Of a stretch of DNA of 64,000 nt, positions 1 through 64,000 are shown one piece after another (positions within the stretch are counted from its first letter, which is position 1; each line of letters opens with the position of its first letter). The notes below the pieces were generated by a model, which saw only the letters and a program-made list of their open reading frames with translations, was not told the DNA's origin and searched no databases. Position numbers and translations under genes: made by a program. The DNA is from Streptomyces sp. Tu6071. Its GTDB lineage: Bacteria; Actinomycetota; Actinomycetes; Streptomycetales; Streptomycetaceae. The stretch covers positions 1 to 64,000 of the forward strand of contig NZ_CM001165.1 in the NCBI RefSeq assembly GCF_000213055.1, given 5' to 3'.

Positions 1-90
1 CTGCGCGCAGAGTTGGGATGGCTCGTGCTACCGCCTGGAGCGGCGCTCCCCGCGTCGAGCGTGGCTACGCGGGTTTTACCGAATTGTGCA

Positions 91-113
91 TCATGTGATG
101 TAGCATCACATGA
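91..113. promoter_or_regulatory. Perfect 10-bp inverted repeat
   Basis: Arms TCATGTGATG (91-100) and CATCACATGA (104-113) are perfect complements around a 3-nt spacer TAG. The repeat lies in an unusually AT-rich stretch (60-250). It could be an operator or a short hairpin. No T-run follows, so an intrinsic terminator is less likely. Confidence 0.4.
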
Positions 114-125
114 CGTTAGGGATAT

Positions 126-162
126 TTAGGTAAACATTTCCAGGGTGTTTCCTTTTACCTAA
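126..162. repeat. TTAGGTAAA / TTTACCTAA inverted repeat
   Basis: Nine-bp arms at 126-134 and 154-162 are separated by 19 nt. A third partial copy (TTAGGTA) occurs near 244-250. The repeated motif sits in the same AT-rich patch as the 91-113 palindrome and could be a regulator site or the remains of a mobile-element end. No function can be assigned from the sequence alone. Confidence 0.35.
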
Positions 163-299
163 TTTGCCCCCAATGCCATTTATTTAATGCTAATTTCGAA
201 TTGGGATTCGACTCGTCTATTCCCGAATTTCTCTGCGGAAAAATTAGGTAGAGACCATGCCGGACCTCCGGAAGTGGGTCCGGTTAGCTGCCCGGGAAA

Positions 300-715
300 C
301 GCCTGCCGGGAACACGGGCCACGATAGTCGCTATGGGTACGGGAAAGGCCATCAGCGCAGTTGCGACACCTTGGAGTTGTTCCCTTCGGGACGCATTCTC
401 GTGATGGTGCCGCCGCTCGATCTGCTTGTGCAGACGGCTCAGGCCGTGGCCGGCGGTCGGGCACCCGGCACCGACGGCCGGGGGGCGCTCTTTTAAGGAG
501 CTGCGTGTACGGACGACGACGCACCAAATCCTGCTCGCGCTAAGAGCAAGTATTTCCTCGCTCGTGGGTGAGGAGGGGCGGGCTCCGGAGGCCGCTCTCC
601 GGGGCTGGCTGTGCGGGCAGCGGAGGAACGCTTCGCGCTCGCGGACGAGGGGACACACCGGACGGCCGGCGATTCACGACGACCTGTGACCCGTCCGTCC
701 TCGCTCCCGTCTGCC
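300..715 (+). pseudogene. Decayed DEAD/DEAH-box helicase N-terminus
   Basis: Pieces of a Streptomyces-type superfamily 2 helicase can be read in order, but in different frames. A Walker A-like segment VAMGTGKAISAVA lies at about 327-365. RILVMVPPLDLLVQTAQ (motif Ia region) lies near 390-440. ELRVRTTTHQILLAL lies near 497-541. A degenerate Walker B/DEAH segment, DEGTHRTAGD, lies near 640-672. At least three frame changes are needed to join them, so no functional product is possible. Nothing recognisable follows between 715 and the next gene at 1060. Confidence 0.65.
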
Positions 716-1059
716 GCGCCAAGGGTGAGGAGGAGGGGCGGGGAAGCGTCGGCCTTCGTGATGGTGGCGAAGGACCACGAGAACGAGTACAGGGGCTGGA
801 TTCACGAACTCGGTTTGTACGAGGCGATTGGAGCGGCACCTTCTTGCGCCGCTCTGTCGATGGTGCTGATGTTTGCTGGGCTCGGCAGCTCGGCGAGCGG
901 GTAGTCGGTTGACCATTCGCTCTGGTGGCGGTCCAATGACCAGCATGATCACCCGGCCACTCCTGCTGCGGCGAGACGTGATGGATATGGACCGGCAGCC
1001 CTGACCAGGTGCGTTTCGGACAGACCGTGACCGCGTAGCCCCGAGGGAGACGTTAACCG

Positions 1060-2172
1060 ATGACCACATCACCATCGCCGTCCGGAGCGGAGTACGCAGA
1101 GGCGTCGTCTGTCCGTGTGGGCGTACTCGCCCCTTTGACACGGCCAGGCTGGGCCGAGGCGGGGCGACACTTGCTCGCAGGGTTCGAGTTGGCCGTTGAC
1201 AAGGTCAACGGCACAGGCGGGATTGACGGCAGACCACTGGAGCTGGTGGTCAGGGACACCGCGGCCGATCCGGAGCGGGCCTTGGCGGCCGTGGACGAAC
1301 TGGCCGCCTTGGGCGTGGCTGTTGTGGCGGGCGAGTATCACAGCGTCGTCGCCCGCGCCGTCGCCGGCCGGGCCGACGCCCTGGGCGTGCCGTTCCTCTG
1401 CTCGTCCGCAGTGCTTGACGAGCTCACCGAGGAGCCGACGAATTGGGTCGCGCGCCTTGCCCCGGCGCAGTCTCGTGGCTGGCGGATCTACGCGGATTTC
1501 CTCCTCGGTGAGGGACGACGCCGGATCGCCGTGGCGAGTCAGCCGAGCGTCTACTGGGCGTCCGGGGCTCGCGTCCTGCGGGAGCACCTCGCTCCACGTG
1601 GTGGCACTGTCGTCGAACTCGACGCGAGCGCTCTCGCCCCCGAGGCCCTGTGCGATGCGCTCGTGGACCACGGCGCGACGGCGCTGCTCCTGCTGGTCGG
1701 CCACCCGGAGCCGGCGGTGCCGATCGTCAGGGCCGTACGGGATGATGTGCGGCTTGCGGAGATCCTGATCGGCGCTCCGGCCGGACAACCGGAGTTTGCT
1801 GACTGGTCCGCGCTTCTGGGCGAGGATGGCGCCGGGATCCCGTTTCTGCGTTACCTGCCTGAGGTCCTCGGCCCGCTCGGCGCACGCGTCGAGAAGGAAC
1901 TGCGCGAGCATCTGGGCGAAGCGCCTTCCTTCGTCGCCTTCGAGGGCTGGGACACCGTCACTGTCCTTGCCGAGGTGTTGCGTTCCCACGGCACGGACCG
2001 GGCAGCAATCGCCGAGTCATGGCCGCGCGTGGTGGTCGATGGCACCCGCGGGCCGATCCGGTTCTCCCGCACCACGGACATCAGCGTTTGGCAATGGGCT
2101 TGGACACCGATCCAAGTCGTTGACCGGGACCCCGCGGAGCCCCATCGCTTTCGGGTCCTGCGCGCCGGCTGA
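1060..2172 (+). CDS. Branched-chain amino-acid-type substrate-binding protein without a signal peptide
   Basis: A 370-aa protein of the type I periplasmic-binding fold (Leu/Ile/Val-binding, Peripla_BP_6-like). It starts with the first-lobe strand VRVGVLAPLT (about residues 19-28), followed by a helix with AGFELAVDKVN and the GIDGRPLELVVRD segment typical of the family. Such proteins normally bind a small solute outside the membrane for an ABC importer. Here there is no signal peptide or lipobox, and no permease or ATPase gene lies next to it, so it may be an intracellular ligand sensor or an orphan. The start is supported by GAGGGAG about 12 nt upstream. The family assignment is fairly sure; the role is not. 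Confidence 0.8.
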   Translation: MTTSPSPSGAEYAEASSVRVGVLAPLTRPGWAEAGRHLLAGFELAVDKVNGTGGIDGRPLELVVRDTAADPERALAAVDELAALGVAVVAGEYHSVVARAVAGRADALGVPFLCSSAVLDELTEEPTNWVARLAPAQSRGWRIYADFLLGEGRRRIAVASQPSVYWASGARVLREHLAPRGGTVVELDASALAPEALCDALVDHGATALLLLVGHPEPAVPIVRAVRDDVRLAEILIGAPAGQPEFADWSALLGEDGAGIPFLRYLPEVLGPLGARVEKELREHLGEAPSFVAFEGWDTVTVLAEVLRSHGTDRAAIAESWPRVVVDGTRGPIRFSRTTDISVWQWAWTPIQVVDRDPAEPHRFRVLRAG

Positions 2173-2384
2173 GAGGGCGCGGGGGCTCGGTGAGCTCGTC
2201 TGGCCCTCCGGGGCGGTCCCGGCAGGGACCTGCGAGGGGCCGGGCTTCCCACGCGGACCGGGGTCGACCGTATCCCGGCCGGCCCTCCATCCCGTTGTAC
2301 GCGGTGACGCGGCCGTCCGGCGCATCACCGCGCGCGGTAGTACGGTCTGCCGTCATCCCGCCGCGCCGACGAAGGATGACGCTG

Positions 2385-2540
2385 ATGACCACCCCCTCCC
2401 AGGAGAACGCCGTCGAGGACGAGGACCGCGTGCGGGAAGCGGTGACCGGGTTGATCGCCGTCTTCGAGAACCTCGGAGCCGAGCATCAGGCGCTGGAGGC
2501 CGAGGAGGCGAAGACCGGCGCGCGCGCCGTGGCACCGTGA
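2385..2540 (+). CDS. Small acidic hypothetical protein (51 aa)
   Basis: A short open frame, preceded by GAAGGA 8 nt before the ATG at 2385 (another ATG lies at 2376). The product is hydrophilic and acidic, with a Glu/Ala-rich, helix-prone C-terminal half containing LGAEHQALEAEEAK. It lies alone between the substrate-binding protein gene and the oppositely oriented XRE regulator. No family is recognised. The composition and ribosome-binding site favour a real gene, but it is short. Confidence 0.4.
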   Translation: MTTPSQENAVEDEDRVREAVTGLIAVFENLGAEHQALEAEEAKTGARAVAP

Positions 2541-2680
2541 TCCGCATGGGCGGCACCTCGACCAGAGCGCCCGCATCGTGGTCCTCGCCAGGCGGCAGGC
2601 GCCTGACCCGGGCGGTCGCACGTGGAGGTCGCTCAGCTTCCCGAGTGCGCGCGGATGCTTGGCGGCGGCCATCGGCGTTT

Positions 2681-3592
2681 TTAGTGGCTGCCCGATGTGG
2701 TGTCGGTGGACGGCTTGCCAGGGAGCCCGTCTGCGCCCGTAGCGTGCTCGGTGGCGGCCCAGGTGGCGAGAAGCCGCAGGGTGTCGTGGTCGGGGGTGCC
2801 GGGGGCGGCGCTGTAGGCGGTCAGGGTCAGTCCCGGCTGAGCCGGTAGTTCCATGGCGTCGAAGTCGAGGGCGAGGACGCCGACAGCGGGGTGGTGGAAC
2901 GCTTTGCGGCCCGTGTGATGCAGGCGCACGTTGTGCCTGGCCCAAGCGGTGCGGAACTCATCGCTGCGGGTGACGAGCTCCCCGATCAGTCCGGTCAGCC
3001 CGGTGTCATGCGGGGCTCGTCCGGCTTCGGTACGCAGGAGGGAGACGGTGGTGTTCACGGCTTCCTCCCAGTGGGGGAAGAATTCGCGGCCTGTGGGGTC
3101 GAGGAACTGGAAGCGCGCGATGTTGACCGGTTCGCGTGCGCCGGTGGCGTAGAGCGGGCTGTACAGGGCGCGGCCCAGGGGGTTGGTGGCCAGGACGTCA
3201 AGGCGGCCGTTTCGGATGAAGGCCGGGCATTCGCCCATGGAGCGCAGGACGCGCAGCACGCTGTCGGGCAGGGGGCCGCGGGCGCGCTTGGTGCGACGGG
3301 CGGGCCGGTGGGCGGCGGCGCGGGCCAGGTCGTACAGGTGAGCGCGTTCGGCGTCGTCGAGCTGGAGAGCGTTCGCGAGCGCGTCAAGGACTTCTTCGGA
3401 GGCTCCGGCGAGGTGGCCGCGCTCCAGGCGGACGTAGTAGTCGATGCTGACGCCGGCGAGCAGGGCGACTTCCTCGCGGCGCAGGCCGGGCACGCGCCGG
3501 TTGCCGCCGTAGGCGGGCAGCCCGGCCTGCTGCGGGGTGATCCTGGCGCGGCGGGAGCCAAGGAATTCGCGGATGTCGCTCGCGGTACTCAT
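2681..3592 (-). CDS. XRE-family regulator with MmyB-like ligand-binding domain
   Basis: A 303-aa regulator. Residues about 8-75 form an XRE helix-turn-helix (VPGLRREEVALLAGVSIDYY, then LERG). The remaining 200 residues match the MmyB-like domain, with features such as PLGRALYSPLY and the C-terminal PGTPDHDTLRLLA. The start at 3592 is chosen because GGAAGG precedes it and the longer upstream frame has no regulator-like content. The family commonly sits divergent from a redox gene it controls. Here the divergent partner is the decarboxylase-cupin-aldo/keto reductase operon at 3814. A direct repeat in the shared intergenic region (3632-3648) is a candidate operator. Confidence 0.9.
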   Translation of the reverse strand: MSTASDIREFLGSRRARITPQQAGLPAYGGNRRVPGLRREEVALLAGVSIDYYVRLERGHLAGASEEVLDALANALQLDDAERAHLYDLARAAAHRPARRTKRARGPLPDSVLRVLRSMGECPAFIRNGRLDVLATNPLGRALYSPLYATGAREPVNIARFQFLDPTGREFFPHWEEAVNTTVSLLRTEAGRAPHDTGLTGLIGELVTRSDEFRTAWARHNVRLHHTGRKAFHHPAVGVLALDFDAMELPAQPGLTLTAYSAAPGTPDHDTLRLLATWAATEHATGADGLPGKPSTDTTSGSH

Positions 3593-3631
3593 GCCTTCCA
3601 CGCTAAGCCGGACGGCGCAGACGTGGGGGGG

Positions 3632-3648
3632 CCTGTCAGTACCTGTAA
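3632..3648 (-). promoter_or_regulatory. Candidate operator between XRE regulator and CMD operon
   Basis: On the minus strand the motif ACAGG occurs twice with a 10-nt period (ACAGGTACTGACAGG), one helical turn apart. It lies about 40 nt upstream of the regulator start and 165 nt before the divergent operon. This is where a local regulator would bind, but no experimental site is known to me. Confidence 0.3.
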
Positions 3649-3813
3649 CAGCAAGCCCTTCTTCCCCTTCTTGACCTGGTGTTTCCTCGAAGTCGCAGGC
3701 CGTCGGCGCTGTCGGGAGCCGCCGGGGAGTCAGCTGCTCGCGGCTGCCGTGGTGCCCGGTCCGATACACCGTGGGAGCAGCCCGGCCCCCGTTCACTCAA
3801 GGAGACCTTCCGT

Positions 3814-4134
3814 ATGCCGAAGCAGTCCGCCCCCCAAGACCTTGCCGCCATTGCTCCGAAGCTGGTGGAGGTCACCGATGAGGTCCTCTTCGGTGACATC
3901 TGGGAGCGCCCCGGGCTGTCGCCGCGCGACCGGAGCCTGGTGACTGTGAGCGTCCTGGCGGCGCTCTACCGCAGCGAGCAGCTCGGCTATCACCTTGGCG
4001 TCGCCCTGGACAACGGGCTCGGTGTGGAAGAGCTGTCGGAGGCGATCACGCATCTGGCGTTCTACGCGGGCTGGCCCAATGCGATGACCGCGATCACGCG
4101 GCTGAAGAAGATCGCCGACGAGCGTTCCGCCTGA
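3814..4134 (+). CDS. Carboxymuconolactone decarboxylase family protein
   Basis: A 106-aa protein of the CMD/AhpD-like all-alpha family. The segment RDRSLVTVSVLAALYRSEQLGYHLGVALDNGL, followed by EAITHLAFYAGWPNAMTAI, is the family core. The cysteine pair of the AhpD peroxidase branch is absent, so this belongs to the decarboxylase-like or unknown-function branch. The start at 3814 has AAGGAG 10 nt upstream. It is the first gene of an operon with a cupin and an aldo/keto reductase. CMD-cupin-AKR sets are widespread in bacteria but their substrate is unknown. Confidence 0.88.
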   Translation: MPKQSAPQDLAAIAPKLVEVTDEVLFGDIWERPGLSPRDRSLVTVSVLAALYRSEQLGYHLGVALDNGLGVEELSEAITHLAFYAGWPNAMTAITRLKKIADERSA

Positions 4135-4210
4135 CCCCCGGGGGGCGAGCGCCGCGGGCCGCACCCCGTACGGCCGGCGACCCGTGCGAAACCGACGAGG
4201 AGAGACCACC

Positions 4211-4645
4211 ATGACCGCAAGCGGATTCGACCAGATCTTCCCCCTCGGGGAGAAGAACGACGCCTTCGCGCAGTACTTCACCGGCCAGAGCTACCTGGCC
4301 CCGCTCGCCTCGGGGAGCGTTCCCGTCAGCAACGTTTCCTTCGAGCCGGGCTGCCGCAATAACTGGCACATCCACCGCGGCACGAGCGGGGGCGGCGACC
4401 AGATCCTGCTGTGCACGGCCGGCAACGGCTGGTACCAGGCCGAGGGCGAGGAGGCTGTCAGCATGGAGCCGGGCACCGTGATCCGCGTCCCGGCGGGCAC
4501 GAAGCACTGGCACGGGGCGAAGGCCGACTCGTGGTTCTCCCACCTCGCCTTCATCACCCCGGGTGAGAACGTCCGCAACGAATGGCTGGAGCCCGTCGAC
4601 GACGAGGCGTACGGACAGCTGCCGAAGAACGGAGCGAACGCATGA
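4211..4645 (+). CDS. Cupin domain protein
   Basis: A 144-aa single-domain cupin. The first cupin motif contributes metal ligands in NWHIHRGTSGGGDQ (about residues 57-70), and the second includes PAGTKHWHGAKADSWFSH (about residues 96-113). Two His-containing motifs imply a bound divalent metal. GAGGAGAG precedes the ATG at 4211. It lies 76 nt after the CMD gene, and its stop overlaps the next start (ATGA), so the aldo/keto reductase is translationally coupled to it. A shared small-molecule substrate for the three enzymes is an inference. Confidence 0.87.
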   Translation: MTASGFDQIFPLGEKNDAFAQYFTGQSYLAPLASGSVPVSNVSFEPGCRNNWHIHRGTSGGGDQILLCTAGNGWYQAEGEEAVSMEPGTVIRVPAGTKHWHGAKADSWFSHLAFITPGENVRNEWLEPVDDEAYGQLPKNGANA

Positions 4646-5499
4646 CCATCCTGAACGAGACCTACACGCTGTCGAACGGGGTTGAGATCCCCAAGCTGGG
4701 GCTCGGCACCTGGTTCATCGACGACGACAAGGCGGCCGACGCGGTGCGCGCGGCCGTCGGGATCGGCTACCGCAACATCGACACCGCCCAGGCATACGGC
4801 AACGAGCACGGCGTCGGCGACGGCGTACGCAGCTGCGGGGTGCCCCGTGAGGAGCTGTTCGTCTCGACCAAGCTCGCCGCCGAGATCAAGGACTACGACC
4901 GGGCGATCGCCGCGATCGACGGCTCTCTGACCGCGCTGGGCCTGGACCACGTCGACCTCATGCTGATCCACAGCCCGCAGCCCTGGGACGACTTCCGCGG
5001 CGGCGACTACGCCCAGGGCAACCGTGAGGCATGGCGTGCCCTGGAGGACGCCCACCAGGCCGGGAAGATCCGCGCCGTCGGCGTCTCAAACTTCCAGCAG
5101 CACGATCTGGAGAACATTCTTGAGGGCGCGCGCGTGGTCCCGCACGTGAACCAGCTCCTCGTGCACGCCGGCAATACCCCCTCCGGCCTGCTGGCCTACT
5201 GCGAGAGCAAGCAGATCCTCGTCGAGGCGTACTCCCCCATCGCCCACGGCGCGATCCTCGAGAACACCGATGTCCAGGCCATGGCACACAAGTACGGCGT
5301 ATCCGTCCCCCAGCTGTGCATCCGCTACACCCTGCAACTGGGCACAGTGTCACTGCCCAAGACGGCCAACCTCGAGCACATGCGCTCCAACGCCGAGGTC
5401 GCCTTCGAGATCTCCGGCGCCGACATGGACGTCCTTCGAGACCTGCGCGACGTGGACTACGGCGAACACAGCGCCTTCCCCGTCTACAGCGGCAAGTGA
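4642..5499 (+). CDS. Aldo/keto reductase
   Basis: A 285-aa NADPH-dependent aldo/keto reductase of usual length. The catalytic tetrad is visible: D47 and Y52 in NIDTAQAYGNE, K77 in VSTKLA and H110 in LMLIHSPQ. The VSNF motif and the NADPH-binding segment near SLPKTAN are in place. The family reduces carbonyls (aldehydes, ketones or sugars). The gene overlaps the cupin stop codon by 4 nt and ends the operon. The divergent XRE regulator is its likely controller. Confidence 0.92.
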   Translation: MTILNETYTLSNGVEIPKLGLGTWFIDDDKAADAVRAAVGIGYRNIDTAQAYGNEHGVGDGVRSCGVPREELFVSTKLAAEIKDYDRAIAAIDGSLTALGLDHVDLMLIHSPQPWDDFRGGDYAQGNREAWRALEDAHQAGKIRAVGVSNFQQHDLENILEGARVVPHVNQLLVHAGNTPSGLLAYCESKQILVEAYSPIAHGAILENTDVQAMAHKYGVSVPQLCIRYTLQLGTVSLPKTANLEHMRSNAEVAFEISGADMDVLRDLRDVDYGEHSAFPVYSGK

Positions 5500-5703
5500 C
5501 AGCGGACGCGAGCGCCGGCCTCCCACGCGCTGACGATCCGCTCCCAGTTGCGGACGTTGAGGGTGCGGTAGTCCACGACACACTGACGGGGACGGTCGAC
5601 CGCCGGACCGGGCCGCGCGCGGTACTCAGCTCGCGCTGCTCCTCTGCCTCGGCGGCCCGGTGCGCGCGGCCTGGGCGACGCGCTCGCGGAAGTCATCGGT
5701 CAT
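5484..5703 (-). pseudogene. Small frameshifted minus-strand gene (relic)
   Basis: An ATG at 5703 has a good GAAGGGAA site and starts MTDDFRERVAQAART, but the frame stops after 25 codons (5626). A frame 1 nt away continues through RTLNVRNWERIVSAWEAG to a stop at 5484. One indel would join them into a protein of about 73 aa. No family is recognised. It overlaps the 3' end of the aldo/keto reductase gene by 16 nt on the other strand. Confidence 0.3.
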
Positions 5704-5733
5704 CGGCGGTTCCCTTCGGGGTAGTTGGTCGAC

Positions 5734-5982
5734 ATGACTGAGAGAAAACCTGTGGACCCGGCTGCCAGGGGCGTGATGCGGTCCACGGATCGGATACTGG
5801 TGTGGTCGGCGCCTGTGCTGGCTGTGGGCCTGCTGGTATGGGGTGTCGGGGGCGTGATCTCGGATGCTCCCATGGCCCGCATCGCGTGGCAGTTCGTGCT
5901 GGCGTTCGTGATGGCGTGCAACGCAGTCGCCGCTCGGCAGCGGCTGCGGCGCGACGACTTCCCGGACGAGCGACGGCCGTGA
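5734..5982 (+). CDS. Small two-helix membrane protein
   Basis: An 82-aa protein with two predicted membrane spans, about residues 22-44 (ILVWSAPVLAVGLLVWGVGG) and 50-69 (ARIAWQFVLAFVMACN). The tail is short and charged (RQRLRRDDFPDERRP). ATG at 5734 is preferred; a TTG lies 9 nt upstream. No family is recognised and the gene stands alone. Its composition is convincing for a small integral membrane protein. Confidence 0.55.
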   Translation: MTERKPVDPAARGVMRSTDRILVWSAPVLAVGLLVWGVGGVISDAPMARIAWQFVLAFVMACNAVAARQRLRRDDFPDERRP

Positions 5983-5983
5983 G

Positions 5984-6103
5984 TCACCCGGTGGGCTCCT
6001 CACACTCGTGCTCGACCGTATGGCCTTCGCCGTCCGGGAGGACCGGGCCGTTGTCTTCGTTCGGCCAGCCGCCGCACACCTCGCCGCTCAGCGAGGCGGT
6101 CAC
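5984..6103 (-). CDS. Possible 39-aa acidic small protein
   Basis: A GTG-initiated frame that follows an in-frame TAA. It is acidic with two cysteines (SGEVCGGWPNEDNG and VEHECEEPTG) and does not have the Arg/Pro/Ala bias of antisense shadow frames. No ribosome-binding site is evident, so this may be only the 3' end of a lost gene. Confidence 0.22.
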   Translation of the reverse strand: MTASLSGEVCGGWPNEDNGPVLPDGEGHTVEHECEEPTG

Positions 6104-6276
6104 GGCAACTTAACGTACCGGCCAGGCACCACCGAACCCACAACCACGCCCCCGGTGCCGACGCACGGCCCGGATCGCCCCCGGTCTCGAAGAGGGCGCG
6201 GCGACAGAACACCAGGACGAGACGCCGTGGCAGAGCCGCGTCGCTACGGGGGGCGCAGGGGCCGCTCGTAGCAGTG

Positions 6277-7386
6277 TCAGCTCGTGCCGCCGACGCCGTC
6301 CTCGATCAGCGCGGACATCGCGTCCATGGTCGCCTCGGTGCCATCGCCGGTGACGTATACGACAGCCGTTCGCGAGCCGTCCGCCGTGACGCCGGCCCAG
6401 GCGTGGTAGCCGAGCAGTTCGCCGAAGTGGGAGTAGAACCTGCGGCCGTCGGGGAGTGGCAGTTCAGCGAGGCCGAGGCCGTACCGTGCGCCGTCGATGC
6501 CGAGGCCGGGGGCCGGGATGGTGGTGGTCATCTCGGCGAGCCGTGCCGGGGGCAGCAGTTCGTCGCCGAGCAACGCGGCGTAGAAGAGGCCGAGGTCGCG
6601 AACGCTGCTGACGAGGGCTCCGGAGCCAATCGCCATGCTGGGGTTGAGGAGCGTGACGTCGAGCTGCGTCCCTGTGCCGAACGAGGCCCAGCCCCGCGCG
6701 TGCGGGCCGGGGATGAACGGTGACTCACCGGGAGCGCTGGTGGCGTCGAGGCGCAGAGGGCGGATGATGCGGTCGGTGATCTCCTCGGCCCAGCTCCGGC
6801 CGGTGATCCGCTCGATGATCATCGCGGTGAGCAGGAAGTTGGTGTTCGCGTACGACCATCCCTCGGGCGCCGTTCCGAGCCGCAGCGCCGCCCCTGCCAG
6901 CTCTTTCGGCGTGTAACTCCGCATCCGCTCCGCCCGGTAGCCCTCCGCGCTCGTCAGCGCCGGGATCGAGGGGTCGAGCAGGCGGCTGGTGTGGCGCAGC
7001 AGGTCGCGCAGGGTGATGTCCCGGGTCACTTCCGGCAACCAGTGGTGTACGAGGGTGTCCAGGCTCAGGCCGGGGAGTTGGAGTGCGACTACCGCCGTGA
7101 ACGTCTTGGTGAGGCTCCCGATCCGGAACCGGCCGTCGCGCGGTGTACCGGCGGCCGCGTGGCGTCGGCCGTGCGGCGACACCACCTCCGCGCCCACCCC
7201 GGCAACGCCTGTGGCCAGGATCGCGTCGACCTGTCGCTGGAGATCGCGGTCCGGCGAGGCGGAGGCCGGCGCGGAGGGGCCCCCGCCCCCGGAGGCGGAC
7301 GCCGCCGCCGGTCTGCCGGCCAAGCCCCCCAGGGCTGAGGCCATGCCGACGGTCAGGACGGCCCGACGTGACACGGGTATGCGCAT
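6277..7386 (-). CDS. Tat-exported serine hydrolase, beta-lactamase/DD-peptidase family
   Basis: A 369-aa class C beta-lactamase-like (serine hydrolase, S12) enzyme. The N-terminus SRRAVLTVGMASALGG is a twin-arginine signal. Catalytic motifs: S91-L-T-K94 (SxxK), Y179-A-N181 (YxN), and an HFG segment near the C-terminus in place of KTG/HxG. Family members include D-Ala-D-Ala carboxypeptidases, esterases and lactamases. The stretch after SxxK is shorter than usual (VALQLPGLSLD), but no catalytic element is lost. It stands alone and divergent from the subtilase gene. The substrate cannot be predicted. Confidence 0.88.
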   Translation of the reverse strand: MRIPVSRRAVLTVGMASALGGLAGRPAAASASGGGGPSAPASASPDRDLQRQVDAILATGVAGVGAEVVSPHGRRHAAAGTPRDGRFRIGSLTKTFTAVVALQLPGLSLDTLVHHWLPEVTRDITLRDLLRHTSRLLDPSIPALTSAEGYRAERMRSYTPKELAGAALRLGTAPEGWSYANTNFLLTAMIIERITGRSWAEEITDRIIRPLRLDATSAPGESPFIPGPHARGWASFGTGTQLDVTLLNPSMAIGSGALVSSVRDLGLFYAALLGDELLPPARLAEMTTTIPAPGLGIDGARYGLGLAELPLPDGRRFYSHFGELLGYHAWAGVTADGSRTAVVYVTGDGTEATMDAMSALIEDGVGGTS

Positions 7387-7884
7387 GGAGTTCCTCTTTC
7401 CGTTCCTCCCATCTCACCAACGCCTCGTGCCCACGCCCACACGGCTGTCCTCCGTCCGCGCCCCCGGCCGGCCCCCGTGCGGGCACGGGGGACACCCCCA
7501 CGGCCCGGCCGTGAGTCTCCCCCCGTGATCCACCGGACGGGGCCTGGCTCTCGCTCCCGAGCTGATGCGCCGTACGCGTGCCGCGCCCTCCCTGACAGTT
7601 CCTCCAAGCCGAAGAGACGGCTTCTCGCCAAAACACCGTCCATCGCAGCGACGCGGTGGGGGACGAGCAGTGGACGACCTGTGCCGAGACTGAGGAGGGG
7701 CGCTCCGGCGGAGGTCTCCGTTCCATACGGAGACTTCCGGCCAGAGCTTTTCCTTGAGTCCCGCGCGTACCTCTCACGGCGCCCTAACCTCCGCTCAGAA
7801 CCATGTCCCACCAGGCTCGGGGCACCACTCCCGCCCCGTGCACGGTGGGGCCTTTCCCGGTGTGCTCCAGCCACAGGAGGACTC

Positions 7885-10800
7885 GTGTCGTTCCTTTCGT
7901 CCACCACGCGATGGAGACGGCTGCTCGCCGCCACCACCGTTCTCGCCACCACCGCGCTCGGCCCCGTGTTCACCACCGCGTCCGCCGGGGCCGCGAGCGC
8001 CGTCACCGCCGGCGCGACCGCGAGCCCCGTGACCGGCTCGGGCAGGATCAGCCCGCCGTCCCCCGGGAAGACCGCGGGCACCACCGTCACCCTCGTCACA
8101 GGCGACACCGTGACCGTGACCAAGGACGCCAGGGGACGCGAGCGCGCCACCATCGCGCCCGCGCGCGACAGTTCGCGTACCTTTCGGACTCTCACGGGGC
8201 CGGACGGCGATCTCTACGTCTACCCTTCCGATGCCCTCGCACCGCTCGCCGCCCACACCCTCGACAGCGCGGTCTTCAACGTCAGCCGTCTCATCCGCGA
8301 CGGGTACGCCGACGCGAAGAAGAAGACGCTGCCCGTCATCGTCTCCTACGCCGACCGGCCCTCCGGCCGCACGCTCGACGCCCGCGCCGAGGACCTCCCG
8401 GGCTCCACGCGAAGGCGGGTGATGGACCGGCTCGGGATGGCCGCCCTCACCGTCGACAAGAAGAACGCCGGCTCGTTCTGGAAGTCCGCGCTCCCGCCCG
8501 CGAGGGGAAAAGCGGCGAAGACGGGGGGCCGCGTCGCCCATCTGTGGTACGACGCGCCGGTCAAGACCGCCCTCGATCGCAGCGTCCCGCAGATACACGC
8601 CCCCGAGGTGTGGAAGCAGGGCTACGACGGCACCGGCACCAAGGTCGCCGTGCTCGACACCGGCATCGACCTCCAGCACGCGGACGTCAAGGATCGTGTC
8701 CTCGCCACGAAGAGCTTCGCCGGGACCGCGACCGTCCAGGACGGCCACGGCCACGGCACGCATGTCGCCTCGACGATCGCGGGTTCTGGCGCGGACTCCG
8801 GCGGCGAGTACAAGGGCGTCGCGCCCGGCGCGAGCCTCCTCATCGGCAAGGTGCTCGGCGACAGCGGCTCGGGCGACGACTCGAACGTCATCGCCGGGAT
8901 GGAGTGGGCCGTCGAGCAGGGCGCCGACGTCGTCAGCATGAGCCTCGGCTCGGACAACGGCCGCGAGAGCGACCCGTCGAGCGTCGCCCTCGAACGGCTC
9001 AGCGCCGGGAGCGACACCCTCTTCGTCGTCGCGGCGGGCAACAGCGGCCCCGGGGCTTCCACACTCGGCAGCCCGGGGGTCGCCGAATCGGCGCTCACGG
9101 TCGGCGCCGTGGACCGCGACGATTCCCTGGCCCCCTTCTCCAGCCGGGGCCCGCGCGCCGACGAGGACCACGGCATCAAACCCGACGTGACCGCCCCGGG
9201 CGTGGACATCGTCGCGGCCCGCGCGGCGGGGACCTCGATGGGCCAGCCGGTCGACGCGTACTACACCGCAGCGAGCGGCACCTCGATGGCGACTCCGCAC
9301 GTCGCGGGCGCCGCCGCGCTCCTCGCCCAACGGCACCCGGACTGGGACGGCAAGCGGCTCAAGGAGGCCCTCGTCTCGCACAGCATGCCGTCCCCCGGCG
9401 CCACGGTCTACGCCCAGGGCACCGGCCGCATCGACGTGGCCGCCTCGCTCGACGCCCCGGTGGGGCTCTCGGGCAAGGCCGACTTCGGGATGATCTGGTA
9501 CCCGGGCCGCGGCGTCCCGTACGAGAAACCCACCCGCACCCTGACGGTGCGCAACGCGGGCGACAAGCCCACGACCGTCCGCCTCGCCGCCCGCTCCACG
9601 ACGGAGCCGCTCCCCGCCGGCGCGCTCACCTTCGACCACGACGAGGTCACCGTCCCGGCCGACGGCACCACCGAGGTCACCGCGACCCTCGACCCGCGGT
9701 CGCTGCCCGCCGCCACCTACTCGGGCGAGGTCACCGCGACCACGGCGGGCGGCGCCACCGCCCGCGCCGCGCTCGGCTTCACCAAGGAGGCGGAGCAGTA
9801 CGGCGTGACGGTGAACCTCAAGGACCGCAACGGCGACGCCCCGGCCAACGGCATCCTCGTCGCCCTCGGACTCGACGAGGGCTCCACCTACTACCAGACA
9901 GTCCCCTTCGCCAAGGACGCGAAGGTCACCCTGCGGATGCCGCAGGGCCGCTACGCCTTCTTCGGCGGCCTCACCACGGGCGACCTCGGGCTCCGGGGCG
10001 GATACGGTGACGCCGACGACGTCTTCAGCCTCCCCGACGTCGAAGTCGGCGACGAGGCGAAGGAACTGACCGTGGACGCCCGCACCGCGCAGGACGTCCG
10101 TTTCGACGTCAAGGGCGAGCGCGCGCTGGAGAACTCGACGTTCGCGTACGGGATCACGCGCGCCGGTGCGCAGGGCGCGGCCCAGGTCACACTCAGCGGG
10201 GACGCGACGATCAGCGACGCGCACCACGGCGCGATACCCGTCGGGGGCAAGCAGAGCGGCCTCACCGCCTCCTTCTACCAACGTGAACGCGTGCCGCTCG
10301 TAGCGGCTGAGGTCACCGGCCGCAAGGGCTTCCCGCTCTCCGTGCGTGTCGGCGGCGGCTCGTTCCGCTTCGAGGGGGCGCGCACCGCCCGCGTCACCGA
10401 CATCGGCACGGGCACTCCCGAGGAGCGCGAGGGCAAGCCCCTCACGGGCCGCGCCGTGCTCATCCACGCCGACCTGCCCGACGACGCGATCGACGCGCTC
10501 GCCGAGGCGCAGGAGGCCGGAGCCGCCGCCGTCCTCGTCACCCCCGTACACGACCGCAGCACCTTCGCGCAGCCCTACGGTGGCCTGCTCGCGCCGGTCC
10601 TCGTGGTCTCGCACAAGGACGGCACCGCTCTCGCCGCCCGTGCCGCCACGAAGAACGGCGCGACGGTCCGCCTGACCGGCACCAAGGAATCACCCCGCGC
10701 CTACTCCGGCCGCTGGGACCACACCAAGGGCATCCCCGCCGACCTCTCCTCGCGCCTGCGCCGCGCGGACTTCGCCCGCGTCGACAACCGCTTCCACGCG

Positions 10801-11742
10801 AGTGCGGACGGACAGATCGGGGAGTACCAGCAGCACGTCGCGAAGGGCACGAAGGACCCGCTGGAGGTCTCCGTTCCCGAGGAACTGCTCCTCGGCACCG
10901 AACGGGCCGAGTACCTCTACGCGGCTCCCGGACTCACCTACCAGCAGGACGTCTCCCCGACCCGCTTCACGGCCACGCAGATGCTCGGCGCCTCCGCACC
11001 CGCCCGCGCGGGCTACCGGAGCACCGAGGACTGGTTCGGCCCCGTCCCGCACTTCGCGCCGTACGGCAGCGGCCTGGGCTGCAACTTCTGCAACACCGAC
11101 CAGGGCGTGGTGCCCTGGCCCGCCCTGGTCGGGGACTCCGAGGCCCACCACGGCTCGGACTACGGCGGCACACTGAACCGGCTCGCCCTTCTCCGGGGCG
11201 GCACCGAGCTCCCTCCCGCCGACTGGCGGCTGCCCGAGCGCGACACCTACCGCATCGAGAGCGACATGAGCTACGGGCCCGACGACGGCGCCCTCGAAGG
11301 AGCGCGCGCGACCGCCGCGTACGACTTCGTCGCGGGCCCCCCGACGCGCTTCGACAAGGACGCCTGCACCGGTTCCCTCGCCGAGGCGGTCACGAAGTGC
11401 GAGCCGCTGCCGCTCATCACGACGCACTACTCTCTCGCCACCGACCTGCACAACAAGGTCACCGCGGGCAGGCCCTACTCGTTCACCCTGAGCGGGCACC
11501 GCGTCACCGGATTCAAGGGCAGCACCCGGCTCAAGGGCGCGACCGTGGACGTCAGCTTCGACAACGGCAAGACCTGGCAGCACGCGAAGACCGCCCGCAC
11601 CACGGGCACCAGCTTCCGCGTCTCCTACCCGCAGCCGCGCCGCTCCGCGAGCTCCGGCACCGTGGCCCTGCGCGCCACGCTGTGGGACGGGCAGGGCAAC
11701 AGGACGGAGGAGACCGTACTGCGCGCGTACACCCTCAAGTGA
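7885..11742 (+). CDS. Secreted subtilisin-like serine protease (S8)
   Basis: A 1285-aa extracellular protease. A signal peptide (RWRRLLAATTVLATTALG) is followed by a long propeptide. The S8 domain carries the triad D258 (AVLDTGID), H293 (GHGTHVAS) and S467 (GTSMATPHVAGA). Further on are beta-sandwich regions and a protease-associated-like segment at about 840-920 (AVLIHADLPDD ... AAVLVTP), then a C-terminal all-beta part. The GTG start at 7885 has AGGAGG 4 nt upstream; frames extending further upstream lack coding character. There is no sortase signal, so the enzyme is probably freely secreted. It is followed by a strong hairpin. Confidence 0.93.
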   Translation: MSFLSSTTRWRRLLAATTVLATTALGPVFTTASAGAASAVTAGATASPVTGSGRISPPSPGKTAGTTVTLVTGDTVTVTKDARGRERATIAPARDSSRTFRTLTGPDGDLYVYPSDALAPLAAHTLDSAVFNVSRLIRDGYADAKKKTLPVIVSYADRPSGRTLDARAEDLPGSTRRRVMDRLGMAALTVDKKNAGSFWKSALPPARGKAAKTGGRVAHLWYDAPVKTALDRSVPQIHAPEVWKQGYDGTGTKVAVLDTGIDLQHADVKDRVLATKSFAGTATVQDGHGHGTHVASTIAGSGADSGGEYKGVAPGASLLIGKVLGDSGSGDDSNVIAGMEWAVEQGADVVSMSLGSDNGRESDPSSVALERLSAGSDTLFVVAAGNSGPGASTLGSPGVAESALTVGAVDRDDSLAPFSSRGPRADEDHGIKPDVTAPGVDIVAARAAGTSMGQPVDAYYTAASGTSMATPHVAGAAALLAQRHPDWDGKRLKEALVSHSMPSPGATVYAQGTGRIDVAASLDAPVGLSGKADFGMIWYPGRGVPYEKPTRTLTVRNAGDKPTTVRLAARSTTEPLPAGALTFDHDEVTVPADGTTEVTATLDPRSLPAATYSGEVTATTAGGATARAALGFTKEAEQYGVTVNLKDRNGDAPANGILVALGLDEGSTYYQTVPFAKDAKVTLRMPQGRYAFFGGLTTGDLGLRGGYGDADDVFSLPDVEVGDEAKELTVDARTAQDVRFDVKGERALENSTFAYGITRAGAQGAAQVTLSGDATISDAHHGAIPVGGKQSGLTASFYQRERVPLVAAEVTGRKGFPLSVRVGGGSFRFEGARTARVTDIGTGTPEEREGKPLTGRAVLIHADLPDDAIDALAEAQEAGAAAVLVTPVHDRSTFAQPYGGLLAPVLVVSHKDGTALAARAATKNGATVRLTGTKESPRAYSGRWDHTKGIPADLSSRLRRADFARVDNRFHASADGQIGEYQQHVAKGTKDPLEVSVPEELLLGTERAEYLYAAPGLTYQQDVSPTRFTATQMLGASAPARAGYRSTEDWFGPVPHFAPYGSGLGCNFCNTDQGVVPWPALVGDSEAHHGSDYGGTLNRLALLRGGTELPPADWRLPERDTYRIESDMSYGPDDGALEGARATAAYDFVAGPPTRFDKDACTGSLAEAVTKCEPLPLITTHYSLATDLHNKVTAGRPYSFTLSGHRVTGFKGSTRLKGATVDVSFDNGKTWQHAKTARTTGTSFRVSYPQPRRSASSGTVALRATLWDGQGNRTEETVLRAYTLK

Positions 11743-11770
11743 CGCACCAAGCGGCCCACCGCTGAGCACC

Positions 11771-11801
11771 GGGCCGGGCGTCCCCAGGGGGCGCCCGGCC
11801 C
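11771..11801. terminator. Hairpin terminator after the subtilase gene
   Basis: GGGCCGGGCG (11771-11780) pairs with CGCCCGGCCC (11792-11801). The loop can pair further (CCCC with GGGG). It lies 29 nt after the stop codon and faces the 3' end of the pirin relic, so it may act in both directions. Confidence 0.75.
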
Positions 11802-11823
11802 TTCGGCGCGGCCCACCCCGCCT

Positions 11824-12155
11824 TCAGGGCTCGCGCCCCCGCGGCTTCAGCGGCACCCGCCGGACAGCGGGCGCGGCCAGCCGCGCGCCGCCCCACCCGT
11901 GGACCTCGCCGAAGGGGTCGCTCGTCATCCAGCCCTCACAAAACCGCCGATCTCCTCCTGCGCGCGGCCCACGTTCCACCGCATCAGGAGCTTCTCCTCG
12001 ATGGGCTCACCGCCCAGGTGCATCGCCCTGGCGTCGGAGACCGCCCGCAGCGGGAGGCCCCTACGGCCGCGGCCGAGGTAGAGCAACGTCCCGGGCATGA
12101 CAGGGACTACGTCGGCGGACCGCTCGCGTGACATCGCGAGCACCGCCTCATTCAT
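11824..12155 (-). pseudogene. Truncated, frameshifted pirin C-terminus
   Basis: A first 76-codon frame (ATG at 12155, TGA at 11925) reads as the C-terminal pirin domain: PGTLLYLGRGR, MHLGGEPIEEKLLMRWN and GRAQEEIGGF. The very end of pirin continues in another frame (11928-11824: DPFGEVHGWGG, then VPLKPRGRE). The N-terminal cupin half, with its metal ligands, is missing. The ATG overlaps the stop of the LLM oxidoreductase gene (ATGA), so the fragment may still be translated. It is judged a relic. Confidence 0.65.
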
Positions 12156-13039
12156 CGGGCCTGGACCCGCTCCAGTACCTGGATGCCGAGGTCCAGCGCT
12201 TCCTTCGGCTCGCGCGTCGATTGCTGCAGGTCGACGAAACAGCCCTCGGCGCCCAGTTCGCGCATCCCCAGCAGGGTGTCGGCGATCTCCGGCACGCCGA
12301 CACCCGGCGCCGGGTTGTACCGGATCAGCCGCCGCAGCGCGTCGGGGTCGCGGCCCGCTTCGTCGGCCGCACGGCGCGCGGTGTCCCACAAGGCGGTGTA
12401 CGCGGGTTCGGGGAGGACCGTGCCGACCCAGCCGGCCGCCCGGCGCCCGATCCGGCGCATCGCGGCCGGTGAGAAGCCGCCCAGGTACACCGGCGGGCCG
12501 CCCGGTGCCGCCGGGCGAAGGCCCACGTAGGAGCGCGGGATCGTCCAGTGCGTGCCCTCGTGCGCGAACTCCTCCTGCGTCCAGTACGCGTCGAGCACGT
12601 CGAGGATTTCCTCGAGCAGCGCGCCGCGCTTGTCGAAGTCGGCGTTGACGGCGGTGTATTCGTCGCGCAGCCACCCGATACCGAGCCCCGGGTCCAGGCG
12701 CCCGCCGCTCGCGAGGTCGAGCGAGGTGAGGGACCTGGCGAGCAGCAGCGCCGGATACCAGGGCGCGTTGAGTGTGCTGGTGCCCAGGCGCGCCCTGTGT
12801 GTACTCGCCGCGGCGAGCGTCAGCACGACGAGAGGGTCGAGGAAGGTCTTGTACTGCGGCGGGTAGGGGACGTCAGGAGTGTGGCCCGGGTAGAGGTCGC
12901 TGGGTGAGACGGGGGCCAGGGAGCGGTCGCCGACCCACAGGGAGTCGAATCCGGCGTCCTCGGCGTCGCGCGCGAACGCGCTGATCGCCTCGGGCCGCGC
13001 GTGTGTGCCGTACTGAGGTAGTGCGATACCCATGTCCAT
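12152..13039 (-). CDS. LLM-class flavin/F420-dependent oxidoreductase
   Basis: A 295-aa TIM-barrel oxidoreductase of the luciferase-like monooxygenase superfamily, F420-dependent branch by appearance. MGIALPQYG at the N-terminus, DSLWVGDR, RLGTSTLNAPW and LGIGWLRDEY at about residues 125-134 are family landmarks. Such enzymes transfer hydride between F420H2 or FMNH2 and small organics. The start may be 13039 or 13033; neither has a strong ribosome-binding site. Its stop overlaps the pirin fragment, so an intact LLM-pirin pair probably existed once. Confidence 0.88.
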   Translation of the reverse strand: MDMGIALPQYGTHARPEAISAFARDAEDAGFDSLWVGDRSLAPVSPSDLYPGHTPDVPYPPQYKTFLDPLVVLTLAAASTHRARLGTSTLNAPWYPALLLARSLTSLDLASGGRLDPGLGIGWLRDEYTAVNADFDKRGALLEEILDVLDAYWTQEEFAHEGTHWTIPRSYVGLRPAAPGGPPVYLGGFSPAAMRRIGRRAAGWVGTVLPEPAYTALWDTARRAADEAGRDPDALRRLIRYNPAPGVGVPEIADTLLGMRELGAEGCFVDLQQSTREPKEALDLGIQVLERVQAR

Positions 13040-13138
13040 GGCCCAGTGTGTGCACGGAAGGGGTGCGGTGCGCCAGGGGGCGTCCCGTCCTAGTCAGCCG
13101 TACCAAGACGCCCCCGCCGTCAGCGACCTGGTGATGAG

Positions 13139-13867
13139 TCAGCGGGTCGGAGCGTCGAAGCGCGGTTGCGTCGTGAGCAGGTGGGACACGTCCGACCCCG
13201 GCGCCAGTTCCCGGGGCGCGGCGTCCCGCGTGAACAACCGGGCGGGGCGGGCGCCTTCGACGCGGGCCGTCTCGTCCTCGACGCGCAGCCAGGAGCCCTC
13301 GCGCAGGCCGAGGACCGGGACGTCGTTCTCCTCCAGGAACTCGGTGAGGCGTTCCTCGCGGGTCTCGCCCTTGTGGGTGCTGGTGGGGTCCGGGTCCAGG
13401 TAGTGGGGGTTGATCTGGAACGGCACGAGGCCCAGCGTCTCGAAGGAGGGCGGCTGCACGATGGGCATGTCGTTGGTGGTCCGCAGGGTGGGCGCCGCCA
13501 TGTTGGTCCCGGCGCTGGCGCCCATGTACGGCAGCCCGGCGCCGACGGCGCCCGCCACGGCCTCGCGCAGCCCGGTCCGGTACAGGGCGCCGAGCAGGCG
13601 GAAGGAGTTGCCGCCGCCGATGAACACGGCGTCGGCGGCCTCCAGCGCGGCGACCGGGTCGGTGTGCTCGTGGACGCCGTGCACGGCGATCCCGGCGGGC
13701 TCCAGGGCCTCGCGGACGCGTGCGGTGTACGTGTCGTGGTCGGCGAGCGCGTACGGGACGAAGGCGAGCCGGGCTCCGGTGGGCAGGAACGCGGTGACGG
13801 TGTCGAGGGCGTGTTCCAGGTAACCGCGGCCGTGCTGGGTGGAGTTGGAGAGCAGGAGCAGATTCAC
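13139..13867 (-). CDS. pepE: Peptidase E (dipeptidase E)
   Basis: A 242-aa S51-family peptidase, cytoplasmic, cleaving N-terminal aspartyl dipeptides in characterised members. The nucleophile S118 lies in GASAGTN, D133 in TTNDMPI and H155 in NPHYLD, matching the Ser-Asp-His triad spacing of the family. The start MNLLLLSNST is typical. It begins 25 nt after the stop of the IclR regulator on the same strand, so the two are likely co-transcribed. That places another peptidase in the neighbourhood of the M20 operon. Confidence 0.92.
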   Translation of the reverse strand: MNLLLLSNSTQHGRGYLEHALDTVTAFLPTGARLAFVPYALADHDTYTARVREALEPAGIAVHGVHEHTDPVAALEAADAVFIGGGNSFRLLGALYRTGLREAVAGAVGAGLPYMGASAGTNMAAPTLRTTNDMPIVQPPSFETLGLVPFQINPHYLDPDPTSTHKGETREERLTEFLEENDVPVLGLREGSWLRVEDETARVEGARPARLFTRDAAPRELAPGSDVSHLLTTQPRFDAPTR

Positions 13868-13892
13868 GGGGTTCTTCCTCAGGGTTGTTCGG

Positions 13893-14720
13893 TCAGGCCG
13901 TGGGGGTGCGGCGGGGTTTGGGTTTCGGGCGCTGCGGCGGCTGGGTGAGGCGTTTCTCCAGGCGTGCGGCGGCGAGCCGCAGGGGTTCGAGGCGGTTCTC
14001 GGGGGCTCCGTCGAACCGCTCCACGGCGCCGCCGAGGCTGAGGCTTCCGTACGGTTCGCGGCCCAGGAAGACGGGTACGGCGACGGTCGCGATGCCGGTG
14101 TCGTACTCCCCGACCGTCCAGGCGTACCCCTGGGCGCGGACCTTCAGGAGTTCCTGCTCCAGCGCGTCCGGGTCGGTGACGGTCCGGTCGGTGAACCGGG
14201 CCATCGGGCGGCCCCGGAAGAGCCGGTGGCGCTGCTCGTCCGGCAGGTAGGCGTAGAAGGACTTGGAGGTGGCCCCGGCGTGCGCGGGATAGAGCTCGCC
14301 TACGAGGGGGTAGTAGCGCAGCGGTCCTGCCTCGCCCTCCTCGGCGGCCACGCACCGCATGTGGAAGCTGTCGGGCAGGCAGAACAGCACGGTGTCGCCG
14401 GTGACCCGGCGCAGTTCCTCCAGGACGGGTCCGGCCAGCAGTTCCAGTGAGCCCGAGCGCTCCCAGAGGCGGCCCAGGCGCAGTACGGCGGGGCCGATCC
14501 GGTAGCGGCGGGTGGCGGGGTCGGAGACCAGGAAGCCGCGCCCGGCGAGGGTGGCGAGCAGCCGTTGGGCCACGGAGGTGTCCCAGCCGAACTCGGCGGC
14601 CACCTCGGTCACCCCCCAGTCGGGCCGGGTCCGCTCGAACGCGAGCAGCACGAGCAGTGCCCGGTCCACGGTCTGCAGGGCCCCGGCGGGTGTCCGCCGG
14701 TCCGTCTCGAATTCCGCCAT
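13893..14720 (-). CDS. IclR-family transcriptional regulator
   Basis: A 275-aa regulator. The winged helix at about residues 15-70 includes ALLVLLAFERTRPDWGVTEV and RLLATLAGRGFL. The effector domain follows, with the typical AHAGATSKSFYAY and the GIATVAVPVF segment. The start at 14720 uses GGTGAG 6 nt upstream; an ATG at 14726 is also possible. The gene is divergent from the DUF1177-permease-M20 operon across 180 bp, so it is the obvious regulator of that operon. IclR proteins usually respond to a pathway metabolite. Confidence 0.92.
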   Translation of the reverse strand: MAEFETDRRTPAGALQTVDRALLVLLAFERTRPDWGVTEVAAEFGWDTSVAQRLLATLAGRGFLVSDPATRRYRIGPAVLRLGRLWERSGSLELLAGPVLEELRRVTGDTVLFCLPDSFHMRCVAAEEGEAGPLRYYPLVGELYPAHAGATSKSFYAYLPDEQRHRLFRGRPMARFTDRTVTDPDALEQELLKVRAQGYAWTVGEYDTGIATVAVPVFLGREPYGSLSLGGAVERFDGAPENRLEPLRLAAARLEKRLTQPPQRPKPKPRRTPTA

Positions 14721-14778
14721 GACCATCTCACCATTCAGACCTTCGGGTCGTCCTCGCGCGAGCGCGGCCCGAGTTGCA

Positions 14779-14810
14779 GATAACGGGAAACCATTGCGCT
14801 CAACGCTATC
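14779..14810. promoter_or_regulatory. Candidate IclR operator
   Basis: GATAACG (14779-14785) and CGCTATC (14804-14810) form imperfect arms around an inner TTGCGCTCAA. The site lies between the divergent IclR and DUF1177 genes, where an autoregulating IclR protein would bind. The assignment rests on position and symmetry only. Confidence 0.3.
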
Positions 14811-14900
14811 CGATCCCGAATCTGCTCTCAGCACCCCGCCCGGGACCCCGGTTCCCCGGCCTCTTCCGGAGGGTGTGACGGATGCGTGAGAAAGGCCCCC

Positions 14901-15854
14901 ATGTTGAAGTACGTACTGGACCTCGTCGAGCTGCTCGACGACCCCCAGGCCAATGGCAAGACGGTCGCCGAGTACCTGGACGCCGCGGCGGGGGCCGAGG
15001 GCCCGTCCGCCCAGGTCACCACGGTCGCCGGTGAGCGGGGCTCGACGGACTTCGTGTCGGTCCGCATCCCCGGCTCGCGGGGCCGCGCGGCCGGGGGCGA
15101 GGCCCGTACCCTGGGCATTGTCGGCCGGCTCGGCGGCATCGGCGCCCGCCCCGAGGTGACCGGGCTGGTCTCGGACGCGGACGGGGCCGTCTCGGCGCTC
15201 GCCGCAGCGGCCAAGCTGCTCGACATGCGCCGCCGGGGCGACGTACTGCCCGGTGACGTGATCATCGCCACCCACATCTGCCCGGACGCCCCGACCGAGC
15301 CGCACGACCCGGTGCCGTTCATGGGCTCGCCGGTGGACATCGCCACGATGAACCGGCACGAGGTGAGCGACGAGATGGAGGCTGTGCTCTCCATCGACAC
15401 CACCAAGGGCAACCGCATCATCAACCACAAGGGCCTCGCCCTGTCGCCCACCGTCAAGCAGGGCTGGGTGCTCCGCGTGAGCGAGCAGCTGGGGGAGCTG
15501 CTGGCCGTGGTGACCGGTGAGCCGTTGGTCACGTACCCGGTGACCACCCAGGACATCACCCCCTACGGTAATGGTGCACACCACATCAATTCGATCCTCC
15601 AGCCCTCCACCGCGACGGCAGCTCCCGTGATCGGCCTGGCCATCACCTCGGCCGCGGTGGTGCCCGGCTGCGGAACCGGGGCGAGTCACGAGAGCGACAT
15701 CGCGTCCGCCGCCCGCTACGCCGTCGAGGTCGCCAAGGCGTACGGCGACGGCCGGCTGGACTTCCACGACGCGATGGAGTTCGACAACCTCGTCAGCCGC
15801 TACGGCTCGCTGGCCCACCTGCAGACCTTCGGCCGTACACCCCAGGAGTCCTGA
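14901..15854 (+). CDS. DUF1177 family protein
   Basis: A 317-aa protein recognised as DUF1177, a family without an assigned activity. Conserved stretches include GDVIIATHICPDAP, PFMGSPVDIATMNRH and ITPYGNGAHHINS; the His- and Asp-rich motifs suggest a metal-dependent enzyme or binding site. ATG at 14901, with GAGAAAGG 5 nt upstream, is preferred over a GTG at 14886. The stop overlaps the start of an NCS1 permease by one base and an M20 peptidase follows, so it probably acts on the imported compound. Confidence 0.85.
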   Translation: MLKYVLDLVELLDDPQANGKTVAEYLDAAAGAEGPSAQVTTVAGERGSTDFVSVRIPGSRGRAAGGEARTLGIVGRLGGIGARPEVTGLVSDADGAVSALAAAAKLLDMRRRGDVLPGDVIIATHICPDAPTEPHDPVPFMGSPVDIATMNRHEVSDEMEAVLSIDTTKGNRIINHKGLALSPTVKQGWVLRVSEQLGELLAVVTGEPLVTYPVTTQDITPYGNGAHHINSILQPSTATAAPVIGLAITSAAVVPGCGTGASHESDIASAARYAVEVAKAYGDGRLDFHDAMEFDNLVSRYGSLAHLQTFGRTPQES

Positions 15855-17245
15855 TGGCAGCCGCCCCGCAGTCCGGTGCCGTGGCGCCCGCGCCCAAGAG
15901 CATCGGCAGCGACGACTACTCGCTCTCGCGCGTCCCGCGCGACAAGCGGTTCGGTTTCTGGTCGATGCTCCTGCAGTGGCTGGCCCAGTCCGGTTCGATC
16001 TCGCAGTTCACGCTCGGCGCCACCATCGGCGTCGGGATGACCTTCGGTGACGCGTTCCTGGCGTTCACGCTGGGCGCGGTGATCCTGGAGGTGGTGATCT
16101 TCGCGATCGGCCTGGCCGGGATGCGCGAGGGTCTGGCCACCCCGATGCTCACCCGCTGGGTGGGCTTCGGCCGCAACGGCTCGGCGCTGGTCAGTTTCGT
16201 GATCGCGGTCAGTCTGGTCGGCTGGTTCGGCGTCCAGAACAAGATCTTCGGTGACAGCGTCTCGGCGCTGGTCGGCGGCCCGTCCTGGATGTGGTGCGTG
16301 CTCGCGGGCATCGCCATCACGGCCCTGGTGATCTTCGGGTTCAAGTACATGGCGAACTTCGCGAAGGTCGTCACCCCGCTGTTCTTCGCCATGGTCGCCT
16401 TCTCCGTGATCCGGACCCTGAACGACCACTCGCTGAGCGACCTGGTCCACTCGCCGCCGCCGAGCGACACCATCCCGCTGGCCGTCGCCGCCACCGCCAT
16501 CGCGGGCGGCTACATGACGGGCGCGATCGTCTCCCCGGAGATGACCCGGTACAACCGCAGGGGCTCGCACGTCTTCCTGCAGAGCGCCTCGTCGATGATC
16601 CTCTCCGAGTACATCGTCGGCCTGACCGGTGTGCTCCTGGGCCACCTGGTCAAGAGCAACGAGGTCTCGCACATCGTGCTCTCCACCTCCGGGGCCTTCG
16701 GGGTGCTCGTCGTCCTGATGTCCACGGCGAAGATCAACGACTGGAACCTGTACGGCTCCTCGCTCGGCGTCGTCAACTTCTTCCAGGTCGTCTTCAACAA
16801 GCGGGTGCACCGGGGCGCGGTCACCATCGTCCTCGGCATCGCGGGCACCGTTCTGTCGGCCGTCGGGATCATGGGCCACTTCACCGAGTTCCTCACGATC
16901 CTCGGCGTCGCCATCCCGCCGATCGGCGGGATCATCGTTGCCGAGTACTGGGTCGTCAAGCGGATGCGCAAGCCGCTGGACGAGACCCGGAAGTCCGAGA
17001 CCCTGCCGGCGCACTCCCCGACCTGGGTGCCGATGTCGATCGCCATCTGGATCGCCGCGTTCTGCGTCGGCAAGTTCTACGACGGCGGCATACCGGCCCT
17101 GAACTCGCTGGGCACCGCCTTCGTCCTGTACAGCGCCCTGGGGCTGCTGGGCTGGATCAAGCCCTACGGCACCTCCGTCCTCGCCGACGAGCAGGACTCC
17201 GCAGCCCCGGCCGCCCGCACCACCACCCCTGTGGGAGCAGCATGA
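15854..17245 (+). CDS. NCS1-family (cytosine/purine-type) permease
   Basis: A 463-aa membrane transporter of the nucleobase:cation symporter-1 family with about 12 hydrophobic segments, close to usual length. ATIGVGMTFGDAFLAFTLG at about residues 55-73 and the later GYMTGAIVSPEMTRYNR segment are family hallmarks. Known members import cytosine, purines, hydantoins, allantoin or thiamine-like compounds with Na+ or H+. Start and stop overlaps with DUF1177 (1 nt) and M20 (ATGA) show strict coupling. The partners suggest an N-acyl, amide or peptide-like substrate rather than a nucleobase, but this is inference. Confidence 0.88.
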   Translation: MAAAPQSGAVAPAPKSIGSDDYSLSRVPRDKRFGFWSMLLQWLAQSGSISQFTLGATIGVGMTFGDAFLAFTLGAVILEVVIFAIGLAGMREGLATPMLTRWVGFGRNGSALVSFVIAVSLVGWFGVQNKIFGDSVSALVGGPSWMWCVLAGIAITALVIFGFKYMANFAKVVTPLFFAMVAFSVIRTLNDHSLSDLVHSPPPSDTIPLAVAATAIAGGYMTGAIVSPEMTRYNRRGSHVFLQSASSMILSEYIVGLTGVLLGHLVKSNEVSHIVLSTSGAFGVLVVLMSTAKINDWNLYGSSLGVVNFFQVVFNKRVHRGAVTIVLGIAGTVLSAVGIMGHFTEFLTILGVAIPPIGGIIVAEYWVVKRMRKPLDETRKSETLPAHSPTWVPMSIAIWIAAFCVGKFYDGGIPALNSLGTAFVLYSALGLLGWIKPYGTSVLADEQDSAAPAARTTTPVGAA

Positions 17246-18567
17246 GCACCGCACCCGAAACCGCACCGGTCCCGGCCTCCGAGGAGGCCCAGGACGAGGT
17301 GATCGCCCTCTGCGCCGAGCTGATCAGGTTCGACACGTCCAACCCGACGAGCGACGAACGCGCGAGCGCCGAGTGGGTCGTGGCGCGCCTCGCGGAGGCG
17401 GGCATCGACTCCGAGCTGATCGAGTCGGCGCCGGGACGGGCCAGCGTCATCGCCCGGATCGCCGGCCGCGACCCGGAACGCGGCGCCCTGCTGGTCCACG
17501 GCCACCTGGACGTGGTCCCGGCGGACGCCTCCGAGTGGCAGGTGCCGCCCTTCTCCGGCGAGATCCGCGACGGCTACCTCTGGGGCCGGGGCGCGATCGA
17601 CATGAAGGACACAGTGGCGGTGATGCTGGCCACGGCCCGGCACTTCGCCCGCACCGGTACGAAGCCCTCGCGCGACCTCGTCCTCGCCTTCCTCGCGGAC
17701 GAGGAGGCGGGCGGCAAGTTCGGCGCCCACTGGCTCGTCGAGCACCGACCGGAACTGTTCGCCGGGGTCACCGAGGCGATCGGTGAGGGCGGCGGGTTCT
17801 CCTTCGCGATCGACGACACCCGTCGGCTGTACCCGATCGAGAACGCCCAGCGCGGCATGGCCTGGATGGAGCTGACCGCCACGGGCCGGGCCGGCCACGG
17901 CTCCTCCCCCAACGACGAGAACGCGGTCACCGACCTGGCGGAGTCGCTGACGCGGATCGGTCGCGAGACCTTCCCGATCCGGCTGATCGAGCCGGTCCGC
18001 GCGCTGCTCGAAGAGGCCGCACGACTGTACGGCGTCGCGTTCGACGAGGACGACATCGAGGGCAGCCTCGCCCGGCTGGGCCCGGTCGCGGACTTCATGC
18101 AGGTGGTCCTGCGCAACTCGGCGAACCCGACGATGTTCGCCGCCGGGTACCAGACCAACGTGATCCCCGGGAAGGCCACGGCGCGCGTGGACGGGCGCTT
18201 CCTGCCCGGCCACGAGCAGGAGCTGATCGACACCGTCGACCGGCTGCTGCTGCCCTCGGTCAGCCGGGAATGGGTCAACCACGACATCGCGATGGAGACC
18301 ACGTTCGACGGCCCGCTCGTCGATGCCATGTGCGCGGCGGTCCGCGCCGAGGACCCGGACGGCCACCCGGTGCCGTACTGCAACCCCGGCGGCACGGACG
18401 CCAAAGCCTTCACGCACCTGGGCATTCGCTGCTTCGGCTTCAAGGGCCTGAAGCTCCCGCACGACCTGGACTACGGCCGTCTCTTCCACGGCGTGGACGA
18501 GCGCGTGCCGCTGGAGGGCCTGCGCTTCGGCGTCCGCGTCATGACCCGCCTCTGGCAGAGCTGCTGA
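17242..18567 (+). CDS. M20-family metallopeptidase/deacylase
   Basis: A 441-aa cytoplasmic di-zinc hydrolase of the ArgE/DapE/ACY1-like M20 family. Zinc ligands and catalytic residues are in order: H88 and D90 (VHGHLDVVP), bridging D120 (RGAIDMKD), catalytic E154 with E155 (ADEEAGG), and a late His in RLFHGVDERVP. The dimerisation insert begins near NAQRGMAWMELTATG. The family removes acyl groups from amino acids or cleaves dipeptides. Its overlap with the permease gene implies that it processes the imported substrate. Confidence 0.92.
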   Translation: MSTAPETAPVPASEEAQDEVIALCAELIRFDTSNPTSDERASAEWVVARLAEAGIDSELIESAPGRASVIARIAGRDPERGALLVHGHLDVVPADASEWQVPPFSGEIRDGYLWGRGAIDMKDTVAVMLATARHFARTGTKPSRDLVLAFLADEEAGGKFGAHWLVEHRPELFAGVTEAIGEGGGFSFAIDDTRRLYPIENAQRGMAWMELTATGRAGHGSSPNDENAVTDLAESLTRIGRETFPIRLIEPVRALLEEAARLYGVAFDEDDIEGSLARLGPVADFMQVVLRNSANPTMFAAGYQTNVIPGKATARVDGRFLPGHEQELIDTVDRLLLPSVSREWVNHDIAMETTFDGPLVDAMCAAVRAEDPDGHPVPYCNPGGTDAKAFTHLGIRCFGFKGLKLPHDLDYGRLFHGVDERVPLEGLRFGVRVMTRLWQSC

Positions 18568-18568
18568 C

Positions 18569-18730
18569 CGGCACGCGCTCGACGCCGCGACGGGGAGCGC
18601 CCCGCTCGGCCCGCCTTTGCTGGAAGTCGGCACCTGGCGCGGGCGCTCCACGCTCCTGATCGCCGACGCGGCGCGGGCCGCCGGGGTGACCGCGCTCGGC
18701 GGGGGCCACCACCGGGACCGAAGACGGCGG
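18569..18730 (+). pseudogene. Class I SAM-methyltransferase fragment
   Basis: The frame reads ALDAATGSAPLGPPLLEVGT, then WRGRSTLLIADAARAAGV and a GGHH-R segment. This matches the SAM-binding motif I region (LLEVGTYCGRST-type) and the following DHHRG motif of a Streptomyces methyltransferase family. Both the N-terminus and everything after this motif are missing. It directly follows the M20 stop codon and looks like the remnant of a deleted gene. Confidence 0.55.
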
Positions 18731-18759
18731 CAGGGGCCGGGTGGGTGTTCCCGGCGTGG

Positions 18760-19710
18760 TTATCCGAGGCCGAGGTGTGGGTCGGTGTCGGCGAGTTCGG
18801 CGCTGGCGGTCCACAGGCGGGCGGCGACCGCCTGGTCTGCCATGTGTGCGGGGACGGGCTCACGCCGTGGGGTGCCGCGCAGGCCGAAGATCCTCGGTCC
18901 CCACAGTTGTCCTCCTCGTACTTCCGGGTCGAGTACGGCGCGGACGACGGGCCATGCTCCGGCGTCCTTGCCCTGTACCAGGAGCGCGGAGGGCAGGGCG
19001 CGCAGGCGCTTGCCCGGGGTTGTCACGTTGATCGGGGGGCGGGACGGGGTGAGGGAGTCCAGGGCGCCGCCGGGGTGGGCCACCACGCTGAGTACCGTGC
19101 TGTTGACGGCACGCAGGCGGCGGTCGAGTGCGAAGCCGAAGGACATCTGGGCCAGCTTCGACCGGCCGTAGGTGCGCTTGGGCCGGTAGTCCCGGGTCGA
19201 CTGCAGGTCGTCGAGGTCCAGTCGTTCGGAGCGTGCCGCGAAGCTTCCCACCGTGACGATGCGGGCCGCCGGTGCCGCGGACAGCAGGGGAGCCAGCCAC
19301 TGGGTCAGCGCGAAGTGGCCGAGGTGGTTGGTGCCGAGCATCAGCTCGTGGCCGTCCTTGGTTTTCCGGCGCGGAGGGTCGTCGAGCGCCACCCCGGCGT
19401 TGTAGACCACCGCGTCGAGACGATCGAGGTCGAGTCCGTCAACGGAGGTCTTCAGGGACGACAGGTCGGCGAGGTTTAGTTCCAGATGGCGTACCCGCGC
19501 GCCGGGTACGCGTGAGCGGATCGAGGTCATGGCGGCCCCGGCCTTCGCCCGGTCCCGGCTGCCGAGTACGACGAGGGCGCCGGTGGTGGCGAGCTGCTCG
19601 GCGGCGAAGTAGCCGATCCCGGCGTTGCCTCCGGTGATGAGGACGGTCCTGTCCTCGGCGGGCGGCAGCCGGTGGACGTCCCACGGTCGGCTCTGGGATG
19701 CGGAAGACAC
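18760..19710 (-). CDS. Short-chain dehydrogenase/reductase
   Basis: A 316-aa Rossmann-fold oxidoreductase resembling the retinol dehydrogenase/WW-domain oxidoreductase branch. TGGNAGIG at about residues 26-33 binds NAD(P), NAG occurs in VYNAGVAL, and the catalytic YxxxK is in TYGRSKLAQ, preceded by the serine of VTVGSFA. It stands alone, convergent with the M20 operon and divergent from the large secreted gene at 20219. The natural substrate cannot be read from the sequence. Confidence 0.9.
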   Translation of the reverse strand: MSSASQSRPWDVHRLPPAEDRTVLITGGNAGIGYFAAEQLATTGALVVLGSRDRAKAGAAMTSIRSRVPGARVRHLELNLADLSSLKTSVDGLDLDRLDAVVYNAGVALDDPPRRKTKDGHELMLGTNHLGHFALTQWLAPLLSAAPAARIVTVGSFAARSERLDLDDLQSTRDYRPKRTYGRSKLAQMSFGFALDRRLRAVNSTVLSVVAHPGGALDSLTPSRPPINVTTPGKRLRALPSALLVQGKDAGAWPVVRAVLDPEVRGGQLWGPRIFGLRGTPRREPVPAHMADQAVAARLWTASAELADTDPHLGLG

Positions 19711-20150
19711 GGTGCGGGCTCCTTGTGCTCTGGGGCGGCGTGCTCATGGGGAACTCGCCGGTCCTCACAAGGTCCCAGCCTTCACCGACATACCGCCGAC
19801 AGATCACGCTCACCAGCAGCAGATCGCCGACACCTGTCCGGATCAGCGCGGCGCATCGGCGCACCGCCCCTCGGGTCCGGGTCCGGCGCGCGACGGCACG
19901 CCCGCTTTCCCGGCCCCGGACGGACACCACGGGTGCCGGAGACGGCGAGGTGTTCCGCGGTCCTTCCGCAGGTCAAGGCGTGTCACAGGTCCCGCGACAC
20001 GTCCCGTACGCGTGTGTCCGGCGCGAGCGGCGGGCGGCCTCCTGGCGCTCGTCGTCGCGGACGGCTGGTCCATGGGAAGGCGCTGGAGCAGGGACTCCCC
20101 CGGGCTCCCTCGTTCCGGGAAAGCCCTGACCACGTACTGCGTCGCACCCG
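19711..20150. other. Long intergenic region before the secreted discoidin gene
   Basis: About 440 nt between the divergent SDR and discoidin-protein genes. Frames here have Arg/Pro-rich shadow composition and I see no gene. The regulatory elements are all at the right end (20151-20199). Confidence 0.5.
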
Positions 20151-20199
20151 TTGACTCCCGGCCGGAGGGCTGTCAAGAATGCGCCTTGACAACGTTGTC
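20151..20199 (+). promoter_or_regulatory. Promoter and palindromic operator GACAACGTTGTC
   Basis: TTGACT (20151-20156) and AAGAAT (20175-20180) are spaced 18 nt apart like -35 and -10 elements. Eight nt further on lies a perfect 12-bp palindrome, GACAACGTTGTC (20188-20199), over the expected transcription start. LacI- and ROK-family sugar regulators use palindromes with a central CG in this position. No matching regulator gene is adjacent. Confidence 0.55.
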
Positions 20200-20218
20200 C
20201 GAACGGAAGGCCCCCGCC

Positions 20219-23200
20219 GTGTCGCACCACCCCGCCCAGGTCGGCCGCCGCCGATTCCTCCAACTCCTCGCCGCCGGCGGCGCGCTGACCGCCCTGCCCC
20301 TCGGCGCCGGAGCGGCGCAGGCGGCAGCCGCCGGGCCCCTCGCCGGGACCGCGACGGCCCCCGACGACATCGCCGCCACCTACCTGCGTGTCCTCGCCCA
20401 GCACACCCGCTGGTCGGAGACCCAGTGGGACGCGGCCCGCGGCTACTACACGGACAAGGACTTCGGCTTCGCCGTCGTCCTCGGCAACGCCGTACTGCTC
20501 ACTCACGGCCGTTACGACAGCGAACTGACCGGCATCGACCGTGACACGCTGCGGACGCGCACTCTGGCCACCATCCGCCACTTCGCCGCTTCCAACCGCC
20601 TCACCGGCGGCGACCAGTGGGGCCGCACACTCTTCTTCGACACCACTTTCCAGTCGTACTTCGTCATGGCCGCGAAGCTCCTGTGGTCCGAGCTGGACGG
20701 GACGACCCGAGGCCACGTCGACGCGCTCCTGCGCGGCCAGGCGGCGTACACGGACGGTCTCGGCACCGGGGACGACCCGGCCTCGGGCTCCTGGACCCCG
20801 CACGGTCTCACCGGTGGCTTCGAGGGCGACACCAAGCTGGAGGAGATGGGCGTCTACACGCAGTCGCTCGCGCCCGCGCTGGCGTGGGCCGATGACGACG
20901 CCCGGCACGGCGCGTGGAGCGACCGTTTCGGCACCTGGTCGCGCAACGAGGCCGGACTGCCGCCCGCCGACCTCGCCAACCCGGCCCTGGTGGACGGGGT
21001 GCCGGTCTCCCGCAACACCGCGCGGAACCTCTACGACACGTTCATCGTCGAGAACCACGGCTCCTTCGGCCCGCACTACCAGGAGGAGTTGTGGCGCACT
21101 TCGGGCCGCAACTCCTCGCACTTCCTCGCCGCGGGCACTCCGCTGCCGGAGGTGCTGACGAAGCAGCCCAACGCCGACCCGCTGTGGCAGACCCTGCTCG
21201 GCGTGATGAGCGACGCGGGCGAGCCGTTGATGCCGATGGTCAACGACCGCGAGCACCTCTACGGGCGCGATGTCATACCGCTCGCCTTCCTCGCGCGGGT
21301 GCGGGGTGACCGGGCCGCGGCCCGCGCCGAGGCCGAACTGGCCGCCCGCCTGGAGGCGTACCAGGAGTACGCGCCGCGCTACCGGCTCGCGAAGTTCTCG
21401 GGCGAGCCGAAGTACGAGCCCGAGGCGCGCGCCGAGATCGCCCTGAGCTACCTGCTGCACGTGTGGACGGTGCACACCCCGGTGAAGCCCCTCTCCCGGG
21501 AGGAGTTCTTCGCGCGGGCGGCCGGGGTGACGGACTTCGGCACCGGTCCCGGGCTCGTCTCGCACCAGTCCCCCGCGGCGTGGGCGGCGGCGGTCAGCAA
21601 GCCGGGCTTCGTGAAGTTCGCCTGGCAGCCGGCGCACGACGACTGGCTGTTCAAGCTCAGCGGCGGCACACCGATGTTCCTGCCCTCGACGGCGGGCAAG
21701 GTCTCGGGCCGCGCGGTGGAGACCTGGACCAAGGTGCGCGACGGCTTCGACGGCAGCGCGACGCTGCTCCGTCTCGACTCCGGCTGGGCGGGGTTCACGA
21801 CGCTGGGTTCCGGCGCCGTCGTGTACGCGAGCAGTGGGACTGCGGCGGCCGAGGGGCACTTGGAGGTGTACAACCTGACGATGCCGGGGATGCCCGGCCT
21901 CGGCGGGGCCCGCACCTTCCGCTTCGCGGAGGGCTCGGTGAAGGTGGCGGCGCGGGACGGGGCGAGCGCCCCGGCGGCCGGCGGGCGCGTCGACACGCTC
22001 GACGTGCCGCGTACCACCGTGCGGCACCTGCGCATGCAGGGTGTGCGGCCCGATCCGACGTACGGCTACTCGCTGTTCGCCTTCGAGGCGCGCGCGGAGG
22101 CCGGTGGCGAGGACCTCGCGCGCGGCGGCACGGCGACGGCTTCCTCGGCGGCGTCGGGCATGGGGGCGCCGCTGGCGGTCGACGGTGACGGGGCGACGCG
22201 CTGGGCGGTGGCCACCGGGGACCGCAAGCGTGCCGACAGCTGGCTCGCGGTCGACCTGGGGGCCGCGCGGGAGGTCGCGGAGGTGACGCTGCGCTGGGAG
22301 GCCGCGGCCGGGCGCGGTTACCGCGTCCAGGGCTCGGCGGACGGGGAGCGGTGGGAGGATCTCGCCGTCTACCCGGTGGCGCGGGCGAGCAGCCACGGCG
22401 GCTGGCTCGACGTGGACGGCCGCGCCGGTCTCGTGGTGCGTGGGGCGGACCGGGAGCACCCCGTGTCCGTCTACGACGACGCGGTCGTCCTGAGTGACGG
22501 TCCCGCCGCTCCGGTCGTGATCGAGGGGTATCCCGGCGCCTCGCCGGCCCGGTTGCGGGCGCTGGCGGCGCGGAAGGCTCCCTCGGCCGAGCACGCGCAG
22601 GTGCGGGCGGCGTACGTGGAGGAGCACCTGAGTCTGTTCAACCTCTCCGCCGAGGAGGTTCGCACCCGGGTGTCGGTGCCTCAGGACGGTGCCGAGCGGT
22701 ACGTCTTCGCGGGGACGCAGACCGTGACGCGGGACGGGATCGTCCACGAGAGCGAGCTGCCCGCGGCGAAGGCGCTGCTGCTGGCGCCGCGGTTCACGCT
22801 CGCGCCGGTCTCGGGCCGCGCACTGCCCGCCGGACTGCGGGTGAGCGTGGAGGACGGGGCCACCCTGCGGCTCTCGGGGGCCTCCTGCCGGGTGCGGGTG
22901 CGTGCGCAGGGCCGGACCGCGGTGGTGTCGGTGCGCTCCGGCAGCAGGCCGGTCGTGGTCAGGCTGCACGGAGCGACGGCGTACCCGGTGGACGATCTGG
23001 CGCTGGGCCGTACGGTCTTCCCCACGAGCCCGTTGCCCGCGGGCATGTCGGCGCCGTCCGCGGCGGTCGACGGGGACCCGGGCAGCTCGTGGCGGCCGGG
23101 GAAGGACGGGCGGCTCGTCGTGGACCTCGGCGCGGCGCTCCCGGTGCGGGAAATCGAGGCGGAGTGGACCGGCGGCGACGTCCCCGGCCTGCGTGTCGAG

Positions 23201-23362
23201 GGCAGTACCGATGGCATCGCCTACCGGGACTGGGGGCGCGCCTCCGGGCACGGCCGCACCCGTGCCCTGCGCGTCCGCGAGACCGCCCGGTACGTCGCGG
23301 TCCGGGTGGACGGCGGCGACGGGCGCCGGGCGGCGCGGCTGGTACGGCTCTCGGTGCGCTGA
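20219..23362 (+). CDS. Tat-exported protein with two F5/8-type C (discoidin) domains
   Basis: A 1047-aa secreted protein. The signal is twin-arginine (VGRRRFLQLLAAGGAL). Residues about 45-400 are helical and toroid-like (RTLFFDTTFQSYFVMAAKLL, then FIVENHGSFGPHYQEELW), reminiscent of polysaccharide lyases. A beta-sandwich region follows. Discoidin domains lie at about 629-742 (ATASSAASGMGAPLAVDGDG) and 924-1047. The GTG start at 20219 has GGAAGG 8 nt upstream. Discoidin domains usually bind glycans, so a polysaccharide-degrading role regulated through the upstream palindrome is likely; the catalytic class is not identified. Confidence 0.8.
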   Translation: MSHHPAQVGRRRFLQLLAAGGALTALPLGAGAAQAAAAGPLAGTATAPDDIAATYLRVLAQHTRWSETQWDAARGYYTDKDFGFAVVLGNAVLLTHGRYDSELTGIDRDTLRTRTLATIRHFAASNRLTGGDQWGRTLFFDTTFQSYFVMAAKLLWSELDGTTRGHVDALLRGQAAYTDGLGTGDDPASGSWTPHGLTGGFEGDTKLEEMGVYTQSLAPALAWADDDARHGAWSDRFGTWSRNEAGLPPADLANPALVDGVPVSRNTARNLYDTFIVENHGSFGPHYQEELWRTSGRNSSHFLAAGTPLPEVLTKQPNADPLWQTLLGVMSDAGEPLMPMVNDREHLYGRDVIPLAFLARVRGDRAAARAEAELAARLEAYQEYAPRYRLAKFSGEPKYEPEARAEIALSYLLHVWTVHTPVKPLSREEFFARAAGVTDFGTGPGLVSHQSPAAWAAAVSKPGFVKFAWQPAHDDWLFKLSGGTPMFLPSTAGKVSGRAVETWTKVRDGFDGSATLLRLDSGWAGFTTLGSGAVVYASSGTAAAEGHLEVYNLTMPGMPGLGGARTFRFAEGSVKVAARDGASAPAAGGRVDTLDVPRTTVRHLRMQGVRPDPTYGYSLFAFEARAEAGGEDLARGGTATASSAASGMGAPLAVDGDGATRWAVATGDRKRADSWLAVDLGAAREVAEVTLRWEAAAGRGYRVQGSADGERWEDLAVYPVARASSHGGWLDVDGRAGLVVRGADREHPVSVYDDAVVLSDGPAAPVVIEGYPGASPARLRALAARKAPSAEHAQVRAAYVEEHLSLFNLSAEEVRTRVSVPQDGAERYVFAGTQTVTRDGIVHESELPAAKALLLAPRFTLAPVSGRALPAGLRVSVEDGATLRLSGASCRVRVRAQGRTAVVSVRSGSRPVVVRLHGATAYPVDDLALGRTVFPTSPLPAGMSAPSAAVDGDPGSSWRPGKDGRLVVDLGAALPVREIEAEWTGGDVPGLRVEGSTDGIAYRDWGRASGHGRTRALRVRETARYVAVRVDGGDGRRAARLVRLSVR

Positions 23363-23370
23363 CGGGCCGA

Positions 23371-23402
23371 CCGCGCGCGTCCCACTCCGGACGGGCGCGC
23401 GG
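23371..23402. terminator. Hairpin terminator
   Basis: CCGCGCGCGTCC (23371-23382) pairs with GGACGGGCGCGCGG (23389-23402), with one bulged base, 9 nt after the discoidin-protein stop. GC-rich hairpins without a clear T-run are usual for Streptomyces terminators. Confidence 0.6.
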
Positions 23403-23521
23403 TACCCGGGGCTCGTGGGGAGGTGCTCGGCCTCTCCGCACGGGCCCCGGGGGGCGGCTCGCTCGGCCTCGGTGCGCGATCCCCGAGCGCGGCCAGGGGG
23501 TTTGGATAAAAGCCGGTACTT

Positions 23522-24451
23522 CTACCGCGGTGGGAGCGTGGTTTCCGGTCCACGCAGGGTGCGCACCGCGACGGCCTCGTGCGCGAGATACGTGCTCGGC
23601 GCCGCTCCCCGGCAGGTCAGGCGGTGTGGGGCGGTGCGGTGCGCGCGTACCTCGACCTCGCTGAGCGCCGGGTGCGGCGGTGTGCCCGCCACGCGTACGC
23701 GCCAGCCGTCGTCCGCGCGTTCCGTCCCGACGACCTCGTACGCGTGCCGGGCCGCGGGGCCGTGGCGGGCGAGGAGGGCGGCGACGGCGACCTGGGCGGG
23801 AGGGGGCAGGTCCGTGTAGCCGCGCAGGTGGGTGGCGGCCACGCGGTCCGCGAGGTGTTCCGCGAGCGTCGTCCCGGCCGAAGCCGCGTCGAGGTTCCCG
23901 TAGTACACGCCGTCGGGGAGGACGGCGACGTTGGCGGCGAAGCGGTCCCCGCCCACGTGGGTGCACTCCCACACGAGCCGCGGGTGGCGCGCGGCGAGGG
24001 CGGCGGCCACGGGGCGCCCCCGCACTGCGCAGCACACGTCGTGCAGCCCGTGCGCGCAGACGAGCACGACGGGTGGGTGCCCTGTCGTTCCCGGGCTGTG
24101 CAGGGCGTTCACGACGCCGTCGAGGTCCGCGTCCGCCTCCCACGTGCCCCAGGTCTGGCGGTGGGCTCCTCGGTCGTCGTGGTGGAGCACCGCCCAGCGG
24201 CGCGGCTCCGTGGCGCGGCGGCGGCCGGGGCGTCGCACGAGCAGGATGCGGGCCCGGCGCGTTTGTGCCGCCGCGAACACCCGTGCGGCAAGGGCGGGTT
24301 CGAGGCCGAGGCCCTCGAAGCCGTTCGGCGGCCAGCCTCCCGGGTGCTCGATCAGCACCCATACGCGCCCGTGCGGGGCTGTTCCCGCGAGCCCGTCGCC
24401 TCGCTCCCGCGCGGCCTCGGCGCAGAAGAACCGCGCCGGGTCCCCCGCCAT
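23522..24451 (-). CDS. Sucrase/ferredoxin-like family protein
   Basis: A 309-aa protein of the sucrase/ferredoxin-like family, which has a thioredoxin-fold [2Fe-2S] ferredoxin-like C-terminal half. Probable cluster ligands are C132 (VCAHGLHD), C140-C141 (DVCCAVRG) and C163 (WECTHVGGDRFAAN). The N-terminus begins MAGDPARFFC, with another cysteine in the CAEAARERG segment. The start overlaps the stop of the JmjC gene by one base (TGATG), so translation is coupled. An electron-transfer role for the iron oxygenase upstream is plausible but unproven. Confidence 0.8.
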   Translation of the reverse strand: MAGDPARFFCAEAARERGDGLAGTAPHGRVWVLIEHPGGWPPNGFEGLGLEPALAARVFAAAQTRRARILLVRRPGRRRATEPRRWAVLHHDDRGAHRQTWGTWEADADLDGVVNALHSPGTTGHPPVVLVCAHGLHDVCCAVRGRPVAAALAARHPRLVWECTHVGGDRFAANVAVLPDGVYYGNLDAASAGTTLAEHLADRVAATHLRGYTDLPPPAQVAVAALLARHGPAARHAYEVVGTERADDGWRVRVAGTPPHPALSEVEVRAHRTAPHRLTCRGAAPSTYLAHEAVAVRTLRGPETTLPPR

Positions 24452-25638
24452 CAGGGGGCGGCGGGGACGAGGACGCCCGCGCGCAGCAGACGGCGTACGA
24501 GAGCCGGTCCGAGGTCCCGCGTGGCGTGCGCCTCCCCGTCGAGCAGCCGGTGAACGGCCGGCAGGTCTGGGGGCGTGAGGTCGAGCCAGCCGGCGCGGGT
24601 CCACAGCCGTTCGCCGCTCAGGCGCGGCTCCAGCGCCTCGCGCAGCCGGACGTGGGTGTCGTCGGTGAGCGCGTCGAGTGCCGCGAGCTGGGCGAGCGGC
24701 CCGAGCGGGGCGGGGCGGCCCTGGCCGCGGCGGGTGCGCGCGAACAGCGGGGCCGGGTCGGCCGTGGTGAGTGCGGTGACGAGGCGCGCGCGGACCTCGT
24801 CCAGTTCCCCTTCGGGTCCGTCCACGCCGAGCGGGAGGGACGTGCGCATGGCGGGGTCCTCGCGCAGCGCGGCGAGGGCGGTCTCGGCGAGCTGGACGGC
24901 CAGGGCGTGCCGTGTCCAGGGGTGGACGCCGAGCGTCAGGTGCACGGAGACGGCGCCCTGGGCCACGGCGGAGTGCAGCCAGCCGCGCGGCAGGTAGAGC
25001 ACGTCGCCCGGTTCCAGGACGGTGTCCAGGACGGGCGCCCCGGAGGCGGCCTCGGCGACGGCGGCCCGGTGCCCGGTCCACGGCTGCTCGCGGGTGGGCG
25101 CGGTGACGACGGGTTCGTGGATGAGCCAGCGCTTGGTGCCGGTGATCTGGAGGACGAAGACGTCGTGCACGTCGTAGTGGGCGTCGAAGCCCTGGTTCTG
25201 GGGCGGGGTGACGTACGCGTTGGCCTGCACCGGGTGGCCCAGCTCCGTGGCGAGCCGCGAGGTGAAGGTGCCGACCGGCTCCCAGGTGCGGTGCAGCGCT
25301 TGGAGCACGAGCGTGGCGCCGTCCGCGAAGGCGCGCCACAGCGCGGTGTCGTCGAGCTGGTCGGCGATGGTGGCGCCGACGCCGCCCGGGGCGGTGAAGG
25401 ACGGCTCGGGGAGCGTGGCCCCGTCCTTGGCGACACGCAGGAACGGGGTGCGCAGCCCGCGCTGGGAGACCAGCTCGTCCACGGCGGCGGACGAGAAGAT
25501 GTCCGAGAAGTCGCCGGCCCCGCGGGTGAGCGAGGGCAGCCGTCCCCACACCTCGCGCGCGAACTCCTCACGGCCGAGGCCGGTCAGACACGACTCCAGG
25601 ACGCCGGCGTCCGCACGGACACCGGCGTCCCGGACCAC
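24451..25638 (-). CDS. JmjC/cupin-type Fe(II) 2-oxoglutarate oxygenase
   Basis: A 395-aa protein of the cupin-4/JmjC (RoxA-MINA53-NO66-like) oxygenase family. Iron ligands H154 and D156 lie in FDAHYDVHDVF, and the distal H222 in LPRGWLHSA; the C-terminal part is winged-helix-like as in ribosomal oxygenases. Characterised relatives hydroxylate Arg or His in ribosomal proteins. The GTG at 25638 has GAGGGG 6 nt upstream; a TTG at 25659 overlapping the previous stop is the alternative. It begins 17 nt after the four-repeat protein gene, whose repeats each hold one His, so that protein is a candidate substrate. Confidence 0.85.
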   Translation of the reverse strand: MVRDAGVRADAGVLESCLTGLGREEFAREVWGRLPSLTRGAGDFSDIFSSAAVDELVSQRGLRTPFLRVAKDGATLPEPSFTAPGGVGATIADQLDDTALWRAFADGATLVLQALHRTWEPVGTFTSRLATELGHPVQANAYVTPPQNQGFDAHYDVHDVFVLQITGTKRWLIHEPVVTAPTREQPWTGHRAAVAEAASGAPVLDTVLEPGDVLYLPRGWLHSAVAQGAVSVHLTLGVHPWTRHALAVQLAETALAALREDPAMRTSLPLGVDGPEGELDEVRARLVTALTTADPAPLFARTRRGQGRPAPLGPLAQLAALDALTDDTHVRLREALEPRLSGERLWTRAGWLDLTPPDLPAVHRLLDGEAHATRDLGPALVRRLLRAGVLVPAAP

Positions 25639-25655
25639 ACCGTTCCCCTCAGGGC

Positions 25656-25967
25656 TCAAGAGCCCTCGGCCGCGCCGTCGGCGCCGCCGTCGTGGACGCC
25701 GGGCTTACCCGCCGCGCCACCGTCAGCGGGACCTTCGGCCCCGCCGTCCGCACCGCCGTCGTGGACGCCGGGCTTACCGGCGGCGCCACCGTCGGCCGGA
25801 CCTTCGGCCGCGCCGTCGGCGCCGCCGTCGTGCACACCGGGGGTACCGGCCGCGCCACCGTCCGCGGGGCCCTCCGCCGCACCGTCCGCGCCGCCGTCGT
25901 GTACACCGGGCGTGCCCGCCGCGCCGCCGTCGGCCGGGCCTTCCTGCTGGTCCTCGGGCTTGCTCAT
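25656..25967 (-). CDS. Four-repeat Gly/Ala/Asp-rich small protein, candidate peptide substrate
   Basis: A 103-aa protein: an 8-residue N-terminus (MSKPEDQQ), four tandem 23-residue units and a C-terminal EGS. Each unit follows EGPADGGAAG-(T/K)-PGVHDGGADG-(A/G)-A, with one His and one Val. There is no signal peptide, Cys, Ser or Thr-rich core. The start at 25967 has a perfect AGGAGG site. It is the first gene of the operon with the JmjC oxygenase and the sucrase/ferredoxin-like protein. Multi-unit small proteins beside a tailoring oxygenase resemble multicore RiPP precursors, but the leader is very short and no protease or exporter gene is present. No family is recognised. Confidence 0.75.
   Translation of the reverse strand: MSKPEDQQEGPADGGAAGTPGVHDGGADGAAEGPADGGAAGTPGVHDGGADGAAEGPADGGAAGKPGVHDGGADGGAEGPADGGAAGKPGVHDGGADGAAEGS
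25668..25943 (-). repeat. Four 69-bp coding repeats
   Basis: Units lie at 25875-25943, 25806-25874, 25737-25805 and 25668-25736 (N- to C-terminal order). Units 1 and 2 encode identical peptides yet differ at 11 of 23 codons, all synonymous. Units 3 and 4 carry Lys in place of Thr. The array is therefore old at DNA level and conserved at protein level. Confidence 0.9.
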
Positions 25968-26210
25968 GCTGCCTCCTGGAAGTCGCGCGGACCGCGCGGA
26001 CGCGGACGTTCTCCGGTCAGGTGAATCCCTCCCGGCTCCCAACCTCGCCCACGGGCCGCCGACCGGCAACCGGAGGCCCGGGGGCGTGCGCGGCGCCTCC
26101 AGGGGTACGGGGGGTGCCTGGGTGGTGGTCGTCCCGGCCGGGCACGTGTGCGCCGGAACGGCGGAGCGGCTCCGCCGTCGCTTCTCGGCCGGAATCAGGT
26201 GGGTACGTAC

Positions 26211-27575
26211 ATGGATCTGTCGGGCACGGACCTGACGTACGGGCTGCTCGGTCTCGGGGCGCTCGGGGCGGCGACGCTGCCGACGCTGCTGAGACGGTGG
26301 GCCGTCTCGGTGCCCATGGTCTTCCTCGGCCTGGGCTTCGTCGTGTTCCTGTTGCCGCTCGATCCTTTGCCCTCGCTGGACCCCGTCGGCTCGGCCCCCG
26401 TGGTCGAGCACTTCACGGAGGTGTGCGTGCTCGTGGCCCTCATGGGCGCGGGACTGGCCATCAACAGGCCGTTCGGCAGGCGCACGTGGGCCAGTACCTG
26501 GCGGCTGCTGGGCGTGGCCATGCCGGTGACCGTCCTGGCCGCCGCCGCGGCCGGGTGGGGCTTGCTGGGCTGGGCCCCCGCCGTGGCGCTCCTGCTGGCG
26601 GGGATTCTCGCCCCCACCGATCCGGTGCTCGCCGGGGAGGTGCGGGTGGGGGAGCCGACCGACGCCGAGTTCGACGAGGACGAGACGCGCTTCGCGCTCA
26701 CCAGCGAGGCCGGGCTCAACGACGGGCTGGCCTTTCCCTTCGTCATGGCCGCCCTGGCCCTGTCCGCCGCCTCGGCGACCGGCTGGTCCGGGGCCTGGGT
26801 GGGGCACTGGCTCGGCTACGACGTGCTGCTGCGGATCGTGGTCGGCGTACTCGCCGGAACGGGGATGGGCGCCCTGCTCGGCAGGGTCGTCTTCCGGGCC
26901 CGCCCCACCGCGTTGCGCGTCTCGGAGCGCAGCGAGGGCTTCGTCGCGCTCGCCGTGGCGTTCGGTGCCTACGGCCTGACCGAAGTGCTGCACGGCTACG
27001 GCTTCCTCGCGGTCTTCGCGACCGCTGTGAGCCTGCGGTCGGCGGAGCGCGCGCACGGCTACCACCGGGTGATGCACTCGTTCATGGACCAGATCGAGCG
27101 ACTGCTGACCGCCGCCGTCCTCTTCCTCGTCGGCGGGTTCCTCGCCCAGGGCGGTTTCGCCGCCCTCACCTGGCGGGGGGCGGTCTTCGGCCTGCTCCTG
27201 GTGCTCGTGATCCGTCCCGTCACCGGATACCTCTCGCTGCGCTCCGCTCCGGCCGCCCCGCGCGAACGGGCCGTCACCGCGTTCTTCGGGATTCGCGGCA
27301 TCGGTTCGTTCTTCTATCTCTCCTACGCCCTCGGTCACGGCCATGTGGCCGCCCCGGCGGCCGAGTTGTGGGCCACCGTGACCTTCACGGTGGTGGTGTC
27401 GGTGCTGCTCCACGGCATCCTCGCGACGCCGGTCGTGCGCTACCTCGATCGGCGCGAGGCGCGTGCCGCGGCGGAGGCGTCGGAGGCCGGGGCGGAGGCG
27501 TCGGAGGCCGGGGCGGATGCCGCGGAGGCCGGGGCGTCCGCACCGGAGAAGGAGTCGCGTTCCGCCGGGCGCTGA
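26211..27575 (+). CDS. CPA1-type cation:proton antiporter
   Basis: A 454-aa integral membrane protein with about 11-12 spans. The segment AGILAPTDPVLAGEV and the downstream LTSEAGLNDGLAFPFV match the ion-binding region of Na+/H+ exchangers. FFGIRGIGSFFYL near the C-terminus is also typical. It probably exchanges Na+ or K+ for protons at the cell membrane. The start at 26211 has AGGTGGG 7 nt upstream. The cytoplasmic tail ends in an Ala/Glu-rich repeat (AEASEAG, two perfect 21-bp copies). The gene is divergent from the repeat-protein operon and stands alone. Confidence 0.9.
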   Translation: MDLSGTDLTYGLLGLGALGAATLPTLLRRWAVSVPMVFLGLGFVVFLLPLDPLPSLDPVGSAPVVEHFTEVCVLVALMGAGLAINRPFGRRTWASTWRLLGVAMPVTVLAAAAAGWGLLGWAPAVALLLAGILAPTDPVLAGEVRVGEPTDAEFDEDETRFALTSEAGLNDGLAFPFVMAALALSAASATGWSGAWVGHWLGYDVLLRIVVGVLAGTGMGALLGRVVFRARPTALRVSERSEGFVALAVAFGAYGLTEVLHGYGFLAVFATAVSLRSAERAHGYHRVMHSFMDQIERLLTAAVLFLVGGFLAQGGFAALTWRGAVFGLLLVLVIRPVTGYLSLRSAPAAPRERAVTAFFGIRGIGSFFYLSYALGHGHVAAPAAELWATVTFTVVVSVLLHGILATPVVRYLDRREARAAAEASEAGAEASEAGADAAEAGASAPEKESRSAGR

Positions 27576-27618
27576 GGGCCGGTCGGCTCAGCCGGTCGCG
27601 CGAGGGGGCGGCGGGTGC

Positions 27619-28827
27619 TCACGGTGGCTGGGTCGAGGCCGTCCAGTCCGCACGCGCCGCGACGGCCGTCCGCCATGGGCGCAGGGTTTTCGGCGGAAGG
27701 CCGAAGGACAACGCGCCGACGAGCGTCCGCCCCTTGCGGTAGGCGACGAGGAAGCGCCCGTCGGCCGGGTCCCCCGCGACCACCCGGGCCTCCTCGTGGT
27801 CGCGGAGGTGCCCGTATGCCTGGACCCGGATTCCGTACTGGTCCGTCCAGAAGTAGGGGACGGGGGCGAACGGGCGGGCGGGCTCGGGGTGGAGCAGGTG
27901 GCGGGCGGCGGCCATGGCCTGCTCGGCGGCGTTGGTGCGGTGTTCGAGGCGCATCGACGTCCCGAACAGCGGGTTGTGCCAGCGTGCCACGTCCCCGGCC
28001 GCGTAGACGCCCGGGGCGGCGGAGTTGTACGCGTCGCACACGACGCCGTCGTCGAGGCGCAGTCCGCTGCCGGTGAGCCAGTCGGTGGCGGGCTCGGAGC
28101 CGATGGCCACGAGGACGTCGTCGGCGGGCACGGTCGTCGCGTCCGAGAGCCGGACCCCGGTGAGACGTCCGGCCGCGGTCTCGACCCCGGTCACCGCCGT
28201 GCCCGTGCGCAGGTCCACGCCGTGCCCGCGGTGCAGCCGCGCGATGTGGGCGCCGACCTGGTGGCCGACGACGCGGGCGAGCGGGACCGGGGCCGGTTCC
28301 ACGAGGGTGACGCGGGCGCCGAGGGCGCGCGCCGAGGAGGCGACCTCCGAGCCGAGGAATCCCGCACCGACGATGACGAGCCGACTGTCGGCGGCGAGCC
28401 GTTCCCGCAGGGCGAGGGCGTCCTCCAGGTGGCGCAGCACGTGCGTGCCGGGCAGCCCGCACCAGGGCAGGCGCCGGGGCCGTACGCCCGTCGCGATCAG
28501 GACGGCGTCCCAGCCGATGTCCTCGCCGTCCATGAGGGTCACGGTGCGGGAGGCCGGTGACAGGGCGGTCGCGGCGGTGCCGAGGCGCAGGTCCAGGCCG
28601 AGGGCGGCCACTTCCTCGGGATGCCGCAGCCGCGTGCGCGCGGCCGTCCACTCCCCCGCGAGGACCTGCTTGGAGAGCGGCGGGCGGTCGTAGGGAAGGT
28701 GCGGTTCCTTGCCGAGCAGGGTGAGGGCGCCGTCGTATCCCTCCCGGCGCAGGGTCTCGGCGGCGGTGAGGCCCGCCGCCGAGGCGCCGACCACGACGAT
28801 GCGGCGCGGCGCACGGGTTGCGGTCAC
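27619..28827 (-). CDS. FAD-dependent ferredoxin reductase
   Basis: A 402-aa NAD(P)H:ferredoxin reductase of the rubredoxin/putidaredoxin reductase type. The N-terminal FAD site is VVVGASAAGLTAAETL (residues 11-26), the NAD(P) site is LVIVGAGFLGSEVA, and a second FAD contact is GVYAAGDVA. A C-terminal reductase domain follows. The GTG start overlaps the ferredoxin stop (GTGA). It would pass electrons from NAD(P)H to the ferredoxin and on to the P450 encoded upstream, making a complete class I P450 system in one operon. Confidence 0.93.
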   Translation of the reverse strand: MTATRAPRRIVVVGASAAGLTAAETLRREGYDGALTLLGKEPHLPYDRPPLSKQVLAGEWTAARTRLRHPEEVAALGLDLRLGTAATALSPASRTVTLMDGEDIGWDAVLIATGVRPRRLPWCGLPGTHVLRHLEDALALRERLAADSRLVIVGAGFLGSEVASSARALGARVTLVEPAPVPLARVVGHQVGAHIARLHRGHGVDLRTGTAVTGVETAAGRLTGVRLSDATTVPADDVLVAIGSEPATDWLTGSGLRLDDGVVCDAYNSAAPGVYAAGDVARWHNPLFGTSMRLEHRTNAAEQAMAAARHLLHPEPARPFAPVPYFWTDQYGIRVQAYGHLRDHEEARVVAGDPADGRFLVAYRKGRTLVGALSFGLPPKTLRPWRTAVAARADWTASTQPP

Positions 28828-29018
28828 CTCGGCGCCAGGCGGATGGCGGCGGCGGGACAGACGGCGGCCGACTCGCGTACGTCGTCGTGGTGCTCGGGGG
28901 ACGGATCGGCGTCGAGCAGTTCGACGATGCCGTCGTCGTCCTGGTCGAAGACGTCGGGTGCCAGCAGGACGCACTGCCCGGACGCGACGCACTTGGGCTG
29001 ATCGACTTCCACGTGCAT
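28824..29018 (-). CDS. Small [3Fe-4S]-type ferredoxin
   Basis: A 64-aa ferredoxin of the kind that serves actinobacterial P450s. Cysteines C10, C16 and C54 (KCVASGQC ... AVCPAAA) give the three-ligand C-x5-C-x37-C-P pattern of a [3Fe-4S] cluster; the fourth ligand of a 4Fe ferredoxin is absent. Its charged, acidic surface is usual. It starts 32 nt after the P450 stop and overlaps the reductase start by 4 nt. It is the electron shuttle of the operon. Confidence 0.93.
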   Translation of the reverse strand: MHVEVDQPKCVASGQCVLLAPDVFDQDDDGIVELLDADPSPEHHDDVRESAAVCPAAAIRLAPR

Positions 29019-29050
29019 GGCGGACTCGCTTTCGTGGGCGCGGGAGGGGT

Positions 29051-30280
29051 TCACCAGGTGACGGGCAGTTCGTAGACGCCGAAGATGGCGCCGTCGTGCT
29101 TGAACTCCAGCCGCTCGATGTCCGTGGCTAGGGCGAGGGTGGGCACGCGGCGGTACAGCGTGCTGTAGACGACCTGGAGTTCCATCCGGGCGAGCGGCTG
29201 GCCGAGGCACTGGTGGACGCCGAAGCCGAAGGCGACGTGGCGTCGGGCGTCGCGGCCGAGGTCGAGCCGGTCCGGGTCGGGGAAGACCTCCGGGTCGCGG
29301 TTGGCGGTCTCACCGGCCAGGACGATGCCGTCGCCCGCCTTGATCGTCACGCCCGCGTACGTGATGTCCTCCAGCGCGACGCGGCGGCGCCCGCTGTGCA
29401 CGATGCTCAGGTAGCGCAGGAGTTCCTCGACGGCGGCGGCGACCGTCTTGGGGTCGTCGGCCGCGCGGAGCACGTCGAGCTGGTCCGGGTTCCGCAGGAG
29501 CGCGAGGGTGCCCAGAGCGATCATGTTCGCGGTGGTCTCGTGGCCGGCGGCGAGCAGCAGCACGCCCATCCGGGCCGCTTGCTGCCGGGTGAGCTGTCCC
29601 GTGGCCACCTGCCGCGTGGCGATGTCGGACAGCAGGTCCTCCTCCGGGTGCGCCTGCTTCTCGGCGAGCAAAGCGTCGAGGTAGTCCGTGAGGGCGGCGG
29701 AGGCGGCGGATACGTCCTCCGGCGCGGAGGAACGGCGGACGAGCACCTTGGTGTGGCGCTGGAAGAGGCCGTGGTCCGCGTAGGGGACGCCGAGCAGGGC
29801 GCAGATGACCAGGCTCGGCACGGGCAGTGCGAACGCCTGCACCAGGTCGACCGGCTTCGGCCCCGCGAGCAGGTCGTCGATCAGGTCGTCCGCGATCCGC
29901 TGCACTTCGGGCCGCAGCGCCTGCATCTTGCGGATGGCGAACGGGGCGGTGACCATCCGGCGCATGCGGGAGTGCTCCGGGTCGTCCATGTTGATGAACG
30001 AACGCCGGACCTCGCTGCCCGCCTTGGAGCCGGGGCTGATGTGGGGGAAGCCGGAGCGCGTGACGTCGGAGCTGACGCGCGGGTCCGCGAGGAGGGCGCG
30101 CACCTGGTCGTGCCGGGTGACGAGCCAGGGGGTGCTGCCGTCCCAGATGCGCACCCGGGACAAGGTGGCCTCCGTCTGCCTGGCCCGCAGGGCCTCGGGC
30201 GGGTCGAAGGGACACCGGGCGGCCCGGGGCATGGGGAACTCGGTGAGATCATCCGGTGCGTGCGACACGGTCTCGGTCAT
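29051..30280 (-). CDS. Cytochrome P450 (CYP105-like)
   Basis: A 409-aa soluble P450. The oxygen-binding I-helix motif AGHETT (245-250), ExxR in EELLR (285-289) and the heme loop FGFGVHQCLGQPLA with C358 are all intact. The overall look is CYP105-like, a family that hydroxylates xenobiotics, macrolides and vitamin D. GGAGGCAGGT precedes the ATG at 30280. Its own ferredoxin and reductase follow directly. The physiological substrate is unknown; no biosynthetic genes adjoin it. Confidence 0.94.
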   Translation of the reverse strand: MTETVSHAPDDLTEFPMPRAARCPFDPPEALRARQTEATLSRVRIWDGSTPWLVTRHDQVRALLADPRVSSDVTRSGFPHISPGSKAGSEVRRSFINMDDPEHSRMRRMVTAPFAIRKMQALRPEVQRIADDLIDDLLAGPKPVDLVQAFALPVPSLVICALLGVPYADHGLFQRHTKVLVRRSSAPEDVSAASAALTDYLDALLAEKQAHPEEDLLSDIATRQVATGQLTRQQAARMGVLLLAAGHETTANMIALGTLALLRNPDQLDVLRAADDPKTVAAAVEELLRYLSIVHSGRRRVALEDITYAGVTIKAGDGIVLAGETANRDPEVFPDPDRLDLGRDARRHVAFGFGVHQCLGQPLARMELQVVYSTLYRRVPTLALATDIERLEFKHDGAIFGVYELPVTW

Positions 30281-30943
30281 ACCTGCCTCCGCGAAGTGAG
30301 GGGTGGTGCCGTGGGCGGGATGCCGTGGTGGGGGTCCCGTGTCCCGAATCCTCACAACAATAGATGCCTGGGGCAACCAGTTGGCCGGAAGGAGCCCTTC
30401 CGCAGGAGCGTGATCGAGTCAGCCCCCGCATTCTCGCGGCGTCTCGGCCCCCGCGGCACGGAGACCGCCGGTCGCAGCGGGCGTTGGCGGGGGGGGGAGC
30501 AGGGGACGGTGGCGCGCGGCCCGTCCGGGCCTTGAACTCGTTCGCGTCGCGCGCCGGCCGGGCGTGGGGCCGCCGGCGCCGCTCGGCGACCGGCAGGAAG
30601 GGGCCCCGCGCGTCGACAAGGGGCCCCTCGGAGCCACCACCGGACCTGCCCGCCGATCCCCGGAGCGGATACCGCCACATTGACCGGAAGCGAGCAATCC
30701 TCAACGCCGTTACCGAGTGCGAGGGCACCAAAACCGGTTGTAAGGGCCAAGAAAGCGCCATCCCCCGAATCAGCCCAGGCCCCGGCGGCGGGAGGGGGAA
30801 TCCGGCGGCCTCAACGGTGCCCCCTCGCGGGGGGGCTCACTCGCTCTGCCGGAGCGCATCAGCGATCGGCTGCCCGTCCCGAACGGAGGTGACGGCACGC
30901 ACGCGCCGCTGTGCGTCTCGGCGGGTGCGAGGGACCGCGCGGC
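30281..30943. other. Intergenic region without a convincing gene
   Basis: About 660 nt upstream of the P450 and downstream of the DUF3253 gene. It contains a nine-G run (30491-30499) and only Arg/Pro-rich or short frames. A minus-strand frame near 30750 reads FGALALGNGVEDCSLPVNVA but lacks a signal or family match. The P450 promoter should lie at the left end. Confidence 0.5.
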
Positions 30944-31225
30944 TCAGCCCTCCCGGTGGACGCGGCGGATGCGGACGGGGCCACGTGCCTCGGCCGCGTC
31001 GACGGGGCGGCCTCCCTGAGTGATCTCCACCTCGCCCGCGGCCACCAGGCGCCGCGCCGCCCGGCGGGCCGGCTCCATGAGGGCGCGCCACCCGTCGTCG
31101 TCTCCGTCGTGGACGGCGCGCGCGGCGTCGGAGGGGCAGATGGTCGCGCCGGGGGCGCGGCGGTCCAGCAACGCGAGGATGGTCCGTTCCAGTTTCCGGT
31201 CCGTCTGCCGTCCGGTCTTGGTCAT
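30944..31225 (-). CDS. DUF3253 family protein
   Basis: A 93-aa cytoplasmic protein recognised as DUF3253, a small winged-helix-like family. ILALLDRRAPGATICPSDAAR is followed by WRALMEPARRAARRLVAAGE and a short beta-hairpin, ITQGGRPVD. The fold suggests nucleic-acid or protein binding; the function is unknown. It ends 20 nt before the ABC permease, which lies downstream on the minus strand in the other operon direction, and is probably expressed on its own. Confidence 0.85.
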   Translation of the reverse strand: MTKTGRQTDRKLERTILALLDRRAPGATICPSDAARAVHDGDDDGWRALMEPARRAARRLVAAGEVEITQGGRPVDAAEARGPVRIRRVHREG

Positions 31226-31244
31226 GCCTTCAGTCTGGCACCGC

Positions 31245-32282
31245 TCAGCGGGCGGCGACGCGTCGTACGCAGAGCACGCAGACGAAGGCGAGGACGAGGG
31301 CGAGGACGAGGCACAGGGCGGTTTCGGCGAGGTGGAGGGGGAGGAACTGGGCGGGGCGGAGGTCGCGGGTGTACGGGCCGCGGATGCCGTGGGCGTGCAG
31401 GCAGGCCGACTGCGGGTTGCCGGGGTAGGGCGAGGGGCAGGGCGCGTGGGGTGTCAGGGTGCCGTCGGTGCGCAGATAACCGCCGCCGAGGTGCCACGTG
31501 TTCGGGGGCAGCGGGGGGTAGTCCACGGTCGGGGCCGGGCGGACCCCCGCCGGGAGCAAGCGGGGGCGCAGCCACCGCAGGGCGGTGCGCAGCGCCCAGG
31601 CCGCGGCGGCGCCGACGGCGACGGCCGGGACGACGCGGCGCAGGAGCAGGCCCGCGGTGGCGCCGGTCAGCAGGGCGAGCAGGAGGTGGGCGATCCCGAC
31701 CGTGCCCGTGTACTCGAAGAACGGCCAGTCGTTTCCGGCGGCGAGCTGGCGCCAGGCGACTTCCTGGGAGCCGGTCGTGGCCCGTCCGTGCCACACGGTG
31801 GACCACCACCAGCTGACGGGGGCGGTGATCAGGAGCGCGGCGACCGCGGTGACGGCGGAGGCGACGAGGAGCTTGGCGACGACCCACTCGGCCCGGCCGA
31901 TGGACTGCGTCCAGGCGAGACGGTGGGTGCCGCGCTCGATGTCCTGGGCGAACAGGGGTGCTCCGAGCAGGGCGGCGACCACCAGGGGGAGGCTGTTCAG
32001 TACGGCCGGGGCGCGGTGGAGGACGGTGCGCACGGCGTCCGGCACGGGTCGCCCGCAGAAAGGGTCAGGGCCGCAGTGCCCCGCGTAGGACGCGACGCCG
32101 GTCACGAGGAGGTGGTGCTGCCAGGCGGCCCAGGCCCCGGCGAGGGCTGCGAGGGCCAGGGTCGCGAGGTAGAAGACCCGGTGCTGGCGCCAGACGAGCC
32201 ACAGGGCGCCCGCGGGGCGCGGGAGCGGGAGGGGGACGTGCCGGGGGGAGGTCCACGTGAGGAAGCGGCCCGCCGTGCTCAT
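31245..32282 (-). CDS. ABC transporter permease
   Basis: A 345-aa membrane protein with about six spans, including FYLATLALAALAGAWAAW, LPLVVAALLGAPLFA and a last helix, LCLVLALVLAFVCVLCVRR. It resembles the ABC-2 permeases of YtrC/GntR-linked exporters. Its ATG overlaps the stop of the ATPase gene by 4 nt, and the GntR regulator precedes both, so the three form one autoregulated operon. A role in export of a lipid or antibiotic is usual for this type but not shown here. Confidence 0.85.
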   Translation of the reverse strand: MSTAGRFLTWTSPRHVPLPLPRPAGALWLVWRQHRVFYLATLALAALAGAWAAWQHHLLVTGVASYAGHCGPDPFCGRPVPDAVRTVLHRAPAVLNSLPLVVAALLGAPLFAQDIERGTHRLAWTQSIGRAEWVVAKLLVASAVTAVAALLITAPVSWWWSTVWHGRATTGSQEVAWRQLAAGNDWPFFEYTGTVGIAHLLLALLTGATAGLLLRRVVPAVAVGAAAAWALRTALRWLRPRLLPAGVRPAPTVDYPPLPPNTWHLGGGYLRTDGTLTPHAPCPSPYPGNPQSACLHAHGIRGPYTRDLRPAQFLPLHLAETALCLVLALVLAFVCVLCVRRVAAR

Positions 32283-33280
32283 GCGCCGCTCCCGTCGGCG
32301 GTGCTGCGGGAGCGGCCGGACTGTCGCTGAGCCGTGGCGGCGGGGGGTCCGGCCGGGGCGAGCAGGGGGGTGGCGTCGGGGCTGCGGAGGTAGGCGAGGA
32401 GGATCTCGTCGAGTGCGGGCGGGGTGGTGCGTACGGCGGCGGGCAGGGAGGTCGGCAGCCGGAGGAGCGCGGCTGCCGAGCGGCCGGAGAGGCGGGTCTC
32501 GACCACGGTGGCGCCGTCCGGGCCGAAGGGCCGCGGCGGTTCCGCGTCCCGTGCGTCCCGTGTGTACGTGACGAGGGTGTGCGCCGCCTGGACGAAGTCG
32601 GTGTCGTCGGCGATCAGCATGCGCCCGCGGGCCATCAGCAGCACGTAGTCGCAGACCAGGTGCAGTTCGGCGAGGATGTGCGAGGACATCACGACGGTGG
32701 TGCCGTGTTCGGCGGCGGTTCTCATCAGGGCGGCCATCATGGTGTGGCGCCGCAGGGGGTCGAGGTCGGCCATCGGCTCGTCGAGGAGGAGCAGGTCGGG
32801 CCGCTTGCCGAGGGCCAGGGCGAGGGCGAGGCAGGTGCGCTGGCCGCCGGAGAGCCTGCTGACGCGTTCGCGCGGGGGGATGTCCGACTCGCGGACGAGG
32901 GCGGAGGCTTCGGCCTCGTCCCAGCCGGGGTTCAGCTCGCGGCCCAGCCGGAGGGTCTCGGCGACGGTGAAGGAGCCGTGCAGGGGCCGGTCCTGGAGCA
33001 GGACGCCGACGCGGGGCAGGACCTCGCGCGAGCCGGGCCGGTGGCCCAGTACGCGGAGGGTGCCCTCGGCGGGGTCGGACAGGCCGGCGGCGAGGGCGAG
33101 CAAAGAGGTCTTCCCGTCGCCGTTGGGGCCGACGAGTCCGGCGATCCGGCCGCGCGGGACCTCGAAGTCGCAGCGGCGCAGGGTCCAGCCGTCGTGCGCG
33201 CGCAGTCCGAGGTCCACCGCTTTCAGGGCCGGTGGTGGTATGTCCCCCTGCGGGGCGGGGGCGGGGGTGCGGTCACTCAT
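32279..33280 (-). CDS. ABC transporter ATP-binding protein
   Basis: A 333-aa ATPase. Walker A GPNGDGKTS (51-59), signature SRLSGGQRTC and Walker B LLLLDEPMADLDP are intact, followed by the switch His in MSSHILAE. A C-terminal extension of about 90 residues follows the nucleotide-binding domain, as in drug and lantibiotic exporters. It overlaps the regulator gene by 8 nt and the permease by 4 nt. It should pair with that permease as a dimer of each. Confidence 0.93.
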   Translation of the reverse strand: MSDRTPAPAPQGDIPPPALKAVDLGLRAHDGWTLRRCDFEVPRGRIAGLVGPNGDGKTSLLALAAGLSDPAEGTLRVLGHRPGSREVLPRVGVLLQDRPLHGSFTVAETLRLGRELNPGWDEAEASALVRESDIPPRERVSRLSGGQRTCLALALALGKRPDLLLLDEPMADLDPLRRHTMMAALMRTAAEHGTTVVMSSHILAELHLVCDYVLLMARGRMLIADDTDFVQAAHTLVTYTRDARDAEPPRPFGPDGATVVETRLSGRSAAALLRLPTSLPAAVRTTPPALDEILLAYLRSPDATPLLAPAGPPAATAQRQSGRSRSTADGSGA

Positions 33281-33695
33281 CGGTCCTCGCTCGGCTGTGC
33301 GCGGGCCGCGCGGCCTCGCGGGGGTAGCACGCGTCCAGTTCCGCGGCGACCAGTGCGGCGACGTCCTCGCGGTCGAGTCCGGCCTCGCGCGCTTCGGTCA
33401 TCCATGTCCGCAGTCCTTCGCGCAGCGGTGAGCCGCCCGCGGCGCCGGGCTGGGCGAGCGAGCGGCGTACGAAGGTCCCGACGCCCTGCCGGGAGTCGAC
33501 GAGCCCTTCGCGCTCCAGCTCGCGGTACGCCTTGAACACGGTGTTGGGGTTGATGGCCGTGGTGGCCACCACCTGGGCCGCCGTGGGCAGTTTGTCGCCG
33601 GGGGCCAGGTGTCCCAGTCTCAGGGCCTGCCTGACCTGTTGCGCGATCTGCTGGTAGGCGGCGACGCCGCTGTGCCGCTCGATGCGGAACTCCAT
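33273..33695 (-). CDS. GntR-family (YtrA-type) regulator
   Basis: A 140-aa repressor consisting of an N-terminal winged helix (YQQIAQQVRQALRLGHLAPG, then NPNTVFKAYRELEREGLV and GVGTFV) and a short C-terminal dimerisation tail, as in the YtrA subfamily. The start at 33695 has GGGGA upstream. YtrA regulators are usually encoded first in the ABC operon they repress, as here. A perfect inverted repeat about 155 nt upstream (33849-33868) is the likely operator. Confidence 0.92.
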   Translation of the reverse strand: MEFRIERHSGVAAYQQIAQQVRQALRLGHLAPGDKLPTAAQVVATTAINPNTVFKAYRELEREGLVDSRQGVGTFVRRSLAQPGAAGGSPLREGLRTWMTEAREAGLDREDVAALVAAELDACYPREAARPAHSRARTDE

Positions 33696-33815
33696 GATTC
33701 CCCACATTCCATGAAGAAGCCGGCCGTCTGCCGGTGCCGGGGCCGTTCCGCTCCCCGCGGTGCCGGACGGGGGCCGCCGGGCACCGCGGCCGTCGCCGGG
33801 GCCTCGGATCGTTCG

Positions 33816-33868
33816 TTGACAATACTCGGCGCACCTCCCCATACTCACTTCACTACATAACTAGTGAA
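33816..33868. promoter_or_regulatory. Promoter and GntR-type operator TTCACTA-N6-TAGTGAA
   Basis: A perfect inverted repeat, TTCACTA (33849-33855) and TAGTGAA (33862-33868), lies between the gntR-ABC operon and the divergent glycosyltransferase gene. On the plus strand, TTGACA (33816-33821) and CATACT (33840-33845), spaced 18 nt, form a promoter ending just before the operator. YtrA-like regulators bind such spaced repeats, so one site may control both directions. Confidence 0.6.
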
Positions 33869-33990
33869 CCAGATGAGAAGCCGTCGCGCACCCCGGTGTC
33901 GCGGACGATCGCTCCGCCCGTTGCCCCTGTTTCGGGCCGGAGCCCGCGGAGCGCCGGTCCCCGCTGGTCGCGCAGGAGAGGAGCGAGAGC

Positions 33991-35589
33991 GTGGCGCACG
34001 TCGCGGTCGAGACCGGACACCGCCCGAAGCCCGCGGGGACGGCGCCACCGCGCGCGGCCCCGGCGGCGGGCGGCGGTCGCGCCGTCCTCGTACGGCAGAT
34101 GGTCCTGCTGTCGCTCCTGGCACTCCTGGTCCGGGCGCCGTCCTTCGGCCGCCCGTTCTGGAGCCCGGACGAGGGCTATCTCGGCACGGAGGCGGTCCTC
34201 CTGCGCGCGGGCGGCACGATGTACGGGGACGTCGTGGACCGCAAACCCCCGCTGGTCCCCTGGCTCTACGAGGCGTGCTTCGCCCTCGCGGGGCCGCACG
34301 GGCTCTGGCTGGTGCGCGTCCTCGCCGTGGGGGCGCTCGCGCTCACCGGGATACTGGTCGCGCGGCTGGCGACACGGTGGTGGGGGCACTGGGCGGGACT
34401 CCCCGCGGGGGTCCTGACGGTGGCGGCCACGGCCGCGCTTCCCGCGCCGGACGCGATGGCGGCGACCTTCGAGGTGTTCCTGCTGCCCGCCACCGTCGCC
34501 GCGATGCACTTCGGGGCCCGACGGCGCTACCTGCTGGCCGGGCTGGCGGTGGCCGTCGCCACGCTGACCAAGCAGGTCGGTCTCGCGCCGCTGCTGCCGC
34601 TGGCCGTGCAGATCCTCGCCGGGCGCCGCCGGACGCGCGAGGCGGCGGCCCTCGTGGCGGGGACCGTCGCACCGCTGGCGCTGTGCGCCCTGGTCCTGGG
34701 CGTGCGGCCCTTCACGTTCTGGGTCTTCTTCTCCTCCGGCTCCTACGCCTCCTCACCCCCGGGACCGGCGGAGGCGGCCGGACGTGCCGGAAACGCGCTG
34801 CTGTGCCTGCTCACGGCCTTCGCCCTGACCCTGCTGCTCGTGCCACGGCTGCCGTGGCGGAACGCGCTCCGCCGCCCAGCCGACCGCACGCGGGCCACCG
34901 CTCCCCCGCCGCCCCGGGACGCGGCCCGGCGGGACGCCTCGCGGGCGCTCGCGGGATGGCTGCCCGCCTCGATGGCGGCGGTGGCCGTCGGCTGGCACTT
35001 CTACGGCCACTACTTCCTCCAGCTCACTCCCCCGCTGGCGCTGGGCTCCCTGTGGCTGGTGGACATCACGCGGCGCTCCGGCACCGGCGGACGGCGGAGC
35101 ACCTGGGGCGGCGGGCCGGCGAGAACGGCGTCGGTGCTGGTGGCGGGGGCCCTCGTCGCCGCCGGGGCGTGGACGGCCGCCGCTGTGCGGAGCGCCCCGC
35201 CCGGTATGACCAAGGTCCTGCACGTGGCCACGGCCGTCGAGGAGCGCACGGCACCCGGGCAGCGGGTGTTCCAGTGGGGGATGCACCCGGAGATCTACTG
35301 GCTCTCGGGGAGAAAACCGGCGAGCAGGTACCTGACGGCGGGGCTCCTGACGAACTTCAGCGGCGGCGGCGACCCCGCCCGCGTGGGGCGGCGGTACGCC
35401 GTGCCCGGCGCCTGGGACCGCTTCCGCCGCGAGCTGGCCGCCTCCCCGCCCTGCCTCGTCGTCGACGACTCCGCCGGGACCCCGTACCGCCTGGCGGACT
35501 ACCCGGAGCTGCGGAATCTGCTCGCGCGCGACTACCGGCGGGTGGCCACGGTGGACGGGGCGCGTCTCTACCAGCGGGACACGTGTTGA
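33991..35589 (+). CDS. Membrane glycosyltransferase, GT39/ArnT-like
   Basis: A 532-aa polytopic membrane protein with about 9-11 spans. The first extracytoplasmic loop, PFWSPDEGYLGTEA (about residues 56-69), carries the acidic pair expected of lipid-linked-sugar glycosyltransferases, followed by VVDRKPPLVPWLYE. The C-terminal 120 residues are extracytoplasmic and soluble. Such enzymes move sugars from polyprenyl-phosphate donors to proteins or cell-wall polymers. GTG at 33991 follows GGAGAGGAG. It stands alone, divergent from the GntR-ABC operon, and ends in a hairpin. Confidence 0.82.
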   Translation: MAHVAVETGHRPKPAGTAPPRAAPAAGGGRAVLVRQMVLLSLLALLVRAPSFGRPFWSPDEGYLGTEAVLLRAGGTMYGDVVDRKPPLVPWLYEACFALAGPHGLWLVRVLAVGALALTGILVARLATRWWGHWAGLPAGVLTVAATAALPAPDAMAATFEVFLLPATVAAMHFGARRRYLLAGLAVAVATLTKQVGLAPLLPLAVQILAGRRRTREAAALVAGTVAPLALCALVLGVRPFTFWVFFSSGSYASSPPGPAEAAGRAGNALLCLLTAFALTLLLVPRLPWRNALRRPADRTRATAPPPPRDAARRDASRALAGWLPASMAAVAVGWHFYGHYFLQLTPPLALGSLWLVDITRRSGTGGRRSTWGGGPARTASVLVAGALVAAGAWTAAAVRSAPPGMTKVLHVATAVEERTAPGQRVFQWGMHPEIYWLSGRKPASRYLTAGLLTNFSGGGDPARVGRRYAVPGAWDRFRRELAASPPCLVVDDSAGTPYRLADYPELRNLLARDYRRVATVDGARLYQRDTC

Positions 35590-35604
35590 GCACGGACCGG
35601 GGGC

Positions 35605-35632
35605 GGGGGGCCGGCGCAGCACCGGTCCCCCC
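35605..35632. terminator. Bidirectional hairpin terminator
   Basis: GGGGGGCCGG (35605-35614) pairs with CCGGTCCCCCC (35622-35632), with a bulged T and a 7-nt loop. It lies between the convergent glycosyltransferase and alpha/beta hydrolase genes. Confidence 0.65.
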
Positions 35633-35697
35633 GCGCGGGACACGGCTCCGTGGCGCGGACGCCGGTCGGCGCGCCGCGTCCCGCCCCCGGGGCTCGC

Positions 35698-36528
35698 TCA
35701 CTCCTTGACGAAGGCCAGGAGGTCGGGGTTGAGGACGTCGGCGTGGGTGGTCAGCATGCCGTGGGGGTAGCCCTCGTAGGTCTTCAGCCGGCTGTTCTTC
35801 AGGAGCTTGGCGGAGAGCGGCGCCGCGTCGTCGTAGGGGACGACCTGATCGCCCGTGCCGTGCGCGACCAGGACGGGCACCTCGATCCGCTTGAGGTCCT
35901 CGGTGAAGTCCGTCTCGGAGAACGCCTTGATGCACTCGTAGTGGGCGTTCGCGGCGCCCATCATCCCCTGCCGCCACCAGTTGTCGATCACGGCCTGCGA
36001 CTTCTCCACGCCGGGCTGGTCGAAGTTGTAGAACGGCCCGGAGGGGACGTCGACGTAGAACTGCGCGCGGTTCGCGGCGAGGGCGGCGCGGAAGCCGTCG
36101 AAGACCTCCAGCGGCAGGCCGCCGGGGTTGGCTTCCGTCCGCAGCATGAGCGGCGGCACCGACGAGACCAGCACGGCCTTGGCGACCCGGCCGGGCTTCG
36201 CCCGCGCCACGTAGCGGGCCACCTCGCCGCCGCCCGTGGAGTGGCCGATGTGGACGGCGTCGCGCAGGTCGAGCGCGTCGGTGAGGGCCGCGACGTCGGC
36301 GGCGTAGGTGTCCATCTCGTGGCCGCCCGCGCTCTGGCTGGAGCGCCCGTGGCCGCGGCGGTCGTGGGCGATGACGCGGTAGCCCTGAGCGAGGAAGAAC
36401 AGCATCTGGGCGTCCCAGTCGTCCGCGCTCAGGGGCCAGCCGTGGTGGAAGACGATCGGCTGGGCGTCGCGGGGACCCCAGTCCTTGTAGTAGATGTGCG
36501 TGCCGTCCGTGGTGGTGATCTCGCTCAT
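35698..36528 (-). CDS. Alpha/beta hydrolase, non-heme chloroperoxidase/arylesterase-like
   Basis: A 276-aa alpha/beta hydrolase. The nucleophile S97 lies in IGHSTGGGE; the acid is the Asp of [10 protein letters not shown] and the base the His of GYPHGM. The [12 protein letters not shown] segment near residue 28 and [10 protein letters not shown] are typical of cofactor-free haloperoxidases and arylesterases. The start at 36528 has GAGGGA 6 nt upstream. It stands alone beside the carotenoid cluster; a link to carotenoid metabolism is not indicated. Confidence 0.9.
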
Positions 36529-36775
36529 GGAAAATCCCTCCGTCTGCGGCGGTTTCGCCAAAGATTCATTATCCCGGCACGGCCGTCGCGTGCGAGTCGG
36601 GAGCGGGCGTCATGGCGGGATCTCCTCGTCGCCTCCGAACCGGTGCGGCCGTTCCGGCGCCGCGCCTCGCTTGGGCGGCCCGGCGGGGCGCGGGAAGCAC
36701 CGGCGTCGGCGAGCCCCGGCCCCCCGCGGGCGCCCGTGCGTGATGCTGGGCGCACGGCGTCCTGGCGGAGGTGCG

Positions 36776-37957
36776 ATGGAGCGGGCCGAGGTGGTGATCG
36801 TGGGGGCCGGGGCCTCGGGGCTCAGTCTCGCCCTCGCCCTGGCGGAGCACGCCCCCGGTGCCGCCCCGGTGGTGGTGCTCGACGCGGCGGACGCGGGGCT
36901 GCGGACTGTCGACCGGACGTGGTGCTGGTGGGAAGCCGCGCACGGCCCGTACGACGACATGCTCGCCGCCTCCTGGGACCGGTTGCGGCTCGTGGGGGCG
37001 GACGGCGAGGTCGTCCCGCTCCGGCTCCCGGAGTCGCGGTACAAGATGCTGCGCTCGCCGGTGTTCGAGGCGGGTGCGCGGGAGCGGCTGGCCCATGCGG
37101 CGGGGACGCGCCTCGTCCCGGGCACCGTGGTCGGGATCGTCCCGCGCCCGGACGGCTCACTCGTCCGGGCGCGGGACGCGCGGGACCGCGAGTTCACCGT
37201 CCGCGCGCGGTGGGTCTTCGACTCGCGGCCCGTCTCGCCGCTGCCCCCGGCGCGCACCCTGCTGTGGCAGCACTTCCGCGGATGGTTCCTGCGGACCGCC
37301 GCGCCGGTCTTCACCCCGGACGCGGTCGATCTGATGGACTTCCGCACTCCGCAGCCCGCCCGGGGGCTCTCCTTCTGCTACGTGCTGCCGCTCGGCCCGT
37401 GCGAGGCGCTCGTCGAGTACACCGAGTTCTCGCGGCAGCGGCTCACGCGCGCCGCCTACGAGCGGGAACTGCGCCGGTACGTGCGCGAGGTGCTCGGCGT
37501 GGACGCGTACGAGGTGACGGGCAGTGAGCAGGGCGCGATCCCGATGACGGACGGGGTGTTCGGGCGGCGGGCGGGTCCGGGGGTGTTCCGGATCGGGACG
37601 GCGGGCGGGGCGACGCGCCCGGCGACCGGGTACACCTTCGCGGCGGTGCAGCGGCAGGCGCGGGCGGTGGCCGAGCGGCTGGCGCGCGGGGCCGAGCCGG
37701 TGCCGCCGCCGTCGTACGGGCGGCGGGCGCGGGCGATGGACGCCGTGCTGCTGCGGGCGCTGGACCGGGACCGGGTGCGGGGGCCGGAGTTCTTCACGGG
37801 GCTGTTCGGCGGGGTTCCGGTGGAACGGGTGCTGCGCTTCCTCGACGGGCGCACGACGTGGGCGGAGGATCTGGGAATCGGGCTGCGGGTGCCGGTCGGC
37901 GCGATGACGGCGACGGCGCTGGAGCTGCCGTTCGTCCGGCGGCGCCCCGGTGGTTGA
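36776..37957 (+). CDS. crtY: Lycopene beta-cyclase
   Basis: A 393-aa flavoprotein of the CrtY/CrtL family that cyclises both ends of lycopene to give beta-carotene. The FAD-binding motif VVIVGAGASGLSLAL (6-20) and the cyclase signature DRTWCWWE (46-53) are clear; later, FRIGTAGGATRPATGYTF matches the family's conserved C-terminal block. GGAGGT lies just before the ATG at 36776. It is the first gene of the crtY-crtU arm, 23 nt from crtU, and converges with the crtEIB operon. Confidence 0.95.
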   Translation: MERAEVVIVGAGASGLSLALALAEHAPGAAPVVVLDAADAGLRTVDRTWCWWEAAHGPYDDMLAASWDRLRLVGADGEVVPLRLPESRYKMLRSPVFEAGARERLAHAAGTRLVPGTVVGIVPRPDGSLVRARDARDREFTVRARWVFDSRPVSPLPPARTLLWQHFRGWFLRTAAPVFTPDAVDLMDFRTPQPARGLSFCYVLPLGPCEALVEYTEFSRQRLTRAAYERELRRYVREVLGVDAYEVTGSEQGAIPMTDGVFGRRAGPGVFRIGTAGGATRPATGYTFAAVQRQARAVAERLARGAEPVPPPSYGRRARAMDAVLLRALDRDRVRGPEFFTGLFGGVPVERVLRFLDGRTTWAEDLGIGLRVPVGAMTATALELPFVRRRPGG

Positions 37958-37980
37958 CGGTACGGACAGGGAGCGTGGGC

Positions 37981-39525
37981 ATGACGGTTTCAGGGGTACG
38001 GCGCGGGCGCGACCGGCGGGCCGTGGTGCTGCCGGGGCCGCAGGGACGGGCGCGGGCGGGCGCGCGGCGGCCCTCGGTGGTCGTGGTGGGCGGCGGGATC
38101 GCGGGGCTCGCGGCGGCGACGGGGCTCGTCGAGCGCGGTGTACGGGTGACGGTCCTGGAGCGGGAGCCGGTGCTCGGGGGGCGGCTCGCGGGGTGGTCGA
38201 CACGGCTCGCGGACGGCTCCGAGGCGACGATGAGCCGGGGGTTCCATGCGTTCTTCCGGCAGTACTACAACCTGCGGGGGCTGTTGCGGCGGACCGATCC
38301 CGGGTTGCGGGGCCTGCGGGGCTTGCCGGACTACCCGCTCGCGCACGCGCGGGGGCTGACGGACAGTTTCCGCCGGGTGCCGCGCACGCCGCCGTGGAGC
38401 GCGCTCGGGTTCGTGGCGCTGAGCCCGTCGTTCGGGGCGCGCGATCTCCTCGGGATGGCGCCGCGCGAGGCGCTGCCGCTGCTGGACGTGCGGGTGCCGG
38501 AGGTGTACGAGCGGCTGGACGGGGTCAGCGCGGCGGACTTCCTCGCCCGGGTGCGTTTCCCCGAGGACGCGCGGCACTTGGCGTTCGAGGTGTTCTCGCG
38601 GAGCTTCTTCGCCGATCCGGCGGAGCTGTCGGCGGCCGAGCTGGTGCTGATGTTCCACATCTACTTCCTGGGCTCCTCCGAGGGGCTGCTCTTCGACGTG
38701 CCGACCGAGCCGTATCCGCGGGCGCTGTGGGAACCGCTCGCCGGTTACCTGGAGAAGCTGGGCGCGCGGGTGTGTACGGGGACGGGTGCCGAGGTGGTGG
38801 AGCCGGCGCCGGAGGGCCGCAAGCGGGTACTGACCGGTGACGGCGCCATCGAGGCGGACGCCGTGGTCCTCGCGCTGGACGCGGGCGGGCTGCGGCGGCT
38901 CGTGGCGGCCTCGCCGGGTCTCGGGGACGCGCGGTGGCGGGAGGGCATCGGCCGTCTGCGGACGGCGCCGCCCTTCCTCGTGAGCCGGCTGTGGTTGCGG
39001 GAGCCGGTGGGAGCGGAGCGGCCCGGTTTCCTCGGGACGAGCGGTTTCGGTGGGCTGGACAACGTGAGCGTTCTGGAGCGGTGGGAGGGGGAGGCGGCGC
39101 GCTGGGCGGCGCGCACGGGCGGTTCGGTGGTCGAACTGCACGCGTACGCGGTGGACCCGGCCGCCGACCGGACGGCCGTCGCGGCCCGGCTGCGGGAGCA
39201 GTTGGCGCGGGTGTACCCGGAGACGGCGGGGGTGGCGAGTGTCGACGAGCGGCACGAATGGCGGGCGGACTGCCCGCACTTCCCCGTCGGTTCGTACGCG
39301 GACCGGCCGGCGGTGCGCACCCCGGACCCGGCCGTGATGGTCGCGGGTGACCTGGTGCGTACGGGGCTGCCGGTGGCGCTCATGGAGCGGGCGGCGACCT
39401 CGGGGTTCCTCGCCTCGAACGCCTTGCTCTCCGGGTGGGGGCTGCGGGGGCAGACCTTGTGGACGGTGCCGGTGCGGGGGCGGTCGGCGGTGCTGCGGGC
39501 GCTGGTGCGGGCGGCGGGGCGCTGA
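37981..39525 (+). CDS. crtU: Isorenieratene synthase (beta-carotene desaturase/methyltransferase)
   Basis: A 514-aa FAD-dependent enzyme of the CrtU family, which desaturates the beta-ionone rings and shifts a methyl group to make aromatic rings. The dinucleotide motif VVVVGGGIAGLAAATGL spans about 33-49, followed by LEREPVLGGRLAGW. The conserved C-terminal block VMVAGDLVRTGLPVALMERA is typical of the desaturase superfamily. Its pairing with crtY identifies the product as an aromatic carotenoid (isorenieratene). Only 15 bp separate its stop from the convergent Rieske gene. Confidence 0.94.
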   Translation: MTVSGVRRGRDRRAVVLPGPQGRARAGARRPSVVVVGGGIAGLAAATGLVERGVRVTVLEREPVLGGRLAGWSTRLADGSEATMSRGFHAFFRQYYNLRGLLRRTDPGLRGLRGLPDYPLAHARGLTDSFRRVPRTPPWSALGFVALSPSFGARDLLGMAPREALPLLDVRVPEVYERLDGVSAADFLARVRFPEDARHLAFEVFSRSFFADPAELSAAELVLMFHIYFLGSSEGLLFDVPTEPYPRALWEPLAGYLEKLGARVCTGTGAEVVEPAPEGRKRVLTGDGAIEADAVVLALDAGGLRRLVAASPGLGDARWREGIGRLRTAPPFLVSRLWLREPVGAERPGFLGTSGFGGLDNVSVLERWEGEAARWAARTGGSVVELHAYAVDPAADRTAVAARLREQLARVYPETAGVASVDERHEWRADCPHFPVGSYADRPAVRTPDPAVMVAGDLVRTGLPVALMERAATSGFLASNALLSGWGLRGQTLWTVPVRGRSAVLRALVRAAGR

Positions 39526-39540
39526 GCGGCGCGCTGCCGG

Positions 39541-40530
39541 TCAGCCGGGGAAGCGGCCGGTGGAGCGCAGGAGCCAGCGGCGTTCGGCGTAGGCGAGGTC
39601 GTCGCGCCACAGGCGGGCGGCGGCGGCGCGCACGAGGGGGCGCAGTGCGGGCGCGGAGCGGCGGGCGAGGGCGAAGCCGGGGCGCGGCGAGGTGGCGATG
39701 ACGGCTTCGGTGACGGCGGTGCGGGGGCGGCCCTCGGAGTCGGGGGCGAGGGGCGTGGCGTGGGTCTCGACGACGGAGCCGGTGCCTTCGCCCTCGGTGA
39801 TGTGCATGACGACGGTGCGGGGTTCGGGTGCGGTGAAGACGGCGGTGACGGGGATGACGGCGCGTCCGGCGAGCTTGAAGGAGACGCTGACGGTGAGGGC
39901 GTCGTCGTCGGTGCCGGTGACGCGGAGGTCCACGAAGGAGTAGGGGTGGAACCAGGCCCCGTGCCAGGGGTCGAGGCGGTTGGCGACGACGTCCTCGGGC
40001 TCGCAGGTGCCCTCCGTGCGGTAGACGGCGGCGAGTGCTCCGGTGGGCTCGGGACGTGCGGGCAGGACGGGCGCGGGGAGGGGTTCCTCGCCGCCTGCGG
40101 TGTCGAGGCGTACCCAGGTGAGGACGCCGTCGTCGTGGGCGGGGTAGGTCTGCCAGCCGGCGGTGGGGGTGCCGTCGAGGGCGAGGCCGTGCCAGCGGCA
40201 GACGAGGGTGCCCGCGCGCAGGGGGCTGTCGCACAGGGGGGCGCCGAGGTGGGGGCAGCTCCCGGAGCCTGCCGCCAGGTCTCCGCCGGGGGTGCGCCAG
40301 GCGACGACCTCGGTGCCGGCGACGGTGGCGGCGAGGGGGCGGGGCGCGCCGGGGCGGACGGCGGTGGAGGGGCCGAGGACGTACCAGTTGCCGGAGGGGC
40401 GGTGCTGGGCGCGGTCGAGAGCGTCGCGGATGAGGGCGGGTCTGGCGTCGCGCCAGGTGGGGCGCATGCGGTCCCAGGGGACGGGGTGCTTGCGCAGCCT
40501 CAGCGGGACGCGGGGGCGGTTTCCCGGCAC
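39541..40530 (-). CDS. Rieske [2Fe-2S] protein (DUF5914), last gene of the crtEIB operon
   Basis: A 329-aa protein with an N-terminal Rieske domain: C92-P-H94 ([11 protein letters not shown]) and C111-x2-H114 (CRWHGLALD) bind the cluster. The C-terminal 200 residues ([15 protein letters not shown] and onward) correspond to DUF5914. The gene sits at the position that carries crtV in described Streptomyces crtEIBV clusters, but I cannot confirm homology to that gene. GTG at 40530 has AAAGGAG and overlaps crtB by 31 nt. A role in carotenoid modification or electron supply is inferred from the operon only. Confidence 0.85.
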
Positions 40531-41516
40531 GGGGTGCTCCTTTCGGGGGCCGCGGGGCGGGCGTCGGGGCGTCGCGTGGCGGCGCGGGCGCGGCGGCGGG
40601 CGGCGGCGAGGCGGGCGAGGCCGTCGGCGGCGACGAGGGCGCGACGGAGCGGGGGGACGGCGGCGCGGCGGTGGACGGCCGCGTAGCCGTCGGCGGCGAC
40701 GGCGTCGAGGATGCCGCCGTAGAGGACGAAGGCGGTGCGGATGCAGGGGCGGGCGACGGGGTCGAGCATCGCGAGGCCGGGGGCGGCCTCGCGGTAGACG
40801 CCGCGGGTCAGTGCGGCTGCGGCGCGCAGGGCGGCGGTGATGCGGGCGTCGCGGGTGCCGCTCGCGCGGCTCCATTCGAGGAGCGGGCGGTCCACGCCGT
40901 GGGCGGCGAGGAGGTCGGCGGGCAGGTAGACGCGGCCCCGGTCGAGGTCCTCGCCGACGTCGCGGAGGAAGTTGGTGAGCTGGAAGGCGCGGCCGAGGGC
41001 GGCGGCGTGGGGGGCCGCCTCGGCGCGGGGGACTACGGTGCCGAGGACGGGGAGCATCTGGAGGCCGATGACGGCGGCGGAGCCGTGCATGTAGCCGCAC
41101 AGGTCCTCGTAGGTGGCGTAGTCGGTGACGGCGAGGTCGGCGCGCATCGCGGTCATGAAGTCGGCGAAGTGCTGGTGGTCGATCGCGTAGCGCTCGGCGG
41201 TGTCGGCGAGGGCGCGGACGACGGGTTCGGTCGCGGTGCGGTCGCGGAGTCCGGCGAGGAGCTGGGCGCGCCAGCGGTCGAGGGCCGCGGCGCGGGCGGC
41301 GGGCGGTGTGTCCTCGCCGAGGTCGTCGACGATGTCGTCGGCCCAGCGGGCGAAGCCGTAGAGGGCGTGGACGGCGGGGCGGCGGTCGGGGGGCAGGAGG
41401 CGGGTGGCGAGGAAGTAGGTGCGGCCGTGGGTCGCGTTGAGGGTGCGGCAGGTCGTGTAGGCCGTGCGCAGAGCGGGGTCGGTGATGCGGGCGGCGTCGA
41501 GTTCGCGCGCGGTCAT
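40500..41516 (-). CDS. crtB: Phytoene synthase
   Basis: A 338-aa squalene/phytoene synthase. The aspartate-rich motifs DDIVDD (60-65) and [10 protein letters not shown] (186-195) bind the diphosphates of two geranylgeranyl diphosphate molecules, which are condensed to phytoene. YGFARWAD and [10 protein letters not shown] are also conserved. The C-terminal 40 residues are Arg/Ala/Pro-rich. The start codon at 41516 overlaps the stop of an 11-codon mini-ORF that itself overlaps crtI, so translation depends on upstream ribosomes. Confidence 0.95.
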
Positions 41517-41548
41517 CGGTGGCCTCCGGCGGGTGCGGGTGCGGTCAT
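41513..41548 (-). CDS. 11-residue mini-ORF coupling crtI to crtB
   Basis: ATG at 41548 overlaps the crtI stop (ATGA), and the mini-ORF's TGA overlaps the crtB ATG (ATGA). It encodes [11 protein letters not shown]. It has arisen from a 21-bp direct repeat with 32-bp period (41509-41529, 41541-41561) that duplicated the GGAGG site and the start codon. It probably acts as a translational relay rather than giving a functional peptide. Confidence 0.6.
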
Positions 41549-43029
41549 CGGTGGCCTCCGGTGATGCGGGCGGCGGCGAGTTTGCCGGAGAGCAGGACGG
41601 TGGGGACGCCGACGCCGGGGGTGGTGCCGCAGCCGGCGAGGACCGCGTTGGTGGTGCCGCGGACGAGGTTGCGGGGGCGGAAGGGGCCGGTCTGGGCGAA
41701 GGTGTGGGCGGCGGAGAAGGGGGTGCCGGCTGCGTGTCCGCGGGTGTGCCAGGTGGCGGGGGTGACGAGGGTCTCGTGTTCGATCGAGTCCGCGATGCCG
41801 GTCATCCCGCGCTGCTCCAGGACGGCGAGGAGGCTGTCGCGGTAGCGGGGGGCGAGGTCGTGCCACGCGGCGGGGCCGGGGCCGAGGGCGGTGTTGGGGC
41901 AGGGCGCGAGGATGTAGTGGAGGTGTTTGCCCGGGGGTGCGAGGGCGGGGTCGGTCGCGGTGGGCCGCGTGATGAGCAGCGAGGGATCGCTCATGAGGCG
42001 ACCGTGCCGGGTGAGTTCGTCGAAGGTGGCGGCCCAGGAGTGCCCGAAGTCGAGGGTGTGGTGGCCGAGGTGGTCCCAGGTGCGGTCGGTCCCGGCGTGG
42101 AGGACGACGGCGGACGGGGCGAAGCGGAGCGGGACGGCCCTGCGCGGGCGAGCGCCGAGCAGGTCGTAGGTGACCGGCAGGTCGGGGGTGAGGACGACGG
42201 CGTCGCACGCGATGCGCTCGTCCGGCACGTGGACGGCGGTGACGCGGCCCGCGCCGCGCTCCAGGCTCAGCACCGGTGTGGAGAAGCGCAGTTCGGCCCC
42301 GGCGGCGGTGGCCGCCGCCGCCATCGCGCGGGGCACGGCGTGCATGCCGCCGCGCGGGAAGTACACCCCGGCGACGGTGTCCATGTAGGCGATCACGGCG
42401 TAGGCGGCGAGGGCGCGGGCGGGCGCGACCCCCGCGTACAGGGACTGGAAGGTGAAGACGCGGCGCAGGCGCTCGTCGCGCAGGAAGTGGCCGATCCGGG
42501 TGTCGAGGCGCCCGAAGCCGCCGAGCGCGGCGAGCCGGGCGAGGTCGGGGGTGAGCAGGCCGAGCGGCGAGTCGAAGTTGCTGTCGATGAAGCGGCGCAT
42601 CTGGGCGCGGTACAGGCGGGTGAGCCAGATGCGCAGGCGGCGGTAGCCGAGTGCGTCGTCGGGACCGGCGAAGTCGCGGACCGCTTCCTCCATCGCCGTC
42701 GCGTCGGTGTGCACGGGCAGGGTGCTGCCGTCGGCGAACCGGGCGTGGTAGGCGGGGTGGAGCGGGACGAGGTCGAGGTGGTCGGAGAGGCGTTGGCCGA
42801 CCGCCGCGAAGCCCTCCTCCAGCAGCTCGGGCATGGTGAGCACGGTGGGCCCGGTGTCGTGGTGGTAGTCGCCGTGGCGGAGCAGGCCCGCGCGTCCGCC
42901 GGGCAGCGGGTCGCGTTCGAGCACGGTGACGCGGCGACCGGCACCGAGCAGGTGGAGGGCGGCGGAGAGCCCGGCGAGTCCGGCGCCGACGACGACGACG
43001 TGGGAGGTGGGGCCTGCGACGGTCTTCAG
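41545..43029 (-). CDS. crtI: Phytoene desaturase
   Basis: A 494-aa CrtI-type desaturase taking phytoene to lycopene. FAD binding: [19 protein letters not shown] (11-29), then [12 protein letters not shown]. The C-terminal signature [20 protein letters not shown] is intact. The frame has no ATG, GTG or TTG between the crtE stop and the FAD motif. A CTG at 43029 overlaps the crtE TGA (CTGA), with GAGGAG 5 nt upstream, exactly where an ATG would be expected. CTG is therefore taken as the start. The first codons read MKTVAGPTS. Confidence 0.92.
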
Positions 43030-44390
43030 GACGGCTCCTCGGCTGGGGAGGGGTTCGGATGCGTGCCGGGGGGCGTGGGGGCGGCGGGCCGGAGGGGGCG
43101 GCGCCCGTGTGGGGCCGCCGCGCGGGCGTGCGGGCGGGTCCGATCCTCGGGGTCGGGCCGCTGCGGGCCCGCCGGACGGACGGGCCCCGGTGTCTGGGGG
43201 GCCGCGTGGCCGGGACCGCTCCCGCCCCGGGCCGGGCGCGGGTGGGCCGGGGCCGGTGCGAGCGGCGCGTCGGCGGGAGCGACCGTGCCCGCCGCGAGCC
43301 GGACGAGGGCGAGCAGCCGGGCGCGCGCCTCGGGGGCCTCGGGCAGCGCCTCCACGTGCGCGCTCGCCCGGCCCACGAGGCGGGCGATGTGCGCCTCGAC
43401 GTCGCGGCGGGCGCCGGTCTCCTCCAGGACTTCGCGTACGGCGGCGAGTTCGGCGGGACCTGCCGCCGGGTTGCCGTAGCAGCGCCGCAGGACGGCGAGC
43501 GCGGCCCCCCGGGGGCGGGCGGCGGCACGCGAGAAGCCGAGCGCGGCGAGAAGGGTGGGCTTGCCCTCCCGGATGTCCTCGCCGGTGGGCTTGCCGGTAC
43601 GGGCCGGGTCGCCCCAGACGGCGAGGAGGTCGTCGCGGAGCTGGAAGGCGAGCCCGGCCGCGCCGCCCGCGGCGCGCAGCACGCGGCACACCTCGGGCGG
43701 GGCGGCGGCCAGGAGGGCGCCCAGTTCGAGGGGGCGCGCGACCGAGTAGCGCCCGCTCTTGAGGACGGCGGTGCGCAGGGCGTGGGTCGCGGAGTGGGAG
43801 GCGTCGGCCTGGCCCGCGAGGTCGAGGTACTGACCGGCGATCATCTCGGTGCGCAGCACGCTCCACAGGCGGCGCACCGGCGCGGCCACCTCAGGCGGCG
43901 GGTGGGCGTCGGCGAACGTGTCCTCGGCCCACACCATGGCGAGGTCTCCCGCGAGGACGGCCGCCGACTGGCCGAAGCCGAGCGCTCCGGGCCCGGCCGC
44001 GGCCGCGCGCGTGGAGCCGAGGAGGACGTGCAGGGCGGGCTGCCCGCGCCGGACGGGCGAGTTGTCCATGACGTCGTCCTGCACGAGCGCGCAGGACTGG
44101 AGGAGTTCGACGGCCGCGCCCACGGTGAGCGCGGCGGCGACGGTCCCGGGCGGCGGGGCGGGGCAGGCCACGCGGAGCCCCCACCACACGAACGCCGAGC
44201 GCAGCCGCCGCCCGCCGCCGCGCGTGGTGGCCGCGAGCCACTGCGCGACCTGGCGGCCGAAGGAGGCGTCGAGGCGGGCGGCCTCCGCCACCCGGGGAGC
44301 CAGCAGCCGCTCCAGGACCTCGGCGACGGCGGCGGACGGCCGCGCGTCCACGACCCGCCAGTCCGGCGGCTGCTCCTGTGCTCGCACCAC
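43026..44390 (-). CDS. crtE: Geranylgeranyl diphosphate synthase
   Basis: A 454-aa polyprenyl synthetase. The first aspartate-rich motif, DDVMD (105-109), followed by RRG, and the second at D253-D254 with GEDIREGKPT complete the active site. The start is the first of two GTG codons at 44390, with GGAGGAG 7 nt upstream. After about residue 370 the chain runs into an Ala/Pro/Arg-rich tail of some 85 residues, longer than usual for the family. Its stop overlaps the CTG start of crtI. It opens the crtE-I-B-Rieske operon and makes the C20 precursor. Confidence 0.93.
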   Translation of the reverse strand: MVRAQEQPPDWRVVDARPSAAVAEVLERLLAPRVAEAARLDASFGRQVAQWLAATTRGGGRRLRSAFVWWGLRVACPAPPPGTVAAALTVGAAVELLQSCALVQDDVMDNSPVRRGQPALHVLLGSTRAAAAGPGALGFGQSAAVLAGDLAMVWAEDTFADAHPPPEVAAPVRRLWSVLRTEMIAGQYLDLAGQADASHSATHALRTAVLKSGRYSVARPLELGALLAAAPPEVCRVLRAAGGAAGLAFQLRDDLLAVWGDPARTGKPTGEDIREGKPTLLAALGFSRAAARPRGAALAVLRRCYGNPAAGPAELAAVREVLEETGARRDVEAHIARLVGRASAHVEALPEAPEARARLLALVRLAAGTVAPADAPLAPAPAHPRPARGGSGPGHAAPQTPGPVRPAGPQRPDPEDRTRPHARAAAPHGRRPLRPAAPTPPGTHPNPSPAEEPS

Positions 44391-44452
44391 CCGCGCGCTC
44401 CTCCGTTCCCGCCCGTCGCCGTGCCGCACCTCACGTGGGACGGGGGCGGGGC

Positions 44453-44463
44453 ACAGGCCCTGT
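44453..44463. promoter_or_regulatory. Palindrome ACAGGCCCTGT upstream of crtE
   Basis: An 11-nt perfect odd palindrome lies 63 nt before the crtE start in an otherwise unremarkable 280-nt leader. It may be an operator. No carotenoid regulator gene lies in this window. Confidence 0.25.
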
Positions 44464-44670
44464 CCCCCACCCCTTCCCGCCCTGTCTCCCCTCTCCCCCG
44501 CCACCACCCGGATGGCGGTACCCGGATTTCCACCCGTCTCCGCGCACGCGTCGACGGCGTGGCGCACGACTTCGGCGGGGGCGCCCGTTCGGGAGGGTGA
44601 CGGGGCGAGAGCGGCCGTCCGGTTTCGTGCGGGTCTTCCACGACGGCGTACGTGGTGTGCCCGTCGGCGG

Positions 44671-44922
44671 CTACTGCAGCGGTCCGTCGTTGAGCCGCAC
44701 AACCCTGTACGGGTGCGGGAACTGCCGACGGGCGATCAGGTCGGTCACGCCGGGGACGGCGAAGCGCGCGGCGCGGGCTGGCCTGCCGGAGAAGCCGAGG
44801 CGCACGACCGCGTCGGCGACGAGAACGGGGCCGTGCTCGTCGCCGGTCAACACCGGTCCGTCCGGTTCCACCGGACGTGTGGCGCGGTGGGGACATGCGG
44901 TCCGGCGGGAGGGGGCAGGCAT
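44671..44922 (-). CDS. Possible small protein, weakly supported
   Basis: A frame of up to 83 aa, starting at an ATG at 44922 or at a later codon. The second half has coding-like composition (DAVVRLGFSGRPARAARF, then PGVTDLIARRQFPHPYRVVR), and its end resembles small helix-turn-helix proteins that finish in an FPxPxR segment. No ribosome-binding site is evident. A different frame downstream (AADGHTTYAVVEDPHETGR) could continue it, so this may be a frameshifted relic. Confidence 0.3.
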   Translation of the reverse strand: MPAPSRRTACPHRATRPVEPDGPVLTGDEHGPVLVADAVVRLGFSGRPARAARFAVPGVTDLIARRQFPHPYRVVRLNDGPLQ

Positions 44923-44961
44923 CGGGGTGTTCTTACACGCTCTACTGAACCGAGAACACTC

Positions 44962-45483
44962 ATGGGACTCATGCGTCTCCGCAGGACCGCCGTCGCTCTG
45001 GCCGTCGGGGTGGTCGCCTCCGGGCTCGCCGCGGCGGTGCCCGCGTCGGCCGCTCCGGGTACGGGGGGCCACCACGGAGGGCCGCGGCCGTCCGCCTGCC
45101 GGCCCGCCAACCACCTGGCGAAGATCACCGAGGCGCCGCACAGTGCCGGGCACCACCACTACCGGGTGACGCTCACCGCGCCGCGCGGGTACGCCTCCTG
45201 CACCCTGGCCGGTTCGCCGGTCGACGTGCGCTTCTCGCGCGACGGGAAGGACAGCGGGCTCCGTGCCGGGCGGTACGGCAAGCAGGGGCACAAGGTGGTG
45301 CTGAAGTACGGGCACCCGGTGCACTTCGACATCCAGGTGCCGACCGACGCCCGTCAGGTCCGCGCCGACGAGGTCGGGTTCACGCTGCGCGCGCCGGGCG
45401 GGGAGATCCCGGGGACGTCGTTCGCGGACGGGAAGCTGAGGGTGGCGCGCGGCACGCTCGTCGGGCCGGTCCGGGCGGGATGA
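44962..45483 (+). CDS. Secreted DUF4232-like protein
   Basis: A 173-aa exported protein. A signal peptide (RRTAVALAVGVVASGLAAAV, cleavage near ASAAPG) is followed by a His/Gly-rich linker and a beta-sandwich with two cysteines (SACRPANH and YASCTLAGSP), as in DUF4232 domains. ATG at 44962 is used; a second in-frame ATG lies at 44971. Such proteins are common in Streptomyces and of unknown function. It converges with katG on a shared terminator. Confidence 0.72.
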   Translation: MGLMRLRRTAVALAVGVVASGLAAAVPASAAPGTGGHHGGPRPSACRPANHLAKITEAPHSAGHHHYRVTLTAPRGYASCTLAGSPVDVRFSRDGKDSGLRAGRYGKQGHKVVLKYGHPVHFDIQVPTDARQVRADEVGFTLRAPGGEIPGTSFADGKLRVARGTLVGPVRAG

Positions 45484-45487
45484 GGCG

Positions 45488-45517
45488 GAGGCCCCCGGGA
45501 AACACCCCGGGGGCCTC
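45488..45517. terminator. Perfect bidirectional terminator
   Basis: GAGGCCCCCGGG (45488-45499) and CCCGGGGGCCTC (45506-45517) form a 12-bp perfect stem with a 6-nt loop, AAACAC. It lies between the convergent DUF4232-like and katG genes and serves both. Confidence 0.85.
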
Positions 45518-45532
45518 TCGCGCGCGGTGGGA

Positions 45533-47878
<2,346 letters not shown>

Positions 47879-48014
47879 CTACGATGGACTTTGTCCAAGT
47901 CAAGAAAAAACCTACCCGGTGCATGACAGGACGGGCACGTGTACGGGTGGGGACGAGGCGCGGGATCGGGCGGAAGCACGGGACCCGGGCGAAGCGCGCA
48001 GGCGGGAAGCGCGG

Positions 48015-48100
48015 GGCCAGGACGAGGTCCGGGACCAGGGCGAGGTCCCGGATCAGGACGAGGCGCGGATCAGGACGAGGCGCGGATCAGGACGAGGCGC
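48015..48100. repeat. 17-bp tandem repeats overlapping the lacI 3' end
   Basis: Three perfect copies of GGATCAGGACGAGGCGC lie at 48050-48066, 48067-48083 and 48084-48100, with two degenerate copies between 48015 and 48049. The copy at 48084-48100 includes the last codons and the stop of the LacI gene, so the array appears to be an expansion of that gene's end. The rest of the region from 47756 shows no gene. Confidence 0.85.
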
Positions 48101-49145
48101 GGATCACGAGTTCCGGGTCGAAGACCACCGCGACGGGTTCCGCGGCGCCGCTCTCGATGTGGGTGTGCAGGAGGCGTGCCATCTCGGCGGCCATCTCCTC
48201 GACGGGCTGGCGGATCGTCGTGAGGGGCGGGTTGGCGGTGACGGCGGCGGTGCTGTCGTCGAAGCCGACGACGGAGACGTCGGCGGGGACGCGTCTGCCG
48301 CGTTCGCGCAGGACCTGGCAGGCGCCCTGGGCCATGAGGTCGTTGGCGGCGAAGACGCCGTCGAGGCCGGGGTGCTCGTCGAGGAGGCGGCGCATCGCCG
48401 TCTCGCCGCTGGCGAGGGTGAAGCCGCCCTCGGCGAACGGGACCCAGGCGTGGCCGTGGCGGGCCATCGCCTCGCGGAAGCCGGTGAAGCGCTCCTGCCC
48501 CGCGAGGACGTCGAGGGGCCCGGTGATGGTCGCGATGGTGCGGCGACCGCGCGCGAGGAGGTGGGCGGCGGCGAGCGCCGCGCCGTCGCGATGGGCCAGG
48601 TCGACGTAGCTGAGCGGGACCGGCAGCGCGGGGCGGGCGAAGAGGACGGCCGGGACGCCCGTGTCGGCGATGCGGGCGGGGAGCGGGTCGGCGGGGTGGG
48701 TGGTGACGACGAGGGCGCCGTCCGCGCTGCCCTGGCGCAGGTAGGCGATCGCCTCGGCGCGGGCCGCCTCGGTCTCCGCGAAGAGGAGGACGGGGTGGAG
48801 CGAGTGGGGCCGCAGATAGCCGATGATGCCGCTCACCGCGCGGCCGAAGAAGGGGTCGGCGAACACGCGGGCGGCGAATCCCGGGTCCGTGTCCTCGCCC
48901 TCGTCGCCCGCGCCGGAGACGACGAGGGCGACCGTTCCGGCCTTGCGCGTGACGAGGGAACGAGCGGCACGGTTCGGGGTGTAGCCGGTGGCGGTGATCG
49001 CCTCGCGGACCGCGCTCTGGATGCCGGGGTCGACATTGCGCACGCCGTTGACGACGCGCGAGACGGTGGCCCGGGACACCCCGGCGACGCGGGCGACGTC
49101 CTCCAGGGTCGCGGCCCGGCCGCGGGTCTGCGGCTCTCTGCTCAT
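48087..49145 (-). CDS. LacI-family transcriptional regulator
   Basis: A 352-aa LacI/GalR repressor. The helix-turn-helix is at about residues 12-32 (TLEDVARVAGVSRATVSRVV), with the hinge NRAARSLVTRK. The sugar-binding periplasmic-like domain follows, ending DPELVIRASS. The start at 49145 is standard. A GAGAGCGCTCTC palindrome lies 22 nt upstream and an identical one precedes the divergent DUF1996 gene. It thus probably represses itself and the secreted glycan-active genes to its right. Confidence 0.93.
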   Translation of the reverse strand: MSREPQTRGRAATLEDVARVAGVSRATVSRVVNGVRNVDPGIQSAVREAITATGYTPNRAARSLVTRKAGTVALVVSGAGDEGEDTDPGFAARVFADPFFGRAVSGIIGYLRPHSLHPVLLFAETEAARAEAIAYLRQGSADGALVVTTHPADPLPARIADTGVPAVLFARPALPVPLSYVDLAHRDGAALAAAHLLARGRRTIATITGPLDVLAGQERFTGFREAMARHGHAWVPFAEGGFTLASGETAMRRLLDEHPGLDGVFAANDLMAQGACQVLRERGRRVPADVSVVGFDDSTAAVTANPPLTTIRQPVEEMAAEMARLLHTHIESGAAEPVAVVFDPELVIRASS

Positions 49146-49166
49146 GGGAAGCAGCGTAACCCCTGG

Positions 49167-49178
49167 GAGAGCGCTCTC
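49167..49178. promoter_or_regulatory. LacI operator copy 1 (GAGAGCGCTCTC)
   Basis: A perfect 12-bp palindrome 22 nt before the LacI start, with the flanks TGG on the left and TTCCC on the right. The central GCGC with symmetrical arms is typical of LacI-family sites, including the CebR site of Streptomyces. Confidence 0.65.
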
Positions 49179-49310
49179 TTCCCGCCTCGTCGCAACCGGC
49201 ACCAAAACCCTGTCCGGGCGGGGTGGCGGGGCCCGGCCGAACGGCCAACTTCCTTTGCAGGGACGGACGCAGGGGTGGCGACATCACGGAAACATGGTGT
49301 TCACCTTCTC

Positions 49311-49360
49311 TTGACATGTCTTCGACGGCAGCGGAACACTCCCGTTGGGAGAGCGCTCTC
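49311..49360 (+). promoter_or_regulatory. Promoter and LacI operator copy 2
   Basis: TTGACA (49311-49316) and AACACT (49335-49340) are spaced 18 nt. The palindrome GAGAGCGCTCTC (49349-49360) follows 8 nt later, covering the expected start site. It is identical to the copy before the LacI gene, including the GGGAGAGCGCTCTCT context. The arrangement predicts direct repression of the DUF1996 gene at 49468. Confidence 0.7.
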
Positions 49361-49467
49361 TCACTCCCGTCGCCCTGTTCCGCCCGGCCCCTGACGACGG
49401 GGCGGGACAGGGACGGGCGGGAGCGCGCTCGTCCTCCACACCCCCACGGACAACAGGAGGTCTCCGC

Positions 49468-50592
49468 ATGTCGAGGAGATCGCGTTTCCGCAGATCGGCC
49501 TACGGGTCGGGACTGATGGTCACGGCGGGCCTGCTCGCCGCGACGGTGGGGCTGGTGCTTCCGCAGGCGTACGCCGGCGACCAGTCCTCCGCTTCGGCCC
49601 CCGCCTCGAAGGCCGCCGCCTCCACCTCGTCGCACGCCGGGATGAATCACGCGCAGGCCGCTCCCCGGGCCTTCGGTGACGACCCCGACGGAGACGGCTA
49701 CATCCCGGCCAACCCCCCGGTCAGTGCCGAGCCCTCGCAGGCCAACCCCCCGCACCGCTACTTCCACGAGTTCCAGGCGCACTGCTCGGTGACCCACACC
49801 GCGCCGGACGACCCGATCGTCTTCCCCGGCCAGCCGGGCGCCTCGCACGACCACACGTTCATGGGGAACGTCTCCACGAACGGCAACTCCACGAGCGCGT
49901 CGATGGACGCGGCGAACGGCACCACGTGCGTGGCGCCGGGCGACAAGTCCGGGTACTGGATGCCCTCGCTCTACAAGGGCGACAAGAAGATCCTGCCGGT
50001 GGACGTCCAGACCATCTACTACAAGGCGGGAGTCACCGACTACACGAGCGTGCGGCCCTTCCCGAAGGGGCTGCGCTTCCTGGTCGGCAGCCCGATGCAG
50101 ACCGCGCAGGAATTCCGCAACCACAAGGGCTTCGTCGAGGGCTGGGAGTGCGGGGAGAGCTACTTCAACACCGAGTTCCCCGCCTCGTGCCCGACCGGTC
50201 AGGACGTCCAGCTCAACATCCGCTTCCAGGCGCCCAGTTGCTGGGACGGGAAGTACCTGGACACCCCCAATCACACGAGCCACATGGCCTATCCGGTGGT
50301 CAAGGCGGGCACGAACGACAACGTGTGCCCGGCGGACCACCCGGTGGCGCTGCCGATGATCGAGTTCAAGATGGCGTGGCCGGTCAACGGTGACACGTCC
50401 GATCTGCGGCTCGCCAGCGGCGCGGCGCACACGTTCCACTACGACTTCTTCAACGCGTGGGACAACGCGACGCTCAAGGCGATGGTCGACCACTGCATCG
50501 TCGGCGGCCTCCAGTGCGACCCCAGGGGCTACGACCAGACGCACCCTGAGGCGGGCGCGGCACTCGACGAGAACTACGAGTTGCCGAGCTGA
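49468..50592 (+). CDS. Secreted DUF1996 protein
   Basis: A 374-aa exported protein of the DUF1996 family. Signal peptide: GLMVTAGLLAATVGLVLPQAYA. The family core includes HYFHEFQAHC-like FHEFQAHCSVTHT, PGASHDHTFMGN and TTCVAPGDKSGYWMPSL, with several conserved His and Cys residues. GGAGG lies 7 nt before the ATG. The activity is unknown; fungal and bacterial members are secreted and found among carbohydrate-active proteins. It is the gene nearest to the LacI operator and heads the secreted set at 49468-55188. Confidence 0.88.
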   Translation: MSRRSRFRRSAYGSGLMVTAGLLAATVGLVLPQAYAGDQSSASAPASKAAASTSSHAGMNHAQAAPRAFGDDPDGDGYIPANPPVSAEPSQANPPHRYFHEFQAHCSVTHTAPDDPIVFPGQPGASHDHTFMGNVSTNGNSTSASMDAANGTTCVAPGDKSGYWMPSLYKGDKKILPVDVQTIYYKAGVTDYTSVRPFPKGLRFLVGSPMQTAQEFRNHKGFVEGWECGESYFNTEFPASCPTGQDVQLNIRFQAPSCWDGKYLDTPNHTSHMAYPVVKAGTNDNVCPADHPVALPMIEFKMAWPVNGDTSDLRLASGAAHTFHYDFFNAWDNATLKAMVDHCIVGGLQCDPRGYDQTHPEAGAALDENYELPS

Positions 50593-50776
50593 TCCGGGCG
50601 CGGTGCCGGGGTGGCGCACATACGGGGGGCCGCCCCGGCGCCGTCGCACCGCACCGGGCGTCCTCGCCGTCCCGGCCCGTACGCACCACCGGCAGCAGCA
50701 CCCGGCCCCCCTTCCCTCCTCCCCCCCCCCACTCCCCCTCCCCCACCCACGGACTCCGGAAGGAGCCTGCTCTCCC

Positions 50777-52522
50777 ATGCGCAGAATCACCCGCACCCGT
50801 GCCCCGCTCGCGGTGGCCGCCGCCCTCGCCGGCGCGGCCTTCGCCCTGCCGGCCCCCGCCGCGCACGCGGCCGGTGACGTCGTGAAGGTCACCGGTTCCC
50901 AGGGGAACTGGCAGCTCACCGTCAACGGGCAGCCGTACACCGTCAAGGGCCTCACGTGGGGCCCCTCACCCACCGACGCACCCCGCTACCTGCCCGACGT
51001 GGCCTCGATGGGCGTCAACACGATCAGGACCTGGGGCACGGACGCCAGCAGCAAGCCGCTCTTCGACGCGGCGGCGGCGAACGGCATCCGGGTCGTGGCC
51101 GGCTTCTGGCTCCAGCCGGGCGGCGGCCCCGGCTCCGGCGGTTGCGTCAACTACCTGACCGACACCACGTACAAGAACAACATGCTCGCCGAGTTCCCGA
51201 AGTGGGTGGACACCTACAAGAACAACCCCGGCGTGCTCATGTGGGACGTCGGCAACGAGTCGGTGCTCGGGCTGCAGAACTGCTACGGCGGCGACGAGCT
51301 GGAGCGGCAGCGGGACGCGTACACGTCGTTCGTCAACGAGCTGGCCGTGAAGATCAAGGCCGTCGACCCGAACCACCCGGTCACCTCGACGGACGCGTGG
51401 ACGGGCGCCTGGCCGTACTTCAAGAAGAACACCCCGGCACTGGACCTGTACGCGGTCAACTCCTACCAGGACGTCTGCGGGGTCAAGAGCGCCTGGGAGC
51501 AAGGCGGTTACAACAAGCCGTACATCATCACCGAGACGGGCCCGGCTGGTGAGTGGGAGGTGCCGGACGACGCGAACGGGGTTCCCAAGGAACCGGACGA
51601 CGCGGCGAAGGCCGCGGGATACACGCGCGCGTGGCAGTGCATCACGGACCACAAGGGGGTCGCGCTCGGGTCGACGATGTTCCACTACGGGACGGAGTAC
51701 GACTTCGGCGGGATCTGGTTCAACCTGCTGCCCGCCGGGGAGAAGCGGCCCTCGTACTACGCGGTGAAGGAGGCGTACGGGAAGTCGACGGCGAACGACA
51801 ACAAGCCGCCGAAGGTGGACGCGCTCCAGGTCGAGGGCGGGACCTCGGCGGTGGCGGCGGGCAAGCCGCTGACCGTGTCGGTACCGGCGAGCGACCCGGA
51901 CGGTGACGCGCTGAGCTACGAGGTGCAGGTGGGGTCGAAGTACATCGACAACGGCTCCGCGCTCACCACGGTCAACGCCGAGAACCTCGGCGGCGGAAAG
52001 CTCAGGGTGACCGCTCCGGACCGGACCGGCGTGTGGAAGCTGTACGTGAAGGTCAAGGACGGCAAGGGCAACGTGGGCGTCGGCACGACGTCGCTCAAGG
52101 TCGTGGCGCCGCCGGTGACGGGGACGAACCTCGCGCGCGGCAGGACGGCGACGGCGTCCTCGTTCCAGTCGGACCCGACGGGCGGCTGCCCGTGCGGGCC
52201 GGAGAAGGCGGTCGACGGTGACGCGTCCAGCCGCTGGGCGAGCGACTGGAGCGATCCGCAGTGGCTCCAGGTCGACCTGGGCGCGGCGAAGGCGATCCGG
52301 CACGTGCAGCTCGACTGGGAGTCGGCGTACGCGAAGGCGTACACGATCCAGGTCTCGGACAACGGGAGCGACTGGCGGACCGTGCACGAGGAGACGGCCG
52401 GCAACGGCGGGATCGACGACTTCGACGTGAGCGCGACAGCCCGCTACGTGCGGGTGAACGGGACGCAGCGCGGGACGGGATACGGCTACTCGCTGCACGA
52501 GTTCGGGGTGTACGGGGGCTGA
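50777..52522 (+). CDS. Secreted clan-A glycoside hydrolase with discoidin domain
   Basis: A 581-aa exported enzyme. After a signal peptide (about 1-31) comes a TIM barrel: KGLTWGPSPTDAPR, NTIRTWGTD, the acid/base E161 in WDVGNES and the nucleophile E253 in IITETGPAGEW, as in clan GH-A (GH2, GH5 and GH72 relatives). A linker beta-domain (about 335-430) and a C-terminal F5/8 type C domain (ATASSFQSDPTGGCP onward) follow. AAGGAG lies about 12 nt before the ATG. A beta-glucan-type substrate is plausible from the barrel and neighbours. Confidence 0.87.
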   Translation: MRRITRTRAPLAVAAALAGAAFALPAPAAHAAGDVVKVTGSQGNWQLTVNGQPYTVKGLTWGPSPTDAPRYLPDVASMGVNTIRTWGTDASSKPLFDAAAANGIRVVAGFWLQPGGGPGSGGCVNYLTDTTYKNNMLAEFPKWVDTYKNNPGVLMWDVGNESVLGLQNCYGGDELERQRDAYTSFVNELAVKIKAVDPNHPVTSTDAWTGAWPYFKKNTPALDLYAVNSYQDVCGVKSAWEQGGYNKPYIITETGPAGEWEVPDDANGVPKEPDDAAKAAGYTRAWQCITDHKGVALGSTMFHYGTEYDFGGIWFNLLPAGEKRPSYYAVKEAYGKSTANDNKPPKVDALQVEGGTSAVAAGKPLTVSVPASDPDGDALSYEVQVGSKYIDNGSALTTVNAENLGGGKLRVTAPDRTGVWKLYVKVKDGKGNVGVGTTSLKVVAPPVTGTNLARGRTATASSFQSDPTGGCPCGPEKAVDGDASSRWASDWSDPQWLQVDLGAAKAIRHVQLDWESAYAKAYTIQVSDNGSDWRTVHEETAGNGGIDDFDVSATARYVRVNGTQRGTGYGYSLHEFGVYGG

Positions 52523-52538
52523 GGGGGCGTCCGCGGGA

Positions 52539-52564
52539 GGTACGGGGCCGCGCGGTCCCGTACC
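52539..52564. terminator. Hairpin terminator after the glycosidase
   Basis: GGTACGGG (52539-52546) pairs with CCCGTACC (52557-52564); GCC/GGT extends the stem to a 4-nt loop. It lies 17 nt after the stop. The next gene therefore probably has its own promoter in the AT-richer leader at 52690-53004. Confidence 0.7.
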
Positions 52565-53004
52565 GGCGAGTGAGTGAGGCGCGCCGCTGAGGCGGTGGCG
52601 CGGCACCGGGCGGGTCTCCCCGCTGCCGTCCGGTGCGTGGGCGGGTGCGACGGACCGGGTGATGGTCTGTCGTGCCCGCCTTGCGCGTGTGCGCGTCCCT
52701 TCATTTCTTGGCCACAACCGGCCTGCGGCCGATCGGTTTTCGCCACCTCCTGAAGGTGCGTCTGGCTGGAATTTTTCCCCAAGTCGGCGCGCAGAAAGTG
52801 TTATCCAGGGTTTTTCCGCCGGTCGGTGCAGGGGCTGTAACGCCCAAGTGAAGGGACCTTGTGCACAACTCTTGACGCTATCCAGGAGGGGGGAGAACGA
52901 TCTCCGAAGAGCGCAGAACTTCGCGTTCTCTTCCCACCCGCACTGTTGTGCACCACCGCGTCGGCACCCGTGTGCCCGCGGTGACTCATGCCCAGGAGAC
53001 CGAC

Positions 53005-55188
53005 ATGGCTGTGTCCCTGAGTCCGGGAGCCGTTCGCGGCACCCGACCACTTCGAAGAACCCTTGTGGGGGTCGTCGTACTGGCCCTCGCCGCCACGCTG
53101 CTGGCCTTCGTGCAGACGGCGGCGCACGCGGCACCCGTGCTCCTCTCGCAGAACAAGAACGTCACCTCCTCCAGCGTGGAGAACGTCGGGACCCCGGCTT
53201 CCAACGCCGTGGACGGTGACAACGGGACGCGCTGGTCGAGCGCGGCCTCCGATCCGCAGTGGATCACCGTGGACCTCGGGGCGACCCGCGCGGTGAGCCA
53301 GGTCGTGCTGCGCTGGGAGACGGCGTACGCGAAGGCGTACCGCGTCGAGTTCTCCACCGACAACCAGAACTGGACGTCGAAGTACTCCACGACGACGAGC
53401 AACGGCGGCAACGAGACGCTGAACGTCAGCGGCAACGCGCGCTACGTGCGGGTCTACGGCACGCAGCGGGCCACCCAGTGGGGCTACTCGCTGTGGGAGT
53501 TCCAGGTCTTCGGCGAGGACGGCGGCTCGAACCCGGGCGGCCCGATCACCGGCGGCGGGGACCTCGGCCCCAACGTGAAGGTCTTCGACCCCTCGACCCC
53601 GAACATCCAGGGCCAGGTCGACTCGATCTTCCAGCAGCAGGAGTCGGCGCAGTTCGGCAACGGGCGCTACCAGCTCCTGTTCAAGCCGGGCACGTACAAC
53701 AACCTGAACGTGCAGCTCGGGTTCTACACGTCGATCTCGGGTCTCGGCCTCAAGCCGGACGACACGAACTTCAACGGTGACGTGACGGTCGACGCGGGCT
53801 GGTTCAACGGCAACGCGACGCAGAACTTCTGGCGTTCGGCGGAGAACCTGGCGATCAAGCCGGTGAGCGGGGACGACCGCTGGGCCGTCGCGCAGGCCGC
53901 TCCGTTCCGGCGGATGCACATCAAGGGCGGGCTGAACCTGGCGCCGGCCGGCTACGGCTGGGCGAGCGGCGGGTACATCGCGGACAGCAAGATCGACGGG
54001 ACGGTCGGCCCGTACTCGCAGCAGCAGTGGTACACGCGGGACAGCTCCGTCGGCGGCTGGACCAACGCCGTGTGGAACATGGTGTTCTCCGGGGTGGAGG
54101 GCGCGCCCGCGCAGTCCTTCCCGAACCCGCCGTACACGACGCTGAACAACACCCCGGTCTCGCGCGAGAAGCCGTTCCTCTACCTCGACGGGAACGACTA
54201 CAAGGTGTTCGTCCCCGCGAAGCGGGAGAACGCGCGCGGGGTCTCCTGGGCGGGTACGCCGCAGGGGCAGTCGGTGCCGCTGAACCAGTTCTACGTGGCG
54301 AAGCCTGGTGTCTCTGCCGACACCCTGAACCAGGCGCTCGACCAGGGCCTCAACCTGCTGTTCACACCGGGCATCTACCACCTGAACAAGACGGTGAACG
54401 TCAACCGGGCGAACACCGTGGTGCTCGGTCTCGGGTACGCGACGCTGATCCCGGACAACGGCGTCACGGCGATGAAGGTCGCCGACGTGGACGGCGTGAA
54501 GCTCGCCGGTTTCCTCCTCGACGCGGGCGCGGTCAACTCGCCCTCGCTCCTGGAGGTCGGCACGGCGGGCTCGCACGTGGACCACGCGGCCAACCCGACC
54601 TCGGTGCAGGACGTCTTCGCGCGGGTCGGCGGCGCGGGGCCCGGCAAGGTCACGACCGCGTTCGTGGTCAACAGTGACGACACGATCATCGACCACACGT
54701 GGATCTGGCGGGCCGACCACGGGGCCGGCGTGGGCTGGGAGACCAACCGCGCCGACTACGGGCTGACCGTCAACGGCAACGACGTGCTCGCGACGGGTCT
54801 GTTCGTCGAGCACTTCAACAAGTACGACGTGCAGTGGAACGGTGAGCGCGGGCGCACGATCTTCTTCCAGAACGAGAAGGCGTACGACGCCCCGAACCAG
54901 GCGGCGATCCAGAACGGTTCGATCCAGGGGTACGCGGCGTACAAGGTCGCCGACTCGGTGACGACGCACGAGGGCTGGGGGCTCGGCAGCTACTGCAACT
55001 ACACCGCCGACCCGGGCATCAAGCAGGACCACGGCTTCCAGGCCCCGGTGAAGCCGGGCGTGAAGTTCCACGACCTGCTGGTGGTCTCGCTCGGCGGGAT
55101 GGGTCAGTACAACCACGTCATCAACAACACGGGCGGCGCGACGAGCGGGACCTCCACGGTTCCCTCGACGGTCACGTCGTTCCCGTAG
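53005..55188 (+). CDS. Secreted discoidin/right-handed beta-helix protein
   Basis: A 727-aa exported protein. The signal peptide ends near AAHAAPV; an F5/8 type C domain occupies about 38-165 (ASNAVDGDNGTRWSSAASDP, WEFQVFG). The rest is a repetitive beta-helix, in two halves, with strands such as ANTVVLGLGYATLIP and DDTIIDHTWIWRADHG, resembling GH55-type beta-1,3-glucanases and fungal secreted homologues. AGGAGA lies 6 nt before the ATG. The catalytic residues are not assigned. It completes the secreted glycan-active set. Confidence 0.8.
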   Translation: MAVSLSPGAVRGTRPLRRTLVGVVVLALAATLLAFVQTAAHAAPVLLSQNKNVTSSSVENVGTPASNAVDGDNGTRWSSAASDPQWITVDLGATRAVSQVVLRWETAYAKAYRVEFSTDNQNWTSKYSTTTSNGGNETLNVSGNARYVRVYGTQRATQWGYSLWEFQVFGEDGGSNPGGPITGGGDLGPNVKVFDPSTPNIQGQVDSIFQQQESAQFGNGRYQLLFKPGTYNNLNVQLGFYTSISGLGLKPDDTNFNGDVTVDAGWFNGNATQNFWRSAENLAIKPVSGDDRWAVAQAAPFRRMHIKGGLNLAPAGYGWASGGYIADSKIDGTVGPYSQQQWYTRDSSVGGWTNAVWNMVFSGVEGAPAQSFPNPPYTTLNNTPVSREKPFLYLDGNDYKVFVPAKRENARGVSWAGTPQGQSVPLNQFYVAKPGVSADTLNQALDQGLNLLFTPGIYHLNKTVNVNRANTVVLGLGYATLIPDNGVTAMKVADVDGVKLAGFLLDAGAVNSPSLLEVGTAGSHVDHAANPTSVQDVFARVGGAGPGKVTTAFVVNSDDTIIDHTWIWRADHGAGVGWETNRADYGLTVNGNDVLATGLFVEHFNKYDVQWNGERGRTIFFQNEKAYDAPNQAAIQNGSIQGYAAYKVADSVTTHEGWGLGSYCNYTADPGIKQDHGFQAPVKPGVKFHDLLVVSLGGMGQYNHVINNTGGATSGTSTVPSTVTSFP

Positions 55189-55237
55189 CGGGCCCGCGCC
55201 CCGCTGTCGGGGGCGCGGTGAGTGAGAGCGAGTGAGG

Positions 55238-55263
55238 CGGCCGGTCCCTTCGGGGGCCGGCCG
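55238..55263. terminator. Bidirectional terminator with UUCG tetraloop
   Basis: CGGCCGGTCCC (55238-55248) pairs with GGGGCCGGCCG (55253-55263) around a TTCG loop, one G-T wobble, followed by TTTCGTCGT. It separates the convergent beta-helix protein and ABC ATPase genes. Confidence 0.85.
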
Positions 55264-55282
55264 TTTCGTCGTGTGCCGGGGG

Positions 55283-56008
55283 TCAGGCTGCGGGGACGGT
55301 GTCGTCCTGCCAGCCGGTGACGCCGTCGGCGAGGTGGAGGACGCGGTCGGCGAGGGCGAGGAGCTGGGTGTCGTGGGTGGCGACGAGGGCGGTGACGTGT
55401 TCGCTGCGGACGACGGCGCGCAGGAGTTCCATGACAGCGAGCCCGGTATCGGCGTCGAGCTGTCCGGTGGGTTCGTCGGCGATGAGGAGGGAGGGGCGGT
55501 TGGCGAGGGCGCGGGCTATGGAGACGCGCTGGCGCTGACCGCCGGAGAGTTCGCCGGGGCGCTGGTTGGCGTGGTCGCCGAGGCCGACGAGGGACAGGAG
55601 CATCGAGACGCGTTCCTCGCGCTCGGCGCGGGACACCTTGCGCAGGCGCAGCGGGACCTCGATGTTCTCGGCGGCGGAGAGGATCGGGACGAGGCCGAAG
55701 GTCTGGAAGACGAAGCCGACGCGTTCGCGGCGCAAGGCGAGCAGGCCGTTCTCGTCGAGGGCGGAGAGGTCGGTGTCGTCGACGAGGACGCGGCCCGAGC
55801 CGGGGGTGTCGAGTCCGCCGACGAGGTTGAGGAGGGTCGTCTTGCCGGAGCCCGAGCGGCCTCGCAGAGCGATGAGTTCGCCGCGCGGAAGGTCGAAGCT
55901 CACGCCGCGCAGGGCGTGGACCGCGTTCTCGCCGCTGCCGTAGGAGCGGTGGAGGTCCTCGACGCGGACCATCGGGGTGGTGGGGGTGGTGGTGTCGTTC
56001 TCCGGCAT
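55283..56008 (-). CDS. MacB-type ABC transporter ATPase
   Basis: A 241-aa ATPase of the LolD/MacB family. Walker A GRSGSGKTT, signature ELSGGQRQRVSIARAL and Walker B LLIADEPTGQLD are intact. GGGGGA precedes the ATG at 56008. It is divergent from a large FtsX-type permease gene across 324 bp; that permease or the following one may be its partner, since no permease lies on its own strand. Confidence 0.93.
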   Translation of the reverse strand: MPENDTTTPTTPMVRVEDLHRSYGSGENAVHALRGVSFDLPRGELIALRGRSGSGKTTLLNLVGGLDTPGSGRVLVDDTDLSALDENGLLALRRERVGFVFQTFGLVPILSAAENIEVPLRLRKVSRAEREERVSMLLSLVGLGDHANQRPGELSGGQRQRVSIARALANRPSLLIADEPTGQLDADTGLAVMELLRAVVRSEHVTALVATHDTQLLALADRVLHLADGVTGWQDDTVPAA

Positions 56009-56254
56009 GGTGTCCCCCTGCGGCGGTGGTGCGCGAGTGGTGGTGGTGTGCGGGTGCTCGCGGCGTGCGCGGGCGGGTGGTGTGCGCGGGCGTGTGGTCC
56101 GCGCGGGCGGCGGTGGTGTCGCGGACGCCGGGCGGGGCGATGGTAGCAGCGGGGTTCTCGGAGGTGGGCCGGTACGGACGGTGGGGGCGGGGAGGAAGGC
56201 CACGGCGGTCACAATCGCGTGAAGCTTTGCCCTGAGGCTCTTCAACGCGGGCGA

Positions 56255-56286
56255 GGGGACCGGATAGTTTGCGGGTCGCGGTCCCC
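56255..56286. promoter_or_regulatory. Inverted repeat between divergent ABC genes
   Basis: GGGGACCG (56255-56262) and CGGTCCCC (56279-56286) form perfect 8-bp arms around 16 nt, 47 nt before the FtsX permease start. It is a candidate operator. The rest of 56009-56332 shows no gene. Confidence 0.35.
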
Positions 56287-56332
56287 GTTCGGTGGCCATT
56301 TTTCTCTTTGCACCCCGGGGGCGGGAAAAAGG

Positions 56333-59300
56333 TTGACGCTCTTCGTTCTGCTGCGCCTGCGCGCGCACCGGGTTCTCATGGGTGCCTCGCTCGTCGTGGT
56401 GCTGCTCGCGACGACGCTGCTCGCGACGCTCGCGCTCTTCGCCCAGTCGGTCGGTGACGCGGCCTTGCGCCACGCGCTCGGTGACCAGGGGGGCGCGGGG
56501 GCGACGCTCGTGGTGAGCGCGGAGGTCCCCGCCGGACAGGAGAAGGCCGCGGATCGCGCGGTGCGGCGGGACGCGGCGGCGGCTTTCGACGGGCTCCCGG
56601 TGACCGTGCGTGCCTTCACGCAGTCCGGTACGTACGCGCTGCCCGCCGGACTCGGCGGGCGCGTGGCGCCGGGCGGCAAGCCGGACCTGACGCAGTTCGC
56701 GGCGCTCGACGCCTCGCGGGTGCGGGTGGTGGCGGGGTCGCTGCCGCACGGTGCCGCGCCGTCGGGGCCGCTCCCCGTGGCGCTGCCGCAGCGGGTCGCG
56801 CGGCAGTGGGACCTCGGGCCGGGAGCCGAGTTCGAGGTGACGGACCGGGCGGGCGGGAAGAGGCTCGCGGTGCGGGTGACCGGGGTGTACCGCCCGGCGG
56901 ACACCACGGACCCGTACTGGCAGGCCGATCCGCTGCGCGGGCGCGGGGCGCGCACGGTCTCGTTCACGACGTACGGGCCGCTCGCGGTGAGTGCCGAGGC
57001 GGCGGCGTCGGGGCGGCTCGCCGCGGGGACGTCGTCGTGGGTCGCGGTCGCGGACACGCGGGGCGTGCGGACCGGGGACACCGGGGCCTTGCGGCGGGCC
57101 TCGGTCGCGGGCGCCGAGCGGCTGCGGACCGAGGCGGCACTCGGCGGGAACGCGCAGGTGCGCGACGGCGTACCGGCGCTGCTCGACCGTTTCGCGACGA
57201 CGCTGGGTGTCTACCGCTCGACGCTGCTGATCGTCGCGGTCCAGCTGGTGCTGCTCGCGTGGTGCGCGCTGGTCCTGGTGGCGCAGTTGCTGTCCGCTGA
57301 GCGGGCGGGGCACACGGAGTTGTTGCGGCACCGGGGGGCTTCGCGGGCGCGGGTGGCGGGGCTCGCCGGTGCGGAGGCGCTGGCGGTCGCGGTGCCCGCG
57401 CTCGTGGTGGCGCCGTTGCTCGCGGGGCCTCTGGCGCGGTTGCTCGTCGCGCGGTCCTCGCTCGCGGACGGCGGGCTGCGGCTCGCGTACGGGGCGACGC
57501 CGCTCGTGTGGCTGGTGTCGGTGGGTTTCGCGGTGGTGTGCGGGCTGGTCCTGACGGGGGCGCTCGCCGCCGGGAGCGGGGCCGGGCGGGGCCGGGTCGG
57601 GGCCTTGCCGGGGTTCTTGCGGGCGGGCGCGGATCTGGGTCTGCTCGTGGCGGCGGGGCTCGCGTTCTGGCAGCTCGCCGGGCAGGGGCCGCGCGAGAGC
57701 GGCGGGGCGGGGCCCGACTGGCTGCTCGTGGTGGCCCCGGCGCTCGCGCTGCTCGCCGGGACGGTGCTCGTGCTGCGGTTGGTGCCGCTCGCCGCGCGGC
57801 TCGCGGAACGGCTCGCGGCCCGGGGCAGGGGCCTGCCGGGGGCGCTCGTGGCCTGGCAGTTCAGCCGTCGTCCGCAGCGGGGTGCCGGTCCCGTACTGCT
57901 CCTGGTCCTTGCGGTCGCGATGACGCTCCTGACGGTCGCGCAGAGCGCTTCGTGGAGCAGGGCGCAGGACGATCAGGCGGACTTCCGCTCGGGGGCCGGG
58001 GTGCGGGTGCTCGACCCGACGTCGGGGCTCGCGGGTGATGCCGGTACGTACGGGGCGGTGCCGGGTGTGCGGGCGGTGGCGCCGGGGCACCGGGCGTCCG
58101 TGGACCTGCCGCAGGGCGGCGGGGCGACGGTACTCGCGCTGGACACGGCGCACGCGCCCGACGACCTCCTGTTCCGTTCCGACATCGCGCCCGGCGAGGG
58201 CGAGCTGCGGGCGCTGCGCGCGGCCGGGGACGGGGCACGGGCGGGGCTCGCGCTGCCGGCGGGGACGCGGAAGCTCGCGCTGCGGGTGCGGTGGGAGGAT
58301 TCCCGTACCGGCAAGGCGCCGGAGGAGTTCGCCCCGGCGCTCACGGTGACGGTCAGGGACGCGCAGGGGCAGCCCTATGTGCTGTCGGCGGGGCGGCTCG
58401 CCGGCGCCGGCGCGGTGCGTACGCAGACCGTGGATCTGGTGCCCGAGGGCCGGGACGTGCCGCGCGGCCGGTTGTGGCTGAGCGGGCTGCGGGTGTCCGG
58501 GGAGCTGCCGCCGGGTCTCGACGCGCGCGTCCGGCTGGGTGTCGAGCGGGTCGGCGCGCTGACGGGTACGGGCGGCGGGGCCGGGCGCGCGGTGGCGGTG
58601 CCCGAGGGCCTGCGATGGCAGGGGACGAGTACGCCGGTGGTGGAGCTGACGCCGGGGCGTGCGGTGCCGTTGCGCCCCGAGGCGGCGGCCGGCAGGCCGC
58701 TGTCCGTGACGACGCACCTCAGCGCGCCGCGCGCGTCGTGGGCGTCGTCGGGCACGGGCGTGAATCTGGACGTGTGGGCGGGCGCCGCCGAGGTGCCCGC
58801 GACGGTGCCCGCGCTCGCCTCGGACGCCTTCCTGACAGCGGCGCACGCGAAGCGCGGGCAGACGCTGACGGTGCCCGTGGAGGGCACGGAGGTGCGCGTC
58901 GAGGTCGTGGACACGGTCGCGCACGTGCCGACGACGGGCGAGGAGGCCGCGACGGCGACGGACGCGTCCGGCCAGGACTCCGGCTCCCCCTCGGGCGAGG
59001 AGGCGACGGAGGAGGGCGGCGCGGACGGCGACGACGCGGACGTCGCCCTGCTCGTGGATCTGCCGACGCTGAACGCGGTGCTCGCGGGGGCGGGCGCGAC
59101 ACCGCTCGCCCCGACCGAGTGGTGGCTGAGCACGGCCGAGGGGCGTTCCGGCGCGGTGGCCGCGCGGTTGCGGGAGCGCCCCGACAGCGACCCGGCGGAT
59201 GTGCTCGTACGGGACGAGGTGCGGCGGACGCTGATCGGTGACCCCTTGGGGGCGGCGCCGCGTACGGCGCTGCTCGCCGCCGCGCTCGCGGCCGCGGCGA

Positions 59301-59674
59301 TCGCGGCCGTGGGGTTCACGGCGGGGGCGATGGGCTCGCTGCGGGAGCGGCGCTCGGAGCACGCGGTGCTGCGCGCGCTCGGGATCTCGGGGCGGAAGCT
59401 GGCCCGGCAGACCTTCTGGGAGCAGGTGCTGCTCGTGGCGGTCGGGCTGGGTGCGGGTCTCGCGCTCGGGGTCGTGCTGAGCCGGTGGCTGGTGCCGTTG
59501 ACGGTGCTGACGGCGCGCGCGGCGCGGCCTGTGCCGGGGGTGCTCGTGGAGATGCCGTGGGGGCGGGCGCTGCTCCTGCTCGTGGGGGTCGCGGCGCTGC
59601 CCCTGCTCGCGGTCGCGCTGTTGTCGACGCGCCGTACCCGGATCGCGGATGCGCTCCGCCGGCTGGAGGACTGA
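56333..59674 (+). CDS. FtsX-like ABC permease (large, duplicated)
   Basis: A 1113-aa permease. The first span lies right at the N-terminus (GASLVVVLLATTLLATLALF); a large extracytoplasmic domain, a central block of spans (about 290-530), a second extracytoplasmic domain and a C-terminal FtsX domain with three spans (near 975-1110) follow. ERAGHTELLRHRGASRARVA and RERRSEHAVLRALGISGRKL are the paired FtsX cytoplasmic motifs. TTG at 56333 is the likely start, but an ATG 45 nt further on is possible. The next permease starts 1 nt after its stop codon. Confidence 0.85.
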   Translation: MTLFVLLRLRAHRVLMGASLVVVLLATTLLATLALFAQSVGDAALRHALGDQGGAGATLVVSAEVPAGQEKAADRAVRRDAAAAFDGLPVTVRAFTQSGTYALPAGLGGRVAPGGKPDLTQFAALDASRVRVVAGSLPHGAAPSGPLPVALPQRVARQWDLGPGAEFEVTDRAGGKRLAVRVTGVYRPADTTDPYWQADPLRGRGARTVSFTTYGPLAVSAEAAASGRLAAGTSSWVAVADTRGVRTGDTGALRRASVAGAERLRTEAALGGNAQVRDGVPALLDRFATTLGVYRSTLLIVAVQLVLLAWCALVLVAQLLSAERAGHTELLRHRGASRARVAGLAGAEALAVAVPALVVAPLLAGPLARLLVARSSLADGGLRLAYGATPLVWLVSVGFAVVCGLVLTGALAAGSGAGRGRVGALPGFLRAGADLGLLVAAGLAFWQLAGQGPRESGGAGPDWLLVVAPALALLAGTVLVLRLVPLAARLAERLAARGRGLPGALVAWQFSRRPQRGAGPVLLLVLAVAMTLLTVAQSASWSRAQDDQADFRSGAGVRVLDPTSGLAGDAGTYGAVPGVRAVAPGHRASVDLPQGGGATVLALDTAHAPDDLLFRSDIAPGEGELRALRAAGDGARAGLALPAGTRKLALRVRWEDSRTGKAPEEFAPALTVTVRDAQGQPYVLSAGRLAGAGAVRTQTVDLVPEGRDVPRGRLWLSGLRVSGELPPGLDARVRLGVERVGALTGTGGGAGRAVAVPEGLRWQGTSTPVVELTPGRAVPLRPEAAAGRPLSVTTHLSAPRASWASSGTGVNLDVWAGAAEVPATVPALASDAFLTAAHAKRGQTLTVPVEGTEVRVEVVDTVAHVPTTGEEAATATDASGQDSGSPSGEEATEEGGADGDDADVALLVDLPTLNAVLAGAGATPLAPTEWWLSTAEGRSGAVAARLRERPDSDPADVLVRDEVRRTLIGDPLGAAPRTALLAAALAAAAIAAVGFTAGAMGSLRERRSEHAVLRALGISGRKLARQTFWEQVLLVAVGLGAGLALGVVLSRWLVPLTVLTARAARPVPGVLVEMPWGRALLLLVGVAALPLLAVALLSTRRTRIADALRRLED

Positions 59675-59675
59675 C

Positions 59676-62408
59676 GTGACATCCGCTGTTGAGCGTGCCC
59701 GGCGGGCCGCGGGGGTGCCCGCGCCGTGGACGCGTACCCGGTTGCGTACGGCGCGGGGGGCCTCGCTGGCCTTCGCGGCGCTCGTGCTGTTGACGGCGTT
59801 CCTCGCGGCGTACTTCCCGCGCGCGGTGCGGGCGAACGAGGACCGGGCGGTGCGCCGCGCGGTGGCGGAGACGTCGCCGGCGCGCGCGGTCGTGGACGTC
59901 GGGCTGATCCGGCCGGACCTGGCGCCGGACGAGCGGGCGAAGACCTTCGACGCGGGGCGGGTCACGGCGGGCTACCGGGCGTTGCTGAAGACGGTGCCCG
60001 AGCCGGTGCGGGTGGACACGGGGCAGTCCTCGTACGGGGTAAGGACGAGCAAGGACCTCCAGGCGACGGACAAGGACCTGCCGAGTCCCGACGCGGTGCT
60101 GCCGCGGTTCACCGCCGCGGCCCAGGCGGGTCTGGAGGAGCACGCACGGCTGGCGTCGGGGCGGTGGCCCCGGACGAAGGCCGGGGCGCCCGCGGAGGCG
60201 GGCCGGGTAGAGGTCGCGGTGACCGGGGCGACGGCGCAGGCGCTGGGGCTCACGGTGGGGCGGTCGGTGCACGTCGAGGGCGGCGATACGGCCTTCGTGG
60301 TGGTGGGGATCGTGGAACCGCGCGATCCCCGGGGCGCGTGGTGGTCGGCGGAGCCCCAGTTGCGGACGCCGACGATGTCGGCGACGTCGGGGCGGCCGCC
60401 GCAGAAGTTCTGGCGCGCGGGGCTGCTGCTGCCGCCCGGTGCGGGGGCCGCGCTGCTGGACACGTTGGGGCAGCCGGAGGCGTACTGGCGGCTCGCGCCG
60501 CGTTCCGAGGGGCTGACGGCGGGGGTGCTGCCGCGTTACACGGCGGCGCTCGGTTCGCTGAAGGGCGGCCCCGATCTGCTGCGGGTGAAGAAGGCCGTGG
60601 AGGCCCACGCGGTCGTCTCGACGGATCTGGACCAGGTGATCGAGGCGCATCGGGGGCTGTCGCGGGCGCTGTCGCCCGTGGTGAAGGTGGCGGCGGTCGG
60701 GGCGGGTGCGGTCGCCGCGGTGACGGTGGCGATGGCGGCGGGTCTGTCGGCGGGGCGGCGGCGCGAGGAGTTCGCGCTGCTGCGGGCGCGGGGGGCTTCG
60801 CTCACCGGGCTCGGCGGGCGGCTGCTCGCGGAGTCGGCGGCGCTCGCCGTGCCGGCGGCGGGGCTCGGGCTGCTCGGCGCGTGGGCGCTGGAGCCTGCGG
60901 GACCGCTCGGCTCCTCGGCACTGGCCGCCGGGGCGGTCGCGCTGCTGGGGTGTCTCGCGCTGCCGTTGCGGGCGCTGGCCTCGCACCGTGCGGCGGGCGT
61001 GCATCAGGAGCGCGAGGATCTTGTCGCGGCGCGGCCGGGCCGGGGGCGTACGGTCGCGGAGCTGACGGTGCTCGCGGTGGCGCTGCTCGTGCTGTTCGCG
61101 TCGCGGCGCGGCAATGGCGGGGCGGGGGCGGTGCCCGTGCTGCTCGCGCTGGTCGCCGCGCTCGTGCTGGTGCGGTGCTATCCGCTGCCGTTGCGGTGGG
61201 CGGCGCGGGGCGCGGGGCGTTCGCGCGGGCTGACGGGTTTCCTGTTCTTCGCGCGGGCGGGGCGGGCGGCGCCGAGCGGGACGCTGCCGCTGTTCGTGCT
61301 GCTGATCGCGGTGACGACGGCGGGGGTCGGCGGGGCGGTGCTCACGGATGTCGCGGGGGCGCGGGACCGTGCCGCGCTCGTGACGGCGGGGGCCGACGCG
61401 CGGGTCTCGGCGACGGGGGCGCTCGCCGCGTTGCCACGTGACGTCGAGCGGGGGGTGCGAAAGGTCGCGGGGGTGCGGGACGTGGCGCCCGTACTGATCG
61501 ACCAGACGGTGGCGCTGCCCGTGGAGTCGGGGGCGGCGAGTACGCGACCCCTCGCGCTGATGGCCGTCGATCCGTCCTCGTACGGGAGTTTCCTGCGGGA
61601 GCAGGGGCTGGGTTCCGCGCCGGTGCCGCCGCGTGCGGAGCGGGGCGGTGTCGTGGACGTGGTCGCCTCGGCGCGGGTCGCGAAGGTCTTCGGGTCGGGG
61701 CCGCGCGAGGTGTCCTCGCTCGCGGGCCGGGTGCGGGTGCGGGTGACGCGGGTGGCCGAGGCGCCGCCCGCGCTCGGCGGCGCCGACTTCCTCCTCATGG
61801 ACCGGGCGGCGCTGGACCGGCGGCCCACGACGGACCTCCTGGTCGCGGGCGAGCCGGACGCGAAGGCGCTGCGGAAGCTCGTGGACGGGGCCGAGCCGCG
61901 GCCCGCCCTGCGATTGCGCGCGGACGCGCGGGCCGCGTACGCGGACTCGCCGTTGCAGGCGGGCGTCACGCGGTTGTTCGCCGCGGCGGTGGGCGCCGCC
62001 GCCGGGTACGCGTTGCTCGCGCTGTTGCTGCACGCGCAGGCCGGGGCGGCGGAGCGGACCGCGTTGCTCGTGCGGTTGCGGGTGCTGGGGCTGTCGCGGC
62101 GCGGGACGCGGACGCTGACGCTGCTCGACGCCTTGCCGCAGACGGTGCTCGCCGCGGGGGGCGGGGCGCTGGTCGGCTGGGGGGCCATCAGGTTGCTCGC
62201 TCCGGTGCTCGACCTGGAGCGGCTCGCGTTCGCGAGTACCGACGGGCGGGGCCCGGAGGGGGTGACGGCCTCCCTGCACTCCGGTGCGGAAGTGCTGTTG
62301 CTGCCGGCGGCCGGGATCGCGGTCCTCGCGGCGCTGGTCTCGCTGGGCCAGGCGTGGTGGCTGCGGCGTACGAAGATGATCACGGAACTCAGGGCAGGAG
62401 ACGCATGA
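59676..62408 (+). CDS. Second FtsX-like ABC permease
   Basis: A 910-aa permease of the same build as its neighbour: an N-terminal span (LAFAALVLLTAFLAAYFP), a large external domain, a middle block of spans with the motif RRREEFALLRARGASLTGLG (about 358-377), a second external domain and a C-terminal FtsX part with RVLGLSRRGTRTLTLLD. GTG at 59676 has GGAGGA 5 nt upstream. Its stop overlaps the ATPase start. The two permeases and that ATPase probably form one heteromeric exporter or envelope-regulating complex. Confidence 0.87.
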   Translation: MTSAVERARRAAGVPAPWTRTRLRTARGASLAFAALVLLTAFLAAYFPRAVRANEDRAVRRAVAETSPARAVVDVGLIRPDLAPDERAKTFDAGRVTAGYRALLKTVPEPVRVDTGQSSYGVRTSKDLQATDKDLPSPDAVLPRFTAAAQAGLEEHARLASGRWPRTKAGAPAEAGRVEVAVTGATAQALGLTVGRSVHVEGGDTAFVVVGIVEPRDPRGAWWSAEPQLRTPTMSATSGRPPQKFWRAGLLLPPGAGAALLDTLGQPEAYWRLAPRSEGLTAGVLPRYTAALGSLKGGPDLLRVKKAVEAHAVVSTDLDQVIEAHRGLSRALSPVVKVAAVGAGAVAAVTVAMAAGLSAGRRREEFALLRARGASLTGLGGRLLAESAALAVPAAGLGLLGAWALEPAGPLGSSALAAGAVALLGCLALPLRALASHRAAGVHQEREDLVAARPGRGRTVAELTVLAVALLVLFASRRGNGGAGAVPVLLALVAALVLVRCYPLPLRWAARGAGRSRGLTGFLFFARAGRAAPSGTLPLFVLLIAVTTAGVGGAVLTDVAGARDRAALVTAGADARVSATGALAALPRDVERGVRKVAGVRDVAPVLIDQTVALPVESGAASTRPLALMAVDPSSYGSFLREQGLGSAPVPPRAERGGVVDVVASARVAKVFGSGPREVSSLAGRVRVRVTRVAEAPPALGGADFLLMDRAALDRRPTTDLLVAGEPDAKALRKLVDGAEPRPALRLRADARAAYADSPLQAGVTRLFAAAVGAAAGYALLALLLHAQAGAAERTALLVRLRVLGLSRRGTRTLTLLDALPQTVLAAGGGALVGWGAIRLLAPVLDLERLAFASTDGRGPEGVTASLHSGAEVLLLPAAGIAVLAALVSLGQAWWLRRTKMITELRAGDA

Positions 62409-63439
62409 TGGGCGAGCCCACCGGGGCCGGGGCCGGTGCGGTCCCGAGTCTGAGCGAGCTGGAGCGGCGGGCCGCGGAGCGGCGCGACACGCGCGCCTAC
62501 GGGCACGACGCGCTCGTGGCCTGTGACCGCCTGGTGCGGGTCTTCAGCGCCGACGGGGTCGAGGTGCAGGCCCTCCAGGGCCTTGATCTCCTGGTGTACG
62601 AGGGCGAGTTGATGGCGCTCGTGGGCGCTTCGGGGAGCGGGAAGTCGACTCTCATGAACATCCTCGCGGGCCTGGACCGGCCGACGGCGGGCTCGGCGAC
62701 GGTGGGGGGTTTCCCGCTGCTCCAGATGGGTCGCAAGGACCGGCTGCGGTACCGGCGCGAGGTGGTGGGCTTCGTGTGGCAGCAGACGGCGCGGAACCTG
62801 CTGCCGTTCCTCACGGCGGCGCAGAACGTGGCGCTCCCGATGCAGTTGCGCGGGGGCGGCCGGGGGGCGGCGACGCGCGGGAAGCGGGAACGGCGCGCGG
62901 AGGAGTTGCTGCGGATGCTGGAGGCGGGCGACTGCGCCGACCGGCTGCCGGGGCAGTTGTCCGGGGGGCAGCAGCAGCGGGTGGCGATCGCGGTGGCGCT
63001 GGCGAACGAGCCGTCGCTGCTCCTCGCGGACGAGCCGACGGGCGAGCTGGACTCGGCGACGGGCGCGCAGGTCTTCGCGGCCTTCCGGCGGGCGAACGAG
63101 GAGCTGGGCATGACGGTCATGATCGTCACGCACGACGCGGAGGTCGCGAACGAGGTGAATCGCACGGTCGCGATCCGCGACGGGCGGACGTCCACGGAGG
63201 TGCTGCGGCACACGGAGATCGGCGCGGACGGCCAGGAGTCGGTGTCGGCGCACGAGTACGTGACGCTCGACCGGGCGGGGCGGCTCCAACTGCCGCCCGA
63301 CTACACCTCGGCGCTGGGGCTGCGGGACCGGGCGATGCTGGAGCTGGAGCCCGACCACATCCGGGTGCGGCCGGACCGGCGCGGGGAGAACCGCGAGGGC
63401 GGGCAGACCCCTCGGGGCGAGGACGGCCAAGAGGGCTGA
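62405..63439 (+). CDS. ABC transporter ATPase of the FtsX operon
   Basis: A 344-aa ATPase. Walker A GASGSGKST, signature QLSGGQQQRVAIAVAL and Walker B LLLADEPTGELD are clear, with the switch His in IVTHDAEV. It has an N-terminal extension of about 35 residues and a C-terminal extension of about 90, ending in a charged Arg/Glu/Gly tail. Two adjacent ATGs are present; the first (62405) overlaps the permease stop as ATGA. It is the energising subunit of the double-permease system. Confidence 0.93.
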   Translation: MMGEPTGAGAGAVPSLSELERRAAERRDTRAYGHDALVACDRLVRVFSADGVEVQALQGLDLLVYEGELMALVGASGSGKSTLMNILAGLDRPTAGSATVGGFPLLQMGRKDRLRYRREVVGFVWQQTARNLLPFLTAAQNVALPMQLRGGGRGAATRGKRERRAEELLRMLEAGDCADRLPGQLSGGQQQRVAIAVALANEPSLLLADEPTGELDSATGAQVFAAFRRANEELGMTVMIVTHDAEVANEVNRTVAIRDGRTSTEVLRHTEIGADGQESVSAHEYVTLDRAGRLQLPPDYTSALGLRDRAMLELEPDHIRVRPDRRGENREGGQTPRGEDGQEG

Positions 63440-63459
63440 GCGGGCGGGAACGGCCGCGC

Positions 63460-63499
63460 GAGGGGCGGGACCAGGGGTTTTCCCCGGGTCCCGCCCCTC
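63460..63499. terminator. Strong hairpin terminator
   Basis: GAGGGGCGGGACC (63460-63472) pairs perfectly with GGTCCCGCCCCTC (63487-63499). Inside it GGGG-TTTT-CCCC closes a second short stem. It lies 20 nt after the ABC ATPase stop and ends the operon. Confidence 0.85.
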
Positions 63500-63633
63500 T
63501 GTCGTGCGGACCACGAGTTACCGTCCCTGGCCGCGAAGACCAAGGGCCCTCCCCCGGTCCCGTCTCTTCATCGCCCCTGGGCTTCGTGCTGAGCCGCCCC
63601 GCGCCGTGCGCCTGGGTCCTCCACTTGCCCGCG

Positions 63634-63664
63634 CTTGCTTTTATAGCGCGCACGCAAGTATTGT
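63634..63664 (+). promoter_or_regulatory. Promoter region of the MFS gene with inverted repeat
   Basis: TTGCTT (63635-63640) and TATTGT (63659-63664) are spaced 18 nt like -35 and -10 elements. CTTGC (63634-63638) and GCAAG (63654-63658) form an inverted repeat that overlaps them, as MarR- or TetR-type repressor sites often do for efflux genes. The gene begins 72 nt downstream. Confidence 0.45.
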
Positions 63665-63735
63665 CTGTGCATGTAAGCGGCTACCGCACACATCCGTGGC
63701 TCGCAGATATCCAGCTCTTGAAGGGTTCTTTCCTC

Positions 63736-64000
63736 ATGCCTCTGGCGCTCCTGGCCCTCGCCATCGGGGCCTTCGGCATCGGCACGACCGAATTCGTGAT
63801 CATGGGGCTCCTGCCCGAGGTCGCCGACGGCTTCGGGGTCTCCGTGCCGACCGCAGGGCTCCTGGTGACGGGCTACGCACTCGGCGTCATGATCGGCGCC
63901 CCGATCATGACGCTGCTCGGCACCAAGGTGCCGCGCAAGCGGATGCTCATGCTGCTCATGGGCCTGTTCATCGTCGGCAACGTGATCTCCGCCGTGGCAC
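63736..64000 (+). CDS. MFS transporter (partial, runs off the window)
   Basis: Only the first 88 residues are visible. They begin MPLALLALAIGAFGIGTTEF, then VIMGLLPEVADGFGVSVPTA, with the spans and the loop GYALGVMIGAPIMTLLGTKV followed by a basic PRKRML motif: the N-terminus of an AraJ/YdhP-like drug or sugar efflux MFS protein. AAGG lies about 12 nt before the ATG. The preceding region has a promoter with an overlapping inverted repeat, suggesting inducible efflux. Confidence 0.88.
   Translation, partial: MPLALLALAIGAFGIGTTEFVIMGLLPEVADGFGVSVPTAGLLVTGYALGVMIGAPIMTLLGTKVPRKRMLMLLMGLFIVGNVISAVA

Follow-up and report, generated by a model that had tools for sequence, protein, structure and literature searches.

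A conserved actinobacterial cassette pairing a ribosomal-oxygenase-type JmjC enzyme with an aspartate-rich repeat protein: a candidate RiPP-like modification system

The oxygenases NO66, MINA and YcfD hydroxylate their own targets at the beta carbon. An oxygenase encoded in the genome of Streptomyces sp. Tu6071 resembles NO66, MINA53 and YcfD (PF08007) in its catalytic domain, Fe ligands, helical middle domain and C-terminal winged helix, but differs from them in having a neighbouring gene for an Asp-rich repeat peptide of its own, and in giving no indication of a ribosomal substrate. JmjC or cupin enzymes that act on RiPP precursors are represented by BipG and PbsQ of the biphenomycin pathways. 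As the passages on these two enzymes describe them, they share with the Tu6071 system the combination of a JmjC- or cupin-type oxygenase and a ribosomal precursor encoded nearby; there, however, ornithine is the residue hydroxylated, and the genes belong to larger clusters with MNIO, radical SAM and arginase-type enzymes and a protease, whereas the Tu6071 cassette is made up of three genes, and its core is Asp-rich with multiple sites. Possibly relevant is the conversion of aspartate to aminomalonate, reportedly described by Kim et al. 2025, and Xia et al. 2025 are said to have dealt with what is apparently a Cys-Tyr crosslink.

A survey of RRE structures places RRE-JmjC (PF08007) proteins in fish and algae, with the closest bacterial homologues in RiPP-like contexts (PMC12710340). 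The likeness lies in the fusion of JmjC to an RRE-like fold; the survey's passage on JmjC proteins mentions neither an Asp-rich repeat precursor nor a Suc_Fer partner, nor any such cassette. Beta-hydroxylation of Asp in RiPP precursors has been described for alphaKG-HExxH enzymes and MNIOs, which are other enzyme families, and no tandem-repeat Asp core figures in the passages concerned (PMC12636437, PMC13060819). Neither Pfam, NCBIfam and PADLOC nor a literature search that covered few subscription papers yielded a description of the cassette. An anti-phage system was rejected, none of the three proteins having a PADLOC-DB match at E ≤ 0.01, and so was a known precursor family, the Tu6071 repeat protein having no NCBIfam or Pfam match. 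Ten other precursors gave no NCBIfam match, and seven compared with Pfam gave a single weak match, to IMUP, below its cutoff.

All features of the three-gene operon are where the first-pass annotation put them in the window (the entire 64,000-nucleotide stretch analysed), and the genes are read from the minus strand (Table 1). The layout described there is present in full: four 23-residue units in the first gene, 17 nt between this gene and the GTG start of the oxygenase gene at 25638, a third gene whose ATG overlaps the oxygenase stop (TGATG, at 24451), and the oxygenase residues H154, D156 and H222. Gene spacing suggests a single transcript. Rfam and tRNA scans of the 64-kb window found nothing.

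Table 1. Features of the three-gene cassette of Streptomyces sp. Tu6071 (positions within the window)
Feature	Position	Strand	Basis or remark
Repeat protein gene (103 aa + stop)	25656..25967	-	proposed Asp-rich multi-repeat precursor/substrate
Four tandem 23-residue units EGPADGGAAGxPGVHDGGADG(A/G)A, 3 Asp-Gly sites per unit	25668..25943	-	TRF
N-terminal segment MSKPEDQQ (leader position) of repeat protein	25944..25967	-	short
AGGAGG ribosome-binding site of repeat gene	25972..25977	-	sequence
ROX-type JmjC_2 Fe(II)/2-oxoglutarate oxygenase, 395 aa	24451..25638	-	profile match
Fe ligands H154 and D156 (HYD)	25171..25179	-	100% conserved, 87 orthologues
Fe ligand H222	24973..24975	-	100% conserved, 87 orthologues
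C-terminal winged-helix-like domain of oxygenase, residues 329-392	24463..24654	-	strands, then three helices in structure model
Suc_Fer-like (PF06999) protein, 309 aa	23522..24451	-	profile match; adjoins oxygenase in 78/89 loci

TRF delimits the repeats of the first gene at 25666-25943 (period 69, 4.0 copies), with units that start at residues 9, 32, 55 and 78 of the protein and hold a single His each, within PGVHDGG. The four units differ from one another chiefly at third codon positions (54 of 61 base differences), and because 52 of the codon differences are synonymous and 7 non-synonymous the amino acid sequence appears to be constrained. One antisense frame is likewise mostly synonymous (44:11), and assignment of the strand is therefore based on gene order, the AGGAGG site and conservation. 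On the codon differences, together with the count of 0 in 1022 control genes given below, a chance or antisense origin of the repeat ORF was rejected. At the ribosome site, AGGAGGAA with at most one mismatch occurs in 27 of 28 distinct Streptomyces regions upstream of the repeat gene. Beyond this site no k-mer was clearly prominent as a shared regulatory motif in the Streptomyces upstream regions, and the top k-mers of other groups were equal to or barely above those of shuffles.

The oxygenase matches the PF08007 JmjC_2 profile at E 3.7e-29 (101.3 bits, cutoff 22) and Cupin_8 at E 4.2e-9; NCBIfam holds no informative model for it. It belongs with the ROX-type enzymes by its HxD...H iron triad and JmjC_2 profile, and also by the predicted union in a single chain of JmjC, helical middle and winged-helix domains. 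The predicted fold is that of a protein hydroxylase and matches NO66 over its whole length, at 18-28% identity in structural alignments with ribosomal oxygenases. By profile, the C-terminus matches that of the YcfD-like protein of R. marinus (4csw, E 8.1e-5), and the winged-helix-like domain here is a possible binding site for the precursor. Kinship of this domain with the PqqD-type RRE was also considered, and the profile matched the YcfD-like winged helix. Relatives of the oxygenase at E ≤ 1e-30 numbered 5502 among 8000 scored, and the best 120 of the 5502 carry only general names ("cupin domain-containing", hypothetical, NO66). A search for plasmid copies gave 44 records, every one below 60% identity.

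Yeast Apd1, a member of the PF06999 family, binds a [2Fe-2S] cluster. The third protein of the cassette matches PF06999 at E 2e-16 (61 bits, cutoff 34.9), and this match and a conserved Cys/His cluster mark it as Suc_Fer-like/Apd1-type: in 77 proteins C132, C140, C141 and H165 are 100% conserved, C280 99% and C163 91%.

The distribution of these genes was followed in 199 Streptomyces genomes. The oxygenase is matched in 106 of them at E ≤ 0.001, closely in 21 (E ≤ 9.1e-130), and the repeat protein clearly in 21 (E ≤ 4.2e-14) and weakly in 5 (3.4e-6 to 8.2e-4). Twenty of the 21 genomes with a clear repeat match are close-oxygenase genomes; the remaining close-oxygenase genome is G147, where the ORF upstream of the oxygenase encodes a single repeat unit in 41 aa, and the repeat gene is present in 21 of 21. 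Where there is no close oxygenase (178 genomes), the repeat match is clear in 1, G116, and weak in 4 (E 3e-5 to 8e-4). In G116, an assembly of about 540 contigs, the repeat lies at a contig edge and there is no oxygenase match. G190 seems to carry a decayed cassette: it retains a close relative of the Suc_Fer-like gene, its oxygenase is a remnant of 94 residues, and there is no repeat match. Close relatives of the Suc_Fer-like protein are found in 23 of the 199 genomes, and 102 more have a distant paralogue only (E ≤ 1e-20).

At class level, 394 genomes were searched, and 63 of them, from 20 families, have a close oxygenase (E ≤ 1.3e-59). Comparison was made on 89 loci, comprising Tu6071, nine of eleven named loci (L034-L042, not L032/L033) and 79 fetched ones (L071-L149); the set contains the duplicated pair L038/L144, and G152 and G147 were left out. 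Clustering of the proteins recovered the oxygenase in 87 loci, the Suc_Fer-like protein in 77 (78 with an extra gene at L110 that the gene caller had missed), the repeat ORF in 28, since low-complexity sequence clusters poorly, and, in the corresponding position, an antisense ORF in 19. A strict pattern, requiring at least three DGGA-type motifs in an ORF that ends between -900 and +150 from the gene start, was positive at 80 of the 89 cassette loci and for 0 of 1022 other genes at the same loci, these controls excluding genes less than 2.5 kb from the cassette. Reading of the ORFs directly upstream of the oxygenase gave a canonical DGG-repeat protein in 84/89 and another Asp-rich protein in the other five (divergent in L126, L127 and L128, non-repeat in L091 and L092), that is, the short precursor gene beside a modifying enzyme that typifies RiPP systems. 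The dedicated pairing of oxygenase and repeat protein, put forward in the first-pass annotation, was open to refutation if relatives of the enzyme mostly lacked the repeat; the search was run and the opposite was found. An enzyme-substrate relationship of the two is strongly supported, and the oxygenase very probably modifies the repeat protein. The pairing holds for close relatives, and more distant JmjC_2 genes present another picture: as judged by eye, 32 further loci of this kind, without the cassette, include 18 preceded by some other short D/N-rich peptide and 13 with no recognisable peptide there, and L189 is doubtful.

No other family occupies a fixed place in the 89 loci; the next is found at 17, scattered and in both orientations. 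Nor is any protease, exporter or regulator family conserved near the cassette in this set, so that the lack of a nearby protease or exporter, conceded at the outset as a weak point, stands; RiPP clusters usually, though not necessarily, include a protease for maturation or an exporter. This absence argues against a secreted small antibiotic, and makes a released small peptide either unlikely or reliant on general enzymes. The Suc_Fer-like gene is itself missing from the neighbourhood in 11 of the 89 loci. Eight of those 11 genomes hold a more distant Suc_Fer-like protein elsewhere, and G309, G288 and G384, which have the oxygenase/repeat pair, have none anywhere at E ≤ 1e-8. Because of these three genomes the protein cannot be an obligatory source of electrons for the oxygenase, the role once suggested for it.

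The very short leader of the Tu6071 protein had been noted as a second weakness. It is answered in part: outside Streptomyces a leader motif L-x-D-D-D-I-x-T is present in 43 of 60 loci of the class, and within the genus it is found in 0 of 29 proteins. A search of 296 genomes of the phylum matched the oxygenase in 26 at E ≤ 1e-40; the 16 that lie outside the class supplied 17 loci. An upstream ORF with the leader L-(T/S)-(D/E)-(D/E)-D-I-x-T-V (e.g., LTDEDIETV) is present in 15 of the 17; in the remaining two, L209 and L213, the upstream side ends at a contig edge, so that all 15 proteins that could be read carry it. Their cores are 29.6% Asp overall (28-39% in 14 of the 15, and only 13% in L204) and hold 2 His among 15 proteins, and a Suc_Fer-like gene follows downstream in 14 of the 17 loci. 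Families f26 and f30 contain a second subtype (loci L170-L178 except L173), with repeats of the DGTDGDSTD type and with a JmjC gene and a Suc_Fer match in the locus; its leader is the same as that of the main type in 7 of 7 checked, and L171 has its DGTDGDSTD-type ORF upstream.

In an oxygenase tree of 94 rows, several long branches of which were flagged, a strongly supported branch sets apart each of the families f1, f4, f9, f36 and f37; f26 is set apart with weak support, and f33, f28, f18 and f19 are not. The family labels require 24 changes on this tree (minimum 22; shuffled mean 61.6). Such a tree agrees with mainly vertical inheritance accompanied by losses, and not with a mobile antibiotic cluster. 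Retention of the trio as a stand-alone set in many actinobacteria suggests an old, apparently undescribed protein-modification system.

Which residue is modified can be approached through the precursors. The 84 canonical proteins average 35.6% Gly and 16.0% Asp, have no Cys and no Trp, and contain 1007 Asp-Gly-(G/S/A/T) sites, in which the Asp follows Ala 721 times, His 203 times and another residue 83 times; every one of the proteins has at least two copies of ADG(G/S/T/A). The first-pass annotation had favoured the repeat His, with Asp or Pro as alternatives. Pro is not common to all, the L102 precursor being essentially sixteen copies of ADGG. HDG is absent from 18 of the 84, with QDGG or SDGG, for example, in its place. 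On the sequences, His and Pro are thus rejected as universal targets. By the same kind of comparison Asp is the reactive residue common to all canonical members, the Gly beside it being also shared; conservation alone cannot single out Asp, because Gly is the commonest residue and always adjoins it.

Hydroxylation of the His of each PGVHDGG unit, with the Asp-Gly pattern as mere scaffold, nonetheless deserves consideration. The closest solved structures are the histidyl hydroxylases NO66 and MINA, which act on ribosomal proteins, and each of the 29 Streptomyces proteins and of the 15 from f4 contains HDG; against this stand the 18 canonical proteins that lack it, the His-free core of L102 and the near-absence of His from the cores outside the class, and the proposal is improbable. 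In the Tu6071 protein, with HDGG in every unit, His is a possible target, given that NO66 and MINA hydroxylate His and that HDG is the commonest context after ADG.

Hydroxylation of Asp along a multi-repeat precursor by the JmjC oxygenase of a stand-alone RiPP-like cassette, to give a polyanionic product, is the explanation in which we have moderate confidence. Its basis is gene order, conservation, co-occurrence and intact enzyme residues, as observed, and a fold obtained by prediction; from these we infer that the chain is modified and at which residue, how it docks, how the third protein assists and what the product is used for. "RiPP-like" is chosen because the cassette would work like a RiPP system, with a deduced modification and no protease in the cluster. 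The very acidic repeat protein, made from a strong ribosome site, would be the dedicated substrate of the downstream oxygenase, docking by its N-terminal segment (in most other families the L-x-D-D-D-I-x-T leader), plausibly onto the winged-helix domain. The oxygenase would employ Fe(II), O2 and 2-oxoglutarate and proceed iteratively along the chain, hydroxylating the Asp residues of the recurring (A/H)-Asp-Gly-(Gly/Ala/Ser) sites, with the beta carbon as the most likely position. The Suc_Fer-like protein may be an accessory that perhaps keeps the enzyme iron reduced or handles product-bound iron. The reaction would yield a polyanionic poly(hydroxy)aspartyl protein, intracellular or exported by general machinery, and plausibly a binder of metal (Fe or Ca). 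Counting against this explanation are the absence of the leader motif from the Streptomyces proteins, the non-repeat ORFs of L091 and L092 and the low Asp content of the L204 core.

Hydrophilins are a class of glycine-rich, very hydrophilic proteins, and the repeat protein might instead be a hydrophilin-like stress protectant tuned by oxidation, with no role in metal binding. Its glycine-rich composition without Cys or Trp, the GRAVY of -0.67 and charge of about -16 of the Tu6071 protein, and the want of a conserved exporter agree with this; but there is no conserved neighbour, hence nothing that points to stress, and the iron-sulphur-type third gene is left unexplained, and the idea is an unlikely one. 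Less probable still is a role of the repeat protein as partner or scaffold of an oxygenase that modifies a ribosomal protein or other cellular target, as the fold and domain layout shared with ribosomal oxygenases might suggest, for a patchy occurrence in Streptomyces (21/199) fits a dedicated substrate better, the pairing with the repeat ORF is strict, and precursor types differ by enzyme clade.

Iterative hydroxylation of Asp may be taken one step further, to a reading that we regard as doubtful: an ancient, largely vertical actinobacterial system in which a single oxygenase would modify at least a dozen Asp per tandem-repeat chain and so make a poly-beta-hydroxyaspartyl protein, a high-capacity intracellular buffer of Fe or Ca whose metal would be reduced and released by the Fe-S-type partner. 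Were the buffer real, ribosomally encoded polymers that bind metal would form a new class, their Asp-rich cores varying between lineages of the phylum. If Asp is the target, an enzyme of the ribosomal-oxygenase type would act as the iterative modifier of a low-complexity protein, and the repeat protein would be the first testable substrate for a large group of bacterial JmjC_2 proteins. Simple as it is, the three-gene system provides an NO66-type oxygenase together with the gene of its proposed substrate, a protein that is easy to express and offers many near-identical sites.

In one of the cassettes from outside the class (L204), the Asp-rich run is replaced by repeats of the type ADGTDQGVxGGTYGPRDA; the precursor retains its leader, and no Suc_Fer-like match was found in the locus. 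Within Streptomyces, a 94-residue C-terminal remnant of the oxygenase adjoins a close Suc_Fer-like gene in one of the genomes searched (G190, contig 7, 68515-69707), and the search of that genome with the repeat protein gave no repeat-gene match; the locus is likely a decayed cassette.

The window also carries other tandem repeats and, near the cassette, a run of putative redox-type genes. The unit length of the 17-bp repeat is no multiple of three.

Other repeats and putative redox-type genes in the window
Feature	Position	Strand	Description
17-bp tandem repeat	48018-48106		5.1 copies, 91% matches; at the end of a presumably LacI-like gene, with a presumably catalase-peroxidase-like gene nearby
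21-bp tandem repeat	27465-27548		encodes an Ala/Glu/Ser/Gly-rich C-terminal tail, of what we take to be an antiporter-like membrane protein
Three consecutive genes	27619-30376	minus	from their translations, presumably ferredoxin reductase-, small ferredoxin- and cytochrome P450-like

Short peptides of other kinds were recognized by eye directly upstream of more distant JmjC_2 genes in 18 of 32 such loci (L150, L152, L153, L155-L157, L159, L161, L164, L166, L168, L169, L173, L180, L181 and L184-L186). Examples include peptides with the C-terminal end SDGGGTGRSDGND or DNDPTDPVIVIADNDPSDPVI, or MDPIEVEVEDLAEVTSRDITAGGDSDGTDGSSDFI. These loci probably represent several additional JmjC/D-N-rich peptide families.
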